Source: Acidipila sp. EB88 (GTDB lineage: Bacteria > Acidobacteriota > Terriglobia > Terriglobales > Acidobacteriaceae). Taken from it: a stretch of 64,000 nt of DNA. Below the pieces are notes generated by a model. It made no database searches. It saw nothing but the letters and a program-made list of their open reading frames with translations, and had not been told where the DNA came from. Position 1 is the first letter of the stretch, and every line of letters begins with the position of its first letter. The translations under genes and the position numbers were made by a program. Location of the stretch: assembly GCF_003858395.1 (NCBI RefSeq), contig NZ_QWEV01000005.1, positions 868,001-932,000 of the forward strand, given 5' to 3'. This document shows positions 1 through 64,000 of the stretch, piece after piece.

Positions 1-198
1 GAAGCAAGGTAACGAGCGATTTTCGCTATTTGCAGTGAAAGCTGAAGATCCACATCGCAGGCTGAACGTGCAGATTCCTCCCCTAGCTGACGTCCGGTGC
101 CACCATGCACGACACCATATGGAACAGCAGCTCAGCCTGGCCTACGATAGCAGGCAGATCATCGCTGGTGCGAAGAGCTCTGGCGATGGCCTAGCAGG

Positions 199-1128
199 TC
201 AGTACGTGAGATTGGGCAAGTGTACCAGTCTCCAAGCCTTTGGCGACATCCCCTCCTTTAGCCGAAAGGCGCGAGAGAAATGCGAGTGGTTATAGAAGCC
301 GACTTGAGCCGCAACCTCTGCGACCGGCAAAGCACCGGATTGTAGGAGTTCTTTTGCGCGTCGTATCCGTTGATCCAGCAGGTAACGATAAGGCGTAAGG
401 CCTGTAGCTCCCTTAAAGAGGCGGGCGAAGTGAAATGGGCTGAGACCAGTGATGGCGGCGATCTCTGACAGGTGCAGATCCTTGTGGAGATTCTCCGTCA
501 TGAGTTCGAGACTAGCTTTCACCGCTCGCATTTGTAGTCCGCCACGTAAGAGTGGAAGCTGCGTCGGAGAAGTCGTGTAACGCCGGAGCAGGAGAGTGCT
601 CAAGGATAATCCGAGCAGTTCAGCATAAAGTGTGCCCAGCGGCCATTCTCCGATGGCCTCTCGCCCTATCTCGGCCAAGAGCTGCCGCAACAATTCATCT
701 CTGAGATGCCAGTGTGTCTGGTATGTGGGTGCGAGATTAGCGTGGAGTGAATGTGCCACGTCTTCGACTAAGTGGGCGTCGAGTGAGATAACGTACCGAT
801 CCGAAGCGCCCTCCCAGCGTAACCGATCCCGGGTCCCCGGCGGCAGCAGTATAAGTGCTCCCGCCTTTGGGGCCTCTACCTTGTTTCTCCCCCTCCACCA
901 CCATTCCAGGTCGGGAGAACCGGAGAGCTGCAGGTGAAAGCAGAGATCGGCGTGCTCGTGCTCAGGGATCTCCACAGTTCGCAAACGGTGTCTCTCACTC
1001 ATGAGGTTAGGCGAAAGTGATGCTGCAGCATCAACCGCGGTCACTGGCGCATAGAGCGGAACGATCGCATCACCACGTCGAACTGATATCCGAGATGTTC
1101 TGCCAAACGTCACCCCTACATCATGCAC
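199..1128 (-). CDS. AraC-family transcriptional regulator (cupin plus HTH)
   Basis: Predicted DNA-binding activator of 309 residues. The N-terminal 190 or so residues look like the cupin-type sensor of the AraC cupin_6 group (PEHEHADLCFHLQL, then a PPGTRDRLRW turn). The last 100 residues are a double helix-turn-helix: LHLSEIAAITGLSPFHFARLFK followed by PVAEVAAQVGFYNHSHFSRAF and the SPKAWR end that typifies the family. The start chosen is GTG with no good ribosome-binding site; a GTG five codons further in is an alternative. It is divergent from the cyanase gene with 236 bases between them, so cyanase/DUF1348 control is a reasonable guess. The inducer is unknown. Confidence 0.85.
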   Translation of the reverse strand: MHDVGVTFGRTSRISVRRGDAIVPLYAPVTAVDAAASLSPNLMSERHRLRTVEIPEHEHADLCFHLQLSGSPDLEWWWRGRNKVEAPKAGALILLPPGTRDRLRWEGASDRYVISLDAHLVEDVAHSLHANLAPTYQTHWHLRDELLRQLLAEIGREAIGEWPLGTLYAELLGLSLSTLLLRRYTTSPTQLPLLRGGLQMRAVKASLELMTENLHKDLHLSEIAAITGLSPFHFARLFKGATGLTPYRYLLDQRIRRAKELLQSGALPVAEVAAQVGFYNHSHFSRAFRLKEGMSPKAWRLVHLPNLTY

Positions 1129-1367
1129 GATGTTGTAGCAAGAAGTGCATAGTGCCCTGTTTCCTTGGCGATATATTTTGACAAGTCGTCAGGTACTCTA
1201 CGCCGAGGCAAAGGACGGGAGCAGGCGGTGACGGTATCAATTCCGGGTCGCCTGACGTCTCCCCCCGCACCACCTGGAAGTTTTCGAAGGTAGGCCAGTA
1301 CACCTAAGACAGCGATTGCAAGCCTAAGTGTTCAGTTCCTAGATCTTTCACACAGAAAAGAGACGTG

Positions 1368-1838
1368 ATGCTGCAAATACAAGCGACAAAGGATGCTCGG
1401 CTTCGCTTAGCCGAGCAGATTATCGAGACAAAGCACGAGAACAGTGTCTCATTTCAGGATTTGGCTGACGAAGCAAAGCTTAGTCTCGTCTTTACAACAG
1501 CCGCACTGCTTGGGCAACACCCCCTACCTGCGGACGCTGCGCAAGCGGTAGGAAAGAGGCTTGACCTCACTGATAAAGATGTGAGATTGCTGCAGACTAT
1601 CCCGGTACGAGGAAGTTTATCCGATGATCTGCTTACTGATCCCACCATCTACCGCTTTAACGAGATCGTGCAGGTCTACGGAACTACTCTAAAGGCGCTT
1701 GTTCATGAGCTCTTCGGAGACGGCATCATCAGTGCAATCAATTTCCGTCTAGACATCAAGAGGGTGGAAGACCCTCAAGGCGGCGCACGCGCGGTGATCA
1801 CGCTAGACGGGAAGTTCCTGCCAACTCAACCTTATTAG
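1368..1838 (+). CDS. cynS: Cyanate hydratase (cyanase)
   Basis: Cyanase converts cyanate and bicarbonate to ammonia and CO2 (via carbamate). The protein is 156 residues when started at this ATG, the same length as E. coli CynS. The signature block [18 protein letters not shown] and [10 protein letters not shown] is present; the catalytic residues fall at R96, E99 and S122, exactly the E. coli numbers, which is why this ATG is preferred to the GTG one codon upstream. The N-terminal half is the helical HTH-like domain of the family. The next gene begins 24 bases downstream with a strong ribosome-binding site, so the two probably form an operon. An AraC gene is divergent upstream. No carbonic anhydrase or cyanate transporter is visible nearby. 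Confidence 0.95.
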
Positions 1839-1862
1839 AACGACAAGAGAGAAGGAGAAACA

Positions 1863-2336
1863 ATGAGCACACCAACGCAAGCGATAGTACCTCCCTTCAC
1901 CACAGATACTGCCATACTCAAAGTCCGCAAGGCTGAGGATGCATGGAACACTCGCAACCCGGAGCAGGTCTCGCTAGCCTATACCCCTGATAGTGTCTGG
2001 CGGAACCGCACAGAATTCATCAACGGGCGCGAGGAGATTGTGCGTTTCCTGCTGCGCAAGTGGCAGCGTGAACTGGACTATAGACTTATGAAGGAACTCT
2101 GGGCTTTTAATGCTGCTCGCGTTGCTGTCCGTTTTTCTTATGAGTTTCATGATGGTTCAGGCCAGTGGTATCGCGCCTACGGAAATGAAAACTGGGAGTT
2201 TGACGGTAGAGGATTGATGCTTCGTCGCTATGCAAGCATCAACGATGTTTTGATAAAGGAATCGGATCGGCGTTTCCATTGGCCATTGGGCCGTCGCCCT
2301 GACGACCATCCCGGCTTGAGTGCCTTAGGTCTGTAA
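1863..2336 (+). CDS. NTF2-like protein, DUF1348 family
   Basis: A 157-residue protein of the DUF1348 branch of the NTF2/SnoaL-like fold. Recognisable are the [17 protein letters not shown] start, the [20 protein letters not shown] block, the [21 protein letters not shown] strand pair and the [22 protein letters not shown] end. The fold forms a cone-shaped pocket for small hydrophobic ligands; no reaction is established for this family. The start follows AGAAGGAGAAAC, a good ribosome-binding site. It is probably co-transcribed with cynS. I infer nothing about its job beyond small-molecule handling. Confidence 0.85.
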
Positions 2337-3238
2337 TTAACGCGGACGTCTTCATGGGCGCACGATATTCAACTGCACTGGGGAACTGAAGCGACGTGGC
2401 AGACAAGGGCGAGGCTTTGTTGAGACGCCACAAGGGGTGGGGCACGGAAGGGAATCGGAACAATGCGTCGCAAGGAGGAGTCTTAGCAGTGTTGTTCTGC
2501 GCGTTCTAGGCTGGCCTTCTCATCAAGGGTAGTACGGCTCCGAGCAGTAGTACGGTCATGAGCATTGCGAGTAAACCCAGAAAGAAACAAATCCGAGCGA
2601 CTGTGAGGCGAAAAGAAGGAATCCGTGAACCCCGCGGTGTCGACTCACTGCGCCACTGGACTTGAACACTTGGAACTTGGTCTTTTTGAGAAGCGCTCAG
2701 AGTTTGATTCGTGACCCCTGGACGGTTGTTTCATTTCTCAGGTACGCCCGCGCACCTGAGGTGGCTGGCCCTCAGAGTCGCAGACCGCGCCGATTTGTCT
2801 CGAGGCTAGCAGTTCGTCTCGTTATACCGGCTGTCCTCGTAACAATCTAGACCATTGTCCTTGCAGCACACCGGCCCGAGCGAACAGGCGGATCTCATTC
2901 ACTCACAGAGCTTCACGACCTTTTTCCAAACCCGAGCCTTCTTCTTGGTGGCTGGGTACACTACCTTACGTCCGGTCAATTTGGTAAAGCCTGGGAACAT
3001 TGTGACGCAAGGCCCGGCAGGTTTAACATCTTCTCGTCGCGCCCTGTTCGATCTAGACCTTCATATTTGGGCCTGCCGGCTTCCTCGCTTACCTGACAGT
3101 CCGGGATGCGAGAGGCAGTAGACTGCCCCCGACAGGCCTCTGGCTGTGCTGGATAAGGAGGTCATTGGCTACCGATCCTGATGACGAGAGTGCAAGGGTG
3201 GATACAAGAACTATGTCCACGTGAGCCGTTTAGGCAGT
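2337..3238. other. 900-base gap with no recognised gene
   Basis: No reading frame here has both a credible start and recognisable protein. On the minus strand, 2507-2600 encodes a hydrophobic stretch ending LPLMRRPA and a stop; it looks like one membrane helix and may be the tail of a lost membrane-protein gene, but it has no convincing start. The rest shows nothing. Confidence 0.5.
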
Positions 3239-3601
3239 CTACGGAGCGCACACGGCTGCGACGACCGAAATTTCCAGATTGAAGTCGCTCGAGCCCAGTG
3301 CCAGCACTCCCAAGGTGATACGGGCAGGCGGCGCTGTTGGATCAATCCATGCATCCCAGACTTCGTTCATCTCCGCAAACGTACTCATATCTGTCAGAAA
3401 GACGGACACGGACAGGATCCGGTCCTTTGCACTGTGGGCTTCAGACAGAAGTGCGTCTACACGCGCAAGTGCATCCTTCATTTGCTCTGAGACGCTTCCT
3501 CCCCTCGCCCCATAGGCTACCTGTCCTGCGAGATAGACAGTGTTTCCGTGAACCACAGCTTGTGACATGCGGGCGTTACTCTCGATGCGTTCGATTGTCA
3601 T
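3239..3601 (-). CDS. RidA (YjgF/YER057c/UK114) family protein
   Basis: RidA-type proteins hydrolyse reactive enamine/imine intermediates made by PLP enzymes, or act in catabolic pathways as paralogues. The protein is 120 residues. The conserved core is visible: VYLAGQVAYGARGGSVSEQMKDALARVDALL, then VFLTDMSTFAEMNEVWDAWI, then the PPARITLG motif with the active-site arginine at 94, and E110 in the LEISVVAAV end strand. The ATG follows AAGGAACC. It stands alone between a gene-poor stretch and a TetR gene, so it is more likely a specialised paralogue than the housekeeping RidA. Confidence 0.88.
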   Translation of the reverse strand: MTIERIESNARMSQAVVHGNTVYLAGQVAYGARGGSVSEQMKDALARVDALLSEAHSAKDRILSVSVFLTDMSTFAEMNEVWDAWIDPTAPPARITLGVLALGSSDFNLEISVVAAVCAP

Positions 3602-3796
3602 GGTTCCTTATTCTAGAAGTGCTTTGCCCCTTCAACGGAACAGAATTCTCACCTTTCTGCGAGGACCTACAACGCGTTCCTGATCGTTACATCCCAGCGC
3701 TACCGAACGTCAAATCAAATCATTGACGGCAAGAGCATTTGGGAGCTCCCATGATTCGAGCACAGTTGTTGATTCTCTCCTTTGTGATGAAGGTAT

Positions 3797-4477
3797 TTAC
3801 CTGCGCGGTTCAGAGCCATGTCGAGGCGAAGCTGAGTGCTTGTCCGTGCCATAACGAGCTAGGAAAGTCCTAACCGCTTCATGAACGACCCGTCTGCGGC
3901 GGACAGTTGAGGGAGCCTTACCCCCGTCGACGACCCGCGATGAGAGAAGCGGCTCGTTCACCAGGCCGATGAACTGAGCTGCTGCGAGCTCTGGATCGAG
4001 AACTTCTAGAGCCCTGGTCTCGCGCAGCATGCTCAGGTATTCGGTGACGGCACGTCGGGCCGCACCTTGGCCGAAGGTGAAGAAACTATCGGCTAACTCC
4101 GGGAAATGAATGCTCTCGGCGATCACCATGCGCAGGAAAGCGACTGTATTTTCAGGAACCCAGAAGTCCGCGATAGCGTTGCCGATCTCAAGAAGAGCCT
4201 CCTCGGGTGACCGATCCGATCCTGTCCGGCTCACGATCCGATCTACCGACATCTTCTCCCATAGGAGAGCCAGCGTGTCGTCGAACAAAGCTTTCTTGCT
4301 CGCAAACTGGTTATAAACCGTTTGCCTGCCTGCCCCTGACTCCTTCGCGACCATCTCCATGCTCGTGCCTCGGTAGCCTTGCGTTAGAAAAACGCGAGAG
4401 GCGGCCGTTAGGATCTGTTCTCGCTTCGTTGAAGCTTCTGCTTCAACCGTCGACGTCTTTCCCACAGATTTAGACAT
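3797..4477 (-). CDS. TetR/AcrR-family transcriptional repressor
   Basis: Protein of 226 residues. Residues 18-64 form the TetR HTH: KREQILTAASRVFLTQGYRG, then MEMVAKESGAGRQTVYNQFASKKALFDDT. The C-terminal part is all-helical and probably the AefR-type ligand domain. The ATG follows AGGAGC. It is divergent from an alpha/beta hydrolase gene; the 172-base gap carries CTGT/ACAG dyads that could be its operator. By context it probably represses the hydrolase and perhaps the NTF2-like gene beyond it. Confidence 0.88.
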   Translation of the reverse strand: MSKSVGKTSTVEAEASTKREQILTAASRVFLTQGYRGTSMEMVAKESGAGRQTVYNQFASKKALFDDTLALLWEKMSVDRIVSRTGSDRSPEEALLEIGNAIADFWVPENTVAFLRMVIAESIHFPELADSFFTFGQGAARRAVTEYLSMLRETRALEVLDPELAAAQFIGLVNEPLLSSRVVDGGKAPSTVRRRRVVHEAVRTFLARYGTDKHSASPRHGSEPRR

Positions 4478-4566
4478 ATTGCTCCTGCTTCTATTATTTC
4501 CGGCACTCTCACTTGCCGTGCGGATGATTGAACCCTTCCGGAGAATCGAATCATCTAGAGCATTGT

Positions 4567-4613
4567 ACTGTACAGTCTAGTCCAGATGGCATGCCTCAGA
4601 CTGTCCGTACAGA
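4567..4613. promoter_or_regulatory. Candidate TetR operator pair (CTGT/ACAG dyads)
   Basis: 4567-4576 reads ACTGTACAGT, a perfect 10-base palindrome. 4600-4613 contains CTGT-CCGT-ACAG, the same half-sites with four extra central bases. Both lie between the divergent TetR and hydrolase starts. Assignment as operator is inference from position and symmetry. Confidence 0.4.
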
Positions 4614-4649
4614 TCGCTGGATGAAGGTCCCACAGCACTGGAGGGGAAG

Positions 4650-5855
4650 ATGAAAGTCGCATTTCAAGATGAGTCCTTTGCTTTCGAGTTCATACGCAAC
4701 CTGGGCTTTACCTACTACGGAGGTGCGGATATTGGGGAGATGATGGCAGCCGCGGGTCGTATCGAAGAAGGCAGCTTCGAGAGCTGGTTCACGGAGTGGG
4801 ACAAACTCGGTCAACGGATGCTGTCGCGGGCCGACGCAAGCCTCGACGCAGGCCACCTAGAAAGCGCACGCTCAGCGTATTTGCGCGCTTCGACCTATTT
4901 CCGAACAGGCGAGTTCTACCTTCATGGCAACCCGGAGGATCCGCGTATCCTGTCGACGGCCAAGGCCTCACAAAAAGCCTACGCTGAGGCAGCAAAGCTC
5001 ACAGGGCCAACCTGGGAGCCGGTTGAGATTCCTTATGAGGGCACCACACTCCCGGGTTATTTCTACAAGGTGGATGATTCCGGCAAACCCCGGCCGACCC
5101 TCATCTTCCACGGTGGCTACGACTCCAGCGTTGAAGAGCTCTTCTATTTTGGAGCCGCCGCTGCAATTCGCCGCGGCTACAACTGTTTGACTTGGGACGG
5201 GCCGGGACAGGGTATGCCCAGACGTGAGCAGAAGCTCACCTTCCGGCACGACTGGGAAGCCGTTGTGACACCAGCGGTTGACTACGCCCTGAAGAGGTCC
5301 GAGGTCGATGGTAGCAATTTAGTTCTTATGGGAATGAGTCTAGGAGGGTACTTTGCTGCTCGGGCCGCTGCTTTCGAGCATCGATTCCGTGCAGCCATTT
5401 TCTTCGGCGGAGTGTATGACTTCTACGAGACGGTGCAACAGATGTTGCCAAAAGAGGCGTTGACTGCTCTCGGTGCCGGGGACACACAACATTGCGAAGC
5501 GGTCCTACGCATAGCGATGGAAAAGAGCACCGGTCTGCGCTGGGCAGTCACGCAGGGTCTCTGGTCCTTCGGTGTGTCGAATATGCGTGAACTCATGAAC
5601 GAGATCAAGAAATACACGGTGAAGGATGTTATCGGCCAAATCAGGTGCCCCTGTCTCGTCCTGGAAGCGGAAGGAGACATGTTCTTCAAAGGTCAGCCGC
5701 AGATGGTCTACGACGCATTGCAAGTACCTAAGCAACTGATTGCATTTACCAGCGAAGACGGTGCTGAGAACCACTGTCAATCGGGCGCTCTGGCCTACAA
5801 AGACGAAGCGGTTTTCAACTGGATCGATGAAACGTTGAAGTCGGACGCCGGCTGA
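4650..5855 (+). CDS. Alpha/beta hydrolase with helical N-terminal cap (DUF1100/FrsA-like)
   Basis: A cytosolic serine hydrolase of 401 residues without a signal peptide. The first 115 residues are a helical cap (SAYLRASTYFRTGEFYL), as in the 2,6-dihydroxypseudooxynicotine hydrolase-like group. The hydrolase core starts at PRPTLIFHGGYDSS (oxyanion HGG), with nucleophile serine in GMSLGG, acid in EAEGDMFF and histidine in GAENHCQSG. Some members of this group cleave C-C bonds or esters; the substrate here cannot be told. The ATG follows GGAGGGGAAG, a strong ribosome-binding site. TetR is divergent upstream, and an NTF2-like gene follows 83 bases downstream on the same strand. Confidence 0.85.
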   Translation: MKVAFQDESFAFEFIRNLGFTYYGGADIGEMMAAAGRIEEGSFESWFTEWDKLGQRMLSRADASLDAGHLESARSAYLRASTYFRTGEFYLHGNPEDPRILSTAKASQKAYAEAAKLTGPTWEPVEIPYEGTTLPGYFYKVDDSGKPRPTLIFHGGYDSSVEELFYFGAAAAIRRGYNCLTWDGPGQGMPRREQKLTFRHDWEAVVTPAVDYALKRSEVDGSNLVLMGMSLGGYFAARAAAFEHRFRAAIFFGGVYDFYETVQQMLPKEALTALGAGDTQHCEAVLRIAMEKSTGLRWAVTQGLWSFGVSNMRELMNEIKKYTVKDVIGQIRCPCLVLEAEGDMFFKGQPQMVYDALQVPKQLIAFTSEDGAENHCQSGALAYKDEAVFNWIDETLKSDAG

Positions 5856-5938
5856 AACGCCACACGACAATGCAAGGTTGCTCGTTAATCGCAATGCAAT
5901 AGAAACGTACTCGCTAGATGGTTGCTCAAGGAGCTTAC

Positions 5939-6403
5939 ATGTCACTCACTGCCAAAGACACCTTCTCACAAACGAAGTCACAGACCACAGATGAAGCATT
6001 TACCCGCTTTCTGAATAGCTTCGGCAGTCCAGATTGGGACACTCAGCTGATCCAGCTGATGACTGAAGATGTGGTGATGGAGTTTCCCTTTGCTCCTCCT
6101 GCCCGTCCTCAAAGGCTCAACGGCAAGGAAGAGGTGAGAACTTACTTCACCGAACTCAAACGATTGATTCACATCGATTCGGTGAGCGTTGTAGCTATAC
6201 ACAAGACAACTGATCCGGACGTCGTCATCTTCCAGGCGGAAGGTAAGGGTCGTGCAATCGACACCGGACTTCCCTTTGAGCCAAAGTATGTCGACATCCT
6301 TACGTTTCGCGACGGACTCCTTGCTCGCTGGCAGGACTATTGGAATCCTCTGACCGTTCTCGTTGCACTTGGAGCCATTACGTTACCGGGACCACAAGCC
6401 TAA
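5939..6403 (+). CDS. SnoaL/NTF2-like protein
   Basis: A 154-residue protein of the NTF2 superfamily (SnoaL-like): DEAFTRFLNSFGSPDWDTQLIQLM, EFPFAPPARPQRLNGKEEVRTYF, then VVIFQAEGKGRAI and YVDILTFRDGLLARWQDYWNP. The ATG at 5939 follows CAAGGAG; an in-frame ATG 21 bases upstream lacks a ribosome-binding site. Members are polyketide cyclases, isomerases or ligand-binding proteins; no specific role can be assigned. It lies between two alpha/beta hydrolases on the same strand. A decayed relative with the same YVNILTFRDGLL end lies on the minus strand near 23.3 kb. Confidence 0.82.
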   Translation: MSLTAKDTFSQTKSQTTDEAFTRFLNSFGSPDWDTQLIQLMTEDVVMEFPFAPPARPQRLNGKEEVRTYFTELKRLIHIDSVSVVAIHKTTDPDVVIFQAEGKGRAIDTGLPFEPKYVDILTFRDGLLARWQDYWNPLTVLVALGAITLPGPQA

Positions 6404-6531
6404 GCTCCTCAGGCGGTGCACTGTTCACGAAAGACTCGGGCTGGCTCTTATGGCGGTCTGAGTCGTCGCTCCTCGACCTACCGGCTAATGCAAGAACCAG
6501 GTTTCGATCTCAATCAAAGAAGGCTCCTAAG

Positions 6532-7320
6532 ATGAACCGTCTATCACTATCCATGTGTTCGGCAACAGTTATCGCTCTTCTCGCGTGTGCCCCGCTACAT
6601 GCAACAGCGCAAATACATTCCACCCCGCCACCTCTGATCCACAACATTGTTCTTGTGCATGGGGCGTGGGCGGACGGCACAAGCTGGAGCAAGGTGGTCC
6701 CTCTTCTAGAGGCAGAGGGTTTCCACGTTACGGCGGTACACCTGCCCTTTACCACGCTTGCCGAGGATGCGGCCGCGGTGGCAAGAGTTCTCAAGCTTCA
6801 GGATGGACCCGTGCTTTTGGTCGGACATTCCTATGGAGGAGCCGTGATTACAGAAGCAGGAGACGACCCGAAGGTGACACGCCTCGTATATGTCGATGCC
6901 TTTGCACCAGACCTCGGGCAATCAGTGAGCGACTTGGTCCATCAGGATGCAGGTCCGTCAGGTGGAAAGGAAATACGCCCAGACGCAAGCGGATTCCTCA
7001 CCCTTACAGCTCAGGGCGTGATGCAAGACTTTGCCCAGGACCTCACAGTATCAGAGCAACATCTCATCACTGCAACGCAAGGTCAGGTCAGCGGACCTGA
7101 TGAACTTGGAGCCAAGTTGACACGTGTCGCTTGGAAGCAGAAGCCAACGTTTTATGTGGTAGCCGATGATGATCGAATGATTGGACCTGCTCTAGAAAAC
7201 AGGTTTGCTACGCAGATGCACGCAACCCAAATCCACATCGCCTCCGGGCATCTTGTCATGCTGTCCCATCCGGTGCAGGTCGCCGAGTTTATAGCTGCTG
7301 CCGCAAACACCGCGAAGTAG
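6532..7320 (+). CDS. Exported alpha/beta hydrolase (esterase-like)
   Basis: Secreted or periplasmic serine hydrolase of 262 residues. A signal peptide covers residues 1-27 (SMCSATVIALLACAPLHATAQ). The mature part opens with NIVLVHGAWADGTSWSKVVPLL (oxyanion HGAW), has the nucleophile elbow VGHSYGG, a probable acid in VVADDDRM and a histidine in IASGHLVMLSHP. This resembles plant SABP2/methyl-esterase-like and bacterial pimeloyl-ester-type hydrolases. The start at 6532 follows AAAGAAGG and gives a proper signal peptide; a longer frame upstream does not. It is probably the third gene of a run begun at 4650. Confidence 0.85.
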   Translation: MNRLSLSMCSATVIALLACAPLHATAQIHSTPPPLIHNIVLVHGAWADGTSWSKVVPLLEAEGFHVTAVHLPFTTLAEDAAAVARVLKLQDGPVLLVGHSYGGAVITEAGDDPKVTRLVYVDAFAPDLGQSVSDLVHQDAGPSGGKEIRPDASGFLTLTAQGVMQDFAQDLTVSEQHLITATQGQVSGPDELGAKLTRVAWKQKPTFYVVADDDRMIGPALENRFATQMHATQIHIASGHLVMLSHPVQVAEFIAAAANTAK

Positions 7321-7747
7321 GTTCTCGCAACATCCAAGGCTGTAGTCGGTGCAGAGCAGAGCTGTCTGCCCTTTGCAGAGGACATAGACTTCGAGAGCTA
7401 CGAAGAACTTCTATTCGGGTGCAGATCCAGTGTTCCGCCATGGTCGCGGCACCGGCGCACGTCATCCGCTTCAAATACCGTGCCCGCCCGACCATGACGG
7501 TTCAAGGTACCGGTCGCCCGAAGGCCCGCAGGGTCTCCACCCACGATAGCCACTTCAGGAGGCTGCATCGCTCAATTTACAAAAAACATTACGATGGATG
7601 TAGCTTTCCGTTCAGCAGTGGACTTTGGCGCTTCCGCCAGCCGTGCTCAACCCACGCTTGGGCTTAACGTCAGTTCAACGCGGCTCGGGATCATGGGCTT
7701 CCCTCTCGAAGAAGAAATCTGCAACAAAGTAAGATGGAGTCTTATCG
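7321..7747. other. Non-coding or unrecognised gap
   Basis: No convincing gene, repeat or hairpin terminator seen. Short open frames here have no recognisable protein and no ribosome-binding sites. Confidence 0.4.
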
Positions 7748-8638
7748 ATGATCAAGCCTCTTGAGTCAGACCATCCAGGCAAGACTCCGCGAGGAGCTGC
7801 GTCGAAATGGCTTTTCGTGATCTTGACCGTGTGCTTGATCGCGCCCACCTCGCTGTTTGTCCATGATTATATGTTGGAGACGATGAAGGTTCCCTACCCT
7901 AGGTATGTAGGGCTTCCGGAGTGGGTGAAGTTTATCAACGAAGTGGTGCGGCTGTTTGCTTTAACTGTAGTTTGCCGACTGTCGCTGCCGCGGCTGCGTA
8001 GTTTCTCGAAGGTCACGGCTGTGATTGGCAGCGGCTTGATCCTAATGATGCTGTACGAGACGCTGCGGGTCTGGGTAATCGAGGGCGCGATCACGAACAG
8101 CCTAGTGTTCTCAGCCTACTCTCGCGCACCTCAGGCGATTTGCCTGTTCCTGGGTGGGGCGGCGGTAGCGTGGACTGTGCTCAGCGGCCTGAAAAGCAAA
8201 AATGCTGCCGGACTGATCGTTATGGTAGCGGCTTTGCTCACGTTCGTGATCTTTCCACCGCTCGATCATCTCTTCGCCTCTTTGAAGAATGGCATGCCTT
8301 TCGTAAAGGATCTGTATTCCGATCCATATCCTTTCAAGATCAATGTGATCATCTACATCAGCTTCGTTGAGCCTACAATTGCGGCGTTTGCTGCAGCATG
8401 GCTCTGCTGGCCCGCACTGAGAGGTACTTTGCTGCGTCGAGCGCTGACCTTCGCGACCTTGTTACTGCTTGTTAGAGGCAGGTTCGTTCAGCTTCTGCTG
8501 CAAAGTTTCTGGGTCAGGCTGCCACACATAACCGCAATGTACGCGGTGAGCCAGTTTTTTCTCGAGACCCTTGTCTTGGCAGTGCTCACAGCACTAGCCT
8601 GGAATTCCGCTGAAAGGTTCGAGGCGAAAGGCCGTTAG
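7748..8638 (+). CDS. Multi-pass membrane protein of unknown function
   Basis: Not recognised. The 296-residue product is hydrophobic with about seven or eight predicted membrane segments, roughly at residues 20-40, 62-80, 90-107, 130-148, 152-172, 200-225, 230-250 and 265-285. Short charged loops lie between (LKSKNA, FASLKNGMPFVKDLYSD). The C-terminus ends NSAERFEAKGR, probably cytosolic. There is a modest ribosome-binding site (TGGAG, about 10 bases before ATG). No catalytic motif or transporter signature is evident. It stands alone, between the exported hydrolase and a converging FAD enzyme. Confidence 0.65.
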   Translation: MIKPLESDHPGKTPRGAASKWLFVILTVCLIAPTSLFVHDYMLETMKVPYPRYVGLPEWVKFINEVVRLFALTVVCRLSLPRLRSFSKVTAVIGSGLILMMLYETLRVWVIEGAITNSLVFSAYSRAPQAICLFLGGAAVAWTVLSGLKSKNAAGLIVMVAALLTFVIFPPLDHLFASLKNGMPFVKDLYSDPYPFKINVIIYISFVEPTIAAFAAAWLCWPALRGTLLRRALTFATLLLLVRGRFVQLLLQSFWVRLPHITAMYAVSQFFLETLVLAVLTALAWNSAERFEAKGR

Positions 8639-9085
8639 TTCCATTCCATCACAGTCAACCGCGGGCCGCGTCCAATGGAGTTCGCAACCTCTCCCTTTAC
8701 GCATGACGAGCGGCTGCTATCAAATCCGGCTCCGAATGCTCAGAGTACGAGCCATTGAGCATGGATCACGTGCTAATACCTTCTGTCACGATAAAGGCTG
8801 ATCGTCCGCTTTCTGTACAGTGAATTGCGGGAGCTCGATACAGTCAGATGACGGCACATTGTCAATGGACGGCTCTGCCTGGTTCTTGGTGGAGTACTTA
8901 GACCCTTCCCGAAATCAAAGAAGATTTGCCATGTGCCAAACTGTCATGACTCACATCAAACCAGCGGCACTCCTGCATTAGCGATTTTGCATTCGCTGAG
9001 GATCCGCTATCGGGCTGACGTGATGAAAGAAGATATGCGTCTTCCGTTACTATGCGCCTCTGCCGCGAATGCAAGAGGGTGTGCC
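8639..9085. other. Unassigned gap between convergent genes
   Basis: Between the membrane protein (plus) and the FAD enzyme (minus). No gene with support; no clear terminator hairpin was found. Confidence 0.4.
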
Positions 9086-10306
9086 TTATCGTTCGTAATG
9101 CGGCAGAAGAAGCGAGTTGTGAACCTGTCGCACGTAATCGTTATCTTTCTTCGGAACATCGCCCTTCATAAGCGAGGCAAACATACGGCTGCGACCATCC
9201 AATTCCTCTTGAGTCCGCAGGATGAGGGACGTCCCGCCTTTCCTGAATGGCAAGTCCTGGTTCGCTTCCACGAAGGGACGGGTGATCCTCTCATACGCTG
9301 CAAACGCATCTGCAGGATTTTCATGTGAAGCCAGCTCGCCAGCCAGAACATAGGCCCCCACGATAGCGATACTCGTACCCTGACCGGTGAAAAATGACGG
9401 GGCGTAGGCAGAGTCGCCGACCAGCGCCACCCGGCCCTTCGACCACCGCGGCATACGGATTTGACTTACAGTGTCGAAGTACAAGTCATCGGCGCGCCGC
9501 AGCGCTTCGACCATGCGCGGCACCTCCCAACCGCCACTTCGAAAGACGTCGGCAGTACGCTCGATCTGCTCTTGAGGGCTGAGACGCATTCCAGATTCGG
9601 TCTTCTCCGTTGCATACGCGAGCATGACAGACAGCTCCAGGCTTTCGCCCACGGCGAGTGCGAGTGCGGTTCGCCCCGCTTCGGAATAGATAATCGCACC
9701 ATGCGACAGCCCGAGGTTGTTGGGCATGGAGAACCCGCTGAAGGTGAAGCCGAGGTCCCGACGAAAAGGCTCCTCCGGGCCGAACACCAACTGACGTGTG
9801 TTGGAGTGCAAACCGTCCGCTCCAAGGACCACATCGTAGCGGCCACGCTTGCCGCTCTTGAACCCGACTTCCACTCCCGTGCTGCCTTCTTCAAGCGTCT
9901 CAATGGAATCATTGAACGAATAGCGAACCGTGCCGCCTTGGGTTAGGTCGTAGAAGAGTGTTGTTAGCGTACCGCGAGGTAATTCGACATCGCGCTCTTC
10001 ATTGGCAGCCAGATCATGGGGCGAAATCGTGGCAAGACTTTTGCCCTCTGCATTCACGAAGGTCAGCGTACGCGAATCGATGTGTGCGGCCTGCACCGCT
10101 TTCAAAAGACCCATGCGCTCAACTACGTCGAACGCCGTGCCGCGTATGTCTATCGGATATCCTCCGCTCCGCACGGCAGGCGCTCGCTCTACGAGCGTTA
10201 CATCGAAGCCATAGCGGTTGAGCCAGTAAGCCAGCACGGGGCCGGCGATGCTTGCGCCCGAGATCAAGACGGAACGGGAAGTATCGCGTGTAGTCATCTT
10301 CTGCAT
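9086..10306 (-). CDS. FAD-dependent monooxygenase (PF01494 type, TetX-like)
   Basis: Group A flavoprotein hydroxylase of 406 residues. Near the N-terminus is the Rossmann dinucleotide site VLISGASIAGPVLAYWLNRYG, with ERAP closing the adenine site. The DG motif is VVLGADGLHSNTR, and the second FAD motif is GRVALVGDSAYAPSFFTGQGTSIA. It is probably NAD(P)H-dependent and hydroxylates an aromatic or antibiotic-like substrate; the closest named group by eye is the TetX/aklavinone-hydroxylase type. The start is the ATG at 10306, preceded by GGAGCTTG; longer frames run into the promoter. A TetR gene is divergent, with ATCTTATGATG repeats between the two genes. Confidence 0.88.
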   Translation of the reverse strand: MQKMTTRDTSRSVLISGASIAGPVLAYWLNRYGFDVTLVERAPAVRSGGYPIDIRGTAFDVVERMGLLKAVQAAHIDSRTLTFVNAEGKSLATISPHDLAANEERDVELPRGTLTTLFYDLTQGGTVRYSFNDSIETLEEGSTGVEVGFKSGKRGRYDVVLGADGLHSNTRQLVFGPEEPFRRDLGFTFSGFSMPNNLGLSHGAIIYSEAGRTALALAVGESLELSVMLAYATEKTESGMRLSPQEQIERTADVFRSGGWEVPRMVEALRRADDLYFDTVSQIRMPRWSKGRVALVGDSAYAPSFFTGQGTSIAIVGAYVLAGELASHENPADAFAAYERITRPFVEANQDLPFRKGGTSLILRTQEELDGRSRMFASLMKGDVPKKDNDYVRQVHNSLLLPHYER

Positions 10307-10338
10307 TTTGCAAGCTCCAACGGGATAGGATGCGCCAT

Positions 10339-10392
10339 GCATCTTATGATGCGAGTTCATTGCAGAAGATGCAAACTGTATCTTATGATGAA
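10339..10392. promoter_or_regulatory. Candidate paired TetR operator (ATCTTATGATG repeats)
   Basis: 10339-10352 is a perfect dyad GCATC-TTAT-GATGC. The core ATCTTATGATG recurs at 10380-10390, 39 bases further, almost four helical turns. Both copies lie between the chosen starts of the monooxygenase and the TetR gene, where a repressor could close both promoters. Function is inferred. Confidence 0.55.
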
Positions 10393-10398
10393 TGGCAT

Positions 10399-10989
10399 AT
10401 GGCTGCGATCAACAGCAGGCGACGAGGCATTGCGCTTGAAGACGCGATTCTGGAGAGCGCCTGGAAAGAGTTGATCGAGCTCGGCTTTGTCAGCATGACG
10501 TTGGAATCTGTCGCCAAGCGGGCTGGAACCAGCCGGCCTGTGCTGGCTCGCCGTTGGCCAACTCGCACCAAACTTGCGACAGCCGCACTGGCTCGCCACT
10601 ACAAGCTGAACCCGGTCATCGTGCCAGACATGGGAAGCGTCCGCGATGAGCTCCACCTGGCATTGCGTTCGATGTCAGACCGGTTGCGACCGAATCTGGT
10701 TCAGCTGGCCTTCGACATGAGCCGCGACTTGGCAGACGAGGGATCGAACTTCATCAAGGTGAGGGGAGAAGTGACAGACGGCGCGCTCCTGCGAACCATC
10801 CTAAAACGTGGAGTTGATCGTGGAGAGATTGATCCGACTCGCCTCACGCCGCGAATTCTCGCTCTTCCAACTGATCTGGCTAGGCATGAGCTGCTGATGA
10901 CACTTCGCCCGCTTTCTGATGAAGTCATCCGCGAAATTGTCGAGGATGTCTTCCTGCCTCTTGCCCGAAAGAGATCGCTAGAAACATAG
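10399..10989 (+). CDS. TetR-family transcriptional regulator
   Basis: A 196-residue repressor when started at ATG 10399 (MAAINSRRRG). HTH: LEDAILESAWKELIELGFVSM, then LESVAKRAGTSRPVLARRWPTRTKLATAAL. The C-terminal helices resemble the TetR_C group with the LRPLSDEVIREIVEDVFLPLA end. Longer starts (10330, 10369) would place the operator-like repeats inside the coding region, so the shorter form is preferred, although it lacks a strong ribosome-binding site. It is divergent from, and probably represses, the FAD monooxygenase. Confidence 0.85.
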   Translation: MAAINSRRRGIALEDAILESAWKELIELGFVSMTLESVAKRAGTSRPVLARRWPTRTKLATAALARHYKLNPVIVPDMGSVRDELHLALRSMSDRLRPNLVQLAFDMSRDLADEGSNFIKVRGEVTDGALLRTILKRGVDRGEIDPTRLTPRILALPTDLARHELLMTLRPLSDEVIREIVEDVFLPLARKRSLET

Positions 10990-11688
10990 GGGAGACCCGA
11001 TTCTCGACCAACAGGGCCGCTCCGGCTGCATCGCATGCTGCTTATTCTTCTCCGGCACCGGAGAACCTCGAAGGGCGCATTCAGTCCGATGCACTCGGGG
11101 ACCACACGCGAAAATGACGTGGACTGGGGCGTACCCAGGAAACCACTTGCCGTGACCAAGGGGTAAACCATTTGCGCCGACATATAAAGACGGAAAGCTA
11201 CCGCTGCCCAGTTAGTCTCACGGCCGGGAGGTCATTCATTCTTTGGAGAGCAGCACGTTCTTTGCTTGAGGGGTCGCAGTCGCGAGATCTAGAGCGCTCT
11301 GATCAAAACACCTTCACGCCTTCAGGCTGGCAATCTTCGCGCTGATCGAGCGTGCCCATTCGGATGTATCCAACGCTCTGCCCCCTTGCGGCCCGAGCGG
11401 GCTATTCGGTCTTCGCCGATTGCTTGGGTCCAATCGGTTTCGTAGTCCTGGTCAGCTTTGCCGGCTCGGCGCTCTTTGTCGTAACAATAAGCTCCACGAC
11501 CCGCTTCATCAGTCGTACCGTAAACAAACTTTAGACCTGTTCGATGCGGCATTTCGAGAAAGCTGTTACGCATCGCTGAGGTGCACCTCGCTGCGACGCT
11601 GAGTGTCGTAGAACAATGCTGCATAATCGCAAGAAGAGCGAATGGCAGAACCTATGTGCTCAGTTTCTAAAATAGAGAACACTTTGGC
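10990..11688. other. 700-base gap, no recognised gene
   Basis: No intact gene was recognised. A minus-strand frame (about 11322-11624) contains the words TGLKFVYGTTDEAG, faintly like the start of an aldo/keto reductase, but the rest does not follow that family. An imperfect dyad GTTTCTA-AAA-TAGAGAAC at 11663-11680 lies just before the next TetR gene and could be its autoregulatory site. Confidence 0.35.
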
Positions 11689-12399
11689 ATGAAGCGAACA
11701 GTCAAAACAACTACTTCGGCTGAAGCGGTCTCCTCAGCCACAAATCCTCGAAAACGGCCGCGGGTCGCTGAGGCACGTCTCTCCGAGCTCCTGACCGCTG
11801 CGGCCGATGTCTTCATTGAACAGGGCTTTGACAAAGCATCTCTAAGGGAGATTGCTGAGCGTGCTGGTGCTTCAAAGGCAACACTCTATGGCAGGTTCCC
11901 CAACAAGGAATCGTTATTTACCGCTGTTCTGAAGCACCGCATGGACCTCATCACAGATGAAATGACGATGGAGACCATCGATCTAAGTGAGCCTCTCGAT
12001 GTCTGCTTGACCCGATTCGGAATTGGCTTGCTGGAGATTGCGCTCACCGATACCCAAATTGCAATCATTCGCACCATTAGCAATGTGTCAGGACGAATCC
12101 CCGCTTTGGGAGAGCAATTCTATCGTATGGGGACCTTGTTGAGCTTGAAAACTCTCTCAGGCTACCTAAGAGCTAAACAGGAACAAGGGGAGCTCTCGAG
12201 CGATGAGCAAGCAGAACTCATGGCACAACAGTTCATCACTCTTTCAATCGACAGTCTCCTGTATCGCAAGCTCCTCGGAATTGCTGGGCGCCAAACGCGA
12301 AAAGATCGTACGGCTCAGGTCGCCCACGCGGTCAAGATGTTCCTTCGCTGCTATGCCCCGAAGACGCCAGACAGAGCCAACGTAGGGTCCAAGCTCTGA
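11689..12399 (+). CDS. TetR-family transcriptional regulator (AefR-like C-terminus)
   Basis: Protein of 236 residues. A basic N-terminal tail (NPRKRPRVAEARL) precedes the HTH at about residues 30-78: LLTAAADVFIEQGFDKASLREIAERAGASKATLYGRFPNKESLF. The helical C-terminal domain (IIRTISNVSGRIPALGEQFYRMG) looks like the TetR_C_7/AefR group. Its 3' end overlaps the 3' end of the converging monooxygenase by 68 bases. It may regulate that gene or itself; which operator it binds is not clear from the sequence. Confidence 0.88.
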   Translation: MKRTVKTTTSAEAVSSATNPRKRPRVAEARLSELLTAAADVFIEQGFDKASLREIAERAGASKATLYGRFPNKESLFTAVLKHRMDLITDEMTMETIDLSEPLDVCLTRFGIGLLEIALTDTQIAIIRTISNVSGRIPALGEQFYRMGTLLSLKTLSGYLRAKQEQGELSSDEQAELMAQQFITLSIDSLLYRKLLGIAGRQTRKDRTAQVAHAVKMFLRCYAPKTPDRANVGSKL

Positions 12400-13897
12400 G
12401 TTGATTCAGAATCTCGGACGGATGCCCAGTGCAGAGCAAATAGCCGTCTGGCCGCACAACCGCTACTGCTGAATTGCCCAAAAGACCTCGCACTACGTCG
12501 GATGCCACAGGTAGTGTGTGTTCTACGATCGGCAGGGTGAGTTTGGTAAGCTCATGCTTCACCGCCTCAAGACCGCCACCGAAGCAGAAAGCTGTGAAGG
12601 CAGAGGGATCGAGCAGATCGAGAACTCGTGTGCCTGTTTCCTCATTGAGAACGACGTCGGGGAAGCGGTCACCGGCTTGAAGTGTGCCCTCGCACCGCAG
12701 GTTTTCGCTCAGTGAGGACTTCTGATAGTTGCCGCCCAGTTGGCTCACGATGGTCGCTCCTTTCTGCTGGATACCAGGAAAGCTGAGCGCTAACGGAAGA
12801 GCATGCGTGATCAGGCTGTGCACGACGGGATTATCCGAGTTGAAGAGGTCCGTCGCTCGTTCGGTCGCCTCGACTAGGTGTCGAATGATAGGCATGCGCT
12901 CTTCGTTATACGTATCCAGCAGTGACTCTTTGGCTAGGCCGCGATAAACGAGCGCCAGCTTCCAGCCTAGGTTCATCATGTCCTGGATACCAGTGTTCAT
13001 GCCCTGTCCTCCGGCCGGACTATGAATGTGAGCTGAATCGCCGCCAAAGAAGACTGACCGGTAACGCAGCTGATGCATGGCGCGGCTGTTTATACGAAAA
13101 CGTGAACTCCACACCATATTGCGAAAAGCCACGGGGATGTGCGTACCTGCGGACCACATCGCGTGCATGTAGTCGAGATCTGGATCAGGAGCATCTTTGT
13201 CTACCGCTTCTTTCTCTGTCGCGATCACCCGGAATCGACGATTCCCCATCGGAAATGCTGCAAGAAGTCCTGAACTTGCGAGGAAGATGGAAAGTTGGTC
13301 TTCCGCCACATCACCATCAACATGCAGATCGGCTAAAGCGTAGCTGTTCGGCATCGACTTCCCATCGAACGGCAGATGCGCGGCGCGGCGAACCACACTG
13401 TGCGCTCCTTCGGCATCAATCAGGTAGGTCGCTTCAAACTCTTCCAGAGATCCGTCGCCCTTACGCAACATTGCCTGCACACCGCTTCCCCGCTCCGGCT
13501 GTTCAAAGGCGACCAACTCTGTTTGACGTTCAATCAGAACGCCTGATTCCTCCAGCTTCTCTCGCAGGATTCGCTCCGTCTCTGACTGAGCCAGCAGCAG
13601 CGTGTAGTTGAAGCGACTGTCGATTTGGCGCAGATCGACCTGGCCAAGCTGTTTACCCGCCGCGTACATCGTCGTAAACAGGCCCTTGTTGCCGAGTGCC
13701 ACCATCTCATCGGCGAGCCCTCGTTGATGCATCAACTCAAGGGTTCTGGCTTGCACTGCCAACGCGCGCGATGTCCCTGAAGGCTCCGCATATTTGTCCA
13801 CCACTCGTAGAGGAATACCAAAGCGAACGAGCTCAAGGGCGGCTGCCATGCCGGTCGGTCCGGCACCCACAATCAATACTGGTCGTTTTTCCTGCAT
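12332..13897 (-). CDS. FAD-dependent aromatic hydroxylase (PheA/TfdB, Rox-like)
   Basis: Group A flavin monooxygenase of about 521 residues. FAD motif PVLIVGAGPTGMAAALELVRFG begins near residue 5, followed by SGTSRALAVQARTLELM. The DG motif is YLIDAEGAHSVVR, with E replacing the usual G at the second position, which is worth noting. The second FAD motif is VFFGGDSAHIHSPAGGQGMNTGIQDMMNLGWKLA. A C-terminal thioredoxin-like domain ends VVRPDGYLLCTGHP. This layout fits phenol/polyketide hydroxylases and rifampicin monooxygenase-like enzymes. The ATG at 13897 follows GGAGGATCAG; longer starts would cover the palindrome at 13916-13935. It sits 94 bases downstream of a glycosyltransferase on the same strand, suggesting hydroxylation and glycosylation of one class of compound. 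Confidence 0.88.
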   Translation of the reverse strand: MQEKRPVLIVGAGPTGMAAALELVRFGIPLRVVDKYAEPSGTSRALAVQARTLELMHQRGLADEMVALGNKGLFTTMYAAGKQLGQVDLRQIDSRFNYTLLLAQSETERILREKLEESGVLIERQTELVAFEQPERGSGVQAMLRKGDGSLEEFEATYLIDAEGAHSVVRRAAHLPFDGKSMPNSYALADLHVDGDVAEDQLSIFLASSGLLAAFPMGNRRFRVIATEKEAVDKDAPDPDLDYMHAMWSAGTHIPVAFRNMVWSSRFRINSRAMHQLRYRSVFFGGDSAHIHSPAGGQGMNTGIQDMMNLGWKLALVYRGLAKESLLDTYNEERMPIIRHLVEATERATDLFNSDNPVVHSLITHALPLALSFPGIQQKGATIVSQLGGNYQKSSLSENLRCEGTLQAGDRFPDVVLNEETGTRVLDLLDPSAFTAFCFGGGLEAVKHELTKLTLPIVEHTLPVASDVVRGLLGNSAVAVVRPDGYLLCTGHPSEILNQLRAWTLRWLCLASSGHSSEGTS

Positions 13898-13915
13898 CTG
13901 ATCCTCCATGCAGCT

Positions 13916-13935
13916 ATAGTACCGCTTGGTACTAT
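13916..13935. promoter_or_regulatory. Perfect 8+4+8 palindrome upstream of the monooxygenase
   Basis: ATAGTACC-GCTT-GGTACTAT has complete symmetry in both 8-base arms. It ends 18 bases before the chosen monooxygenase start and lies in the glycosyltransferase-monooxygenase gap. It is probably a TetR-type operator that lets the monooxygenase have its own regulated promoter. Candidate binders are the TetR proteins at 11689 and 15559. Confidence 0.5.
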
Positions 13936-13991
13936 GTATAGGAGTGCGGGTGAGGCAAGAAGTTGCAAAGAACACGGAAGTGTTGGTTCAC

Positions 13992-15320
13992 TCACGCATC
14001 GTTGCCAGACCGGAACACGTGGAGGAGGTTCGGTACTGCGGCAGCTGCACCAGGCACGCCCGCGCGCTGAAAGGCTCGTTCGAGCACATCGGCCGCCAGA
14101 TCCAGGCCACTGCTTTCAGCGATCGCTTTTTGAAACTGCCGGGCTTTGTCCCGGTAGCTCGGATCTCCCATGACTGCCTGGACCGCCTTCGATAACGCTT
14201 CCTTGCTCATTGAGCTCACTGGCACCCGTTCGCCTACGCCGTGGTAAACAATTCGGGCAGCAATGCCCGGCTGGTCAAAGCCGACTGGAATCGCAACCAT
14301 TGGGACTCCAAGCGAGAGCGATTCGAGAGTTGTATTAATCCCCGCATGTGTAATACACAAATCAGAACGCTTCAGCAACTCAATCTGGGGAGCTCTTGAC
14401 ACGACAATCGCGTTCGCAGGAATTGGTCCTAGCTCTTCTATGCGAACGTTACTGCCAATCGAAAGCACAAGCTGCCGTCCCGATATCAATGTCGCCACCT
14501 CTATGATGACGCGAAAGATCTCCGTCAGGCCGTTCACCAGGGTGCCCATAGAGGCATAGATCAGTGGCTCCCCGGTCAGCCTCTCCCATGGGAAGGGCAC
14601 AGTCTCTCGCCCAGACTCGTCGTGAAAGGGACCGGCATAGTGAAATGCCGGAGACTCGTGAACGTTGGGGAAATCAAACTCTTTCGGTGTTTGGGTAATC
14701 ACCGCTAATTGCGAAATCGTCGGCTCTGGTCTCTTCCAATCTATCTGTAGCCCGTGCTCCGCCGCCCACGCCTGAGCAACATGTTGGATAGGTTGAAAGA
14801 GGAGCGCAATTCTCTTAAGCGCGTCCGTATTCCTAGCCCTTGCGGAGGGACTATCTTCATACTCCCACCCAAAGAAGCAGGGCGGCGTCGCTCCTGAGCT
14901 GTCGACATGCAAAACATTCCAGATGTGTGCATAAGGAATTCCCATACTGAGCGGCACAAGCTCAGCAAAGAAATGAATGGTGTCGACCACCATAGCCTCA
15001 ATGCCCCTCAGGGCAAGTAGGCGCGGCAGTTGTTCTAGGGTTATCTTGGTTCGCCGTGGATGCATCTCCTGAAAGGAGTAGCGGGTGACATCCTCTCCTT
15101 TGAGCGTCGCCAGATGCGCGTACATTGCTGGCGTCGCCCCGAGAGGGTAAGCCTCCCGGCCGAATGGAACGAAATCAAGCCCCGCACTCTGGACGATGCA
15201 CGCGGCATCTGAAAGACCGAAAAACGTAACTTCGTGGCCCCGCCCTTGCATCGTCCGACCTAAAGCCGTCATAGGATTTAAGTGCCCAGCGATGGGCATG
15301 CTGAGGAAACCGATTTTCAT
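13992..15320 (-). CDS. GT1-family glycosyltransferase (UGT/MGT, CrtX-like)
   Basis: GT-B fold enzyme of 442 residues that should move a sugar from an NDP-sugar to a small hydrophobic acceptor. N-terminus: FLSMPIAGHLNPMTALGRTM with the conserved HLNP. The C-terminal donor-binding half has YASMGTLVNG, VVSRAPQIELLKRSDLCITHAG, then INTTLESLSLGVPMVAIPV and FDQPGIAARI. This signature is shared by macrolide and zeaxanthin glucosyltransferases. The ATG follows GGAGTTCAGGTA. The monooxygenase lies just downstream. A truncated, frameshifted second copy of the C-terminal half is found at 19262-19758. Confidence 0.9.
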   Translation of the reverse strand: MKIGFLSMPIAGHLNPMTALGRTMQGRGHEVTFFGLSDAACIVQSAGLDFVPFGREAYPLGATPAMYAHLATLKGEDVTRYSFQEMHPRRTKITLEQLPRLLALRGIEAMVVDTIHFFAELVPLSMGIPYAHIWNVLHVDSSGATPPCFFGWEYEDSPSARARNTDALKRIALLFQPIQHVAQAWAAEHGLQIDWKRPEPTISQLAVITQTPKEFDFPNVHESPAFHYAGPFHDESGRETVPFPWERLTGEPLIYASMGTLVNGLTEIFRVIIEVATLISGRQLVLSIGSNVRIEELGPIPANAIVVSRAPQIELLKRSDLCITHAGINTTLESLSLGVPMVAIPVGFDQPGIAARIVYHGVGERVPVSSMSKEALSKAVQAVMGDPSYRDKARQFQKAIAESSGLDLAADVLERAFQRAGVPGAAAAVPNLLHVFRSGNDA

Positions 15321-15558
15321 TACCTGAACTCCATTGCATGCTTTTAGAGCCGACCACGCCCATTCGCATTTGGAGCGGCAAGACGCGTTTGATGCGACTT
15401 CTTAAAGGGAGCAACTACAGGGCGATTGACAAGAGCCCTTATTCCCCTGGCGCCTGCCTTCCTAGAGTTTGTCGCTGTGGAGGATGGCTCCCTCATCCTT
15501 GGCCCAACAATATGGAGGTCTTCTTCCTCGGTCTATTGGGGCAGATCCAGAAGCTTCC

Positions 15559-16230
15559 TCAAACCCTTGTAGAACTCTGTCGCCTTACCTGAGAGGAGCT
15601 TTCATAACCAGTCGCCATGAGACCGGACAACATTCTCTCGACTGTTGCTTCTGCATATTGCTTTGGGCTTCCAAAAGGGAATTTCCCGAACGTGATCAGG
15701 AGCGAGGACGCTCCATGGATTCCAGTCCATAGAAATAAGGAGACAGCAAATGCGTCCTTAAATACCGGATACTCTGCTGCACACGCGTTCACGCTGTCAA
15801 CTAATCGCTCAAAGGCTTGCCGGCCACTACCCGCAGGGATGTGCTGCACCGCCGGGTGATCCTTCGAAGCTGACGGGATCGCAGGCTCTCGCTGCGTCAT
15901 AAAGATAAGGCGATACTGCTCTGGGTGTTTCACTGCAAACTGTACGTAAGCAAGCATGTAACGGCGAAGCTCATCAATGGGAGGGAGAGAGGAACGTTTA
16001 GGTGCGCCGCTTAAGAACCTCTCGAATCCCTCTTCGGCCAAGGTCTTGAGGATAGCGTCCTTATCGGGAAAGTGATTGTAAAGAGCCATGGGCGAATATT
16101 CAATCCGGTCGGCAACCTTGCGGATTGTGAGATTGTCATACCCATCTTCCCTAATCAAGTCTGCAGCGGCTATGAGGATCTTGCTCCTCATCCCCTCGCG
16201 CTCCTGAGTTCGCCTGTCAGCTGCGCCCAT
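15559..16230 (-). CDS. TetR-family transcriptional regulator (WHG-domain type)
   Basis: A 223-residue repressor. HTH near residues 15-62: MRSKILIAAADLIREDGYDNLTIRKVADRIEYSPMALYNHFPDKDAILKTL. The following PPIDELRRYMLAYVQFAVKHPEQYRLIFM is typical of the TetR_C_33 (WHG) ligand domain. The ATG follows AAGGAGTGGAATAGGGC. It reads in the same direction as the downstream glycosyltransferase (239 bases away). Upstream, 16255-16270 contains ATGTAC twice, 11 bases apart, a possible self-operator. Confidence 0.86.
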   Translation of the reverse strand: MGAADRRTQEREGMRSKILIAAADLIREDGYDNLTIRKVADRIEYSPMALYNHFPDKDAILKTLAEEGFERFLSGAPKRSSLPPIDELRRYMLAYVQFAVKHPEQYRLIFMTQREPAIPSASKDHPAVQHIPAGSGRQAFERLVDSVNACAAEYPVFKDAFAVSLFLWTGIHGASSLLITFGKFPFGSPKQYAEATVERMLSGLMATGYESSSQVRRQSSTRV

Positions 16231-16717
16231 GCCCTATTCCACTCCTTAACTACCATGTACGTTTTATGTACCATCCTCACCCTATCAGATGCAAGCTCGG
16301 CAGTCGAGACGCGCATAGCAGTGCCGTACTGCCACGGTCATCGAGACACTTACTGCCAGCAGAGATCGAGTCTCCTCTTGGCTATCTCTACCCATACTTA
16401 CTGTTGGTACTATCTTCTGCACTCAGTGCTTGGTTAGCCCGCCAGGATCGTGATGTCTACTTCGAGCGAAGCAGTGAGTACTCGCTGCACATTCCTGATC
16501 TGGCTCTCCTAACGCACGCTCCTCTCCCTTGCTCGAGGCAGGAAGCCACGGTGCCTGCCTTGAAAAGGCTAGCACACACTAGGTTGAACTCAGGTATATT
16601 GTGTACACATACGTAGTTTGTCCCAGTACGCTGTACGAGTCACGTGCCGCACGTGCCGCTATCACGCATTTATCGCAACCAAAGAGTACAAATAACCAGA
16701 AAGAGACAGATGTGCCT
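16231..16717. other. Divergent regulatory gap with GTAC-rich repeats
   Basis: Lies between a minus-strand TetR and the plus-strand DUF2306 gene. It contains ATGTAC...ATGTAC (16255-16270), the perfect palindrome TGTGTACACA (16600-16609), and a tandem nine-base repeat CACGTGCCG at 16641-16658. These could be regulator sites, but no function is shown. No gene was recognised. Confidence 0.4.
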
Positions 16718-17371
16718 ATGTCTGGCAAAACCTCCACGGTCCTCTGGTGGCTCTTAACATCATCGGCAGTGTTCGTCGGTGTCGTCTCACTTCGCTACGT
16801 TCTGCCGCATATACCACTCCCGGCCCCTATCCCCAACTTCACCTCTCATAGAACTATGCTCATCACGCACGCCGTGTCCGCTTCCGTTGCGCTCTTGCTT
16901 GGTCCATGGCAGTTCCTTTCCGGTATCCGCAGACGTCGGCCTAGCCTTCATCGATGGGTGGGCCGAGCATATGCAGTAGCGCTCTGCGTTGCGGCGTCCG
17001 CCGCCATCTGGATCTCACCGCATGCTGCGGCTGGCTATGTCAGCACAGCCGGCTTTCTCGCTCTGGCTTTTGGCTGGCTCTTTACAATCTTCATGGGGAT
17101 CCGGGCTATCAAGAGACATTTTGTTGCTACACATCGCACATGGATGATACGCAGCTATGCGTTGACTGCCTCCGCGATCACGCTCCGCATCTACCTTACC
17201 TTCATCCCATTGTTTCATCTGCGCTTCGCAATTGCCTACCCGGCAATTGCTTGGCTATGCTGGGTGCCCAATCTGCTCATTGCAGAAGCATGGATCCGGT
17301 GGACCGAGGCGACCGGACTGAATCGACACTCCAACCACGATCAGTTAGATCCCACTTCCGGCTCGGTGTGA
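16718..17371 (+). CDS. DUF2306 membrane protein
   Basis: Integral membrane protein of 217 residues with about six helices. The family blocks are visible: HRTMLITHAVSASVALLLGPWQFL, SLHRWVGRAYAVALCV, THRTWMIRSYALTASAITLRIYL and AIAWLCWVPNLLIAE. The arginine/histidine pattern HRWVGR...HRTWMIRSYALT is the hallmark of DUF2306. Function is unknown; a heme-related or redox membrane role has only been guessed for such proteins. The ATG was chosen at 16718; a GTG two codons earlier is possible. Confidence 0.85.
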   Translation: MSGKTSTVLWWLLTSSAVFVGVVSLRYVLPHIPLPAPIPNFTSHRTMLITHAVSASVALLLGPWQFLSGIRRRRPSLHRWVGRAYAVALCVAASAAIWISPHAAAGYVSTAGFLALAFGWLFTIFMGIRAIKRHFVATHRTWMIRSYALTASAITLRIYLTFIPLFHLRFAIAYPAIAWLCWVPNLLIAEAWIRWTEATGLNRHSNHDQLDPTSGSV

Positions 17372-17485
17372 CTGAGCATTGAGCGCTCAGTGCCGCCTCG
17401 TTAATCCGCACTTCTCATACGACGAACGCCGATGATGCGACCCTCGCGTCATCATTTACGTGTATAGTTTCTGTGTGCGTACACC

Positions 17486-18364
17486 ATGTTAAACAAACGA
17501 GGCTTCTTGAGAAATGACCGTGTTGCTTCACAGATGGCGTCCGTCGCATTAGCGATGGTATCGGCCGTCTCCTCTATCGCTGGGGCACAAACGCAGAAGA
17601 CTCCAGCCGATACATCTACGCTGAGCGATGCTCTCTCAACACCTAGTGAATCGAGGCCGACATTGATGTCGAACTCTACGCCTCTGGTTGATGCGCCTTC
17701 GACAGTAATGCCGGCGCGGGTCGCAGCATCAACAACTGAGGCACTAGGTCCGTCTCTCGCAGGTGCTTCTACTGGAAATCCTGGTCTGCCAAGGTCCGGT
17801 TCCTACATGTTTACTTTCCCTAAGCTTCAGCAAAGAGAACACGCTTATCTATACGACCTGCTTGGTCCTGGGGCTTTCATCGGTTCAGCGGTCAAAGCAG
17901 TCGTCGATCAAACACATGCGCTCGGCGTCGGATACCCTTCCGATGGGTACTCATCTGTAGGCAATCACCCGGCGCACGGGGTCGTTCCTGAATGGGGTGA
18001 GGGCACTGAAGGTTACGCTAAGCGTTACGCTTCGGCGTTCGGGATGGGTCTCGTCGGTACAAGCACCCGCTACGGATTGGGAGAGCTTTTGCACGAGGAT
18101 GTAAGCTATCACCGTTGTGACTGCACGGGCATCTTCCCGAGAACGGAGCACGCATTCATTCAATCATTTGTAGCGCACACTCGCTCTGGACAGGCAGTCC
18201 CTTCGCTTCCTGCTCTGGTCTCTCCGTTTGTGGGCGCTGCCGTAGGTGTCGCGGGCTGGTATCCCGCTCGCTACAATGTTAGCGATGCGCTCCGTACAAG
18301 TAGCGGACTCTACTACGCACTTTCGATCAAGAATCTTATCGCTGAATTTACGGGAAAGCACTAG
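17486..18364 (+). CDS. Secreted acidobacterial protein of unknown function
   Basis: The 292-residue product has an N-terminal signal-like segment (VASQMASVALAMVSAVSSIAGAQ) and a low-complexity Ser/Thr/Pro linker to about residue 100. A compact domain follows with YDLLGPGAFIGSAVKAVVDQ, EGYAKRYASAFGMGLVGTSTRYGLGELLHEDVSYH, then SPFVGAAVGVAGWYPARYN. I recognise this block (Gx2YxKR.AsAf...L.ed..Y) from hypothetical cell-envelope proteins of Acidobacteriaceae, but no function is known. It may be an outer-membrane-associated protein. A near-palindrome GTGTGCGTACAC lies just upstream at 17474-17485. Confidence 0.7.
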   Translation: MLNKRGFLRNDRVASQMASVALAMVSAVSSIAGAQTQKTPADTSTLSDALSTPSESRPTLMSNSTPLVDAPSTVMPARVAASTTEALGPSLAGASTGNPGLPRSGSYMFTFPKLQQREHAYLYDLLGPGAFIGSAVKAVVDQTHALGVGYPSDGYSSVGNHPAHGVVPEWGEGTEGYAKRYASAFGMGLVGTSTRYGLGELLHEDVSYHRCDCTGIFPRTEHAFIQSFVAHTRSGQAVPSLPALVSPFVGAAVGVAGWYPARYNVSDALRTSSGLYYALSIKNLIAEFTGKH

Positions 18365-18930
18365 AGGCACACTGTCCGTTGAGTGCTGGCAGCTTCGATC
18401 AGTCCACGACTGTCGATCCCCAGTCTGCTCAAGCCAGGTCAGTCGGAGCTCGACCACCTCCGTCCGGAAATCCCAACCGGACCAAGGGTCCACCTTTGCG
18501 ATGCTGCCTCAACTTAACCATCTATCAACTGGCAACCGAGATCTCGGACTTCCGAGCAACATCAACACAATCGAACGAAGCCACCTACGGCTGTAGCATC
18601 ATCCTGTAGGCGGCCTACGATGACGAGGTAACCATGACCCCGAACCTTTATTTCACATCTGCGGTATGGTCGCTACTTCAGGCTGGCTGTCGCTAATACT
18701 CGCCGGCCGAGTGCGTTTTCTTTCTATATCCATCGACTGAAGCTGATCAAGCGGCAGATGTAAGATCGTGCCGGATCCGATCTGCTCAGGCTGAAGGTCC
18801 TCAACGCGGTCTAATCGAAAGGGCTGAAGGCGCCATCACAACCTGGCATACCCGCTCCACCAAAAGTGAGCCAGAAGCCACACAGTTTCTCAGCTGACAG
18901 CAAGCCGGTGGTCAGCAGCCGATGTTTCTC
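18365..18930. other. Unassigned gap before decayed region
   Basis: No gene, terminator or repeat was recognised. It probably consists of decayed sequence, as do the next 2.5 kb. Confidence 0.35.
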
Positions 18931-19068
18931 GCGTGAAAGAAGAAGTATGCCAAGTGAGCAACTTTCGGGAACTTTGTCAGCTGGGCGAGGAGAATGCGAA
19001 GTTAAAGCGGGGTGGCGGATCCTAGCCTGGATCGTCATGTGCTGAAGGAGATTTGCAAGCATGAATGA
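18931..19068 (+). pseudogene. IS3-family orfA 3' remnant
   Basis: Read in three successive frames, this stretch gives KKKYAK, then VSNFRELCQLGEENAKLKR, then VADPSLDRHVLKEICKHE and a stop at 19066-19068. That is the conserved C-terminal coiled-coil of IS3-family OrfA (ENAKLKRLVADLSLDkhxLkE). Stops occupy positions where tryptophan and leucine are usual, and two indels break the frame. No orfB or terminal repeats were recognised, so it is a fossil. Confidence 0.65.
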
Positions 19069-19261
19069 GGAACCCGGCACAGGCTTTGATTTTGAAAAAC
19101 ACACGTGGCCCGGAATGGATCCGATCGACGTCCCAAGCTCCCGCTGCGTTGCGAAGCACAGTAAAGACTGAGAGCCGCTCCGCAGGGACCGGCATAGGTT
19201 CCCAGGCGAATACTCGTGGATCCTGAAGACCACCATCTGTTTAGGACGGTACCGCGGCGGC

Positions 19262-19758
19262 TGGACCGCGCGCTGAAAGGCTTGTTCGAGTACGTCGGCT
19301 GTCCGATCCAGACACTGGTTCAGCAATTCCCTTTTAAAATTGCCGATCTTTGCCCCGGTAGCTCGGATCCCCCAAGACTGCCTGGACCGCCTTCGATAAC
19401 TCTTCTTCGTTCATTGAATTGACTGGCACCCGTTCGCCCACGCCATGAAAAACAACTCGGGCAGCAACGCCCGGCCTGGACAAAGCCGACTGGAATCGCA
19501 GCCATTGGGACCCAAGCAAGAGCGACTCGGGAGTCGTGTTAGTCCTTGTATGTGTGGTGCACACATCAGAGCGCTTCAGCAACTCAATTTGAGGAGCTCT
19601 TGAACGACAATGGCGTCTGCAGGGATTAGTCCAAGCTCGTCTAAGCGAATGTTATTGCCAATCGAAAGCACAAGCTGCAGTCCGGATCTCGCTGGCGCCA
19701 CCTCTATGGTGACACGAAAGATCTCCGTCAGACCGTTCACCAGGGTGCCTATAGACAC
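19262..19758 (-). pseudogene. Decayed second copy of the GT1 glycosyltransferase (C-terminal half)
   Basis: The DNA closely follows 14060-14550 of the intact glycosyltransferase. Translated fragments include TLVNGLTEIFRVTIEV, LVLSIGNNIRLDELGLIPAD, then in another frame GVGERVPVNSMNEEELSKAVQ, and finally TADVLEQAFQRAV. The acceptor-binding N-terminal half (about 250 residues) is absent and there are at least two frameshifts. The DNA homology stops about 10 bases from the stop codon of the VOC gene upstream, which suggests a deletion joint there. Confidence 0.85.
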
Positions 19759-19767
19759 CCAACGGGC

Positions 19768-20649
19768 TCAGATTCCCATTGTCGTTGTTTTCGCAATGCG
19801 TAGTTTGATGCCAGCCGGATCAATCAATTCATAACAATTATCACTATCGACTGCATGCGGATTAGCCATGAGCGCCGCCTGCAAATGTTCCGATGTCGTA
19901 ACTTGCATCTCGAAATGCCTCATCCTCGCCGTGCCGATGGGTGCCGGAGGAGCGTTGATACCTTGCCAAGTATTGATTGCGATGCGGTGTTTGAATGGGC
20001 CACCGGCGCCCAGATCGGCAACCTGCATCGGTGGCCAATATCGCGCCGACTGCATTCCCAGGCTCCTATAAAATTCGTGGGACTGATCGAGATTGCCCAC
20101 ATACAAGTGAATATGTCCGATCTTTGTTCCGTCCGCAGCTGGTTCTCTCTCTGAGCCGGGTTCGTAGGCGTCGAAGACCTTTTCAAGATCCAGAGCGTAA
20201 GCGCCCGGTCTCTCCACCCCATCTGCGCCTATGAACGCAAGTCGATTGCCAACAGGGCGCACACCACGGAAACGCTCCGGGGTCTCCAAGGTAAACTCGA
20301 TTTTTATGCCGTCTGGATCATCTAGATAGATCGCTTTGGAAAACGTGTGATCCGTTGGAGCGATTGGGTAGTCCAGATCGATGAACCTCTTCAACATCCG
20401 CGCGAAATCTCGGGCATTAGGTGCGTGAATGGCTAAGTGGTAGAGCCCGCTGTGCCCCTGCTTGTAAGACGTTCGTGCGCCCCCGTGGAGGACGAGCAGT
20501 GTCGCATCCTTCGTGCCATCCTCGATGAGGCCGCCGTCAGTCGCCCGACGTTCTAAACCGGCAAGCTCCTGCCAGAAGTGAGCCGTCCTCTCCACATCTC
20601 TCACCTCGAGATGAACCGGACCGAAGGTAATGAAATCTTGATTAATCAC
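19768..20649 (-). CDS. VOC-family ring-cleavage dioxygenase (CatE-like)
   Basis: A 293-residue protein with two vicinal-oxygen-chelate modules. Module 1: FGPVHLEVRDVERTAHFWQEL with YHLAIHAPN and DDPDGIKIEFTLE. Module 2: GHIHLYVGNLDQSHEFYRSLGM, HRIAINTWQG, MRHFEMQV and YELIDPAGIKLRI. The histidine of GHIHLYV, the histidine of MRHFEM and the glutamate of YELIDP would make the Fe(II)/Mn(II) site of extradiol catechol 2,3-dioxygenases. The start is GTG at 20649 after GGGAGGAGTT, a strong ribosome-binding site. The wrecked azoreductase gene lies upstream on the same strand, so the two were probably once an operon for aromatic or quinone compounds. Confidence 0.88.
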   Translation of the reverse strand: MINQDFITFGPVHLEVRDVERTAHFWQELAGLERRATDGGLIEDGTKDATLLVLHGGARTSYKQGHSGLYHLAIHAPNARDFARMLKRFIDLDYPIAPTDHTFSKAIYLDDPDGIKIEFTLETPERFRGVRPVGNRLAFIGADGVERPGAYALDLEKVFDAYEPGSEREPAADGTKIGHIHLYVGNLDQSHEFYRSLGMQSARYWPPMQVADLGAGGPFKHRIAINTWQGINAPPAPIGTARMRHFEMQVTTSEHLQAALMANPHAVDSDNCYELIDPAGIKLRIAKTTTMGI

Positions 20650-20736
20650 AACTCCTCCCTCGACAGACTCAAAGTGTCACCGCGCCCGATCGAAGCCTGA
20701 GAGCGGTCTCACTTACTTGGTGTTGCCGGGTCGCGC

Positions 20737-21343
20737 CTATATAGACTCGATGTGCTGTACCAGGAACTCTTTGCGATCCTTGCCTTCACGCAAGACTCTG
20801 TCCCACCGGCTGTCAGAAACGCTACATCCTTCACACCGATGAGGCCAGAGACAGAACGAAGGTATGGCTCCACATGATTGAAGGAGGCCATTTGGGTTCC
20901 GGTGTCATACATCCCCCTGTTGCGACAACGAACGGAACCTTCTTGCCTGTTAGGAGCTCCTGCGGCTTTCCGTCCACATAGGCAAATGTCTTGCGCGCTC
21001 GTACCACCAGATCAATCCACAGCTTCAAGACCGAAGCAATGCCGAAGTTGTACATAGGAACTCCGACCACCCACTCATCGGACTCACTCAATCCACTGAG
21101 GAAGGTGTCAGACAGCGAGAGCAAATGCTTCTGCTCCTCCGTCTGTTGCGCCACGGGAGTAAAAGCGGCACTCACCCACGTCGCGCTTATCGGCGGAAGT
21201 GGTGTCGCGTTCAAATCACGATAAAGAACCTCCACTTGACTGAGCAGACTTCCACCCACCAACGAAGGCGGAGGTCAGCTCGCGGGAGACGGACATTCCG
21301 TATAGAGGGCCGAAGTCGATATGAAGCGAGCGAGACACCGCAT
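20737..21343 (-). pseudogene. azoR: FMN-dependent NADH-azoreductase (AzoR), frameshifted
   Basis: Full length for AzoR (607 bases, about 202 codons) but broken at about four places. Readable pieces in order: LHIDFGPLYGMSVSRELTSAF, SLLSQVEVLYRDLNATPLPP, VPMYNFGIASVLKLWIDLV, then MYDTGTQMASFNHVEPYLRS and GVKDVAFLTAGG, then EGKDRKEFLVQHIESI and a stop. One frameshift is a four-base tandem duplication (GGTGGGTGG in place of GGTGG) near 21258. Another is a missing base in the run of G at about 20911-20915. Azoreductases reduce quinones and azo compounds. The divergent TetR and its operators are still intact. Confidence 0.85.
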
Positions 21344-21351
21344 TCTCCTTG

Positions 21352-21407
21352 TAGACATAAGGTCACAATACGACATATGTCTATATCTGTAATGGACGAA
21401 TGTCCAT
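21352..21407. promoter_or_regulatory. Candidate TetR operators upstream of the azoreductase remnant
   Basis: Three dyads lie in the divergent gap. TAGACAT (21352-21358) pairs with ATGTCTA (21377-21383). GACATATGTC (21372-21381) is a perfect palindrome. ATGGAC-GAAT-GTCCAT (21392-21407) has perfect 6-base arms. All share the GAC...GTC half-site, as expected for one TetR dimer with several sites. Confidence 0.55.
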
Positions 21408-21444
21408 CTAGTTAGCAAAGATTCATAAAAGCTAAGCTGTACAC

Positions 21445-22038
21445 ATGGCAATCCGATCAGCACGTGCCGAAGATGTCGAGAACACAGATCGCCGGGTTCT
21501 GCGAAGTCGTCAGATGCCTGTGGATGCACTCGCGAGACTACTCCTGCGCAGGGACTTCGACGACACATCGATCCAGGAGATTACGGACGAGGCGGATCTA
21601 ACCAGGGCCACCTTTTACCTGCATTTCGCGGACAAGTCAGCGCTGTTGCAGGCTATGACGGCTATCCGCTTCGGCGAACTGATCGAAAAACGCGGCATCT
21701 CTCGTACGACCGATGCGGCAGATCTGAAGGGTCTTGCTCAGGTCGTCTGCGAGTACCTCGCCAAGGTTCTCGAATGTCACAGCTCAAGCAACATGCCACT
21801 TGAGCGGGCGGTGATCCCGGCCATTGAAGGTGTGCTCCAGAAAGCTTTAAAGGGAGTCAACTTTGCTCCTGGTGTAGACGCCGACAGCTACGCAACGGCG
21901 ATAGCATGGGCACTCTACGGCTTGGCAAGCCGTTGGGCCCATACACTGAAGCAGAAAACAGCAGAGGAGATGGCGGACGCAATCGAAGTGCTTTTAAGAC
22001 CCATCATCGAAAACGTCTTGTCAGCGCGATTGAGCTGA
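21445..22038 (+). CDS. TetR-family transcriptional regulator
   Basis: A 197-residue repressor. HTH at about residues 24-70: MPVDALARLLLRRDFDDTSIQEITDEADLTRATFYLHFADKSALLQAM. The C-terminal part is helical with ALERA-like and YGLASRWAHTLKQKTAEEMADAIEVLLRPI segments. No strong ribosome-binding site precedes the ATG. It is divergent from the decayed azoreductase, and the gap holds GAC/GTC dyads. Its original target appears dead, so it may now be an orphan or act on the VOC gene. Confidence 0.85.
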   Translation: MAIRSARAEDVENTDRRVLRSRQMPVDALARLLLRRDFDDTSIQEITDEADLTRATFYLHFADKSALLQAMTAIRFGELIEKRGISRTTDAADLKGLAQVVCEYLAKVLECHSSSNMPLERAVIPAIEGVLQKALKGVNFAPGVDADSYATAIAWALYGLASRWAHTLKQKTAEEMADAIEVLLRPIIENVLSARLS

Positions 22039-22129
22039 TCTATCCCAAGAGAGCGCGCGTCTTCTGTATCGAAGCAAGCGTCACAAAGACGTCTTATATT
22101 GGGCTAAGCGTCGCAAGCAGCTAAAGGCA

Positions 22130-22936
22130 CTAATCCGCAAAGTCTTTGAGGAAAGCCTTCAAGGCTTCATTCACCGCAGTCGGGGCCTCGACCGTAATGA
22201 TGTGAGCGGCATCAGGGATGATGACCAACTTCGATCCTTGGATCGCTGCCGCCAATCCATGGGCTACGCTTGGCGGCGTACTTGGGTCGCGTTCTCCAAC
22301 AAGCACTAACGTGGGGCAGAGGATCTCTCCGAGCCGTCCCTGGATGTCGAGAGTTGAAATAACGTCCCATATCGCCGCATGAGTTGCAGGATCGTCTGCG
22401 AGCAGCGTTTTTGTGACCCGGTCCGTAATATCGGGCCGCTGCATCCTCGTTTTCGGTGTGAACCAGCGCTCCAAACTCGACTGAGTTACGGTAGCCATCC
22501 CTCCGGCACGAACCGCTTCTGCCCGAGTTCTCATACCGCGTCGCACGTCCTGTGAAAAGTGAGAACCTGTTCCGATCAAAGTAAGGCTGCGTACGAGTTC
22601 TGGGCGCTCGAGCGTGGTCATCTGCGCAATCATCCCACCGAAGGAAATACCCACGAGGTGAACCGGCCTTACGCTAACCTCCTCGATCAACTTTGCAGTG
22701 ACAGCAGCGGCATATTCGAAAGACCACTCCCCCGGCGCGCCAGAGGAATTCCCATGGCCAGGTAGATCGAATGCGACTACGTTAAATTCCTCGCGCAACG
22801 CCTCGATCTGCCGATCCCAATAGGTGAGATCGTAGCCCACCGCATGAACCAGAACAACAGTCGCCGGCTTATCTGTGCTCGTTCGTATCCAATTGATCTG
22901 TGTCTCTGCAAGCACGTTGGACGACTTTCTGTTCAT
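22130..22936 (-). CDS. Alpha/beta hydrolase (3-oxoadipate enol-lactonase-like)
   Basis: Cytosolic hydrolase of 268 residues. Oxyanion region VVLVHAVGYDLTYWDRQI, DLPGHGNS turn, nucleophile serine in VGISFGGMIAQ, acid in LVGERDPSTPP and histidine in PDAAHIITVEAP. The order and spacing match PcaD/haloperoxidase-like enzymes. True PcaD cannot be claimed since no other protocatechuate gene is adjacent. The ATG is preceded by a weak GAAAGTAG. It converges with the TetR gene at 21445. Confidence 0.85.
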   Translation of the reverse strand: MNRKSSNVLAETQINWIRTSTDKPATVVLVHAVGYDLTYWDRQIEALREEFNVVAFDLPGHGNSSGAPGEWSFEYAAAVTAKLIEEVSVRPVHLVGISFGGMIAQMTTLERPELVRSLTLIGTGSHFSQDVRRGMRTRAEAVRAGGMATVTQSSLERWFTPKTRMQRPDITDRVTKTLLADDPATHAAIWDVISTLDIQGRLGEILCPTLVLVGERDPSTPPSVAHGLAAAIQGSKLVIIPDAAHIITVEAPTAVNEALKAFLKDFAD

Positions 22937-23264
22937 CTACTTTCGATGACTGTTGTCGTTCAGAGACCCACAAATATTGGTGTTCTCTGGTGTTGTGGCG
23001 TCAATTGAGGACGGGGCCTGACTCCGTTACCCGATCCCAGCTCCAGTCGAATGGACGAGAACGAATAGACAGATGAGAACGTGGGTGCCTGGCACTTTAT
23101 GGCTCGCCGAATAATGCTTTCGTTAATCGCTCGGCTCGACCCGCGCTCGGTTGCGCACTCCGGTCTTCGCACAATGAGGCCGGCTAATCACCTCAACAAT
23201 GGTCTAGCGAAGCCAAGTCAAACCCCCTTTATACCATTGTATTTCGCTAATCCCTCGATTCCGG
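22937..23264. other. Unassigned gap
   Basis: No gene recognised; lies between the hydrolase start and the decayed SnoaL-like fragment. It may hold the hydrolase promoter. Confidence 0.35.
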
Positions 23265-23449
23265 CATGGGGGGGTTCTGCCAAGTGCTAAAAGAACGGCA
23301 AGAAAATTCCGGTAATTCCCCCAGCGAATAAGCAGACCGTCGCGGAAGGTAAGGATGTTTACGTACCTCGGCTCGAACGCGCTGCCCATCATGACAGTGC
23401 GCCCTTTATCTTCAGCTTGCAACATGACCACGTCAGGATAGGTTGTCTT
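23265..23449 (-). pseudogene. Fragment of a SnoaL/NTF2-like gene
   Basis: Encodes KTTYPDVVMLQAEDKGRTV then FEPRYVNILTFRDGLLIRW, clearly akin to the C-terminal half of the intact protein at 5939-6403 (KTTDPDVVIFQAEGKGRAI, YVDILTFRDGLLARWQDY). The N-terminal half is missing, the frame runs on past the family's normal end, and there is no start. Confidence 0.75.
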
Positions 23450-23499
23450 GGACGGTAGAACTATCAGTCAGGTCATTGAACACAGACACCGTTCCACCA

Positions 23500-23954
23500 C
23501 TCATACGCTCGCGATAGATATATGTGAGCTTCCATCTCATCGTTGATAAGTCGGAATGGCCGGTCCTGCAGACGTTGCCGTTCGCAAAATATGATCTCGT
23601 TGCGGCTCGATCGCGACAACACCAATCACCGAACGCGCTCAAGAGCGTGACGTTGAATCAGCTTCCACCGGAAGACCTCGTCGAAGTTACGCCTGAGCCA
23701 GCTCTGCGCAGGTGATTGATAACATCTTCTCCGGGGAGAAGCTTGCACGCAAGATTGCCTTCGAGGTGAGCGACATACCTACGGCACTGCAGTTTGTTGA
23801 TCGAGGGCTGGAAGTGGCTGTTGCCCCGTACGCTCTAGTGTCTTCCTATGGGACCGGTGGAAAGCTTGCTACTTTCACACTTCGCACCCATGATGCCTCT
23901 TTGCCGAAGTGGAACATTGCGATGCGGGGAAAGACAAGACGTACGCTCGGCTGA
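23500..23954 (+). pseudogene. LysR-family regulator remnant (effector domain only)
   Basis: Two frames make up the distal part of a LysR substrate-binding domain: LPFAKYDLVAARSRQHQSPN then VTLNQLPPEDLVEV, and, after a frameshift at about 23710, ARKIAFEVSDIPTALQFVDR followed by GLEVAVAPYALVSSYG. The DNA-binding N-terminus is missing. The gene faces away from the SnoaL-like fragment, like a divergent LysR/target pair that has been deleted from both 5' sides. Confidence 0.7.
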
Positions 23955-24297
23955 AGGGATAGCGATACCTTCCCAAAACCCTTCAATCGTGCGATAGCAA
24001 CCGGGGATTTGACCTCTTCGTGGCGATGGGTCGTGTCCCTCCGAAAGGTTTTCGATGAATGTCTACTTCTACTTGTTCTGGTTTCCGACTTGCCCTCGAT
24101 AGCGTTACCTCCTAAAGCCGCGAGCCAGAACCCTCAATGAAGGGGAGGAAGCTATTCACCTAGCCACTTTCTACTATCCGATCTATGGTCCGGGTCTCAT
24201 GCGTGCTCTTTTGCACACGTGAAGCTCGGAACACGTTGCGTGAATGTCAGGTGATGCGATGGTATGACCTACTACAGCCCTCCTATCAGAGTTATTC
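23955..24297. other. Unassigned gap
   Basis: No gene, RNA or clear hairpin was recognised between the LysR fragment and the flavin reductase-like gene. Confidence 0.35.
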
Positions 24298-25041
24298 TCA
24301 ACTCATACCCGTTTTGCCTGGGGACCAGTAGGGCTTCACGATGACACGTGATATTCCATCAGCCTTAGCCGACTTCAGCTTCTTGATCTGTTGTATAGAA
24401 CGCGCATTTCCGGACAAGATGATCTGGTGGATCGCTGTTGAGTGATCGAATATGCGACTGGCAGCACCGGTGAGATGATCGTCTCCTTCGGTTCGTTTGA
24501 TCAAAACGGCATCGCACAGCCCGAATGATTCGAGCACGTGTTGCGATTCCTGTAGATCAGACACTTCAAAAACAAAGCGGGGCACTAAGTCGGCAGACGC
24601 GGCATTGCGCAGCGCCAGCCCCAGGCCGAACGCTGTTTCGTCTCCAAAGAGGTTGAGAGGTTCGTCCAAAGTCACGTTCAACGGCCGAGTGGGGCCCAAA
24701 AAGTCGTGACTGGACCCGGACCGCACCGTTCGCGCCCACGTTGACCCCGGACCATTCCCGTGAAGGTAGACCAGAATGCTGGTACGGCCACGGTGGCGGT
24801 CCCAGTTGATCGGAGTGTAGGTTCGCCCCATTAATCCAGCCCCTGTAGTGATCTGGATTTGGTGCCCCGGTATCCACTCAAGGCTCTGCAGATCGTCTCC
24901 TTCAAGATGGATGACGCGAAAGTTCTTCGAGAGAGAATCTACCGCCACTACGTGCGAGCGGTGCAAGAGCCATTTCCGCAGAGCTCTTACCAGGACATTG
25001 CCTGAACTCTCATTGGGGAATTCACCTCGGGACGTTTCCAT
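24298..25041 (-). CDS. Siderophore-interacting protein (SIP) family FAD reductase
   Basis: A 247-residue protein with the ViuB/SIP layout. An N-terminal FAD-binding barrel has GHQIQITTGAG and the flavin motif GRTYTPINWD, followed by SILVYLHGNGPGSTWARTV and FLGPTRPLNV. A C-terminal NAD(P)H-like domain ends RVIVKPYWSPGKTGMS, a clear family terminus. SIPs reduce ferric siderophores in the cytosol to release iron. The ATG follows AAGGAGAGAACTAC. No siderophore receptor or synthesis gene is close by, so it may instead serve as a general flavin reductase for this region's enzymes (inference). Confidence 0.85.
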   Translation of the reverse strand: METSRGEFPNESSGNVLVRALRKWLLHRSHVVAVDSLSKNFRVIHLEGDDLQSLEWIPGHQIQITTGAGLMGRTYTPINWDRHRGRTSILVYLHGNGPGSTWARTVRSGSSHDFLGPTRPLNVTLDEPLNLFGDETAFGLGLALRNAASADLVPRFVFEVSDLQESQHVLESFGLCDAVLIKRTEGDDHLTGAASRIFDHSTAIHQIILSGNARSIQQIKKLKSAKADGISRVIVKPYWSPGKTGMS

Positions 25042-25147
25042 GTAGTTCTCTCCTTATGCGGCGCACACTCGTGGATATTGATCAGACTGGCGCTCGTAGC
25101 AGATCAGTTTGGCCGTGGACCGCAGATCCGATTTGCCAGACGTTGTG

Positions 25148-25345
25148 CTACAAGGATGGTGATCCACCGCAATACCGAGGAACCTGGTCAGGAGGGGCTT
25201 TTGAGTTCTCCATGATTTCCAGCCAATCTTCGGTTGCGAGGTGCGCTTCCTCTGCCCGGTGCGTTTTCAGCACCGCATTGTAGAAGCTGCGGATCTCGTG
25301 TTTTGCGTTCCGGGTTATCACAATGAAGTCGTCTGCCATCGTCAT
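25148..25345 (-). CDS. Small hypothetical protein or gene fragment
   Basis: Encodes about 65 residues beginning MADDFIVITRNAKHEIRSFY. I do not recognise it. The amino-acid mix is protein-like (charged helices, few rare residues) and AAGG lies upstream of two possible ATGs. It could be a short gene co-transcribed with the SIP-family gene 106 bases downstream, or an eroded N-terminus. Confidence 0.25.
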   Translation of the reverse strand: MTMADDFIVITRNAKHEIRSFYNAVLKTHRAEEAHLATEDWLEIMENSKAPPDQVPRYCGGSPSL

Positions 25346-25496
25346 CTTCGGAGACCTTCAAAACCTTAGCGGCGATGTACGGGTTCGAGCGCTACTCGTC
25401 AGTGGTCTCTCGAACGGGCTTGAGTCAATGCGGATCGCGATTCCCGAGTAGAGCTTATGCTGATAAAGATGGCCGCGCTATGCTAACCATGCCAAC

Positions 25497-26297
25497 ATGT
25501 ATCAAATAAACGCCATGGCTGATTTATCCCTAGATCTTTCACTATTCGAGTCGCCCGGTCGGCCAAGGCTCTTCGCTATAGCGGGGTCTCAAGCAAACGA
25601 ACTCAGTTCCGGTCCGCATCAGCACGGCCAGGGACAACTACTTGGTTCGATGAGCGGATTGCTCTCGGTAGATGTGGAGAGCAAAGTCTGGATCGTTCCT
25701 GCCATTCATGCAGTATGGCTGCCTCCGGGTACCCTTCACGCCGTCCACTCCCATGGACCCTTCAACGGGTGGGCTGTCTTCATCGAAGAATCCTCGTGTG
25801 ACAGCCTCCCTCAAGGTACCTGCACAATTCGGGTTTCCGGTCTTCTTCGGGAAGCCGTGCTTCGGGCAGCAACTTGGCCACGCGGATCACATGACACACA
25901 GAGCGAGACCATCGCTTCCGCGATTATCGATGAGATTAGAACACTGCCATTGGAATTCTTCGGGCTTCCTCTTCCCTCCGATGAACGGTTGATGCGAATT
26001 GCTCAGGCGTTCATTGCAGATCCATCCAACGAACGCGGTCTCCGGGATTGGGCTCGCTTCGCCGCCGTCAGTTCGCGAACAATAAGCCGTCGATTCGTAA
26101 CGCAAACGGGTTTTACCTTCACGGCATGGCGCCAGCGTGCTCGCTTGTTGCGGTCGTTGGAGATGCTGGCATCAGGGATGCCTGTGACCGAGGTCGCTGC
26201 GAATCTCGACTACTCCACAACGAGCGCGTTCATTACCCTGTTTCGTCGCACGTTCGGTGAGACACCTTCGAAGCATCGGTCTATCGTGAAACCTTAG
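25497..26297 (+). CDS. AraC-family regulator (NimR-like, cupin plus HTH)
   Basis: A 266-residue regulator. The cupin region has SGPHQHGQGQLLGSMSGLLSV and AVWLPPGTLHAVHSHGPFNGW. The C-terminal HTH region reads LPSDERLMRIAQAFIADPSN, ERGLRDWARFAAVSSRTISR, FVTQTGFTFTAWRQRARLLRS, then MPVTEVAANLDYSTTSAFI and FRRTFGETPSKHR. This pattern is the NimR group, several of which control efflux pumps. A second ATG six codons in is equally possible. It is divergent from the SIP-family gene side and followed by remnants of a similar regulator. Confidence 0.88.
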   Translation: MYQINAMADLSLDLSLFESPGRPRLFAIAGSQANELSSGPHQHGQGQLLGSMSGLLSVDVESKVWIVPAIHAVWLPPGTLHAVHSHGPFNGWAVFIEESSCDSLPQGTCTIRVSGLLREAVLRAATWPRGSHDTQSETIASAIIDEIRTLPLEFFGLPLPSDERLMRIAQAFIADPSNERGLRDWARFAAVSSRTISRRFVTQTGFTFTAWRQRARLLRSLEMLASGMPVTEVAANLDYSTTSAFITLFRRTFGETPSKHRSIVKP

Positions 26298-26334
26298 TCG
26301 TGGAACAATTGCGACTTACCATTGCCTTCTCGCC

Positions 26335-26520
26335 TTGAATGCCGATTCAACGCGTTCAACGAAGGTCGCCTCCGAATTAGATTTGCACGAGACTATGCTG
26401 AGCCGATGGATGCGTCCGTTCGCCGCCGCCTCTGCTCCTGCGCAGACGTCGCAACAGACGAGAGTACAGCCAGCTACGCCTTCGCTAGCCGACATGGCAG
26501 CAAAAATCAACCAGCTGCGG
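26335..26520 (+). pseudogene. IS3-family orfA fragment
   Basis: Translates as VASELDLHETMLSRWMRPF, a Pro/Ser/Gln-rich linker, then PSLADMAAKINQLR. This matches the middle of IS3-type OrfA (HTH xELgvhetxLrrWvr, then the start of the eIxxLRxE coiled-coil). It stops abruptly where RRE-x-RMERDILKK should follow. There, about 30 bases later, the opposite-strand AraC fragment begins. No inverted repeats or orfB remain. Confidence 0.6.
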
Positions 26521-26552
26521 CTTATCGGCATTGACAAGGTTGCCTGTACCCC

Positions 26553-26861
26553 ACGCCGCTTCAGCACCAATGGAAGCAGCGGCGTTTTGTTAACGACACG
26601 GAGCAAGTCAGGCAGTAGCCGGCACAACCTCGTTTCGATGTAAACCCCGACAGCCTCCACGCTTCCGTGATAAGTGGCGCGGTGCACGAATGCAGGAGGT
26701 ATCCATGCAATCAGTCCAATCGGTGCTGCCCAAACCAAGTCGTTGACCCAGATCGTCATGGCGCCATCGAGAATCAGAAGGAGCTGTCCCTCTTGGTGGA
26801 CATGGGGAGCGGTCTCGGCGGCGGCCCGAACCTTTGGGCCGCCTCGTTTGAATACTCGCAT
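26553..26861 (-). pseudogene. AraC (NimR-like) N-terminal remnant
   Basis: Codes for the cupin half only: PHVHQEGQLLLILDGAMTIW, then PIGLIAWIPPAFVHRATYHG and LCRLLPDLLRVVNKTPLLPL. The helix-turn-helix is gone; after LVLKRR the frame runs into the IS3 orfA fragment. The remnant follows directly on the SDR gene start side by side on the same strand (its 5' end abuts the SDR stop codon). Confidence 0.65.
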
Positions 26862-27766
26862 TAGAGAGCTGTCTGGAGATTTTGCCTACTGGTAACCGAT
26901 CCAAGCGGAAAGTGTACGCCAGTCATTTCCTCGGAAGCCTGCCAGAGGTGCCGGCTTAGGCTTTCGTCCTTTACAGCCTTGGAACTCTTGATAAGTTCAG
27001 GGCCGCCCCGCATATGCATGAAGTTTTTCGGCCCAACAAAGCTATTTCCCGGAACATCGGCTACAGCAGCGTACAACACGGGCAGTGCTCCCATGTCCGG
27101 ACTCTGCGCCATGTACCGGACCACCAGGCGCATGATGCTGCTAGTTGCTTCGTCATAGATATTTGACGAAACAAGCCCGGGGTGAGCGACATTAGCGATG
27201 ACCTTGGAGCCGACAGCGGTGAGGCGGCGCTGCAGTTCTGCAGTGAATAGCAGGTTCGCAAGCTTTGAATTTGCATAGGAGCTAAACTCCTTATACGGCG
27301 TCCTATCCCAATTGAGGTCGTCTAGATTGAGGCGAGCCATTCCCTCGGCTAGTGAACCAACCGTAACAACGCGACCGGTGACCTTGGGGAGAAGCAAGTT
27401 CGTCAAGGCAAACGGACCCAAATGGTTCGTACCAAACTGGAGTTCGAACCCATCGTTGGTGCGCTGCAGCGAGGGGGATGAAATGCCGGCGTTATTGATG
27501 AGCAACTCGATCGGACTCTCCCACGAATGAACGAAGGAGCGAATAGATACCAAACTGGCTAGGTCGAGCTTGCGAACCTCTGTAGTACCCCGCATTGTGG
27601 CGGCGGCCTCTTTCCCTTTCTGCTCGTCGCGAACTGCGAGCACTACTCGCGCTCCGCGCGCCGCCAGAACTTTCGCCGTGGCAAAACCAATACCGCTGTT
27701 GGAACCTGTCACGATGACGACTTTGCCGGTCATGTTTGGAACGAAAGCAGCGTCTGCTTTTGGCAT
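26861..27766 (-). CDS. Short-chain dehydrogenase/reductase (retinol-dehydrogenase-like)
   Basis: Classical-type SDR of 301 residues. Cofactor motif VIVTGSNSGIGFATAKVL, the structural NNAG in LLINNAGISS, catalytic serine in VVTVGSLAE, and the catalytic pair in SSYANSKLANLLF (Tyr and Lys four apart). AVRDEQKGKEA after strand 2 suggests NADP(H) preference. The long C-terminus and AHPGLVSSNIY resemble bacterial and animal retinol-dehydrogenase/WW-oxidoreductase-like enzymes. The ATG follows AAGGAGGAAAGATC. Its substrate is unknown. Confidence 0.9.
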   Translation of the reverse strand: MPKADAAFVPNMTGKVVIVTGSNSGIGFATAKVLAARGARVVLAVRDEQKGKEAAATMRGTTEVRKLDLASLVSIRSFVHSWESPIELLINNAGISSPSLQRTNDGFELQFGTNHLGPFALTNLLLPKVTGRVVTVGSLAEGMARLNLDDLNWDRTPYKEFSSYANSKLANLLFTAELQRRLTAVGSKVIANVAHPGLVSSNIYDEATSSIMRLVVRYMAQSPDMGALPVLYAAVADVPGNSFVGPKNFMHMRGGPELIKSSKAVKDESLSRHLWQASEEMTGVHFPLGSVTSRQNLQTAL

Positions 27767-27830
27767 GATCTTTCCTCCTTCGCTAGCAGTTGGATAACCT
27801 CACCTGGCAACAATGGTGATTTGTTCAGAC

Positions 27831-28437
27831 TTAAGCTCGTGCATAGTCCATCGCGTCGAGATCGTTAATCAGTCCCAGACTCGTCGAAGCCCAGTTCAGC
27901 TTCTGCTGCGTGGTAACGCTTGACGCCAAGAGGTCCAATCCCACAAACATCGCCAGCCAACCGAAGTGGGCCTCGACCTCATCTGACGCGATACGTTCCG
28001 CAGATACCTTCAAACCACGAATTAGGGTTTCGGCGATTTGGGTAATCCACGGCGCGCATGGACTTTCCTCGGTGACCGGCGTCCCGTCAGTTCTCATTGC
28101 GACGGCAGCGGCGAGGTGATAATGAACGGACGTGGAGATCCTGCCAGAAGCTCCCCGATGACTTCCACCGGTTTCCGGTCGTCCTCACTAGACTTTGGAA
28201 TCCTGAAAAATCATGGTTAAACGCGAGGTGGATCACACCGGCTGAATGAGTGACTCCCTTTCGCAGAGTGTCTGGTTCCTGCACGTCGCCGATATGAATT
28301 TCTGCACCAGATGCGAGAAGTGCAGCAGCGCTCTCAGCCGAGCGAGTCAGACCCGGCACTGTATGTCCCACTCCGCCTAACTCAGGTAGAAAAGCCGAAT
28401 CAATGAAGCTCGTTGCCCCGGTCACAAAGATGCGCAC
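27831..28437 (-). pseudogene. Atypical SDR/NAD-dependent epimerase with internal deletion
   Basis: The 5' part begins GTG CGC at 28437 after AAGGAG and reads VRIFVTGATSFIDSAFLPEL, then AGVIHLAFNHDFSGFQ. The 3' part reads TQIAETLIRGLKVSAERIAS, then EVEAHFGWLAMFVGLDLLAS and LNWASTSLGLINDLD, the usual end of the YbjS-like group. About half of the roughly 290 codons between are missing and the frame changes. The second glycine of GATGFIG is D or S here. Confidence 0.8.
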
Positions 28438-28503
28438 AGTCGTTTCTCCTTGCGGCTTATCCAAGCCGTCCATCATCTGATGGAAGTGAAGCAAAGACGA
28501 TCT

Positions 28504-29589
28504 ATGCCGAAAGTATCTAATAATGATCCAATCGTCCGAAAGTTTGGTTCGAGTGGACGGAGAACCGCAAATCGCGACACGTGGCCTGACTCACCTATCG
28601 GAATGCAAGCTGATTTGCTTTCGGAAGTTCTAGCCCTCGTGAAGCCGCAGAGCTATTCTTCCGGCGGTTTTCCTCTGCCTGCGGACATGGCGATTCAGTT
28701 TCCCAAGCACAAGGGAGTGAAGTGTTATGCGGTTCTTGCCGGTCAGTGCTGGCTGCTTGTCGATGGCGTAGCAGAACCAGTGCTTTTCAAGGCTGGTGAT
28801 TGCGTATTGCTTCCGCACGGTCTGCCGCTAAGGCTGACGTGTGATCTTTCTCTCGAGCCGGTTCATTTCACCATTGCCTGGGCTCGGATCGGACAAGCCC
28901 AGCAGAGTATTCAGGCCTGCGATGGCTCTACGCTCATCGCCGGCGGCCATTTTGCGTTGACCGGTCTTCATGCAGAAATGCTGCTTCGCTCTCTACCGCC
29001 TATTGTTCACATCAGGAGAGACCCAGACAAGTTCTCCTTACGCTGGTCGCTTGAACTCATGAAGGAGGAGCTTCGTGAACCGCAGCCCGGGGGCGTCGTG
29101 ATTATGCAGCAGCTCGCCTACATGATCCTGGTGCGGGCTCTGCGGCTGCACCTAACCAATTCGAATAGCGGCACTCCCGGGTGGCTTACGGCTTTATCGG
29201 ACAAGCATATGCGCACCGCAATCTCCAACATGCATCGCGCTCCGGGTTACGCGTGGACCTTGAAGTCGATCGCGGAAAGTGTCGGTCTGTCGCGATCAGT
29301 ATTTGCTTTGCGCTTTCGCCAGATTGTAGGTAGCACTCCCATGGATTACCTCACCCAATGGCGTATGGCACTTGCCGCGGAACGCTTGAAGAACTCAACG
29401 GATGGCGTCGGCATCATCGCGCAGTCGCTTGGCTACGAGTCTGTTGCTGCTTTCGGTAAGGCATTTCAACGCGTCATGGGTTGCTCCCCGCGGAAATACG
29501 GCCGAACTCCACGTCAGACTGGAACCACGAGTGGCGGAATGAATGAGAGCTCGGAGGTTGCGATGGTGGATGTGGTGGCGGGTTCTTAG
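28504..29589 (+). CDS. AraC-family regulator (cupin_6 type)
   Basis: About 361 residues from this ATG; in-frame ATGs at 28450 and 28480 are alternatives and none has a strong ribosome-binding site. The N-terminal sensor: ADLLSEVLALVKPQSYSSGG, then KCYAVLAGQCWLLVDGVAEP and GDCVLLPHGLPLRLT. A linker helix follows (LELMKEELREPQPGGVVIMQ). The HTH: WTLKSIAESVGLSRSVFALR, then FRQIVGSTPMDYLTQWRMAL and IIAQSLGYESVAAFGKAFQR. Divergent from the deleted SDR/epimerase gene, which was probably its target, as is common for this group. Confidence 0.88.
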   Translation: MPKVSNNDPIVRKFGSSGRRTANRDTWPDSPIGMQADLLSEVLALVKPQSYSSGGFPLPADMAIQFPKHKGVKCYAVLAGQCWLLVDGVAEPVLFKAGDCVLLPHGLPLRLTCDLSLEPVHFTIAWARIGQAQQSIQACDGSTLIAGGHFALTGLHAEMLLRSLPPIVHIRRDPDKFSLRWSLELMKEELREPQPGGVVIMQQLAYMILVRALRLHLTNSNSGTPGWLTALSDKHMRTAISNMHRAPGYAWTLKSIAESVGLSRSVFALRFRQIVGSTPMDYLTQWRMALAAERLKNSTDGVGIIAQSLGYESVAAFGKAFQRVMGCSPRKYGRTPRQTGTTSGGMNESSEVAMVDVVAGS

Positions 29590-29629
29590 ATGTTCATAGA
29601 GTTGCTGCGTGTAGGCGCAGCGGCGGCGC

Positions 29630-29990
29630 TGAGACACAGCAGCTGCGCCATACTGACTCGGAGCAATCCCCATTACTCGTTTGAACAGGGTTACAAATGC
29701 ATTCGGAGTTTCGTGACCGAATGGGTGGCCAAGCTCGTGATTGGACACCCTGAACTAGCTTGGGCAGCGCCATCAGTGCGCGGAACCGATCACGCGAAGA
29801 CTGGAAGGACATCCCAGCTTCTTTCAGAAGAGATTCATTAAGGTTCGCGGCGGAGCTGCTACATCCGCTGCCAAGTGTGCGAATGTCCTCAAGATCATTA
29901 GCAAGAGAACGCTCAACAGCCATCAGTCGTTGATCCCGTAAGGAGGGCATGACGATGCATTGGAGGGAGAGAACTGATCTCACGAAGGAG
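29630..29990 (-). pseudogene. AraC-family C-terminal remnant, frameshifted
   Basis: Two frames together give an AraC HTH pair: RDQRLMAVERSLANDLEDIR, NLNESLLKEAGMSFQSSRDR, FRALMALPKLVQGV, then, after a frameshift near 29760, ELGHPFGHETPNAFVTLFKR and VMGIAPSQYG. This is NimR-like. The cupin half is not recognisable upstream. Confidence 0.7.
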
Positions 29991-30269
29991 CCAGTCCATG
30001 ATCCGACCATCTTGGCCGTGTTCGTTGTACTCGACTGGCTATCGCCGTGACGCGCCCTACCAGCTCTCGAAGCGATCCGTTCTGAATTTCATTGTGCAAG
30101 ATCGGCATCTGGAAATTGCGCACGAAGGTGGGCATGCCGATAACCCAGAGATCCGCTCGGATACGATGTGTCATGTCTCCGATCGGGCGAGGTACATGTC
30201 GATAGCATCCGCGATCCTGACTTGTGTGCATTTGTCTTTTTGGGCGTATCGATTGGCCGACTTCGAGCA

Positions 30270-30453
30270 GCACCATCGAACATGACGGACGAGCACGCCA
30301 TACCCGGATAAGCACGAGTAATGGCACCGCCAGGAGGCACCAGGACAGCGCATTTCACACGCCATCGCCAAGGAGAACCGAAAGCAGGCCGCTCATCGTT
30401 AGCAGGGCAATCAGCAGCGGTATACGAAAGGTCTGCTTCTTCTGCGTCCTCAT
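30270..30453 (-). pseudogene. Small membrane protein gene with premature stop
   Basis: Begins MRTQKKQTFRIPLLIALLTM, then SGLLSVLLGDGV, then TGA at 30355-30357, then NALSWCLLAVPLLVLIRVWR. Intact relatives, as I recall them, read GDGVWDALSW, so TGA replaces TGG for tryptophan. Reading through gives two membrane helices and about 60 residues. The lesion may be real or a sequence error. Confidence 0.5.
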
Positions 30454-30836
30454 GCTTGCATCTTCTGCAATGACAATTCTTGTGCCAAATCCACGCGGAC
30501 CTCTCGAGATGGGTCCTTCTTGTTTGCCCAGGGATAAACACCGCTCAGGAGCATAAGGCTGGCAGCAACATCGCGACCTGCCGCCCGAGATCCTCCTCGA
30601 GCCCAGCCGCGTCAAGATCCGCGGCGCCGGTACCCCTGCCCTGCTCCAGAACTCTACCTGCCCTTGCTGGCGCTGGAACGGGGTCTCGGCTCCCTCCGCA
30701 CAACGCATGCCCGCGCCTGGCTCCACACTGCAACAACAGCTGGACAGACAAGAGGCCGGAGCGACTGCTCCGGCCTCTTGTCTGTCCAGCTGTTGAATCG
30801 TCCATGACGCAGAAACCGTGAACCATTCCCCGCGCG
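30454..30836. other. Gap at the accessory/core junction
   Basis: Holds no gene that I can support. It contains the long perfect hairpin at 30734-30795 downstream of the aminopeptidase gene. Base composition becomes visibly more G+C-rich from here to the right. Confidence 0.4.
30734..30795 (-). terminator. Perfect 29-bp inverted repeat downstream of the M1 peptidase gene
   Basis: Left arm 30734-30762 and right arm 30767-30795 are exact reverse complements over 29 bases, with a four-base loop GACT. It lies 41 bases past the aminopeptidase stop. A terminator role is likely by position, but there is no U-run after the stem in the minus direction, and the stem is far longer than a normal intrinsic terminator. 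Confidence 0.6.
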
Positions 30837-33431
30837 TTACTGCCCGTGCGCGGCGAGCCAGCTCTCCAGGTTTGCCTGCTGCGCGGACCGAAACTCCACA
30901 CAGTCCTTGATCTGGGCCTGGGCAATCTCGAACCCACGCGCGGAGGCATGCACAGGGTGCGCGGTGAAAAAGTTCTTCACCTCGTCCGCCTTTTCTGCCG
31001 AGCAGAACGAGCCGGCTGCCCGCACAATGTAGCCGCCGTTCATCTCGGTGAGCTGCGCCGAAACCGCTGGCCAGTTGTTCTGGATATAAGCCCACGCGGC
31101 ATCACGCGTAGCCGGCGAATTCAGTGCACGCCCAAAGACGCCGATCGCGTCCTGGTTGCGCACCTTGCTGGACGCGGCATACGCCATCGCCCGCTCGGTC
31201 AGCGCAGGATCCTCGAAGGAGGCCAGCAGTCCCAGCGCCTGCTCCGCATGCTGCGGGTTGTTGTCGGTCTCGAACACGTGCTGCAACTGGCTGAAGAAGG
31301 TCGCATCGCCGTGCTGTGCTGCGACCTGCGCCGCCGCCTGCAACAGGGTCGGCTGCACCGAGTTCTGGTCCTGCATGTACTGGCCAACCAACTGCTTCGC
31401 CTGCGCGATCGTTTGCGGATCCTGGCCGATACCACCGACCAGCCCGAACAGCTCGGCACGCAGCTCCGATGTGTTGGGTGCTTCGTTGGCCGCGGGCATG
31501 CCCAGCGTCGCAAGCTGGGGCTTGTACGTCGCACGCACCCACATCGCAAACTTCTGCCGCTCCGCCGGCGTTGCCAGCAGGCGGGCATTGATCGAGCGCA
31601 ACGCGCTCAGCATCGTCCCGGTAACGGCAGCGCTGGCGTCAGAGTGGGCCGCTACTGCGAGGTCAAGCGTGCCGCCGATCTTGGCCTTGCCTGCGCGCAC
31701 CTGGGCCCACTGGTCGCCGATCAGGCTGATGCGCTCGGCCGGGGTAAGGCCGGTCTCGACCTGCTCCACCAGCTTCTGCTCCACGGCAGTCGGGTATTCG
31801 CTGCGGTAGTAGCCCTCGCCGCGTGCATTGGCGAAGAACAACGGGCTCGCCGCTACCGGCAGAGACCCGCTCGCACTGCTCAGCAAGGGGCAATCCTGGG
31901 CTCCGCCCTTGATGCAGACGGGCACCGTCCAGCTCTGGGCAGGATCTGAGGCATGCGCCTGCTGCGCTGCCGCGCTGCCGTAGAAGCGTGTTTGCGTTGC
32001 CGTCACGTGGCCGCTGGCGGGTTCGGAAAAGCTGAGCAGCGGCACGCCCGGCTGCCCGATGAAGCTTTCCATGATCTTGTCAACCGGCTTGCCGCTGGCG
32101 GCGGTCTGCGCGCCCCAGAAGTCTTCAGCCGTGGCATTGCCGAACATGTGGGCCTGGAGGTAGTTGTGCACGCCCTTGCGGAACTGCTCCTTGCCGAGAT
32201 AGCTCTCGACCATGCCCAGCACGGCGCCACCCTTCTGATACGTGATGCCGTCAAACATCTCGTTGATCTCGTCGGGCGTGTTCGCCTCGGCCCGGATGGT
32301 GCGCGTAACCGCCTGCGCATCGAGCGCCAGGGTGCTGTCGAGCGAAGCGGCTTCATGCTCCGGAATGTTCCACTCCGGATGCCAGGCCGCGACCGGCTTG
32401 CTCTCCATCCAGGTGGCAAAGCCCTCGTTCAGCCACAGGTTGTTCCACCACTGCATGGTCACCATGTCGCCGAACCACTGGTGCGCCATCTCGTGCGCGA
32501 CCACCATGGCGACGGTCTGCTTGGCGCCGTCAGAGGCATGGTTCTCGTCGACCAGGAAGTCGGTTTCGCGATACGTAATCGCGCCGAAGTTCTCCATGGC
32601 GCCGGCTTCAAAGTCGGGGATGGCGATCATGTCCAGCTTGGGCATCGGGTACTTGATGCCGAAGTAGGTGTCGTAATAATGCAGCACAAACTCCGCTGCC
32701 TTGACCGCGTAGGGCGTCAGAGCGAGCTTGTCCGGCGTTGCGCAGGCGCGGATCGGCACCCCATCACTTTCGCCGCTGGTGCAGACAAAATCGCCGACCA
32801 AGAAAGCCACCAGGTACGTGGACATCTTGGGCGTCGTCGCAAAGCGCAGCGTGTGCTTGGTGCCGCCATTTGCGGGCGTGTCCGAAACGACGTTGGTGTT
32901 GGAGATTGCGGTGTCGCCCTTGTCCACGGTGAGGCTTACATCAAAAGTGGCCTTGTAGGCAGGCTCGTCAAACGAGGGAAACGCGCGGCGCGCATCGGTC
33001 GGTTCAAACTGCGTTACCGCGTAGTTGCGCTTGGCCGTTTTGGAAAGGTAGAAGCCGCGCAACATGCTGTTGAGCACGCCCGCGTACTGGATCTTCAACG
33101 CGACATGCCCGGCAGGCAGAGGCTTCGCGAACGCAAAGGTCGCCTGCTCCTTGTTTGCGTCTTCGCTGACCTGTGCCGTTTGCCCGTCGGCGCTCACCGT
33201 TTGGAATGTGATGTCTGCGGCATTCAGCGTGATCGTCGAGGCCGGCGCCTGCAGCACCAGATCGATCGTCTCCTGCCCGGTAAACGTCGCCTTGGCGAGG
33301 TCGGGCGTGAGCGCCAGCTGGTAGTGCTGGGGCGTGGCAACAACGGGCAGGCGTTGCGCCAGGGAGCCTGCGGAGCCTGCAGTCACCAGGACCAGGGCCG
33401 CTAAAAACTGAGAGCGCTGCGATACAAACAT
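30837..33431 (-). CDS. Exported M1-family aminopeptidase
   Basis: Zinc metallopeptidase of 864 residues that removes N-terminal amino acids from peptides. A signal peptide spans residues 1-26 (FLAALVLVTAGSAGSLAQ), so it acts outside the cytosol. The exopeptidase motif GAMEN is at 277-281, the zinc motif HEMAHQWFGD starts at 313 (HEXXH 313-317), and the third ligand is E336 in NLWLNEGF. The remainder is the ERAP1-like helical domain. The ATG at 33431 was chosen because it gives a clean signal peptide; AAAGG lies 13 bases upstream. Last gene of the minus-strand run below copD, 146 bases away, with a strong hairpin after it. Confidence 0.95.
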   Translation of the reverse strand: MFVSQRSQFLAALVLVTAGSAGSLAQRLPVVATPQHYQLALTPDLAKATFTGQETIDLVLQAPASTITLNAADITFQTVSADGQTAQVSEDANKEQATFAFAKPLPAGHVALKIQYAGVLNSMLRGFYLSKTAKRNYAVTQFEPTDARRAFPSFDEPAYKATFDVSLTVDKGDTAISNTNVVSDTPANGGTKHTLRFATTPKMSTYLVAFLVGDFVCTSGESDGVPIRACATPDKLALTPYAVKAAEFVLHYYDTYFGIKYPMPKLDMIAIPDFEAGAMENFGAITYRETDFLVDENHASDGAKQTVAMVVAHEMAHQWFGDMVTMQWWNNLWLNEGFATWMESKPVAAWHPEWNIPEHEAASLDSTLALDAQAVTRTIRAEANTPDEINEMFDGITYQKGGAVLGMVESYLGKEQFRKGVHNYLQAHMFGNATAEDFWGAQTAASGKPVDKIMESFIGQPGVPLLSFSEPASGHVTATQTRFYGSAAAQQAHASDPAQSWTVPVCIKGGAQDCPLLSSASGSLPVAASPLFFANARGEGYYRSEYPTAVEQKLVEQVETGLTPAERISLIGDQWAQVRAGKAKIGGTLDLAVAAHSDASAAVTGTMLSALRSINARLLATPAERQKFAMWVRATYKPQLATLGMPAANEAPNTSELRAELFGLVGGIGQDPQTIAQAKQLVGQYMQDQNSVQPTLLQAAAQVAAQHGDATFFSQLQHVFETDNNPQHAEQALGLLASFEDPALTERAMAYAASSKVRNQDAIGVFGRALNSPATRDAAWAYIQNNWPAVSAQLTEMNGGYIVRAAGSFCSAEKADEVKNFFTAHPVHASARGFEIAQAQIKDCVEFRSAQQANLESWLAAHGQ

Positions 33432-33577
33432 GGGCAGTGTGAAACCTTTCAATGGGAGTGCAGCCAATGCGACGGAGTACGCGCACGTCTGGATAAAAGT
33501 TCCAGGGACCTCGGCGATGCAGCGAGCACGCATGCTCTGCCTGCTGCCTGTTCCAGCATGGCCACAACAAAACCCTA

Positions 33578-35242
33578 TCAGGATTCGCGATAGTCGAGCA
33601 GCAACAACCCGGCCAGCGCCAGCGCCAGCGGCCATACCAGGCCGGCGACCTTTGCGGCACGGGTGCCGGGCAGTCGCAGCTGCAGCCACCGGCCCCAGCC
33701 CGCGGTCGCGCCCAGCACCGCAATCGGGGTGTGAACGAGCTCGGCCAGCACCTCTTCCTGCATATTCGAGAGGCCATGGGTGTGCGTCAGCAGTGCGGCG
33801 CCCCCAGCAGCGCACAGCAGCGGGAACACGTAAGCCGCGCGCGCTGAGCGCCAGCGCCGCGTAGCCACTGCCCACTCGAAAAAAGCGAAGCAGGCAATCA
33901 GCAGGGCGTACAGCCGATGCTGCAGCACATCCGGCGCGGCGAAGCTTTGCCAGAACGAGCGTGGGCCGAGCGGCCAGTTCTCAGGATCTGCCCGAAGCAG
34001 GATGAATACACCGAGCCCAAGGAACAGCAGCGGCCAGTTGCTCGCGAAGCGCCGGGCGCGACCAGTGGGCAGAGCACCTGCTGCGAACGCCAACACCGCG
34101 GCACATAAAACAATCAACCCTGCCCAGTGATGGTTGTACTCAGACCAGGCACGGTCGTTCGCATCGCTCACGGCACCCGCACTGTACTGCCCGATCGCGA
34201 CCGATTGCGCCGCAGTCGTGGTAGGTGTTGCGAGCTGCGCGATCGGCGGGCTGGTAAGACGCGGCGCCGTCCAGCGGGTGCGTTCCACAATCTGGTGCCA
34301 CGTAAGCCGGTTCTGCCCAAGATCCACCGCCGGTGGCTGCGACGTCAGGGAAGCAGCGGCCAGGATCGCCGTCAGACCAAGACCAATCTCGGCTTCCGAG
34401 AAACGGCGAAGCCGGACGAGAAAGCCCGGGCCTCCCGCGCTTACCGGCTGGAGCTGCGTGCTATCTGCCACCGCATTAGTGCCTTTTTTGAGACGCATCA
34501 GGCGATAGTTGCCGACGCCGAGCAGCAGCATGCACAGCAACAGGTATGTCTTGGCCAGCACCATCAATCCGTAGGTTGTGCCGTACACGCCTCCCCACGA
34601 GCCGATGTAAAACCAGCCCAGCCCGAAGCCAGCGAGGATCAGCGTCGGAACGCTTACCAGAGCCAGCGCCGAGTAGCGCCGCACGACCTGTTGTGCGGCC
34701 GCGAGGCTCGGGCTGAGGCGCAACGTGAACAACAGGAACAGCATGGCCCCGACCCAGCCAGCCGTACCCAGGTGATGCAGCGCCGTCAGAACCAGCAGCA
34801 GCTTGCGATCTTCGAGACGCGAAGCGGCATGGCTTTGCGCCACCGAAGCAAGCAGGATCACGGCGGCAGGCAGCAGGGTGCCGATGCGTCCGATACGTCG
34901 CGGTGCAAACTGCAACCATGCTATGAGCAGCAGAGAACCGGCTACGCCTGCAGCCCCGGCAACGAAAAAGCTCGCCGAGACCAGGCTGAACACCGGCAGC
35001 CCGGAGCTGCCGGTGAGGATCGCGACGGACAGTGCAATGGAGGCCGCCTGCACAAAGGCGAACATCCAGGAAAGGCGGACCAGGTGGGTGCGCACCACTG
35101 CTACTTGCTGTGCCGTGACACTGCCCGGTACCGCTACAAACAGGAAGAAAAACACGCCGCCAAGTGTCAGCGCTTCCAGCGACAACAACGCGCCGCGCAG
35201 CAGAACACTCAGAAAGTCAAAGTCTTTCAGCAGCCAGATCAC
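33578..35242 (-). CDS. copD: CopD-family copper resistance membrane protein
   Basis: Inner-membrane protein of 554 residues with about 12 predicted helices. The CopD core is at about residues 125-260: ALHHLGTAGWVGAMLFLLFT, YSALALVSVPTLILAGFGLG, YGLMVLAKTYLLLCMLLLGV and GNYRLMRL. The C-terminal half is an extra block of helices with conserved histidines (YNHHWAG, LLTHTHGLSN) not seen in short CopD proteins. Proposed to move copper across the inner membrane together with CopC. It follows copC by 39 bases on the same strand. Confidence 0.85.
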   Translation of the reverse strand: MIWLLKDFDFLSVLLRGALLSLEALTLGGVFFFLFVAVPGSVTAQQVAVVRTHLVRLSWMFAFVQAASIALSVAILTGSSGLPVFSLVSASFFVAGAAGVAGSLLLIAWLQFAPRRIGRIGTLLPAAVILLASVAQSHAASRLEDRKLLLVLTALHHLGTAGWVGAMLFLLFTLRLSPSLAAAQQVVRRYSALALVSVPTLILAGFGLGWFYIGSWGGVYGTTYGLMVLAKTYLLLCMLLLGVGNYRLMRLKKGTNAVADSTQLQPVSAGGPGFLVRLRRFSEAEIGLGLTAILAAASLTSQPPAVDLGQNRLTWHQIVERTRWTAPRLTSPPIAQLATPTTTAAQSVAIGQYSAGAVSDANDRAWSEYNHHWAGLIVLCAAVLAFAAGALPTGRARRFASNWPLLFLGLGVFILLRADPENWPLGPRSFWQSFAAPDVLQHRLYALLIACFAFFEWAVATRRWRSARAAYVFPLLCAAGGAALLTHTHGLSNMQEEVLAELVHTPIAVLGATAGWGRWLQLRLPGTRAAKVAGLVWPLALALAGLLLLDYRES

Positions 35243-35281
35243 TCCCTGAGTGTAGCGAAGCGGCTGCCGCGACCTTGCGGG

Positions 35282-35638
35282 TTACGGCTCTACGTGAAAC
35301 GCGATCTGCCCACGCGTGATGTGTCCATCGCTCGCAAGGGCCTGCCAGCGCAACGTGTAGGCCCCGGGCTTCAGATCGCCCAACTCGCCGGATACGGCAC
35401 TGGGGGAGTTCTGTCCATCCAGTTGCACCGACGAGGTGGAACCATCGGGGCTCACCAGCGAAAGTGTGGAGCGTGCGCCGTCCACCCGCGAGTTGAACTT
35501 CAACTCGGCATGCAGCTGGCCAACGTGGATCACCCCGCCATCCTGCGGTGTGGAACTGACTAGTAGGGCATGGGCGAGGGCAAGCTGTGGTGCCGCCGCC
35601 AGTGCCAGCACAGCAGCGGCGCGAGTTAACTGCAACAT
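35282..35638 (-). CDS. copC: CopC-like periplasmic copper-binding protein
   Basis: A 118-residue protein with signal peptide MLQLTRAAAVLALAAAPQLALA and cleavage just before HALLVSSTPQDGG, so a histidine becomes the mature N-terminus, as CopC needs for Cu(II) binding. The second ligand region is DGHITRGQIAFHVEP at the C-terminus. The domain is the short immunoglobulin-like CopC fold. The ATG at 35638 follows GAGGAGATCGTAC. Placed between glk and copD, and probably co-transcribed with both. Confidence 0.9.
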   Translation of the reverse strand: MLQLTRAAAVLALAAAPQLALAHALLVSSTPQDGGVIHVGQLHAELKFNSRVDGARSTLSLVSPDGSTSSVQLDGQNSPSAVSGELGDLKPGAYTLRWQALASDGHITRGQIAFHVEP

Positions 35639-35687
35639 GTACGATCTCCTCGGTTCGCGCGACGGATACTCTTCCGCAGGTGAACGT

Positions 35688-36719
35688 TTAACCCAATCGG
35701 TTTGATGCCATGCGGACCGATTGTCCGCTGACTTCAGCAGCGCGTGCCTCGGCATAGGCAGCCGCACCCATCAGCGCTGCACGGCTCTCCAGGATGACGT
35801 ACACCGGCGTATGAATCAGCAGGTCGCTCAGGCGCCCTTTGTCGGTAAAGGCATGCATGAACGCGCCGTCGCGCATCTTGTCGAGGATCTTGGGCGCGAT
35901 GCCGCCGCCCAGGAACATACCGCCGGTCGCCAGAACTTTGAGCGCGAGATTGCCCGCCTCTGCTCCGTATGCGGACACAAAGATATCGAGCGACCGCTTG
36001 CACAGTTCATCCTGGCCGGACTCACCAAGCTGCCCGATCACCGCGTTCGGATCCTCGTGCGCCATGCGATCGCGCAGCTCCGGCGACTCCGTCATGCCCT
36101 GGTCATCGCGCAGAAACGAGTACACGTTCTGCAGGCCAAGGCCGGAGACGACGCGCTCGTAACTCACGCGACCCTGCAGTGTCCGCTGCAAATAGCGCAA
36201 GAGGTCGATCTCCACGTCGTTGCGAGGCGCGAAGTCGGAGTGGCCGCCTTCAGACGCGACCGGCACGTGCGTCTTGCCGTTCCACATCAGCAGGGCTTCA
36301 CCGAGCCCGGTGCCCGCGGAAACCAGCCCGCGATTACCCACGATGCTGGGGTCTCCCGGACTCAGGGTAAATACCTGGTCGTTGGCGAGTTCGGGAATGC
36401 CGTAACCATTGGCTTCGAGATCGTTGATCAGAAAGACATGGTCGATGTTGAGGTTGCGCGAGAGCTCGCGCGCATCCAGGAGCCAGGGAAGGTTGGTGAG
36501 CTTAAGGCGGCCGTTGCGCACGGGCCCCGGCACGCCGAAGCATGCCGAGGTCACCTCGGGGTGATTGTTCTTCTCGAAGAACAGTTGCACAATCGCTTCC
36601 AGCCCTGCGTAGTCCTTGGCTGGAAAGCGCTCGTCGGTGACATGCTGCAGACGGCCATTTTCAAACTGATACAGCGACAGGTGGACCTTGGTGCCCCCCA
36701 CATCCCCGGCCAGGATCAT
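35688..36719 (-). CDS. glk: Glucokinase
   Basis: ATP-dependent glucokinase (PF02685 type) of 343 residues; makes glucose 6-phosphate. The phosphate-1 motif ILAGDVGGTKVHLSLY is at the N-terminus. Other motifs: ACFGVPGPVRNG, LINDLEANGYGI (catalytic Asp), VSAGTGLGEALL, SEGGHSDFAP with glucose-binding Glu/His, and ATGGMFLGGGIAPKIL (adenosine motif). Its ATG overlaps the TGA of pgl by four bases (ATGA), so the two are translationally coupled. It feeds zwf and pgl upstream in the same run. Confidence 0.95.
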   Translation of the reverse strand: MILAGDVGGTKVHLSLYQFENGRLQHVTDERFPAKDYAGLEAIVQLFFEKNNHPEVTSACFGVPGPVRNGRLKLTNLPWLLDARELSRNLNIDHVFLINDLEANGYGIPELANDQVFTLSPGDPSIVGNRGLVSAGTGLGEALLMWNGKTHVPVASEGGHSDFAPRNDVEIDLLRYLQRTLQGRVSYERVVSGLGLQNVYSFLRDDQGMTESPELRDRMAHEDPNAVIGQLGESGQDELCKRSLDIFVSAYGAEAGNLALKVLATGGMFLGGGIAPKILDKMRDGAFMHAFTDKGRLSDLLIHTPVYVILESRAALMGAAAYAEARAAEVSGQSVRMASNRLG

Positions 36720-37513
36720 CGTGCAAGCTCCACATGGCCGGCATGGTCAGCGCCGGGCTTGGGCAGCTTCGCGGCCGCCTTGGTATCGAGCAGAAACAGC
36801 AGCGAACCGTTCTTCGGCTGGATCAGTTGCGAAGGGGTTTCGGCTGGATCGTACTCGCCATACAGCACCCGCTCGAGCGGCGCGGCCTTGTCGTCGCCGC
36901 CGATCAGGAAGACCACTTCCAGCGCCTCGTTGATGACGGGCGCGCTGAGTGTGATGCGCCAGGTGTCCTTCTGCGGTACGTGGTTGGCGAAAGCAATGCG
37001 GCCAAGCTCGTGAATGCCCTCGGTGTGCGGGAAGAGCGAGGCGGTATGCCCGTCATCGCCCATGCCGAGCCATACGACGTCGAAGCGCGGCACCTCGGCG
37101 CCCTCCAGGCGAAACTCGCGGCGGATCACCGTCTCATACTTGGCAGCCGCTTCTTCCGGGTCGAGTTCCCCTTCGATCCGGTGCACCTTGTCAGGGTTGG
37201 GCGCTACCTTGGAGAGCAGGTTCTCCCGCGTCATGCGGTAGTTCGAATCCGGATCATCCGGGCCAACCGTGCGCTCATCCACCCAAAACAGCTCGACCTT
37301 GTCCCAGGGAATGTTCTTGCCGTACGGCTGCGCGGGATCTGCCAGCAAGGCAAACGTCGCTTTGGGCGTCGACCCACCGGAGATCGCGATGCGTGCGCGC
37401 CCCCGCTTCTCTACCGACTGCGCGACGCGCTCGGCGAAATGCTTTGCCGCCGCGTGCGCCAGCGCGGTGCCATCCTCATAAACGCGATACGTCACTTCCA
37501 AACGCTTTGCCAC
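36716..37513 (-). CDS. pgl: 6-phosphogluconolactonase (DevB type)
   Basis: Hydrolyses 6-phosphogluconolactone in the oxidative pentose phosphate pathway. The product is 265 residues. Conserved stretches: RARIAISGGSTPKATFALLA, VELFWVDERTVGPDDPDSNY, FDVVWLGMGDDGHTASLFPH and KDTWRITLSAPVINEALEVV. The start is GTG at 37513 after AAAGGAATTCCA. It lies 25 bases after zwf and overlaps glk by four bases, so the order zwf-pgl-glk follows the pathway. Confidence 0.95.
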   Translation of the reverse strand: MAKRLEVTYRVYEDGTALAHAAAKHFAERVAQSVEKRGRARIAISGGSTPKATFALLADPAQPYGKNIPWDKVELFWVDERTVGPDDPDSNYRMTRENLLSKVAPNPDKVHRIEGELDPEEAAAKYETVIRREFRLEGAEVPRFDVVWLGMGDDGHTASLFPHTEGIHELGRIAFANHVPQKDTWRITLSAPVINEALEVVFLIGGDDKAAPLERVLYGEYDPAETPSQLIQPKNGSLLFLLDTKAAAKLPKPGADHAGHVELAR

Positions 37514-37538
37514 TGGAATTCCTTTCGTCGATGCGGCG

Positions 37539-39062
37539 TTAAACCGCGTGCCACGTGTGATTGCTCTTGGCCAGCAACTCGTCGGATGCCTTGGGACCCC
37601 AGGTGCCGCTCTCGTAGTTCGGAAAGTCGGCCGGCGGGTTCTTGGCCCACTGCTCCAGCAGCGGCGTGTACAGCGACCAGGCTGTTTCTACGGCATCGCG
37701 GTGCGTGAACAGCGAGGCATCGCCAAGCATCGCATCCAGCAGCAGGCGTTCGTAGCCATTGGCCGTGTACTTGCCGAAAGCGTCGACATACTTGAAGCTG
37801 GCTTCGACCGGGCACACCACGGTATCGGGCGTGGGACGCTTGTTGCCAAAGGCGATCTTGATGCCCTCATCCGGCTGAATGCGCAGACGAATCAGGTTGG
37901 TCGGGAGGCCCTGGCAGTCGCCTTCCTTAGCGCCTTCAAGGATGGGATTTGCCTGCTGCTTGAACTGGATCACAACCTCGGTGACGCGCTTGGCAAGACG
38001 CTTGCCCGCACGCAGGTAGATCGGCGTGCCCTTCCAGCGCGGCGTGTCGATGTCGAGCTTCACGGCGCCGAACGTCTCGGTGACCGACTTCGGATCGACG
38101 CGGTCTTCTTCGCGGTAGGGCTTGGCGTCCTTGCCGTCCACTGTTCCCTTGCCGTACTGACCGCGCACGGTGTTTTCTTCTGTCAGCGGCTGGATGGCCT
38201 TGAACAGCTTCACCTTCTCCGCGATCACGTCCTTGGCATCGTTCGACTTGGGCTTGTCCATCGCCACAAACGCGAGCATCTCCATCATGTGGTTCTGCAG
38301 GATGTCGCGCGATACGCCCGCCTTCTCGTAGAACGGGCCGCGGCCTTCGATACCGATCGACTCGGCAGCGGTGATCTGGATGTTGTCGATGTACTCGGAG
38401 TTCCAGAGCGGCTCAAACAGCGCGTTGCCGAAGCGGAACACGAAAATGTTCTGCACCGTCTCCTTGCCGAGATAGTGATCGATGCGGAAGATCTGCTCTT
38501 CCTTGAACACCTTGGCGACACCATCGTTGAGCGCCTTGGCCGACTCGAGATCGTGGCCGAACGGCTTCTCGATGATCACGCGCACATGCGCATCGCCCTG
38601 CGCCTTGTCCATTCCCTGCTCGCCTAGCTTGTCAACGATCTCCTGGAAGAACTCCGGCGCGACGGCGAGGTAGAACAGGCGATTTCCCTTGGTGCCCTTT
38701 TCCTTGTCGATGCCTTCGAGCTTCGCCTTGAGCTTCGCGTAGCCTTCGGAGTCGTCGAAGTTGGTGGTGTGATAGCTGATTTTTTCCACAAAGGACGCGA
38801 GCTTGGGATCGTCTTCCATGGCGCCGCCGTCGAGGATGCCCTTGCGCATGTCGGGCGCAAAGGTCGCGCTCAGGTCGCGGCGGGCCACACCGACCACGGC
38901 AAACTCTTCCGGCAGCAGGCCGGCTTCTTCGAGATGGAACAACGCGGGCAGCAGCTTGCGTTTGGTGAGATCGCCGGAGGCTCCGAAGATGACGACGACG
39001 GTCGGTTCAGGCTTGCGGCTTTGCGTCTGGGAAGAGGTAGAGGTGTTCTCGTGATTGCTCAT
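37539..39062 (-). CDS. zwf: Glucose-6-phosphate 1-dehydrogenase
   Basis: Oxidises glucose 6-phosphate with NAD(P). Product 507 residues, normal for the family. The dinucleotide motif VVIFGASGDLTKRKLLPALF is at about residue 22-41, the active-site region RIDHYLGKETVQNIFVFRFG is intact (catalytic His in DHYLGK), and the C-terminal end has SFKYVDAFGKYTANGYERLL. The N-terminal 20 residues are a Ser/Thr/Gln-rich tail. The ATG follows AGGAACC. Preceded by an HAD phosphatase 33 bases away and followed by pgl. Confidence 0.97.
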   Translation of the reverse strand: MSNHENTSTSSQTQSRKPEPTVVVIFGASGDLTKRKLLPALFHLEEAGLLPEEFAVVGVARRDLSATFAPDMRKGILDGGAMEDDPKLASFVEKISYHTTNFDDSEGYAKLKAKLEGIDKEKGTKGNRLFYLAVAPEFFQEIVDKLGEQGMDKAQGDAHVRVIIEKPFGHDLESAKALNDGVAKVFKEEQIFRIDHYLGKETVQNIFVFRFGNALFEPLWNSEYIDNIQITAAESIGIEGRGPFYEKAGVSRDILQNHMMEMLAFVAMDKPKSNDAKDVIAEKVKLFKAIQPLTEENTVRGQYGKGTVDGKDAKPYREEDRVDPKSVTETFGAVKLDIDTPRWKGTPIYLRAGKRLAKRVTEVVIQFKQQANPILEGAKEGDCQGLPTNLIRLRIQPDEGIKIAFGNKRPTPDTVVCPVEASFKYVDAFGKYTANGYERLLLDAMLGDASLFTHRDAVETAWSLYTPLLEQWAKNPPADFPNYESGTWGPKASDELLAKSNHTWHAV

Positions 39063-39095
39063 GGTTCCTGTGTTCTCCGTGGTAAACCGAAGGGC

Positions 39096-39710
39096 TTAAA
39101 GCAGCCCAAGCGCTGTGAGCTCGGCGCGCAACGCTGCCGAACCGGTGTAAGCGATGCCGTGCATGCCAAGGCTGGTCGCAGCCTCGGCATTCTTGGGGCG
39201 ATCGTCGATAAAGATCACTTCCTGCGCGGGCTTCTGCAGTACCTCGAGCGCAAGGCGATAGATTTTTGGGTCGGGCTTGCGAAGCGCCACGTAGCCGGAG
39301 CAGAAGAAGGTGGAAAGGTACTGCTTCAATCCGAAGCGGTCAAGCCGCATGTCGTTCAACTCGCGCGACTCATTGTTGAGCTGTCCCATCTGTACCCTGC
39401 CGGTGGCATGCAGGTCCTTAAGGATGGGCATGGCGGTATCCGCGAGCACCACAGACTGAGCCTCGATCGCCTGCCGCATCGCCGCCGGGGTAAAGGGCTG
39501 CTCACGGAAGAACATGGTCTGCGCAAGATACTGGTCGAAATCGATTGCGCCTTTTTCCCAGGGGTCGTTCAGCTCCGCGTGGCGGCGCTCGAACTCTTCC
39601 CGGTCTTCCAGGTGCAGCGCGTCGAAGACGGTCTTGCGCTGATTATGATCCCAGCCGTTGGTCAGTAAGACGCCGCCGATATCCCACAACACGGTGCTGA
39701 ACTTGCTCAT
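39096..39710 (-). CDS. HAD-superfamily phosphatase (YihX-like)
   Basis: A 204-residue HAD hydrolase. Motif I is LWDIGGVLLTNGWD with nucleophile D10 but Gly in place of the second Asp, as in YihX-type sugar-phosphate phosphatases; motif II is GQLNNESRE; motif III is KPDPKIYRLAL; motif IV is VIFIDDRPKNAEAA. YihX dephosphorylates alpha-glucose 1-phosphate. Its position as first gene of the zwf-pgl-glk run suggests a glucose-phosphate substrate here too (inference). Confidence 0.87.
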   Translation of the reverse strand: MSKFSTVLWDIGGVLLTNGWDHNQRKTVFDALHLEDREEFERRHAELNDPWEKGAIDFDQYLAQTMFFREQPFTPAAMRQAIEAQSVVLADTAMPILKDLHATGRVQMGQLNNESRELNDMRLDRFGLKQYLSTFFCSGYVALRKPDPKIYRLALEVLQKPAQEVIFIDDRPKNAEAATSLGMHGIAYTGSAALRAELTALGLL

Positions 39711-39790
39711 TGAGCTTGCATCCTCGGTTCCTCAGGATATAGATGCATGTGGCCGGATCAACAATGCGGAAACACGCCATGGAAAGCGCA

Positions 39791-39829
39791 ACGTAAAGCA
39801 GGCTTCCTTGCGGAAGCCTGCTTTTACGT
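39791..39829 (-). terminator. Terminator hairpin after transketolase
   Basis: ACGTAAAGCAGGCTTCC and GGAAGCCTGCTTTTACGT pair over 17 bases with one bulged base. In the minus-strand RNA the loop is GCAA (a GNRA loop). Lies between the tkt stop and the HAD gene and separates the two transcription units. Confidence 0.75.
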
Positions 39830-39864
39830 TTCAGTAGCCGCCCAGAGAAGGCGACGCGCGATGG

Positions 39865-41907
39865 TTACAGTTCGGTCACACCGGCGAGAGCTGGCGTTTC
39901 CTTGCCGACACCAGCGAGCAGTTCCTTGGCGCGCTTGACGATGTTGTCCACGCCGAAGCCAAGCTTCTCGAGGGCCAGCGTGCCCGGTGCCGATGCGCCG
40001 AAGCGGTCGAGACCGATCACGTCGCCGTGACGGCCGACCCACTTCCACCAGCCCAGCGTGGCGCCGGCTTCCACTGCCAGCTTCGGCAGGTGGTTTGGCA
40101 ACACTTCCAGCTTGTAGGCCTCGTCGGTCCGCTCAAACAACTGCCAGCTCGGCATGGAAACCACGCGGGCGTTGATGCCTTCCTTCTTGAGCTCTGCCGC
40201 GGCCTTGACGATCTGCCACACTTCGGCGCCGGAGGATAGCATCAGCAGGTCGGGCTTGTCGCCGCCCTTTTCGAGGATGTACGCGCCCTTGCTCACGCTC
40301 GCGTACACGTCTACCTTGGTCGGGTCGATGATGGGCAGGTCCTGGCGCGACAGCGCCATGAAGCTGGCTTCCTTGTGCTCGAGCGCCAGGCGCCAGGCAG
40401 CCGAGGTTTCATTCGCGTCCGCCGGGCGGAAGTCAACGAGGTGCGGGATCGAGCGCAGCATGGTGAGCTGGTCGATGGGCTGGTGGGTCGGGCCGTCTTC
40501 GCCCAGCCCGATGGAGTCATGCGTGAACACGAAAATCGAGTGCACATGCATCAGCGAGGCAAGGCGCAGTGCCGGCTTCGCGTAATCGGAGAAGGTGAAG
40601 AAGGTCGAGCCATAGGGGATGACGCCGCCATGCGCAGCCATGCCGTTGACCGCGGCGCTCATCGCAAACTCGCGTACGCCGAAAAAGATGTTCTGGCCCT
40701 TGGGGTCGATGTGGAAGTTCGGGGAGTTCTTGAGGATGGTCTTGGTCGACTCGGTCAGATCGGCCGCGCCGCCCAGCAGTTCGGGAACATGCTCAGCAAA
40801 CGCATTCATGATTGCGCCGCCCGCGTTGCGGGTCGCCATCGGCTTCGCGTCGGCTGCGTACACGGGCAGGCTCTTTTCCCAGCCTTCCTTGAGCTTGCCG
40901 GCCTGCACGCGCTCGTACTGTGCTGCCAGCTCCGGAAACTCGCTCTTGTACTTGGCGAACAGCTCGTTCCACTCTGCCTCGTACTTGGCGCCCATCTCGA
41001 CGATCTGGCCCCACTGCTTGGCTGCCTCGTCCGGCACGTAGAACTTCTTGTCCTCGGGGAAGCCGAGGTTGCGCTTGGTCTCGGCCACCAGCTTGTCGCC
41101 AAGCGGCGCGCCATGGGCCTTGCTGGTGCCGGCAACCGGGCTGCCGTAGCCGATGATGGTGCGTACCGCGATCAGCGAGGGCTTGTCGGTAACCGACTTC
41201 GCGTGCTCGATCGCCTTGGACAGCGCGTCGAGATCGTTGCCGTCGGCAACGGTCTGCACGTCCCAGTGATACGCCTTGAAGCGGTCCTGCACGTTCTCGG
41301 TGAACGAGAGGTCGGTCGGGCCGTCCAGCGAGATCAGGTTGTCGTCGTACAGGAAAATCAGCTTGCCCAGCTTGAGCGTGCCCGCGAGCGATGCCGCTTC
41401 GTGCGAGATGCCTTCCATCAGGTCGCCGTCACCGCAGATGCCATAGGTGTGGTGATCGACAATCTCGTAACCCGGCTTGTTGTACACGGCCGCGAGGTGC
41501 TTTTCAGCAATTGCCATACCGATGGCCATCGCAAAGCCCTGGCCCAGTGGACCGGTCGTGACTTCCACGCCGTCCGTCTCGCCCAGTTCGGGGTGACCCG
41601 GTGTCCGCGAGTGCCACTGGCGGAACTGCTTCAGGTCTTCAAGCGTCAGGTCGTACCCGGCCAGGTGCAGCATGCCGTAGAGCAGCGCAGACGCGTGGCC
41701 ATTGGAGAGCACAAAGCGGTCGCGGTTGGTCCACTTGGAGTGCTTGGGGTTGTGGCGCATGTACTTGTGAAACAGGAGATAGCTGATGGGCGCGCAGCCG
41801 AGAGGGGCGCCGGGGTGACCGCTGTTTGCCGCTTGCACGGCATCTACCGCGAGAAATCGCAGGGTATTGATGGAAAGCTGGTCGATGCCGATCGTGGATT
41901 CGCTCAT
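39865..41907 (-). CDS. tkt: Transketolase
   Basis: TPP-dependent transketolase of 680 residues, the non-oxidative pentose phosphate and Calvin-type sugar shuffler. N-terminal: LRFLAVDAVQAANSGHPGAP and RDRFVLSNGHASALLY. TPP-binding motif GDGDLMEGISHEAASLAGTLKLGKLIFLYDDN. Pyrimidine domain: GVREFAMSAAVNGMAAHGGV and FTHDSIGLGEDGPTHQPIDQ. C-terminal: SSGAEVWQIVKAA. The ATG at 41907 follows GGAGAAAG; a longer frame upstream has no support. It lies 81 bases after the GH15 gene and is followed by a hairpin. Confidence 0.97.
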   Translation of the reverse strand: MSESTIGIDQLSINTLRFLAVDAVQAANSGHPGAPLGCAPISYLLFHKYMRHNPKHSKWTNRDRFVLSNGHASALLYGMLHLAGYDLTLEDLKQFRQWHSRTPGHPELGETDGVEVTTGPLGQGFAMAIGMAIAEKHLAAVYNKPGYEIVDHHTYGICGDGDLMEGISHEAASLAGTLKLGKLIFLYDDNLISLDGPTDLSFTENVQDRFKAYHWDVQTVADGNDLDALSKAIEHAKSVTDKPSLIAVRTIIGYGSPVAGTSKAHGAPLGDKLVAETKRNLGFPEDKKFYVPDEAAKQWGQIVEMGAKYEAEWNELFAKYKSEFPELAAQYERVQAGKLKEGWEKSLPVYAADAKPMATRNAGGAIMNAFAEHVPELLGGAADLTESTKTILKNSPNFHIDPKGQNIFFGVREFAMSAAVNGMAAHGGVIPYGSTFFTFSDYAKPALRLASLMHVHSIFVFTHDSIGLGEDGPTHQPIDQLTMLRSIPHLVDFRPADANETSAAWRLALEHKEASFMALSRQDLPIIDPTKVDVYASVSKGAYILEKGGDKPDLLMLSSGAEVWQIVKAAAELKKEGINARVVSMPSWQLFERTDEAYKLEVLPNHLPKLAVEAGATLGWWKWVGRHGDVIGLDRFGASAPGTLALEKLGFGVDNIVKRAKELLAGVGKETPALAGVTEL

Positions 41908-41988
41908 GGGTAGGGAACTTTCTCCGAATATGGTGTGTGTGAACAACGCCCGCAGCGCGGGACGCACGTTTGCGTGGTCAAACCTAGT

Positions 41989-44493
41989 CTATTCCTGCAA
42001 ATTCGCGACTGGCACGTCCGCGTGAGGCGCCTGTTCGCTTTTCGGCTGGATTTTCACCGAGAAGTTTCGCCCTTCCCACTGCTTGGTGGCTGTCCAGTAC
42101 AGGGTAAACGAAAGCTCCCGCTGCTGGCCCGCGGCCGTCGGGATCTCCGCAAAGGACCCCGCGGTTCCCAGGCTGCAGGAGCGCACCGTCTTCTTGGTGA
42201 GCCAGTTATCGAAGCTGTATAACGCTTCAAACGGGAGCCCGGAAAGGATGCGCAGCGTCTTGCCTGCCAATAGCGCACTGATCGGGCGCCGCATCTTCCA
42301 AACCTCGAACGGGGTAGTGACAGGTCCCGCGCCGTACCGCTCCACCGCCGCGTCGACCCTGTCGAACACGCGACCGTCGCGCGCGGACCGCACCAGCTTG
42401 AGGTACTCGGCATGCGCCCACACCAGCGGCATCGCGGAGCCGGCAGGGTCGCCGAGCACCACTGGTCCGGCCGAGGTATGCAGCGCCGTGCGCTGATCCC
42501 AGATCTGCTCTGGCAGCATGCTGCCCGGGGAGGCAAAGCCTTCCATCGCCTTGATGAAGGACTTCACCTCGTGCCCGGCAGCCAGTTCATAGTGCCCGCG
42601 CTCGCCGGTCAGCAGCGGCCAGGCACGCCCTTGCCCGTAGTGCAGGAACGGTCCACCGCCCAGCTGCTCGCCGTAGCCATCGTGGTTGTAGCGCCGCCAG
42701 CACGGGCCCTGCGGGGCATCCACCCGGAGCACGCGATCGACTACCTTGAGCGAGTCGATGATCAGCGGGTCGTCCGCGCGGCGTACGCCGTATCGCACCA
42801 GCTCCAGGAAGCCGCCGTCGATGATCGTGCTGGCCGGGAACTCGCTTTCCTCCCACGGGGCGCGGTTGTTGAGGCGGATGTTGCCGGGCGCTACATCGTT
42901 GCGATACCAGGGCTCGCCCGGGGCCGGCGGCTGCACACGGATGTAGTGTCGCTTGATCTCGGGGTGCAGGGTGCCTTCGTTGGTGACGCACCAGTCCTCC
43001 AGGTGCGACTGGATCCAGTCGGCATGCTCGCCCAGGAAAGTTCCAAGTTCAGGAGAGCCATGCGCAATTGCCATCTCTCCCGCACAGCAAAGGGCGCTGA
43101 TCACGGCGGCCAGGGTCGAGGGCGAGTAGCCTGCGTTCTCCTCCCAGCGCTCCTGCTGCGTCACCGGGGCAAAGCGCACCAGGAAGCCTGCCGCGCGCGA
43201 CACAAAGGGAAAGACGTCGAAATTAGAAAGCCCATTGGCCTTCCACAGTCGCCACGCAAGGATGATCGGAAATGCCACCTCATCGAGCTGGATGCCGGTC
43301 CAGTACGGCGTGCCGTTGACCCAGAAGTTCTGGGCAAAGCTGCCGTCCGGCTTCTGCGTGCAGGCCAGGTACACCAGCGCCCGCAGCGCGGTCTCCGTGC
43401 GGCCCATGGCGAGCAGGCCGGTGGCCGACTGCACCATGTCCCGCGTCCACACCAGGTGGTAGCCGCCCAGGTCGTCATCGCCCTTGGCGTAGCCCCACGG
43501 GATCGACATCGACGCGATGAAGGCGCCCGAGTACGTCTTGTCCTCGTGCATCAGCACAACCCGCTGGCTGGCGCGCAGCAGGCGGCCGCCGTCACTGGTC
43601 TGCTGTTCCAGGTGGCTGGGCAGCTGCACCCGCTCCCACTGGCGGATAAAGCGCTGCAGGTTGCTTTCAAACGGCGTTGCCAGCGAGCTCATCGTCGCGG
43701 ACAGCGCGGCATGGTGGCTTTCGCCCAGACCGATGGCCAGCACAAACTCGCGGCTGTTGGCATCCGGGTGCGTGGCGTGTGTCAGGTCCACCTCGCCCAT
43801 CACGGCGACGTTGCCGTCCAGCGCCGAACCATACTCCCAGTGCATCTGGAAGTCGTGCTTCAGGTCCTGCCAGCCGTCACTGGTCCCCACGAAGCCGCAG
43901 GAGGCACGGGAGAAGCCGCAGCTGGTGGCCATCGCGAGCGAGTTGCCGTCGCGCCAGGCAAGCAGGGTGCGGTTGCCGGCGACATCCACCACGCGGGCTG
44001 AATTGTTGGCGCCTCCACCGCCCATGTGGGGCGAAAGCAGCGCGTACAGGTGCAGCCTGGATAGCAGCTCCGCCTCCGCGTCGAGGCGCACGCGCACCAG
44101 CACCACAGACGAATGCGGATCGCAGATCGTTTCCTTGGTGATGGTGTACCGGCCGCCCGGGTCGCGGTTGACCTGGCGTCCGCCGGGCGCTGCATGGTGG
44201 ATGTAGGAGAAACTCCGCTCCATGTCGCGCTTTTCTTCGTGGAAGAACGTGTGGCCGTCAGTGATCAGGAAACCCATGTCGCGCGTCTGCGGACGATCGA
44301 TCGTGGGGTAGTAGATCTCGTTCAGGATGCCGTGCGACGTGGTGTACCAGATCTTGGACGACGCGGAGTAGGCGCAGCCTACGCTGTTCTTGACGCTGGA
44401 TGTCCAGCGAGCCGGCAGGCCTGGGGCACCCGGCGCCTCTCCCTGCTGTGCAAGCCAGAGGTATTCGGGGGCAAGTAGGGATGCTTCACTCAT
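41989..44493 (-). CDS. GH15 glucoamylase-type glucan 1,4-alpha-glucosidase
   Basis: An 834-residue enzyme releasing glucose from non-reducing ends of alpha-glucans. The N-terminal 290 residues are the beta-sandwich domain of bacterial glucoamylases (WYTTSHGILNEIYYPTIDRP, GFLITDGHTFFHEEKRDMER). The (alpha/alpha)6 barrel follows: IASMSIPWGYAKGDDDLGGY, HLVWTRDMVQSATGLLAMGR, FWVNGTPYWTGIQLDEVAFP. Catalytic glutamates are probably those in RWEENAGYSPSTLAA and SMLPEQIWDQRT. No signal peptide is evident, suggesting action on intracellular glucans or export by another route. The ATG follows GGAGGCGAC. Confidence 0.93.
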   Translation of the reverse strand: MSEASLLAPEYLWLAQQGEAPGAPGLPARWTSSVKNSVGCAYSASSKIWYTTSHGILNEIYYPTIDRPQTRDMGFLITDGHTFFHEEKRDMERSFSYIHHAAPGGRQVNRDPGGRYTITKETICDPHSSVVLVRVRLDAEAELLSRLHLYALLSPHMGGGGANNSARVVDVAGNRTLLAWRDGNSLAMATSCGFSRASCGFVGTSDGWQDLKHDFQMHWEYGSALDGNVAVMGEVDLTHATHPDANSREFVLAIGLGESHHAALSATMSSLATPFESNLQRFIRQWERVQLPSHLEQQTSDGGRLLRASQRVVLMHEDKTYSGAFIASMSIPWGYAKGDDDLGGYHLVWTRDMVQSATGLLAMGRTETALRALVYLACTQKPDGSFAQNFWVNGTPYWTGIQLDEVAFPIILAWRLWKANGLSNFDVFPFVSRAAGFLVRFAPVTQQERWEENAGYSPSTLAAVISALCCAGEMAIAHGSPELGTFLGEHADWIQSHLEDWCVTNEGTLHPEIKRHYIRVQPPAPGEPWYRNDVAPGNIRLNNRAPWEESEFPASTIIDGGFLELVRYGVRRADDPLIIDSLKVVDRVLRVDAPQGPCWRRYNHDGYGEQLGGGPFLHYGQGRAWPLLTGERGHYELAAGHEVKSFIKAMEGFASPGSMLPEQIWDQRTALHTSAGPVVLGDPAGSAMPLVWAHAEYLKLVRSARDGRVFDRVDAAVERYGAGPVTTPFEVWKMRRPISALLAGKTLRILSGLPFEALYSFDNWLTKKTVRSCSLGTAGSFAEIPTAAGQQRELSFTLYWTATKQWEGRNFSVKIQPKSEQAPHADVPVANLQE

Positions 44494-44641
44494 GTCGCCT
44501 CCAGTTTCGAGCCCATAGTACTAGGCCCGCAGTGCAGGGCCAACACCCCTAGGTAAGCATGCGCGGTCCGGGTGAACGGCGCATGAACAGCATGTGGCCG
44601 CGCGTGCGAAGTGCCCGGGCTGCTTTCGCGCGAGGTGCGCG

Positions 44642-46111
44642 CTACAGCACCTGCGAGTTTGCATCCGGATCCGGGTGAAACTGCACCTCGCTCATCGCAT
44701 GGGTGATCTCGCGATTCTGCATGAAGTACTGCCACACAAAGCCCGAGCGCAGGTTCTCGGCCATCAGCACGCTGATGCCCTGGTCGATGCCCAGCACATC
44801 CTCGGCAAACCAGTTTCCTTTCATGTCGAACGCATCTACGAAGCCGTAGCGCGTCCACACGCGGTCGCCCATCTTCTCCCGCATGCTCAGCAGCACGTGC
44901 GAGCACTCCGCCGGCAGAAACGGCAGCGAACCGGCAGCCGCGCAGGGGACCAGTGTTCCGTCGAGCGTGCCGATCGATGGCGGCCCACCCCACACCCGGT
45001 AGCCATCGCGCGAGTCCGACGCCGAGATCCCCCACATGTCCTGGTCGATCCAGTTGAACTTCTGCCCCAGCCGGATGCACCACAACTGGTGCGCCCGCGT
45101 GGCCGCGATGGAGTTGGTGAAGTAGTTGGCGTGGAGGTCACGCTGGTCGCGGTAGTCGCACCAGGCATGCGCATACTGGTGGATAAACAACGGCGCGAGC
45201 CCGGAGATGTACTCGATGCCGCCGAAGTTCACCAGCGGCCGTTGCAGTGCGTTCCAGGTCTCGACCGGAATCGGGTGCGTGGGAGAGCCAATGGCCATCA
45301 GGTACATCGTCATCAGCTCGGCGTAGATGTCCCAGCGATGCTTCAGAAAGCCCTGCTCCGGCAGCCAGCCCATGGAGAGCGTGGCGCCTTCATCGAGCAT
45401 CCACTGCCAGTCAATGCGGCGGTAGAACGTGGTGGCCAGTGCCGCAATGCGCGCGTTGCCGGCAAAGTAGGTGCGGCACAGCAGCACCCCGCACAGCAGC
45501 AGCGCCGTGTCGATCGACGAAAGCTCGGAGTTGAACATCCTCTGGCCGCTCTCGATATCGATGAAGTGGTAAAGGAAGCCGTGCTCGTGCGGGCAGTCCT
45601 CCAGCAGGAAGGCCAGCGTCTTTTCGACGCGCTGCTCGCAGTCGCCGGCCCTCAGGTAGCCCCGCTTGGCGCCGATGCAGAGTGCCGACAGGCCAAAGCC
45701 GGTGGCGGCAATCGAGGCTGCGCGGGAGGTGGAGATGCCGGCCGCCGAGGCACGGTCCCGCACCAGCCCGGTCTTGGGGCTCGCCTCGTTGTAGAAGAAG
45801 TGGCAGCCGCGCTCTTCCATCTCGTCAAGCAGCGCGTCCGCCTGCTTGGAGACCTGGGTGAGCGGCCGGTTGATGAACTGTCCGGGCGGATGCACGTACT
45901 TCTGCGCGGCGGACTGTTCTGGCTGGGGCTGCTGGCCGGGCGTGGTGGGCGGAGCCTGCTGCTGGTTCTGAAACGGCAACCCGCCTCCTCCCATGCCCAT
46001 GGCCATGGCTTGCGTTGTTCCGAATGGCGTTCCCAGTGTGAGAGCGCCGCTTGCGCTGGCGGCTGCGGCAGCCCGCAGCAACTCCCGGCGGCTCAGGCGA
46101 CGATCCGTCAA
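44642..46111 (-). CDS. Tat-exported glucoamylase-like enzyme (PF10091, GH144 type)
   Basis: A 489-residue protein. A Tat signal lies at residues 1-37: RRLSRRELLRAAAAASASGA, with the twin arginine RRE-L. A Gln/Pro linker follows (GQQPQPEQSAAQ). The catalytic module from about residue 75: FFYNEASPKTGLVRDRAS, FGLSALCIGAKRGYL, HGFLYHFIDIESGQR, STIDTALLLCG-like ELSSIDTALLLCGVL, SGLAPLFIHQYAHAWCDYRD, and DSRDGYRVWGGPPSIGTLDG. This is the glycoamylase-like family that includes endo-beta-1,2-glucanases (GH144). The start is TTG after GGGGGAGCAGCA. First gene of the minus-strand sugar run; divergent from sod. Confidence 0.87.
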   Translation of the reverse strand: MTDRRLSRRELLRAAAAASASGALTLGTPFGTTQAMAMGMGGGGLPFQNQQQAPPTTPGQQPQPEQSAAQKYVHPPGQFINRPLTQVSKQADALLDEMEERGCHFFYNEASPKTGLVRDRASAAGISTSRAASIAATGFGLSALCIGAKRGYLRAGDCEQRVEKTLAFLLEDCPHEHGFLYHFIDIESGQRMFNSELSSIDTALLLCGVLLCRTYFAGNARIAALATTFYRRIDWQWMLDEGATLSMGWLPEQGFLKHRWDIYAELMTMYLMAIGSPTHPIPVETWNALQRPLVNFGGIEYISGLAPLFIHQYAHAWCDYRDQRDLHANYFTNSIAATRAHQLWCIRLGQKFNWIDQDMWGISASDSRDGYRVWGGPPSIGTLDGTLVPCAAAGSLPFLPAECSHVLLSMREKMGDRVWTRYGFVDAFDMKGNWFAEDVLGIDQGISVLMAENLRSGFVWQYFMQNREITHAMSEVQFHPDPDANSQVL

Positions 46112-46325
46112 TGCTGCTCCCCCGCTCCGCTTGTTCGTTCCAGGCTATCGACCCGTAGCTTCCACTCCGTGTTCATCACCATCAGGGATGCACAAAGCCC
46201 CCTCCGCGTCTCATTCGCTCCGCTGCCGCCAGAACTAAAGTGGGCCAAACGCGCCTCCACTGCATCCCTATAGTGGTGAACCCGAACCGTTTCGCGAGAA
46301 ACGCGTTCTATCTCGAGGAGGAACC

Positions 46326-46940
46326 TTGGCCTACGAACTGCCCGCCCTGCCCTATGACTATGCCGGACTTGAACCCCATATCGACGAAGCAACGATGAAG
46401 CTGCACCACGACAAGCACCACCAGACCTACGTCACCAACCTGAACGGAGCCATCGAGAAGCACCCGGAACTCGGCAAGCACACGCCCGAAGACCTCCTGC
46501 GCTCGCTCGACACCCTTCCTGATGACATCAAGGGCGTGGTCCGCAACAACGGTGGCGGCCATGTGAACCACACGATGTTCTGGACGATCATGAAGCCGGG
46601 CGGCGGCGGTGAGCCAACGGGCAAGATCGCCGACAAGATCAAGGAAGACTTCGGCTCGTTCGAAGACTTCAAGAAGCAGTTCAACGAGACCACCGCCAAG
46701 CAGTTCGGTTCGGGCTGGGGCTGGCTGGTGCTCGACGGCGGCAAGCTCAAGATCGTCACCACGCCCAACCAGGACAACCCGATCTCGCAGGGCAAGTACC
46801 CGATCCTCGGCAACGATGTGTGGGAGCACGCCTACTACCTTAAGTACCAGAACAAGCGCCCGGACTACCTCGCCGCATGGTGGGGCACCGTGAACTGGGA
46901 CGAAATCAACAAGCGCTTTGAAACAGCCCAGTCTGCCTAG
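46326..46940 (+). CDS. sodA: Superoxide dismutase, Mn/Fe family (Mn-type signature)
   Basis: Cytosolic SOD of 204 residues (no signal peptide). Metal ligands by alignment to E. coli SodA: H27 in [10 protein letters not shown]82 in [11 protein letters not shown]164 and H168 in DVWEHAYYL. Gly at 77-78 and Gln149 in TPNQDNP are the Mn-type arrangement, in which the outer-sphere glutamine comes from the C-terminal half. The start is TTG at 46326, forced by the strong ribosome-binding site GAGGAGGAACC and by the lack of an upstream ATG. A good terminator follows. Divergent from the GH144-type gene. Confidence 0.95.
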
Positions 46941-46966
46941 CAGCACTGGCTAACTACCACACACCA

Positions 46967-47005
46967 GCCCGGAGGCTGCCTGATCGGGGCTCCGGGCTTT
47001 TCTGT
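46967..47005 (+). terminator. Intrinsic terminator after sodA
   Basis: AGCCCGGAG (46967-46975) and CTCCGGGCT (46991-46999) pair perfectly, followed by TTTCTGTT. Confidence 0.8.
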
Positions 47006-47093
47006 TCAACCTGCTCTTCGCCCCGTGGCGCTCCACCAGATGCGCTACTTTCTCGACGCCGTGGGGTTTGCACTGGCAAGGAGTCTCGTCGCG

Positions 47094-47921
47094 ATGCCGT
47101 CCATGCTTCCTCTGTTCCGTTTTTCGCTTATGGCTTCTCTGCTCGGTACCACCGCAGCGTTCGGGCAGGCCGCACTCACCACAGGCGGGGCCCACTACGC
47201 CATCACCCAGGCTGGAAAGCCGGTAGGCGACGCCCAGTTCTCGGCTGCACCGATCAGCGGGGGCAAGACCCTCACCTCCAGTGGCCACCTCAAACTCGAA
47301 AAGTTCGCCTACAGCTTCTCGAGCACGGCGACCGTGGATGCGCAGTTCAACCTGGTGCATGACCAGCTTTCGGGCTCGGTGCATGGCGCCAAGGCCTCGG
47401 CCAACAACGTCCAGTTCACCACGGCTTCTGACGCAACCGGGCGCTCCTTCCAGATCAACATCAATACCGATGGCAAGCTCACATCCAACGCCGTGGACCG
47501 GCACCGCAATACCGTGCTCGCCCCGGACCTCGACCCGGCAGCCTACACGCTGATGACACACATTGCGCTCTCGCACCCGCAGAGCGCCTGGGTGCTGATC
47601 CCCAAGGAAAACGGCATCCTGGTGCCGGCGCAGTACCAGCCCGCGGCGGACCTGAACGGCACGCTGAACGGCCAGAACATCTCGGTGAAGCACACGATCG
47701 TGGCGCTGAGCGACCAGAACTCGATCGTGATCGAGCTCTTCTATACCGCCGATGCGCAGCTTCTCGAAGCCGACCTGAACGCCCAGAACTTCTACGTGAC
47801 CCGCGATGGCTTCAAGCTGCTGAACCGGCCCAAGCCGGTGGCCCCGCCGCATGGGCAGGCGCCGCAGCAGGACACGACCACGCAACCGGCGACTCCGCAG
47901 ACCCAGGCGCCGCCGCAGTAA
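47094..47921 (+). CDS. Exported protein of unknown function
   Basis: Not recognised as a named family. The 275-residue product has a signal peptide (FRFSLMASLLGTTAAFGQA), then a beta-rich domain (HYAITQAGKPVGDAQFSAAP, KLEKFAYSFSSTATVDAQFN, HPQSAWVLIPKENGILVPAQ, IVIELFYTADAQLLEADL) and a Pro/Gln-rich tail. It may be a periplasmic or outer-membrane-associated protein. The ATG at 47094 follows AAGGAG; an upstream GTG frame would put 23 residues ahead of the signal. Single gene between two terminators. Confidence 0.7.
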   Translation: MPSMLPLFRFSLMASLLGTTAAFGQAALTTGGAHYAITQAGKPVGDAQFSAAPISGGKTLTSSGHLKLEKFAYSFSSTATVDAQFNLVHDQLSGSVHGAKASANNVQFTTASDATGRSFQININTDGKLTSNAVDRHRNTVLAPDLDPAAYTLMTHIALSHPQSAWVLIPKENGILVPAQYQPAADLNGTLNGQNISVKHTIVALSDQNSIVIELFYTADAQLLEADLNAQNFYVTRDGFKLLNRPKPVAPPHGQAPQQDTTTQPATPQTQAPPQ

Positions 47922-47935
47922 CGGGTTGAGCAAGC

Positions 47936-47972
47936 GCAAAGCCCCTGCCATATCCAACGGCAGGGGCTTTGC
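47936..47972. terminator. Bidirectional terminator between convergent genes
   Basis: GCAAAGCCCCTGCC and GGCAGGGGCTTTGC are perfect 14-base arms around a 9-base loop, between the exported protein (plus) and cca (minus). Confidence 0.85.
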
Positions 47973-48008
47973 TGCGAGCGCGGTCACCGCGCAGGCTAAG
48001 CACTCGCT

Positions 48009-49373
48009 CTAGACCGTGGCAGGGGTTCCGGCGTGGCTTCGGATCAGCGCCAGGCCCTGCTCACGCGTGGTGATGCTGCCTTCCAGCTGGGCGTCTTCCG
48101 CCAGCGCCAGCATGGACTTGAACACAGGACCCGGCCTGTACCCGGCCGCGATCAGGTCGCGCCCGTTCACCAGCAGCTCGGGCCGAACCTCCTCGGCAGG
48201 TGTGGCCTCGTAGTGGTGCCGGGCGTAGTCATACAACCGCAGAATTTTGTGACTGGAGAGGCAATCCATCCGGTGCAGCGCGAGGTGCTCCTCAAAGCGA
48301 GGCAGCCGGAAAAAGCGTTTCAGCGTGGACTGCTTCATCTTCTCCACGTCGCCAAAGCGCATGTGGTTGGCTACCAGCAGCGCGATCTGCGCGGTCTCCT
48401 CATTGGAGAAGCGCAGGCGTGCGCAGATGGCCTCAGCCATGTGCGTGCCCACCTCGGCATGCCCGTTGAAGCGTATACGGCCACCCTCTTCGGGCGGATC
48501 GTGCACCTCGCACGGCGGCTTGCCTACATCGTGCAACAGGGCGCTCCAGGCCAGGGTTGCGGGGGCGCCGGCATCGATTTTCTCGAGCAGCAGCAGCGTG
48601 TGGATCCAGACGTCGCCCTCGGGATGCCAGTCGGGCGGCTGCTCCACCCCGTGCATACGGTCCACCTCCGGCAGCAGCTCGCGCAGCAGCCCGGTCTGAT
48701 CGAGCAGCTCGAACGCACGGCGCGCACGGCCTTCCGTGAGCATGCGCGTCAATTCGTCCCGGCAACGCTCCGGGCTCACCTGGTGGATGGTCGCAGCCTG
48801 CGCGCGGATGGCGGCGGCGGTCTCCTCCTCGAGCGTGAACCCGAACCGCGCGGCGAAACGCACGGCGCGCAGCATCCGCAGCTTGTCCTCGCGGAAGCGC
48901 CGGGCGGGCTCGCCGATGGCGCGCACCACCCCGGCAGCGAGGTCCGCCTCGCCGCCGACGTAGTCCAGCACCTCGCCGGAGAGCGGGTCGTACAACATGC
49001 CGTTGATGGTGAAGTCGCGCCGCTCCACATCCTCGCGCGGGTCCAGCGAGTAGCGCACAGCATCGGGGCGGCGCCCGTCCGAGTAGACGCCGTCACTGCG
49101 GAAGGTCGCGACCTCGGTCCGGATCTCGGTTGCATTTTCATCTTCACTGGCGACCAGCACCACGCCGAAATGCGCTCCCACGGCAAACGTGCGCGGAAAC
49201 ATGGCCAGCACGACGTCGGGCGTGGCGCTGGTCGCGACGTCGAAATCCTTGGCTGCAATGCCGAGCAGGCGATCGCGCACACAGCCGCCGGCGTAGAACG
49301 CCTGGTGGCCGGCTTCGCGCAGGGTTTGGACGATGTGGCGTGCGGCCTGTTCGGGCCGGGAGGCAGCTTGCAT
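48009..49373 (-). CDS. cca: tRNA nucleotidyltransferase / poly(A) polymerase family (CCA-adding type) with HD domain
   Basis: Adds or repairs the 3' CCA of tRNAs. Product 454 residues. The nucleotidyltransferase head: [39 protein letters not shown] with the two-aspartate DFD site, [20 protein letters not shown], then [20 protein letters not shown]. An HD domain follows: [15 protein letters not shown] class II CCA/PAP architecture; A-only or full CCA activity cannot be told. The ATG at 49373 follows GGAGCGACC; longer upstream frames overlap tsaD in antisense. Divergent from tsaD with 37 bases between starts. Confidence 0.9.
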
Positions 49374-49410
49374 ACGGGGTCGCTCCGGTTCTCTTAGGAT
49401 AAGAGATGCC

Positions 49411-50568
49411 GTGGCACATACAGGACTCATCCTCGGGATCGAAAGCTCATGTGACGAAACAGCCGCTGCCGTGGTGGCAGAGGGCAGCACAACGCTGTCC
49501 AGCGTGGTGGCGTCGCAGTTCAGCACGCACGCCCCATATGGCGGGGTGGTGCCAGAGCTGGCCTCGCGTGAACACCTGCGCAACATCGTGCCGGTGGTCC
49601 GCGGGGCGCTGGCCGCAGCTGGCGTGGCATTGCCGCAACTGTCAGCCATCGCGGTGACGGAAGGCCCTGGGCTCGCGGGCGCTTTGCTGGTGGGCGTCAC
49701 CTACGCCAAGACGCTTGCGTGGGCGCTGGGGAAGCCGCTGATCGCGGTGAATCACCTGGAAGGCCACATCCACGCCGTGCTGCTGGAGCATGCCCGCGAG
49801 CAGCCGACAGACGGCCCTGCTCTGGCATTGGTGGTCTCGGGTGGCCACACCCATCTCTACCTGGCCGAGCGGCAGCAGGACGGCGCCTGGCAGTACCGGC
49901 TGGTCGGCCACACGGTCGATGACGCGGCCGGCGAAGCTTTCGACAAGGTGGCGAAACTGCTGGGCCTGGGCTACCCGGGCGGTCCATGGATCGATGGGCT
50001 CGCGCGGCATGGTGATCCCTCGGCGGTGCCGTTCCGATTTGCCGAGGTGCGCCGCCGCGAGGCCCGGCAGCGGCCATCCTCCGCCCCCACCGATTCCCTG
50101 TTGTTCTCGTTTTCCGGCATCAAGACCTCCGTGCTGCGCTACGTCGAAACGCACGGTCTCGGCGCTTCAATCGCCGCGCGCGCCGCGGTGCTGTCGTCGC
50201 TCCCGGCACCGCGCATCGCCGACGCGCTTGCGCTTTGCGACGCCCAGACCCTGAACCTCATCGCTTCGTTCCAGCAGTCCGTCGTCGACAACCTGGTGCA
50301 GCGCACGCTGATCGCCGCCGAGCGGTTCGGGGCGCGCAGCCTGCTGGTCTCGGGGGGTGTGGCTGCCAATAGCGGGCTGCGCAGCGGCTTCCTGTCCCGC
50401 TCGCCCCTCCCGGTGCTGTTCCCGTCCCTTGCGCTTTCCACCGACAACGCTGCCATGATCGCGGCCGCGGCATGGCCTAAACTGCAGCGGCAAAGCTTCG
50501 CTCCTGCGGGGCTCGCGGCCGAACCGAGACTGCAGCTTGGACTCCGCACTGAATCAGTGCCGGGGTAG
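49411..50568 (+). CDS. tsaD: tRNA N6-adenosine threonylcarbamoyltransferase
   Basis: TsaD transfers the threonylcarbamoyl group to A37 of ANN-decoding tRNAs, with TsaB and TsaE. The product is 385 residues. N-terminal ATP-site [17 protein letters not shown]; metal ligands H115 and H119 in [42 protein letters not shown]; the distal [15 protein letters not shown] and [15 protein letters not shown]. The start is GTG at 49411 with GGATAAGAG upstream; it gives the family-typical N-terminus. Followed by cysS after 62 bases. Confidence 0.95.
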
Positions 50569-50630
50569 CCTGGTTCGGCAAAACACCCAACTGCTAGAAT
50601 CGAGCGGAAGGTCCCACCCCTGCCGAACGA

Positions 50631-52145
<1,515 letters not shown>

Positions 52146-52164
52146 CCACGCCAGCCGCGCACGC

Positions 52165-53646
52165 TTAGCGCTGGCCGGCGATCCCCTTGACTGACTGCTG
52201 CAGCCTGGCCGAGCTGTAGCCGACGCCTTTCTTGAACACCAGCTCCGGCTTGCGGATCACGGAAGCATCGTGCTCCAGGTCGCCGTCCAGCAGCACAAGG
52301 TCCGCCTGCATGCCCGGCGCGATCGTGCCGATCTCGCTGGAGCGGCCAAGATACTGCGCGGCATGGCTCGTGTAGATGGCCACGGCCTCGGCAGGTGTAA
52401 AGCCGGCGGCGACGAGCAGCTCGAAGGCCCGCTGGTCGCCATAGCCGGCAAGCACGCCGCCATACCCCGTGGGATCGCAACCCGCCATCAGCAGGCCGCC
52501 CGCCTTTGCAAACGCCCGTTCAAACTGCATTTCCTTGCTGAGCAGCACGCTCCAGTGCGAAGCAGCTGCATGCTGCGCGATCATGCCGCGCCGAGTCGCG
52601 TAGTCATCCCAGGAAAGTCCGCTGAGAGCCGTGTGGACCGGCTCCATGTTGTCGAGCGGCGGCTTGTCGGGCACAAAGCTTTCAAAGATCGCAAGCGTGG
52701 AGGTGACCGCGACGTGATGCTCCACCAGGGTCTGGATCATGCGCTGCACCGGCGCGCTGGTGATGTCGAGTGAGGCTGCCATCTCGGACATGGGGCCGCC
52801 CTGCCCCGGGCATACCCCGGGCTGCTTCTTCGAGTAGAACTCCGTATCCACCAGCAGGCCGTGCTCGAGATTGTCGATGCCCATCTCGGCTGCCTCGGTA
52901 AAGCCGATTGAGCAGAGGTGCCCGGTGATCTTGTCGCCCCGCTTGTGGGCGGCCGCGATGGCGGCAGCCAGCTCTGCCGGCGTGATGTGCATGTAGGCCT
53001 TGAACGAGGTGGCACCCCGGTCGCCCCAGTAGTTCACCAGCGCGCTGGCGTCATCGGGGCCGGTCAACTCGTGCAGCTGAATGCCGATGGTGGGCTTGCC
53101 CTCGAGGTACGGGCCGGTCACGTCGAGTGCTGGACCTGCCTGGCGGCCGGCATCGATCGCCTGCTTCAGCGCGAGATCCGCAAAGGGCTCGATGGAGCCC
53201 GCGGTGCGCGCCGTGGTGATGCCTGCCGCGAGATACAGGCGCGGCGCGCTGTCGGCCAGCTCGGCGTAGAGCGCGTTGCGGTCGGGTTCGTTGCCGGCTG
53301 CCGGGTAGAACATGTGTTCGTGCATGCCGATCAACCCGGGCAGCAGCGTCTTGCCGGAGGCGTCGATGACTGCCGCATCATCCGGCGGATGGATCCTCGA
53401 CGAACTCTCCACTTGGGCGATCACGCCGTTGCGCAGCACCACGGTCTGGTCGTGCTGCGCGGGGCCACCCTGACCATTGATGACCGTCACATGGGTGAAC
53501 GCGACCACCGGGGCAGTCTGGACCAGGAAGGCAGCCAAAGGATCAGCAGCCTTGATGGGTGCTCCAGCTGGTGGAGTCCTCTGCGCGAATGCGGCCAAGG
53601 CACAGCACAGGAAGGGTAGGAGAGGCAACAGCCGCGAGGGTGACAT
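52165..53646 (-). CDS. Exported amidohydrolase (imidazolonepropionase-like)
   Basis: Metal-dependent amidohydrolase of 493 residues with signal peptide LLPLLPFLCCALAAFAQ. Metal motif LLPGLIGMHEHMFYP (HxH), probable bridging lysine in GATSFKAYMHITP, histidines in ITGHLCSIGF and GIDNLEHGLL, and the catalytic aspartate in LLMAGCDPTGYGG. The closing beta-sandwich part has SSEIGTIAPGMQADLVLLDG. Such secreted enzymes of Acidobacteria act on cyclic amides, dipeptides or similar; the substrate is unknown. The ATG at 53646 gives the best signal peptide but has a weak ribosome-binding site. Converges with cysS (19-base gap). Confidence 0.88.
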   Translation of the reverse strand: MSPSRLLPLLPFLCCALAAFAQRTPPAGAPIKAADPLAAFLVQTAPVVAFTHVTVINGQGGPAQHDQTVVLRNGVIAQVESSSRIHPPDDAAVIDASGKTLLPGLIGMHEHMFYPAAGNEPDRNALYAELADSAPRLYLAAGITTARTAGSIEPFADLALKQAIDAGRQAGPALDVTGPYLEGKPTIGIQLHELTGPDDASALVNYWGDRGATSFKAYMHITPAELAAAIAAAHKRGDKITGHLCSIGFTEAAEMGIDNLEHGLLVDTEFYSKKQPGVCPGQGGPMSEMAASLDITSAPVQRMIQTLVEHHVAVTSTLAIFESFVPDKPPLDNMEPVHTALSGLSWDDYATRRGMIAQHAAASHWSVLLSKEMQFERAFAKAGGLLMAGCDPTGYGGVLAGYGDQRAFELLVAAGFTPAEAVAIYTSHAAQYLGRSSEIGTIAPGMQADLVLLDGDLEHDASVIRKPELVFKKGVGYSSARLQQSVKGIAGQR

Positions 53647-53768
53647 TGTGAGAGCGTCGCGGAGATCAGGCTGCCCGTCAAGTGCAAAGACGCGGTTGCG
53701 CGTGGTGGATCGCGAGGCCCGGTCAGACGCAGATGTCGTGCGCGCGGTCGTTATCTTTGCAGACAAAA

Positions 53769-53796
53769 ACAAGAGCAGCCCGAAGGCTGCTCTTGT
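53769..53796 (-). terminator. Terminator of ftsH with UUCG loop
   Basis: In the minus-strand RNA: 12-base stem ACAAGAGCAGCC / GGCTGCTCTTGT, loop UUCG, then UUUUGUCU. A textbook intrinsic terminator 21 bases beyond the ftsH stop. Confidence 0.85.
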
Positions 53797-53817
53797 GTGG
53801 TCTGCATTGCGTGCTGC

Positions 53818-55734
53818 TTACGCGGGGGAAGGACTGCCTTCGGGGAAGCCACCGCCATGCTTCGGTTCCGGCTTCAGAACCTGCTGCACGTTTCCAGTTG
53901 GCGTGCCGCCTGAGGGTCCACCGGTCTGATCGAGCGGCGGCAGTTCCTGCCCGTCGATGATCATCCGGATCTCGGCACCGTCCAGCGTTTCGCGCTCCAA
54001 CAGGGCCGTGGCCATCCGGTGCATCGCATCCTGTTTAGTGTCGAGGATGTGGTATGCCGACTGGTACGCAGTATCCACCTTGGAGCGAACCTCGGCATCA
54101 ATCTGGCGGGCAGTCTCTTCCGAGAAGTCGCGATGCTGTGCAATCTCGCGACCAAGGAAGATCTGTTCTTCCTTCTTGCCGTAGGTCAGGGGTCCCAGAT
54201 TGCTCATGCCGTACTCGCAGACCATCTTGCGGGCAAGTTCCGTGGCCCGTTCGATGTCGTTGCCGGCACCAGTCGTCATCTGCTTCAGGAAGATCTCTTC
54301 GGCAATGCGTCCGCCCATGAGAATGGCCAGCTGCGTATCGAGATAGTCCTTGGTGACAGTGTGGCGATCATCCACCGGCAGCTGCATCGTGACACCGAGT
54401 GCCATGCCGCGAGGGATGATCGTGACCTTGTGCAGCGGATCAGCATGGTCACGGGTTGCAGCGACCAGGGCATGGCCGGCTTCGTGGTAAGCGGTAACCC
54501 GCTTCTCCTCGTCGCTCAGCAGCATGCTTTTGCGCTCCGCGCCCATCATGACCTTGTCCTTGGCTGCTTCGAAGTCGATCATGAGCACTGCCTTGCGGTT
54601 TGCGCGAGCAGCGTTCAGGGCGGCTTCATTCACCATGTTGGCCAGGTCAGCACCGGAGAAACCGGGTGTGCCACGCGCCATAACGCGAAGATCCACATCA
54701 TCCGCGGTGGGAACCTTGCGTGAGTGCACCGCGAGAACTTCTTCACGGCCACGCACGTCGGGACGGCCCACAATGACGCGACGATCGAAGCGGCCCGGGC
54801 GAAGCAGCGCGGGATCGAGCACGTCGGGACGGTTGGTGGCAGCGACCAGGATCACGCCATCGTTGGACTCGAAACCGTCCATCTCGACCAGCAACTGGTT
54901 CAGGGTCTGCTCACGCTCGTCGTGTCCACCGCCAAGGCCTGCGCCACGGTGACGACCCACAGCATCGATCTCATCGATGAAGATGATGCAGGGGGCGTTC
55001 TTTTTACCCTGCTCAAACAGATCGCGGACGCGGCTCGCACCGACACCGACAAACATCTCCACGAAGTCCGAACCGGAAATCGAGAAGAACGGCACATTGG
55101 CTTCGCCGGCAACGGCGCGGGCCAACAGGGTCTTGCCTGTTCCGGGAGGTCCGACGAGCAGGACGCCCTTGGGGATACGTCCACCGAGCTTCTGGAACTT
55201 CTGCGCTTCCCGCAGGAACTCGATAATCTCCTTGAGCTCTTCCTTGGCTTCGTCCACGCCGGCGACATCCTTGAACGTCACCTTCTTCTGCTGCATGGAG
55301 AGCAGGCGTGCTTTGCTCTTGCCGAAGGAAAGCGCCTTGTTGCCGCCGCTCTGCATCTGGCGCAGCATAAAGAACCACAGGGCGCCAATGATGATGATCG
55401 GGGACAGGTTCAGCAGAATCGGCAGCCAGGAGCTGCCACGGTTATCGCGAACCGTTACGGAAACATGGTTTTCCTGCAGAATGTCATAGAGATGGGGGTA
55501 GTTTGCCGGGACCGTGACGTGGTACGGCGTGCCGCTCTTCAGCTTGCCGTGCACCTCGCTGTCGGTGACCGTTGCTTCCTGCACCTGGCCGCCCTGGGCG
55601 TCCTGCAGGAAAGTCGAGAAGGACATGTCCTGCTCGTGACCCGCGCCTCCACCCTTCTGGAACACCTGCCAGAGGAGGATCAAGCAGGCAAAGATGAACA
55701 CCCAGAAGATAATTGTTTTAACAGTCGAATTCAC
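53818..55734 (-). CDS. ftsH: ATP-dependent zinc metalloprotease FtsH
   Basis: Inner-membrane AAA+ protease, 638 residues from the chosen start. Membrane helix 1 near residues 5-25 and helix 2 near 103-125 flank a periplasmic domain. Walker A GPPGTGKT, Walker [12 protein letters not shown], second region of homology [20 protein letters not shown], and zinc motif HEAGHAL are intact; the pore loop is MFVGVGASR. The start is the GTG at 55734 ([11 protein letters not shown]), six bases from GAGG; a GTG two codons upstream lies too close to that site. The C-terminal tail is Pro/Gly-rich. Divergent from tilS. Confidence 0.97.
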
Positions 55735-55740
55735 AGACAC

Positions 55741-56079
55741 CCTCGCTTCTCTTCGAACGCACGCCTAAGGCGGATGCACCCACCTATATAGACGCGGTAG
55801 TGCCACTAACGAAGCAAACCTTGCTGCGTGATGCATCGATATGCTCAAAGAAGGCAGTCCCAGAGTATGGGAAGAGCTCCCGGCAACGTATCAGTGATTG
55901 TACGACGGGCAGGGCTGCTTAAGCCGGGAACTCAGGCCGATAAGTCCAGAATCCCGTATTACTCACAGGGTGCCGAGCGGGAATGCACGATGAGCACTGG
56001 TGTTGCGGCTCACCCGCTGCATCGCCTGCCTTGTCCGGTCGACGAATGCAATCTCCTTGCGGCATGCTGAGGGTGTGCG
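55741..56079. other. ftsH/tilS divergent promoter region
   Basis: Holds the upstream regions of ftsH (minus) and tilS (plus). No gene, RNA or strong dyad was recognised. A GAGGG at 56069-56073 could serve tilS. Confidence 0.4.
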
Positions 56080-57576
56080 ATCCGCCTCCGTATCAACGCT
56101 GTTCTCCGTCGAGCAGCTCCCCCGGGAACCCGGCTTGGGCTGGCTGTTTCAGGCGGAAGCGACTCCATGGCGCTGCTCCACCTGGCAGCCGGGCTCGCGA
56201 AGAAGCAGGGCTGGCTCCCGCAGGTGGTGCACGTACACCACGGACTGCGCGGGGCGGCAGCGGACGAGGATGCGGCGCTGGTGGAGCAACAGGCGCGGAG
56301 CCTGAGATTGCCCTGCCGCGTGCTTCGCGTGGATCTGGCAAGGCGTGCCCGGGTACTCAGGGTGGGCCTGGAGCAAGCAGGCCGGCTGTGCCGGTACGAC
56401 TGGTTCCGCCGCCTGATGGAGCTGGGAGAGCTGGATGCGATCGCTACCGGCCACACCATGGACGATCAGGCGGAGACCGTGCTGCTGAAGCTGCTGCGTG
56501 GAAGCTGGACTGCGGGCCTCGCGGGCATCTACCCCGTGCTGCCTGCGGCCGACCTGCCCAGACTCGATGAGCCCCAACTCGGGGCGCCTGAACTGTCGCG
56601 TTCGGTTGCAGCGGCGAGCGGGGGTTCCGCGATTTTGCCGCCTGCGCACGTGCCACAGCGAAGCCGTCCACCAGGGGTGCTCGTTCGACCGCTGCTTGGC
56701 GCACGGCGCAGCGCACTCCAGGAGTGGCTCCGCGCAGAGGGGCTGCCCTGGCGCGACGATGCCAGCAACGACGAACTGGTGTTCACACGCAACCGTATTC
56801 GCCACCAGCTTCTCCCATCCCTGATGGAGTACAACCCGAACATGACCGAACAGCTCGCCCAGACAAGCGCGCTTGCCCGCGATGAAGAAACCTATTGGCA
56901 GGCGGAGGTGGACCGGGTTCTGCCGGGCCTGCTGCTCCCGGGCCGCCCCGTACGCGGCGGCGGCCGATCCAGTTCCACCCTGCCGGGCGAGCAGTCGCTG
57001 GCGATCGAGGTAGAGCGGCTGCGCGTGCTCGCTCCAGCACTGGTGCGCCGACTGGTCCGCGCGGCGGCAGCAAGGCTCGGCGGCTCGCTCGACTTCGCCG
57101 AAACAGAGAGGGTGCTTGCCCTGCTGCAGGGCGCTGTCGGCAGCGTGCCCCGGCGGGAGCAGCTCGGCGCCAGCCTCCGGGCAGAACGCAGCCCTAGAGA
57201 GTTGCGCTTTGTGCGTGCGGAGCCCAAGGCGTTGGGCACTGTTGAGGATGTGCTGGTGAGTGTTCCAGGAGACGTGCAGGCGCTTGGCATCCAATTAAAG
57301 GTCGAGCTGGCGGCAGGCACCGCGGTCGCCGCGACAGGCGCATTGCCCCAGGCCACGCTGCGCGGCACACGGCCCGCAGACCGGGTCACACAGCGCTACT
57401 CAAGGGGCACGCCGCGCAGGATCAAGGAAGTGCTTGAGCGGATGGGCGTACCCTCCGAGGCACGTGCCGGATGGCCCGTACTTGTATGGCAGGGCGAAAT
57501 CGTCTGGGTGCGCGGCGCGGTGCTTGAACCCACGCCGCTCTCGACCCAGTTGCACGTCACCTGGCAGGAGGGTTAG
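56080..57576 (+). CDS. tilS: tRNA(Ile)-lysidine synthetase, start codon unclear
   Basis: TilS converts C34 of tRNA-Ile(CAU) to lysidine. The PP-loop ATPase signature LAVSGGSDSMALLHL begins at 56140, followed by VVHVHHGLRG, ATGHTMDDQAETVLLKLLRG and the DDASNDELVFTRNRIRHQLL segment. The C-terminal domain ends near 57576 (RIKEVLERMGVPSEARAGWP). The first in-frame ATG (56167) lies after the PP-loop and cannot be the true start. The frame is open back to 56071 and reads IRLRINAVLRRAAPPGTRLG, as expected for the family, but it has no ATG, GTG or TTG. The start given here is ATC at 56080, nine bases after GAGGG; a CTG at 56140 or an undetected frameshift are alternatives. Confidence 0.85.
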   Translation: MRLRINAVLRRAAPPGTRLGLAVSGGSDSMALLHLAAGLAKKQGWLPQVVHVHHGLRGAAADEDAALVEQQARSLRLPCRVLRVDLARRARVLRVGLEQAGRLCRYDWFRRLMELGELDAIATGHTMDDQAETVLLKLLRGSWTAGLAGIYPVLPAADLPRLDEPQLGAPELSRSVAAASGGSAILPPAHVPQRSRPPGVLVRPLLGARRSALQEWLRAEGLPWRDDASNDELVFTRNRIRHQLLPSLMEYNPNMTEQLAQTSALARDEETYWQAEVDRVLPGLLLPGRPVRGGGRSSSTLPGEQSLAIEVERLRVLAPALVRRLVRAAAARLGGSLDFAETERVLALLQGAVGSVPRREQLGASLRAERSPRELRFVRAEPKALGTVEDVLVSVPGDVQALGIQLKVELAAGTAVAATGALPQATLRGTRPADRVTQRYSRGTPRRIKEVLERMGVPSEARAGWPVLVWQGEIVWVRGAVLEPTPLSTQLHVTWQEG

Positions 57577-59648
57577 ACCGGCAGCGCCTCCGCCGGAGTG
57601 CCGTCGGCAGGGATCGCCTCGGCGAGCCACTCGCTGAAGGCCTCCGGGTTCTGGTCGCGGCGCAGGAAGTTGCGCACCAGTTGACGGCCGGGTCGGGACC
57701 CGCCGGGTTCCAACACCTCCTTGCGGTAGCGGGTGGTGACCTCCTCGGCCAGAAGGTCGCCGGTGGCGAACTCCCGGAAGAAGTCGATCGCGATTACCTT
57801 GTCGAACAGGTAGGTGTAGTAGTTCGACGAGTACCCGGTGAGGTGCGTGAAGCTTGCGTGCAGCTTGTTGCCGTCTACCCACTCGTAAGGCAGAAAGCGC
57901 TTGTAGTCGGCCTCCAGCAGTTGCTCGAGATCCAGCGTCGCAGGATCGAGCCGGTGCGTATCGAGCGAGTAGCTGGTGTAGAAAAGCTGCGTGCGTACAG
58001 AGTCGGCGCGGCCGAATGCGCTGGCCCGGTTCATCCGTTCCACCAGGGCCTCGGGAATGGGCTCGTCGGTCTGGTAGTGGTGCGCAAACCGCGCCAGCAG
58101 CCCTGGGTCGCGGAAGAACTCCTCCAGCATCTGCGAAGGAACCTCGACAAAGTCGCCTTCCGTCGCAATGCCGCTGTTCCCTGCCCAACGCTGCTGGCCG
58201 CCCAGGATGGCGTGCATCAGGTGGCCGAACTCGTGCAGGTAAGTGCTGACGTCAGAGTGCTGCAGCAGGCCGGGATTGCCGTCCTTCGGCTCGGGGAAGT
58301 TGCAGATCAGCGCTGCCTCGGGAAGCTGTTGCCCCAGGATGCCAGGGATCAGCGGCGCGGCGGAGAACCACTTGTCCTTGCCTTCGCGCGGGTGCATGTC
58401 CAGGTAGAAGCGGCCCAGGCGTCCGTTTCCCCCACGCCGGTCCCAAACGTCCCACGTTGTGACACTCGGGTGCCACACCTCGGCATCGTCCACCGGCTCG
58501 AACCGCACGCCAAACACTGCCTCAACCAGCGAGAGCACGCCCGACTGTACGCGGGCAAATGGAAAGTAGGGGCGCACAGCCTGCGAGTCAAACGCGAACT
58601 CGGCCCGGCGGTACTGCTCCATCCAGAAGCCCCGGCTGGCGGCATCGATCGCAGCGGGTTCGGCAACGCCCGCGGCGCGCGCGGCCTGCTGCGCAAAACC
58701 AAGCAGCAGCGCATACTCCCGCTCGGCACCCTGGCGGGTTGCGACTTCCAGTTCGTCCAGGAACTGCTGCATCTTGGCGGAGGACTCCATCATCTGGTCC
58801 GCGGTAGCCAGGTCGGCCCAGGTCGAGAAGCCCAGGAGGGCCGCGATCTCGCCGCGCACCTTGAGCAACTCCTGCAATATCGGCACATTGTGTGGGAACG
58901 CGCGCGTTTGGTAGGCGAGGAACATGCGGCGGCGCAGCGCAGCATTGGTCGCGAAGGTCATCACCGGCAGGTAATCCGGAAACTCGGTGGTGAGCACGAT
59001 GCTGCCGGTGTGCTCGCCTTCTGTCCTTGCCGGGTGGCTCGCGACAAAATCCTCCGGCAGCCCGGCGAGTTCCTCAGGCGACTCGACGATCACGGTGCCG
59101 ACACTCTCCTGCACGTTGCGCCCAAAGGTAAGCGACAGCATGGTCGCCTGCTCCTGCAGGGCGCGAAGCTGGTCGCGCACGGCTTCTTCGCGGTCCACAC
59201 CGGCCAGGCGATAGCCCAGGAGCGTGCGGTCAAGGTAATGTGCCGTCGCGGGGTCGTCGGTTGGCATAGGAATCGCGCCCAGCGCCTGGTACACCGCACG
59301 GTTGAGCCCCAGCGCCACGCCTGCCTGGGCCACGAGCTGCAACTGGGCCTGCGCGGTATCGCGGATGCTTTTGTCGGGATGCACAGAGTTCAGCAGCGAG
59401 AGCTGGGAGCCGGCAGCGCTGAGCACCGCGACTGCGTCATCGTAGCGACGCAGTGTGTGCTCGAGTGTGCGCGGATGATTGCCGTCGGTGACGCCATCCA
59501 CAAGACGTGCGTGCTGATCGAGGGCTGCCGCCACCCATGATTCGAGCGCGGGGGCGCTGGCAACGAGCCAGGGATGGGAAAGACCGGTGGATGCAGGCAC
59601 GCGCATTGCCTGCGTACGCCCATCGGGCAATTGAGAAGTTTGATCCAT
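57573..59648 (-). CDS. M3-family metallopeptidase (oligopeptidase)
   Basis: Cytosolic thimet-type oligopeptidase of 691 residues that cleaves short peptides. Zinc motif in STYLHEFGHLMHAIL (HEFGH at 472-476), with the third ligand Glu downstream in DFVEVPSQMLEEFF. Substrate-loop features such as HASFTHLTGYSSNYYTYLFD are present. No signal peptide. The ATG at 59648 has no good ribosome-binding site; upstream frame extension runs antisense to aroDE and is not credible. Its TAA and the TAG of tilS overlap in the four bases TTAG. Confidence 0.9.
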   Translation of the reverse strand: MDQTSQLPDGRTQAMRVPASTGLSHPWLVASAPALESWVAAALDQHARLVDGVTDGNHPRTLEHTLRRYDDAVAVLSAAGSQLSLLNSVHPDKSIRDTAQAQLQLVAQAGVALGLNRAVYQALGAIPMPTDDPATAHYLDRTLLGYRLAGVDREEAVRDQLRALQEQATMLSLTFGRNVQESVGTVIVESPEELAGLPEDFVASHPARTEGEHTGSIVLTTEFPDYLPVMTFATNAALRRRMFLAYQTRAFPHNVPILQELLKVRGEIAALLGFSTWADLATADQMMESSAKMQQFLDELEVATRQGAEREYALLLGFAQQAARAAGVAEPAAIDAASRGFWMEQYRRAEFAFDSQAVRPYFPFARVQSGVLSLVEAVFGVRFEPVDDAEVWHPSVTTWDVWDRRGGNGRLGRFYLDMHPREGKDKWFSAAPLIPGILGQQLPEAALICNFPEPKDGNPGLLQHSDVSTYLHEFGHLMHAILGGQQRWAGNSGIATEGDFVEVPSQMLEEFFRDPGLLARFAHHYQTDEPIPEALVERMNRASAFGRADSVRTQLFYTSYSLDTHRLDPATLDLEQLLEADYKRFLPYEWVDGNKLHASFTHLTGYSSNYYTYLFDKVIAIDFFREFATGDLLAEEVTTRYRKEVLEPGGSRPGRQLVRNFLRRDQNPEAFSEWLAEAIPADGTPAEALPV

Positions 59649-59789
59649 ACGGTTTAGATTGCATCGTCGCCCGGAGGGAAGCAAGCCGCTCGGCCGATCG
59701 CACAGGCTGCGGTTGCAGCGAGTGGAAAAACAGTGCCCAGCTTGTTCTTTGCACCCCGGCCAGCAAGCGACTAGCATCAGCCACAGTCC

Positions 59790-61592
59790 GTGCCGATTGG
59801 CCGCACACCAGATTCCATTCTGAAAGCGAGCGTCGCTGTGCCCCCTGTCCTGCCTCCAGTCCGCAGGCTTCGTGATCACTTCGCCCCTGTCTGCGTCGCA
59901 GTTGCGGCGCCGAACCCTGCCCTTCTTTTCGAACAGGCAGCCACCGCCGTGCAGGAGAGCTCCTTCGAAGCTCCGCTGATCGAGCTGCGCATGGACGCGC
60001 TGGACGAGCCGGAAGCGGGTGTTCTCGCCTTCGCCGCGTTTCGCTGCGCCCATCCCGGGGCCGCGCTCCTGGTCACCTGTCGCCGGACGGATGGCGGAGG
60101 GGCGTATACGGGCACCCCGCAGGAGCAGTTGACGCTGCTGGCCCGCTTCGCGGTGGCCGGCGCATCGGTGATCGACCTGGAGCTCGAGACCCTTGAAGTC
60201 GTCGCGCCAAGCGCACTGGAGCAGTGGGCCGACATCCTCGAGAGAAGCGGCACGCTGGTGCTGGTGAGCGCCCATGACTTTGAGCGTACGGGCGACCTGG
60301 ACAGAACGCTGCGACGGCTGCGCACCCTGGGCAAGCCCTGCAGGGCCGCGGTTTACAAGGTGGTGTCCACGGCAGAACGGCTGGCTGACAATCTCGCGAT
60401 GCTTGAGTGGATCGAGCGTGCCTCCCGTGAAGTCCCCGTAGTGGGAATTTGCATGGGGGAGGCCGGTTTGCCCAGCCGGGTCCTGGCACTCAGCGCGGGG
60501 GCGCTCTTCACCTTTGCCGCCACATCGGCCGGAGCGGGCACGGCTCCCGGCCAGGTCACCGCGGAGAAGCTGCTTCGCCAGTACCGGGCCGACCTGCTGC
60601 GCCGCGCGAAACATTACGGCGTCGTGCGCGATGTGGATGCGCCGGAGGGCGCTGCCCGCGCGTTCCAGGCGGAGAATCCTGCGATTGAGGAGACCCGTCT
60701 TTACGGAGTGGCCGGTAACCCGGTCAGCCATTCCCTATCCCCGGCAATGCACAATGCGGCCTTCCAGGCGGCGGGTGTGGACGCGGTGTACCTGCCACTG
60801 CATACCACCTCGGTCGACGATCTCCTTGCGTTTGCAAAGGCGCTGCCGCTGTCGGGGCTGAGCGTCACCATGCCGTGGAAGGTCGATATTCTGCCGTTCC
60901 TGGCCGAGGTGGATCCTCTTGCGCGCTCGATCGGTGCGGTCAACACGGTGGTCCGCCGCGAGGATGGATCGCTGCTCGGCATGAACACCGATGCCGCGGC
61001 GGTTGTGGAGCCTTTGCGCCAATACTTCGACCGCAGGGCCGGAGACGCGGGAGGAGCGAACAGCCTTGATGGGTTGCGCGTGCTGCTGCTGGGTGCCGGG
61101 GGCGCGGCGCGGGCCGCGGCGTTCGGGCTCAGGGCAGAGGGCGCGCTTGTGTCGATCCTGAACCGGACTCTAACTTCTGCAGAACACCTGGCGCAGGAGA
61201 GCGGGACGCGCGTCCATGTGCCCGACGAAGCACAGCCCTACGATGCCGTGATCAACGCGACGCCGGCCGGGATGCTGGGTCAGCCGCAGGCGCTGCCCCT
61301 TGTGGACGCAGCGCTGCTGCGCGGGGTGCGCGTTGTGTTTGAGATGGTGTACCGGCCCACGGAGACTCCGTTGACGCTGCTGGCGCATTCACTTGGCATC
61401 GACGTGATTTACGGGCTGGAGATGTTTGTGCACCAGGGCATGCGGCAGTGGGAGCTTTGGACGGCGCAACCCGCACCAATGCCTGCGATGCGGGCGGCGC
61501 TGGAACAGGCGTTGCAGGAACAGGAAGCGGCGGCAGGGGATACTGGATCAGGATCTGTGCAGCCCGGCGCGGCACCAGCGAAACCGCAGTAG
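59790..61592 (+). CDS. aroDE: Fused 3-dehydroquinate dehydratase (type I) / shikimate 5-dehydrogenase
   Basis: Bifunctional shikimate-pathway enzyme of 600 residues. Residues ~30-270: type I dehydroquinase with IELRMDALDEPE, catalytic H162 in VLVSAHDFERT and Schiff-base K190 in AAVYKVVSTAE. Residues ~303-580: shikimate dehydrogenase with LYGVAGNPVSHSLSPAMHNA, K364 in LSVTMPWKVDI, D401 in GMNTDAAAV (the usual final Gly of NTDxxG is Ala), NADP-site LLLGAGGAARAAAFGL, and INATPAGMLG. The order matches plant and chlamydial AroDE. The start is GTG at 59790 with a poor ribosome-binding site; a GTG at 59838 also fits. The C-terminal 30 residues are a Gln/Gly/Ala tail. Confidence 0.93.
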   Translation: MPIGRTPDSILKASVAVPPVLPPVRRLRDHFAPVCVAVAAPNPALLFEQAATAVQESSFEAPLIELRMDALDEPEAGVLAFAAFRCAHPGAALLVTCRRTDGGGAYTGTPQEQLTLLARFAVAGASVIDLELETLEVVAPSALEQWADILERSGTLVLVSAHDFERTGDLDRTLRRLRTLGKPCRAAVYKVVSTAERLADNLAMLEWIERASREVPVVGICMGEAGLPSRVLALSAGALFTFAATSAGAGTAPGQVTAEKLLRQYRADLLRRAKHYGVVRDVDAPEGAARAFQAENPAIEETRLYGVAGNPVSHSLSPAMHNAAFQAAGVDAVYLPLHTTSVDDLLAFAKALPLSGLSVTMPWKVDILPFLAEVDPLARSIGAVNTVVRREDGSLLGMNTDAAAVVEPLRQYFDRRAGDAGGANSLDGLRVLLLGAGGAARAAAFGLRAEGALVSILNRTLTSAEHLAQESGTRVHVPDEAQPYDAVINATPAGMLGQPQALPLVDAALLRGVRVVFEMVYRPTETPLTLLAHSLGIDVIYGLEMFVHQGMRQWELWTAQPAPMPAMRAALEQALQEQEAAAGDTGSGSVQPGAAPAKPQ

Positions 61593-61612
61593 ATGGGCAA
61601 CAGGGAGAAATG

Positions 61613-62323
61613 ATGGCTAAATACGGTGCCGTGGATCGCATGATGGACCTTGCTACGAGCAAAACTCCGCGGGAACGGGCCGAGGGTGATCGCAAAAGCT
61701 CCGCCGAGGCGGTTCTGGAGCGCCAGGTGTCGGCAACGGAGCCCGTCCTCGCTGCTGCGAAGCTGCCGCAGACTGTCGTGACGCCGGCCGTCACTGGAGA
61801 TGTGGCAGAGCCTGTACCGACTCCTGCTTCCACCACGCTGGCTGCCCCAGCGGCGCGTCCGGGTGAGCGCGGGCGCAGGATCCTGGACGCCCTGCGCCCG
61901 CTGCTACCCGCGGTAGGCGGCATGCTGCGCATGGTGGATCACGGAGGTGTGCAGACGGTGGCGCGCCTCCTGCCGCTCCTGGCGGGTGGCGGCCCGACAC
62001 TCAATCCGGCAGGTTCTGCGCAGGGGCCCGCTGCTTCGGCCGCAGAGCAGCGACAGATCGCCGCGCTGCTTTTGGAGCTGGAAACGCAACACCAGGCAAT
62101 CACGGAAGAGCTTCACCAGGTGAAGGAGCAGTTGCAGGCCCGGGAAGAACAGTTCCGTCGCACGCGCGAGTCGCTTGAGCGTACGGTAGCCGAACAAGGC
62201 ACACTTGCTCACCTGCTGCACCAGCTCGGTGACCGGTCCCGGCTTCTGACAGCCGCGGTCATTTTGCTGTTCATGCTGGTCATCGCGCAGATGACCCTGT
62301 TCGTGATCTTTATGCACCGCTAA
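61613..62323 (+). CDS. Membrane-anchored coiled-coil protein of unknown function
   Basis: A 236-residue protein I do not recognise. N-terminal half is disordered-looking (Ala/Pro/Thr rich); LRPLLPAVGGMLRMVDHGGV and ARLLPLLAGG suggest amphipathic helices; residues ~145-205 are a coiled-coil (QRQIAALLLELETQHQAITE, then ELHQVKEQLQAREEQFRRTR); and the end is one membrane helix (LTAAVILLFMLVIAQMTLFV). It starts 20 bases after aroDE, after AGGGAG, so is probably co-transcribed. Two ATGs in tandem precede GCTAAA; the second was taken. Confidence 0.75.
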   Translation: MAKYGAVDRMMDLATSKTPRERAEGDRKSSAEAVLERQVSATEPVLAAAKLPQTVVTPAVTGDVAEPVPTPASTTLAAPAARPGERGRRILDALRPLLPAVGGMLRMVDHGGVQTVARLLPLLAGGGPTLNPAGSAQGPAASAAEQRQIAALLLELETQHQAITEELHQVKEQLQAREEQFRRTRESLERTVAEQGTLAHLLHQLGDRSRLLTAAVILLFMLVIAQMTLFVIFMHR

Positions 62324-62378
62324 AGCGCAGGCCGCAAGGAAATAAGTGACCGCGGCTGTAACCTACCTGCTCACAACT

Positions 62379-62409
62379 GTTTACCGAGAGGTAAACGCCG
62401 CGCGTTTTT
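62379..62409 (+). terminator. Weak hairpins after the aroDE operon
   Basis: GTTTACC-GAGA-GGTAAAC (62379-62396) is a perfect 7-base dyad. It overlaps AAACGC-CGC-GCGTTT followed by TT. One or both may end transcription; the first could equally be a regulator site for gvpL/F. Confidence 0.45.
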
Positions 62410-62569
62410 GATTGCCAATCCTTATTTGTGGCCGCTACGATGCTCGCAATTACTTGAAGACGCGCAATGATTCGGGAAATATCTTCCTGGGTGTTTGTCT
62501 CGGCCTGGACCACCTGGCGGAAATTGCGTCTTCGCTACTCATCGGAACGCTAGCCGCGGAGGCTCTTCA

Positions 62570-63343
62570 ATGGCGTGGTATGCCTACTGTGTGACAGAAA
62601 AACAAGCCTTTCCCGCACTACTCAGACATCGCAAGCCTGTACCGTTGGAGTCTGTAACCGGAGTTGAAGGGAATCAGGTTTTTCTTTATCCAGCCAGTGA
62701 CTTAGCAGTTCTTGTTTCTGAACATATCCCCACAAACAATCCCAATCCCCAGAATGCCAAGGATCACGCGCGCGTGATTGCGGACTGCTTCAAGATCTCC
62801 ACCGTACTTCCCTTCCGCTACGGCACCGTGTTCGCGAACGATGAGTTGCTCCGCCGTTCGATCCGCTCCAATCAGAAACATTTCCTGGCCAATCTGGCGT
62901 CGCTGCACGGCAAGTGCGAGATGCATATCAAGTTGACGCTTGAAGATTGCTGTCGTGAGCAGATACGCGACTTTCTCGCTGCTGGAACCGGCACCGGCCG
63001 TACCTACCTGACTGATCTGCGCGAAACGGCGACCCGCCAGCGTGAGCGGCAGACCCGCGCCCGGTCGCTCTCCATGCAGCTCAACCGTATGTTTGCTCCC
63101 GTTGCGGAAGAGATCAGCTGCCGGCGCCTGGAGTCGGGCAAAATGCAGCTGGACGTAAGCCACCTGATCTCATCCCGGCTGGTGGAGCGCTACCAGAACA
63201 AGTTCCTGATGGCTCGTGAGCAGATGCGGGATTGCCAACTGCAGCTGTCTGGTCCGTGGCCGCCGTACCACTTCGTCCACAGCCTGACTCGCCCAACGGC
63301 ACCCGCGCCCATGCTGCCGCAGGCGCGCGCCGTTCCAGCCTAG
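62570..63343 (+). CDS. GvpL/GvpF-family gas-vesicle-type protein (orphan)
   Basis: A 257-residue protein of the GvpL/F family: MAWYAYCVTE start, ASDLAVLVSEHIPTNNP, ARVIADCFKISTVLPFRYGT with the family PFRYG(T) block, EDCCREQIRDFLAAGTGTGR, YLTDLRETATRQRERQTRAR and LSGPWPPYHFV, the usual GPWPPYxF end. GvpF/L are minor proteins or chaperones in gas vesicle assembly. No gvpA or other gvp gene is in this window, so a vesicle role is doubtful here. The ATG follows CGGAGGCTCTTCA. Confidence 0.9.
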   Translation: MAWYAYCVTEKQAFPALLRHRKPVPLESVTGVEGNQVFLYPASDLAVLVSEHIPTNNPNPQNAKDHARVIADCFKISTVLPFRYGTVFANDELLRRSIRSNQKHFLANLASLHGKCEMHIKLTLEDCCREQIRDFLAAGTGTGRTYLTDLRETATRQRERQTRARSLSMQLNRMFAPVAEEISCRRLESGKMQLDVSHLISSRLVERYQNKFLMAREQMRDCQLQLSGPWPPYHFVHSLTRPTAPAPMLPQARAVPA

Positions 63344-63505
63344 GTCTCAGCGCCAGCAAGGATTGCTGTCGATACGCTGCACGCCCACAGGGTTCCCGGC
63401 ACCAGCCGGTTTCCCGGGAGTGCGGCGTTTGCTTTTGCAGGGCATACCTTGACCACTGCTTGACCCGAATACACCGGCTGCGGCAGGACGTCTCGCAGGC
63501 ATGAA

Positions 63506-64000
63506 TCAGGGATGAGGCTGCTTGCCTGCCAGGAGAAGCGCGTTCTCACTCTTGCGGCGACTCTCGCCCGCATGGTTGATCTTGCTCCAGAACGCCCAGA
63601 AATAATCCACGGCGGAAAGCACCGAGATGGCAGCCATGAAGTAGATCGAGGCGACGGAGATGGCATCTACCGGAAAGACGAACCAGCCGATATACCAGTT
63701 CTGCCAGCGGTGATCCAGCACGGCGGCGATCACGGAGACAATCTGGATCACCGTCTTGAGCTTGCCGAGGTCGCTTGCCGAAATCGTGAAGCCTTCAGAG
63801 CTGGCAATGGAGCGCAGTCCACTCACCAGGAACTCGCGGCCAATCACCACCGTGGCGATCCACGGCTTCACAATGTGTGGGTTGTACTGCACCAGCGCGA
63901 TAAAGGCTGCCGTCACCATGAGCTTGTCAGCTAGTGGATCGAGCAGAGTGCCCAAGGTCGTGACCTGCCCGTTCTTGCGGGCCAGGTACCCGTCTACCCC
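63506..64000 (-). CDS. pgsA: CDP-diacylglycerol-glycerol-3-phosphate 3-phosphatidyltransferase (partial)
   Basis: Inner-membrane enzyme of phosphatidylglycerol synthesis; the first part of the gene lies beyond the window. The CDP-alcohol phosphotransferase motif DG-xx-AR-x8-G-xxx-D-xxx-D is complete in DGYLARKNGQVTTLGTLLDP followed by LADK. Downstream membrane helices: VTAAFIALVQYN, PWIATVVIGREFLVSGL, KLKTVIQIVSVIAAVL and ISVASIYFMAAISVLSAVDYFW. The 165 codons here run to the frame's stop at 63506. Likely not linked with gvpL/F, which converges with it. Confidence 0.92.
   Translation of the reverse strand, partial: GVDGYLARKNGQVTTLGTLLDPLADKLMVTAAFIALVQYNPHIVKPWIATVVIGREFLVSGLRSIASSEGFTISASDLGKLKTVIQIVSVIAAVLDHRWQNWYIGWFVFPVDAISVASIYFMAAISVLSAVDYFWAFWSKINHAGESRRKSENALLLAGKQPHP

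Follow-up and report, generated by a model that had tools for sequence, protein, structure and literature searches.

The reading frame of tilS

The tilS locus in the window (the whole 64,000-nucleotide stretch analysed here) raises the question of how a gene is translated when its frame holds no canonical start codon ahead of its catalytic motif. The SGGSDS motif starts at position 56149 in frame 1, as read directly from the sequence. This frame opens at 56071, immediately after a TGA at 56068–56070, and ends with the TAG at 57574–57576. A check of in-frame codons from 56071 to the ATG at 56167 finds no ATG, GTG or TTG, and the frame-1 triplets ahead of the motif that come into question are ATC at 56080 and CTG at 56140. 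All of this agrees with an earlier note on the locus, which also warned that automatic annotation from ATG 56167 would yield a TilS lacking its ATP motif; starting there lowers the TIGR02432 score from 156.8 to 131.9 bits.

The gene is tilS, encoding tRNA(Ile)-lysidine synthetase. The product carries the SGGSDS PP-loop motif and scores 156.8 bits against TIGR02432 (cut-off 93.6), with an E-value of 7.6e-46 for Pfam ATP_bind_3 (PF01171) and 27.3 bits (cut-off 22) for the C-terminal substrate domain TilS_C (PF11734). Motif, above-cut-off scores and C-terminal domain are all shared with the TilS family, and the sole departure is an assembled 5′ end that is out of frame. A search of the 4.48-Mb genome turned up no other copy of tilS. 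The neighbour upstream is a divergent ORF (53818–55740, minus strand) named ftsH from its sequence, and tilS must accordingly be transcribed from a promoter of its own between the two genes. Downstream, a 600-residue ORF at 59790–61592 (plus strand), likewise named from its sequence, resembles 3-dehydroquinate dehydratase fused to shikimate dehydrogenase (AroD–AroE).

Start codons of tilS in related genomes

TilS is present in 59 of the 61 genomes searched, and we examined the 5′ ends of the gene in relatives at loci L002–L031 and L231–L238. In the family relatives the tilS frame is unbroken and begins with ATG, GTG or TTG 22–36 codons 5′ of SGG, most often 25 or 28. Leaderless bacterial genes of the TA-led type carry a TAnnnT element about 12 bp 5′ of the start codon, and Acidobacteria are among the groups listed as having them (PMC3160421). 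By the same criterion, 26 of the 32 family relatives carry a TAnnnT box 6–8 nt 5′ of the in-frame tilS start codon. When starts from the other two frames were taken as a control there was a single match, and among start triplets of these loci in general the box has a background frequency of 1.5%. The tilS mRNA is therefore probably leaderless in most of this family, whose nearest named relatives in our searches are Acidobacteria. Some of the ATG triplets that are liable to be annotated as tilS starts fall inside or beside the −10 box (for example, in L015).

The 5′ end of tilS in the window

The closest comparison is with a genus-mate (L002), whose N-terminal reading of TilS is FFSRAALPPGTRLGLAVSGGSDS. 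Its tilS starts in the context TATGCT-N6-GTG, which is matched at the same place and spacing in the window by CATGCT-N6-GTG, with the GTG at 56075. The box at 56063–56068 (plus strand) probably serves as the −10 element for a leaderless tilS mRNA. It is a weak one that departs from the TA-led pattern by beginning with C, the first T of TAnnnT being absent, and a consensus scan at this box gives no full sigma-70 promoter.

The GTG lies in frame 2 and is followed by 15 codons in that frame (MRSASVSTLFSVEQLP). Together these form the probable true 5′ end of tilS (56075–56122, plus strand), as suggested by the start spacing, the box and the profile scores described below. The remainder of the gene (56122–57576, plus strand), which includes the PP-loop and C-terminal domains, is in frame 1. 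Between the two parts is a run of five C residues at 56119–56123, after which frame 1 continues as PGTRLGLAVSGGSDS. Read through this shift, GTG 56075 lies 25 codons 5′ of SGG. The genus-mate has 84 nt from GTG to SGG, the window 74 nt; these differ by 1 modulo 3, and the assembled tilS is thus one base short, wherever the exact site may be. The frame change is probably at the C run (CTGCCTCCGGGAACACG versus CTCCCCCGGGAACCCGG in the comparison with the genus-mate), a placement based on protein alignment and on CTGCCTCCGGGAAC versus CTCCCCCGGGAAC. A MAFFT alignment of the DNA instead places an odd gap, 4 nt long, some 15 bases 5′ of the run, and is ambiguous at the 5′ end because a single genus-mate was compared and the TilS proteins are about 60% identical. 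Codon usage over 56078–56121 favours neither reading, the 13 codons (1.87 nats for frame 1 versus 1.50 for frame 2) being too few to separate the frames.

Candidate starts were compared using a profile built from the TilS N-termini of 32 relatives. Frames 2 and 1 read in succession score 59.1 bits, whereas the part that follows the run scores 54.5 bits by itself and a protein beginning at ATC 56080 scores 54.9 bits. Frame 2 thus adds 4.6 bits and the ATC start 0.4 bits. The residues before PPGTRLG in frame 1, which the earlier note took for a genuine TilS N-terminus, contribute almost nothing TilS-like to the profile score, and those of frame 2 a little. A start at CTG 56140 scores 40.8 bits, below the part after the run, and was rejected. 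Frame 0, entered at ATG 56064 or GTG 56073, was also rejected, its peptide being unlike TilS.

The earlier note had proposed the ATC at 56080–56082 (plus strand) as a rare start; in that reading, GAGGG would be its Shine-Dalgarno sequence. The frame is indeed open from 56071, and an ATC start would lie 23 codons 5′ of SGG, inside the family range. The end of GAGGG (56069–56073) is six bases from the ATC, not nine as had been stated. A parallel exists in infC, a housekeeping gene whose rare AUU start is conserved and regulatory. The tilS genes of the relatives have ordinary starts, however: in every one that was read, an ATG, GTG or TTG precedes SGG in frame, and no close relative offers a counterpart to ATC. 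The literature was searched for a tilS gene starting with AUC, and nothing relevant came up. The leaderless pattern of the family means that a GAGGG before the ATC is not expected to matter, and the 0.4-bit gain adds little in its favour. Use of ATC would also leave unexplained the other one-base-short genes described below, the broken pyrG among them. We consider it very unlikely that TilS initiates at this codon, which is probably not used.

Probable one-base losses elsewhere in the assembly

A homology scan compared 844 kb of the same genome with the ORFs of a single-contig genome from the family, the reverse comparison serving as a control. The aligned coding sequence, 195 kb in all, contained three clean shifts, each one base short, and no one-base shift appeared in the reverse control. 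Among the three is pyrG, the genome's only gene for CTP synthase (L214:9530–11202; G000 contig 5, 809536–811136). It is split in two frames at TCCCC (GGTCCCCTC), with profile positions 3–256 in one and 249–526 in the other, so that the whole family is covered and one base is missing. An amidohydrolase gene (Amidohydro_3; L121, about 6262) is one base short at GTCCCCCAG, the profile matching from 2 to 145 and then from 150 to 472. A KaiC-type ATPase gene (L119, about 5062) is one base short at TTTCCCCGG according to its family match, and a gene for a flavodoxin-fold protein or reductase (Flavodoxin_2; L217, about 11320, minus strand) at ACACCCCGAG according to both family match and homology scan. 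The same picture is seen in a PDZ-domain gene at TGACCCCCAAC (L118, about 14249), and an uncharacterised gene (L118, about 15485) is one base short at a C4/C5 run.

The split sites of these genes are C4 or C5 runs. Several were chosen from candidates raised by a codon-usage HMM and afterwards confirmed by family matches. Frameshift-like switches in the HMM are equally common here (8 in 844 kb) and in a control genome (17 in 1580 kb), and their count was set aside as not above control; direction and homology were used instead. All eight switches here are one base short, as compared with a mixed 11 to 6 in the control. Runs of six C or G occur at about 0.10 of the number of runs of five, versus 0.14 in genome G018, a scarcity that is suggestive of homopolymer loss and is confounded by composition. 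On the sense strand every run at the split sites consists of C and not one of G. Random assembly errors would not be expected to show such a bias, although the sample is small. Elsewhere in the window, an epimerase-like fragment at 28202 (27834–28590, minus strand) matches the first 73 positions of PF01370 and has a one-base shift at TTTTT together with further decay. This fragment may be a real pseudogene and was left out of the tally of assembly errors.

Origin of the frame change

The arrangement at the C run could also reflect a programmed −1 frameshift on the sequence C CCC CGG in a message translated from GTG 56075. On CCCCC, the proline codon in the P site could pair anew once the frame has moved by −1, and the geometry is common to several genes of the genome. 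Against this, 1418 C4 and 237 C5 sense-strand runs sit in uninterrupted long ORFs of the genome, which indicates that C runs do not generally shift the frame. Folding of the RNA 3′ of the run does not exceed that of shuffled sequences (z = −0.54), and the tilS frame is unbroken in relatives. Frameshifting here is less probable again than an ATC start. The assembled sequence, if correct, would indicate that the sampled population truly lacks the base and that its TilS is either defective or produced through accidental slippage; this is the least probable explanation, since the only tilS and the only pyrG are hit alike and cells carrying both lesions are not expected to live.

TilS and PyrG are normally essential, and it is not credible that both are truly broken. 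We conclude, with a probability of about 0.88, that the missing tilS start is artefactual and that one base was dropped from the assembly by a homopolymer deletion error. The gene itself would be ordinary, with GTG 56075 as its start codon, and its mRNA would probably be leaderless and begin at this codon, as in the rest of the family. One base would have been lost from the assembled C run at 56119–56123, so that the start codon would fall in frame 2, and the remainder of tilS in frame 1. With the two parts so divided, no start is visible in the frame of the PP-loop. The sequencing reads would then be expected to disagree with the consensus. The tilS lesion is likely to be one of a set of such errors in this assembly.

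The earlier note had left the choice between a rare start codon and an assembly indel. The starts in relatives and the profile scores speak against the former, and the relatives and the lesions elsewhere in the genome speak for the latter. That note had also named, as grounds for abandoning its idea, an indel joining the SGGSDS frame to the GTG at 56075; the same relatives and lesions point to just such an indel. The slim remaining chance, larger than that of any single alternative above, is that the assembly is right and that TilS, CTP synthase and the others are made by way of a rare AUC start or of efficient −1 slippage on certain short runs of C.

The genome is estimated to be 88% complete despite containing a 4.25-Mb contig, a combination that fits homopolymer deletions in a long-read consensus. 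Homopolymer indel errors are known to break gene calls in nanopore-type long-read assemblies of bacteria and metagenomes (PMC9262707). One-base deletions at runs, broken gene calls, a highly contiguous assembly and reduced apparent completeness are all shared with those cases; the runs here are short by comparison (C4–C5).

For this genome, an essential gene that appears truncated or devoid of a start is likely to be a consensus error and should be treated with caution. Of more lasting use is a by-product of the analysis, the probable leaderless tilS across the family, where TAnnnT stands ahead of the start in most relatives as it does in the TA-led genes. If tilS is leaderless, annotated starts that lie within the −10 box deserve distrust.
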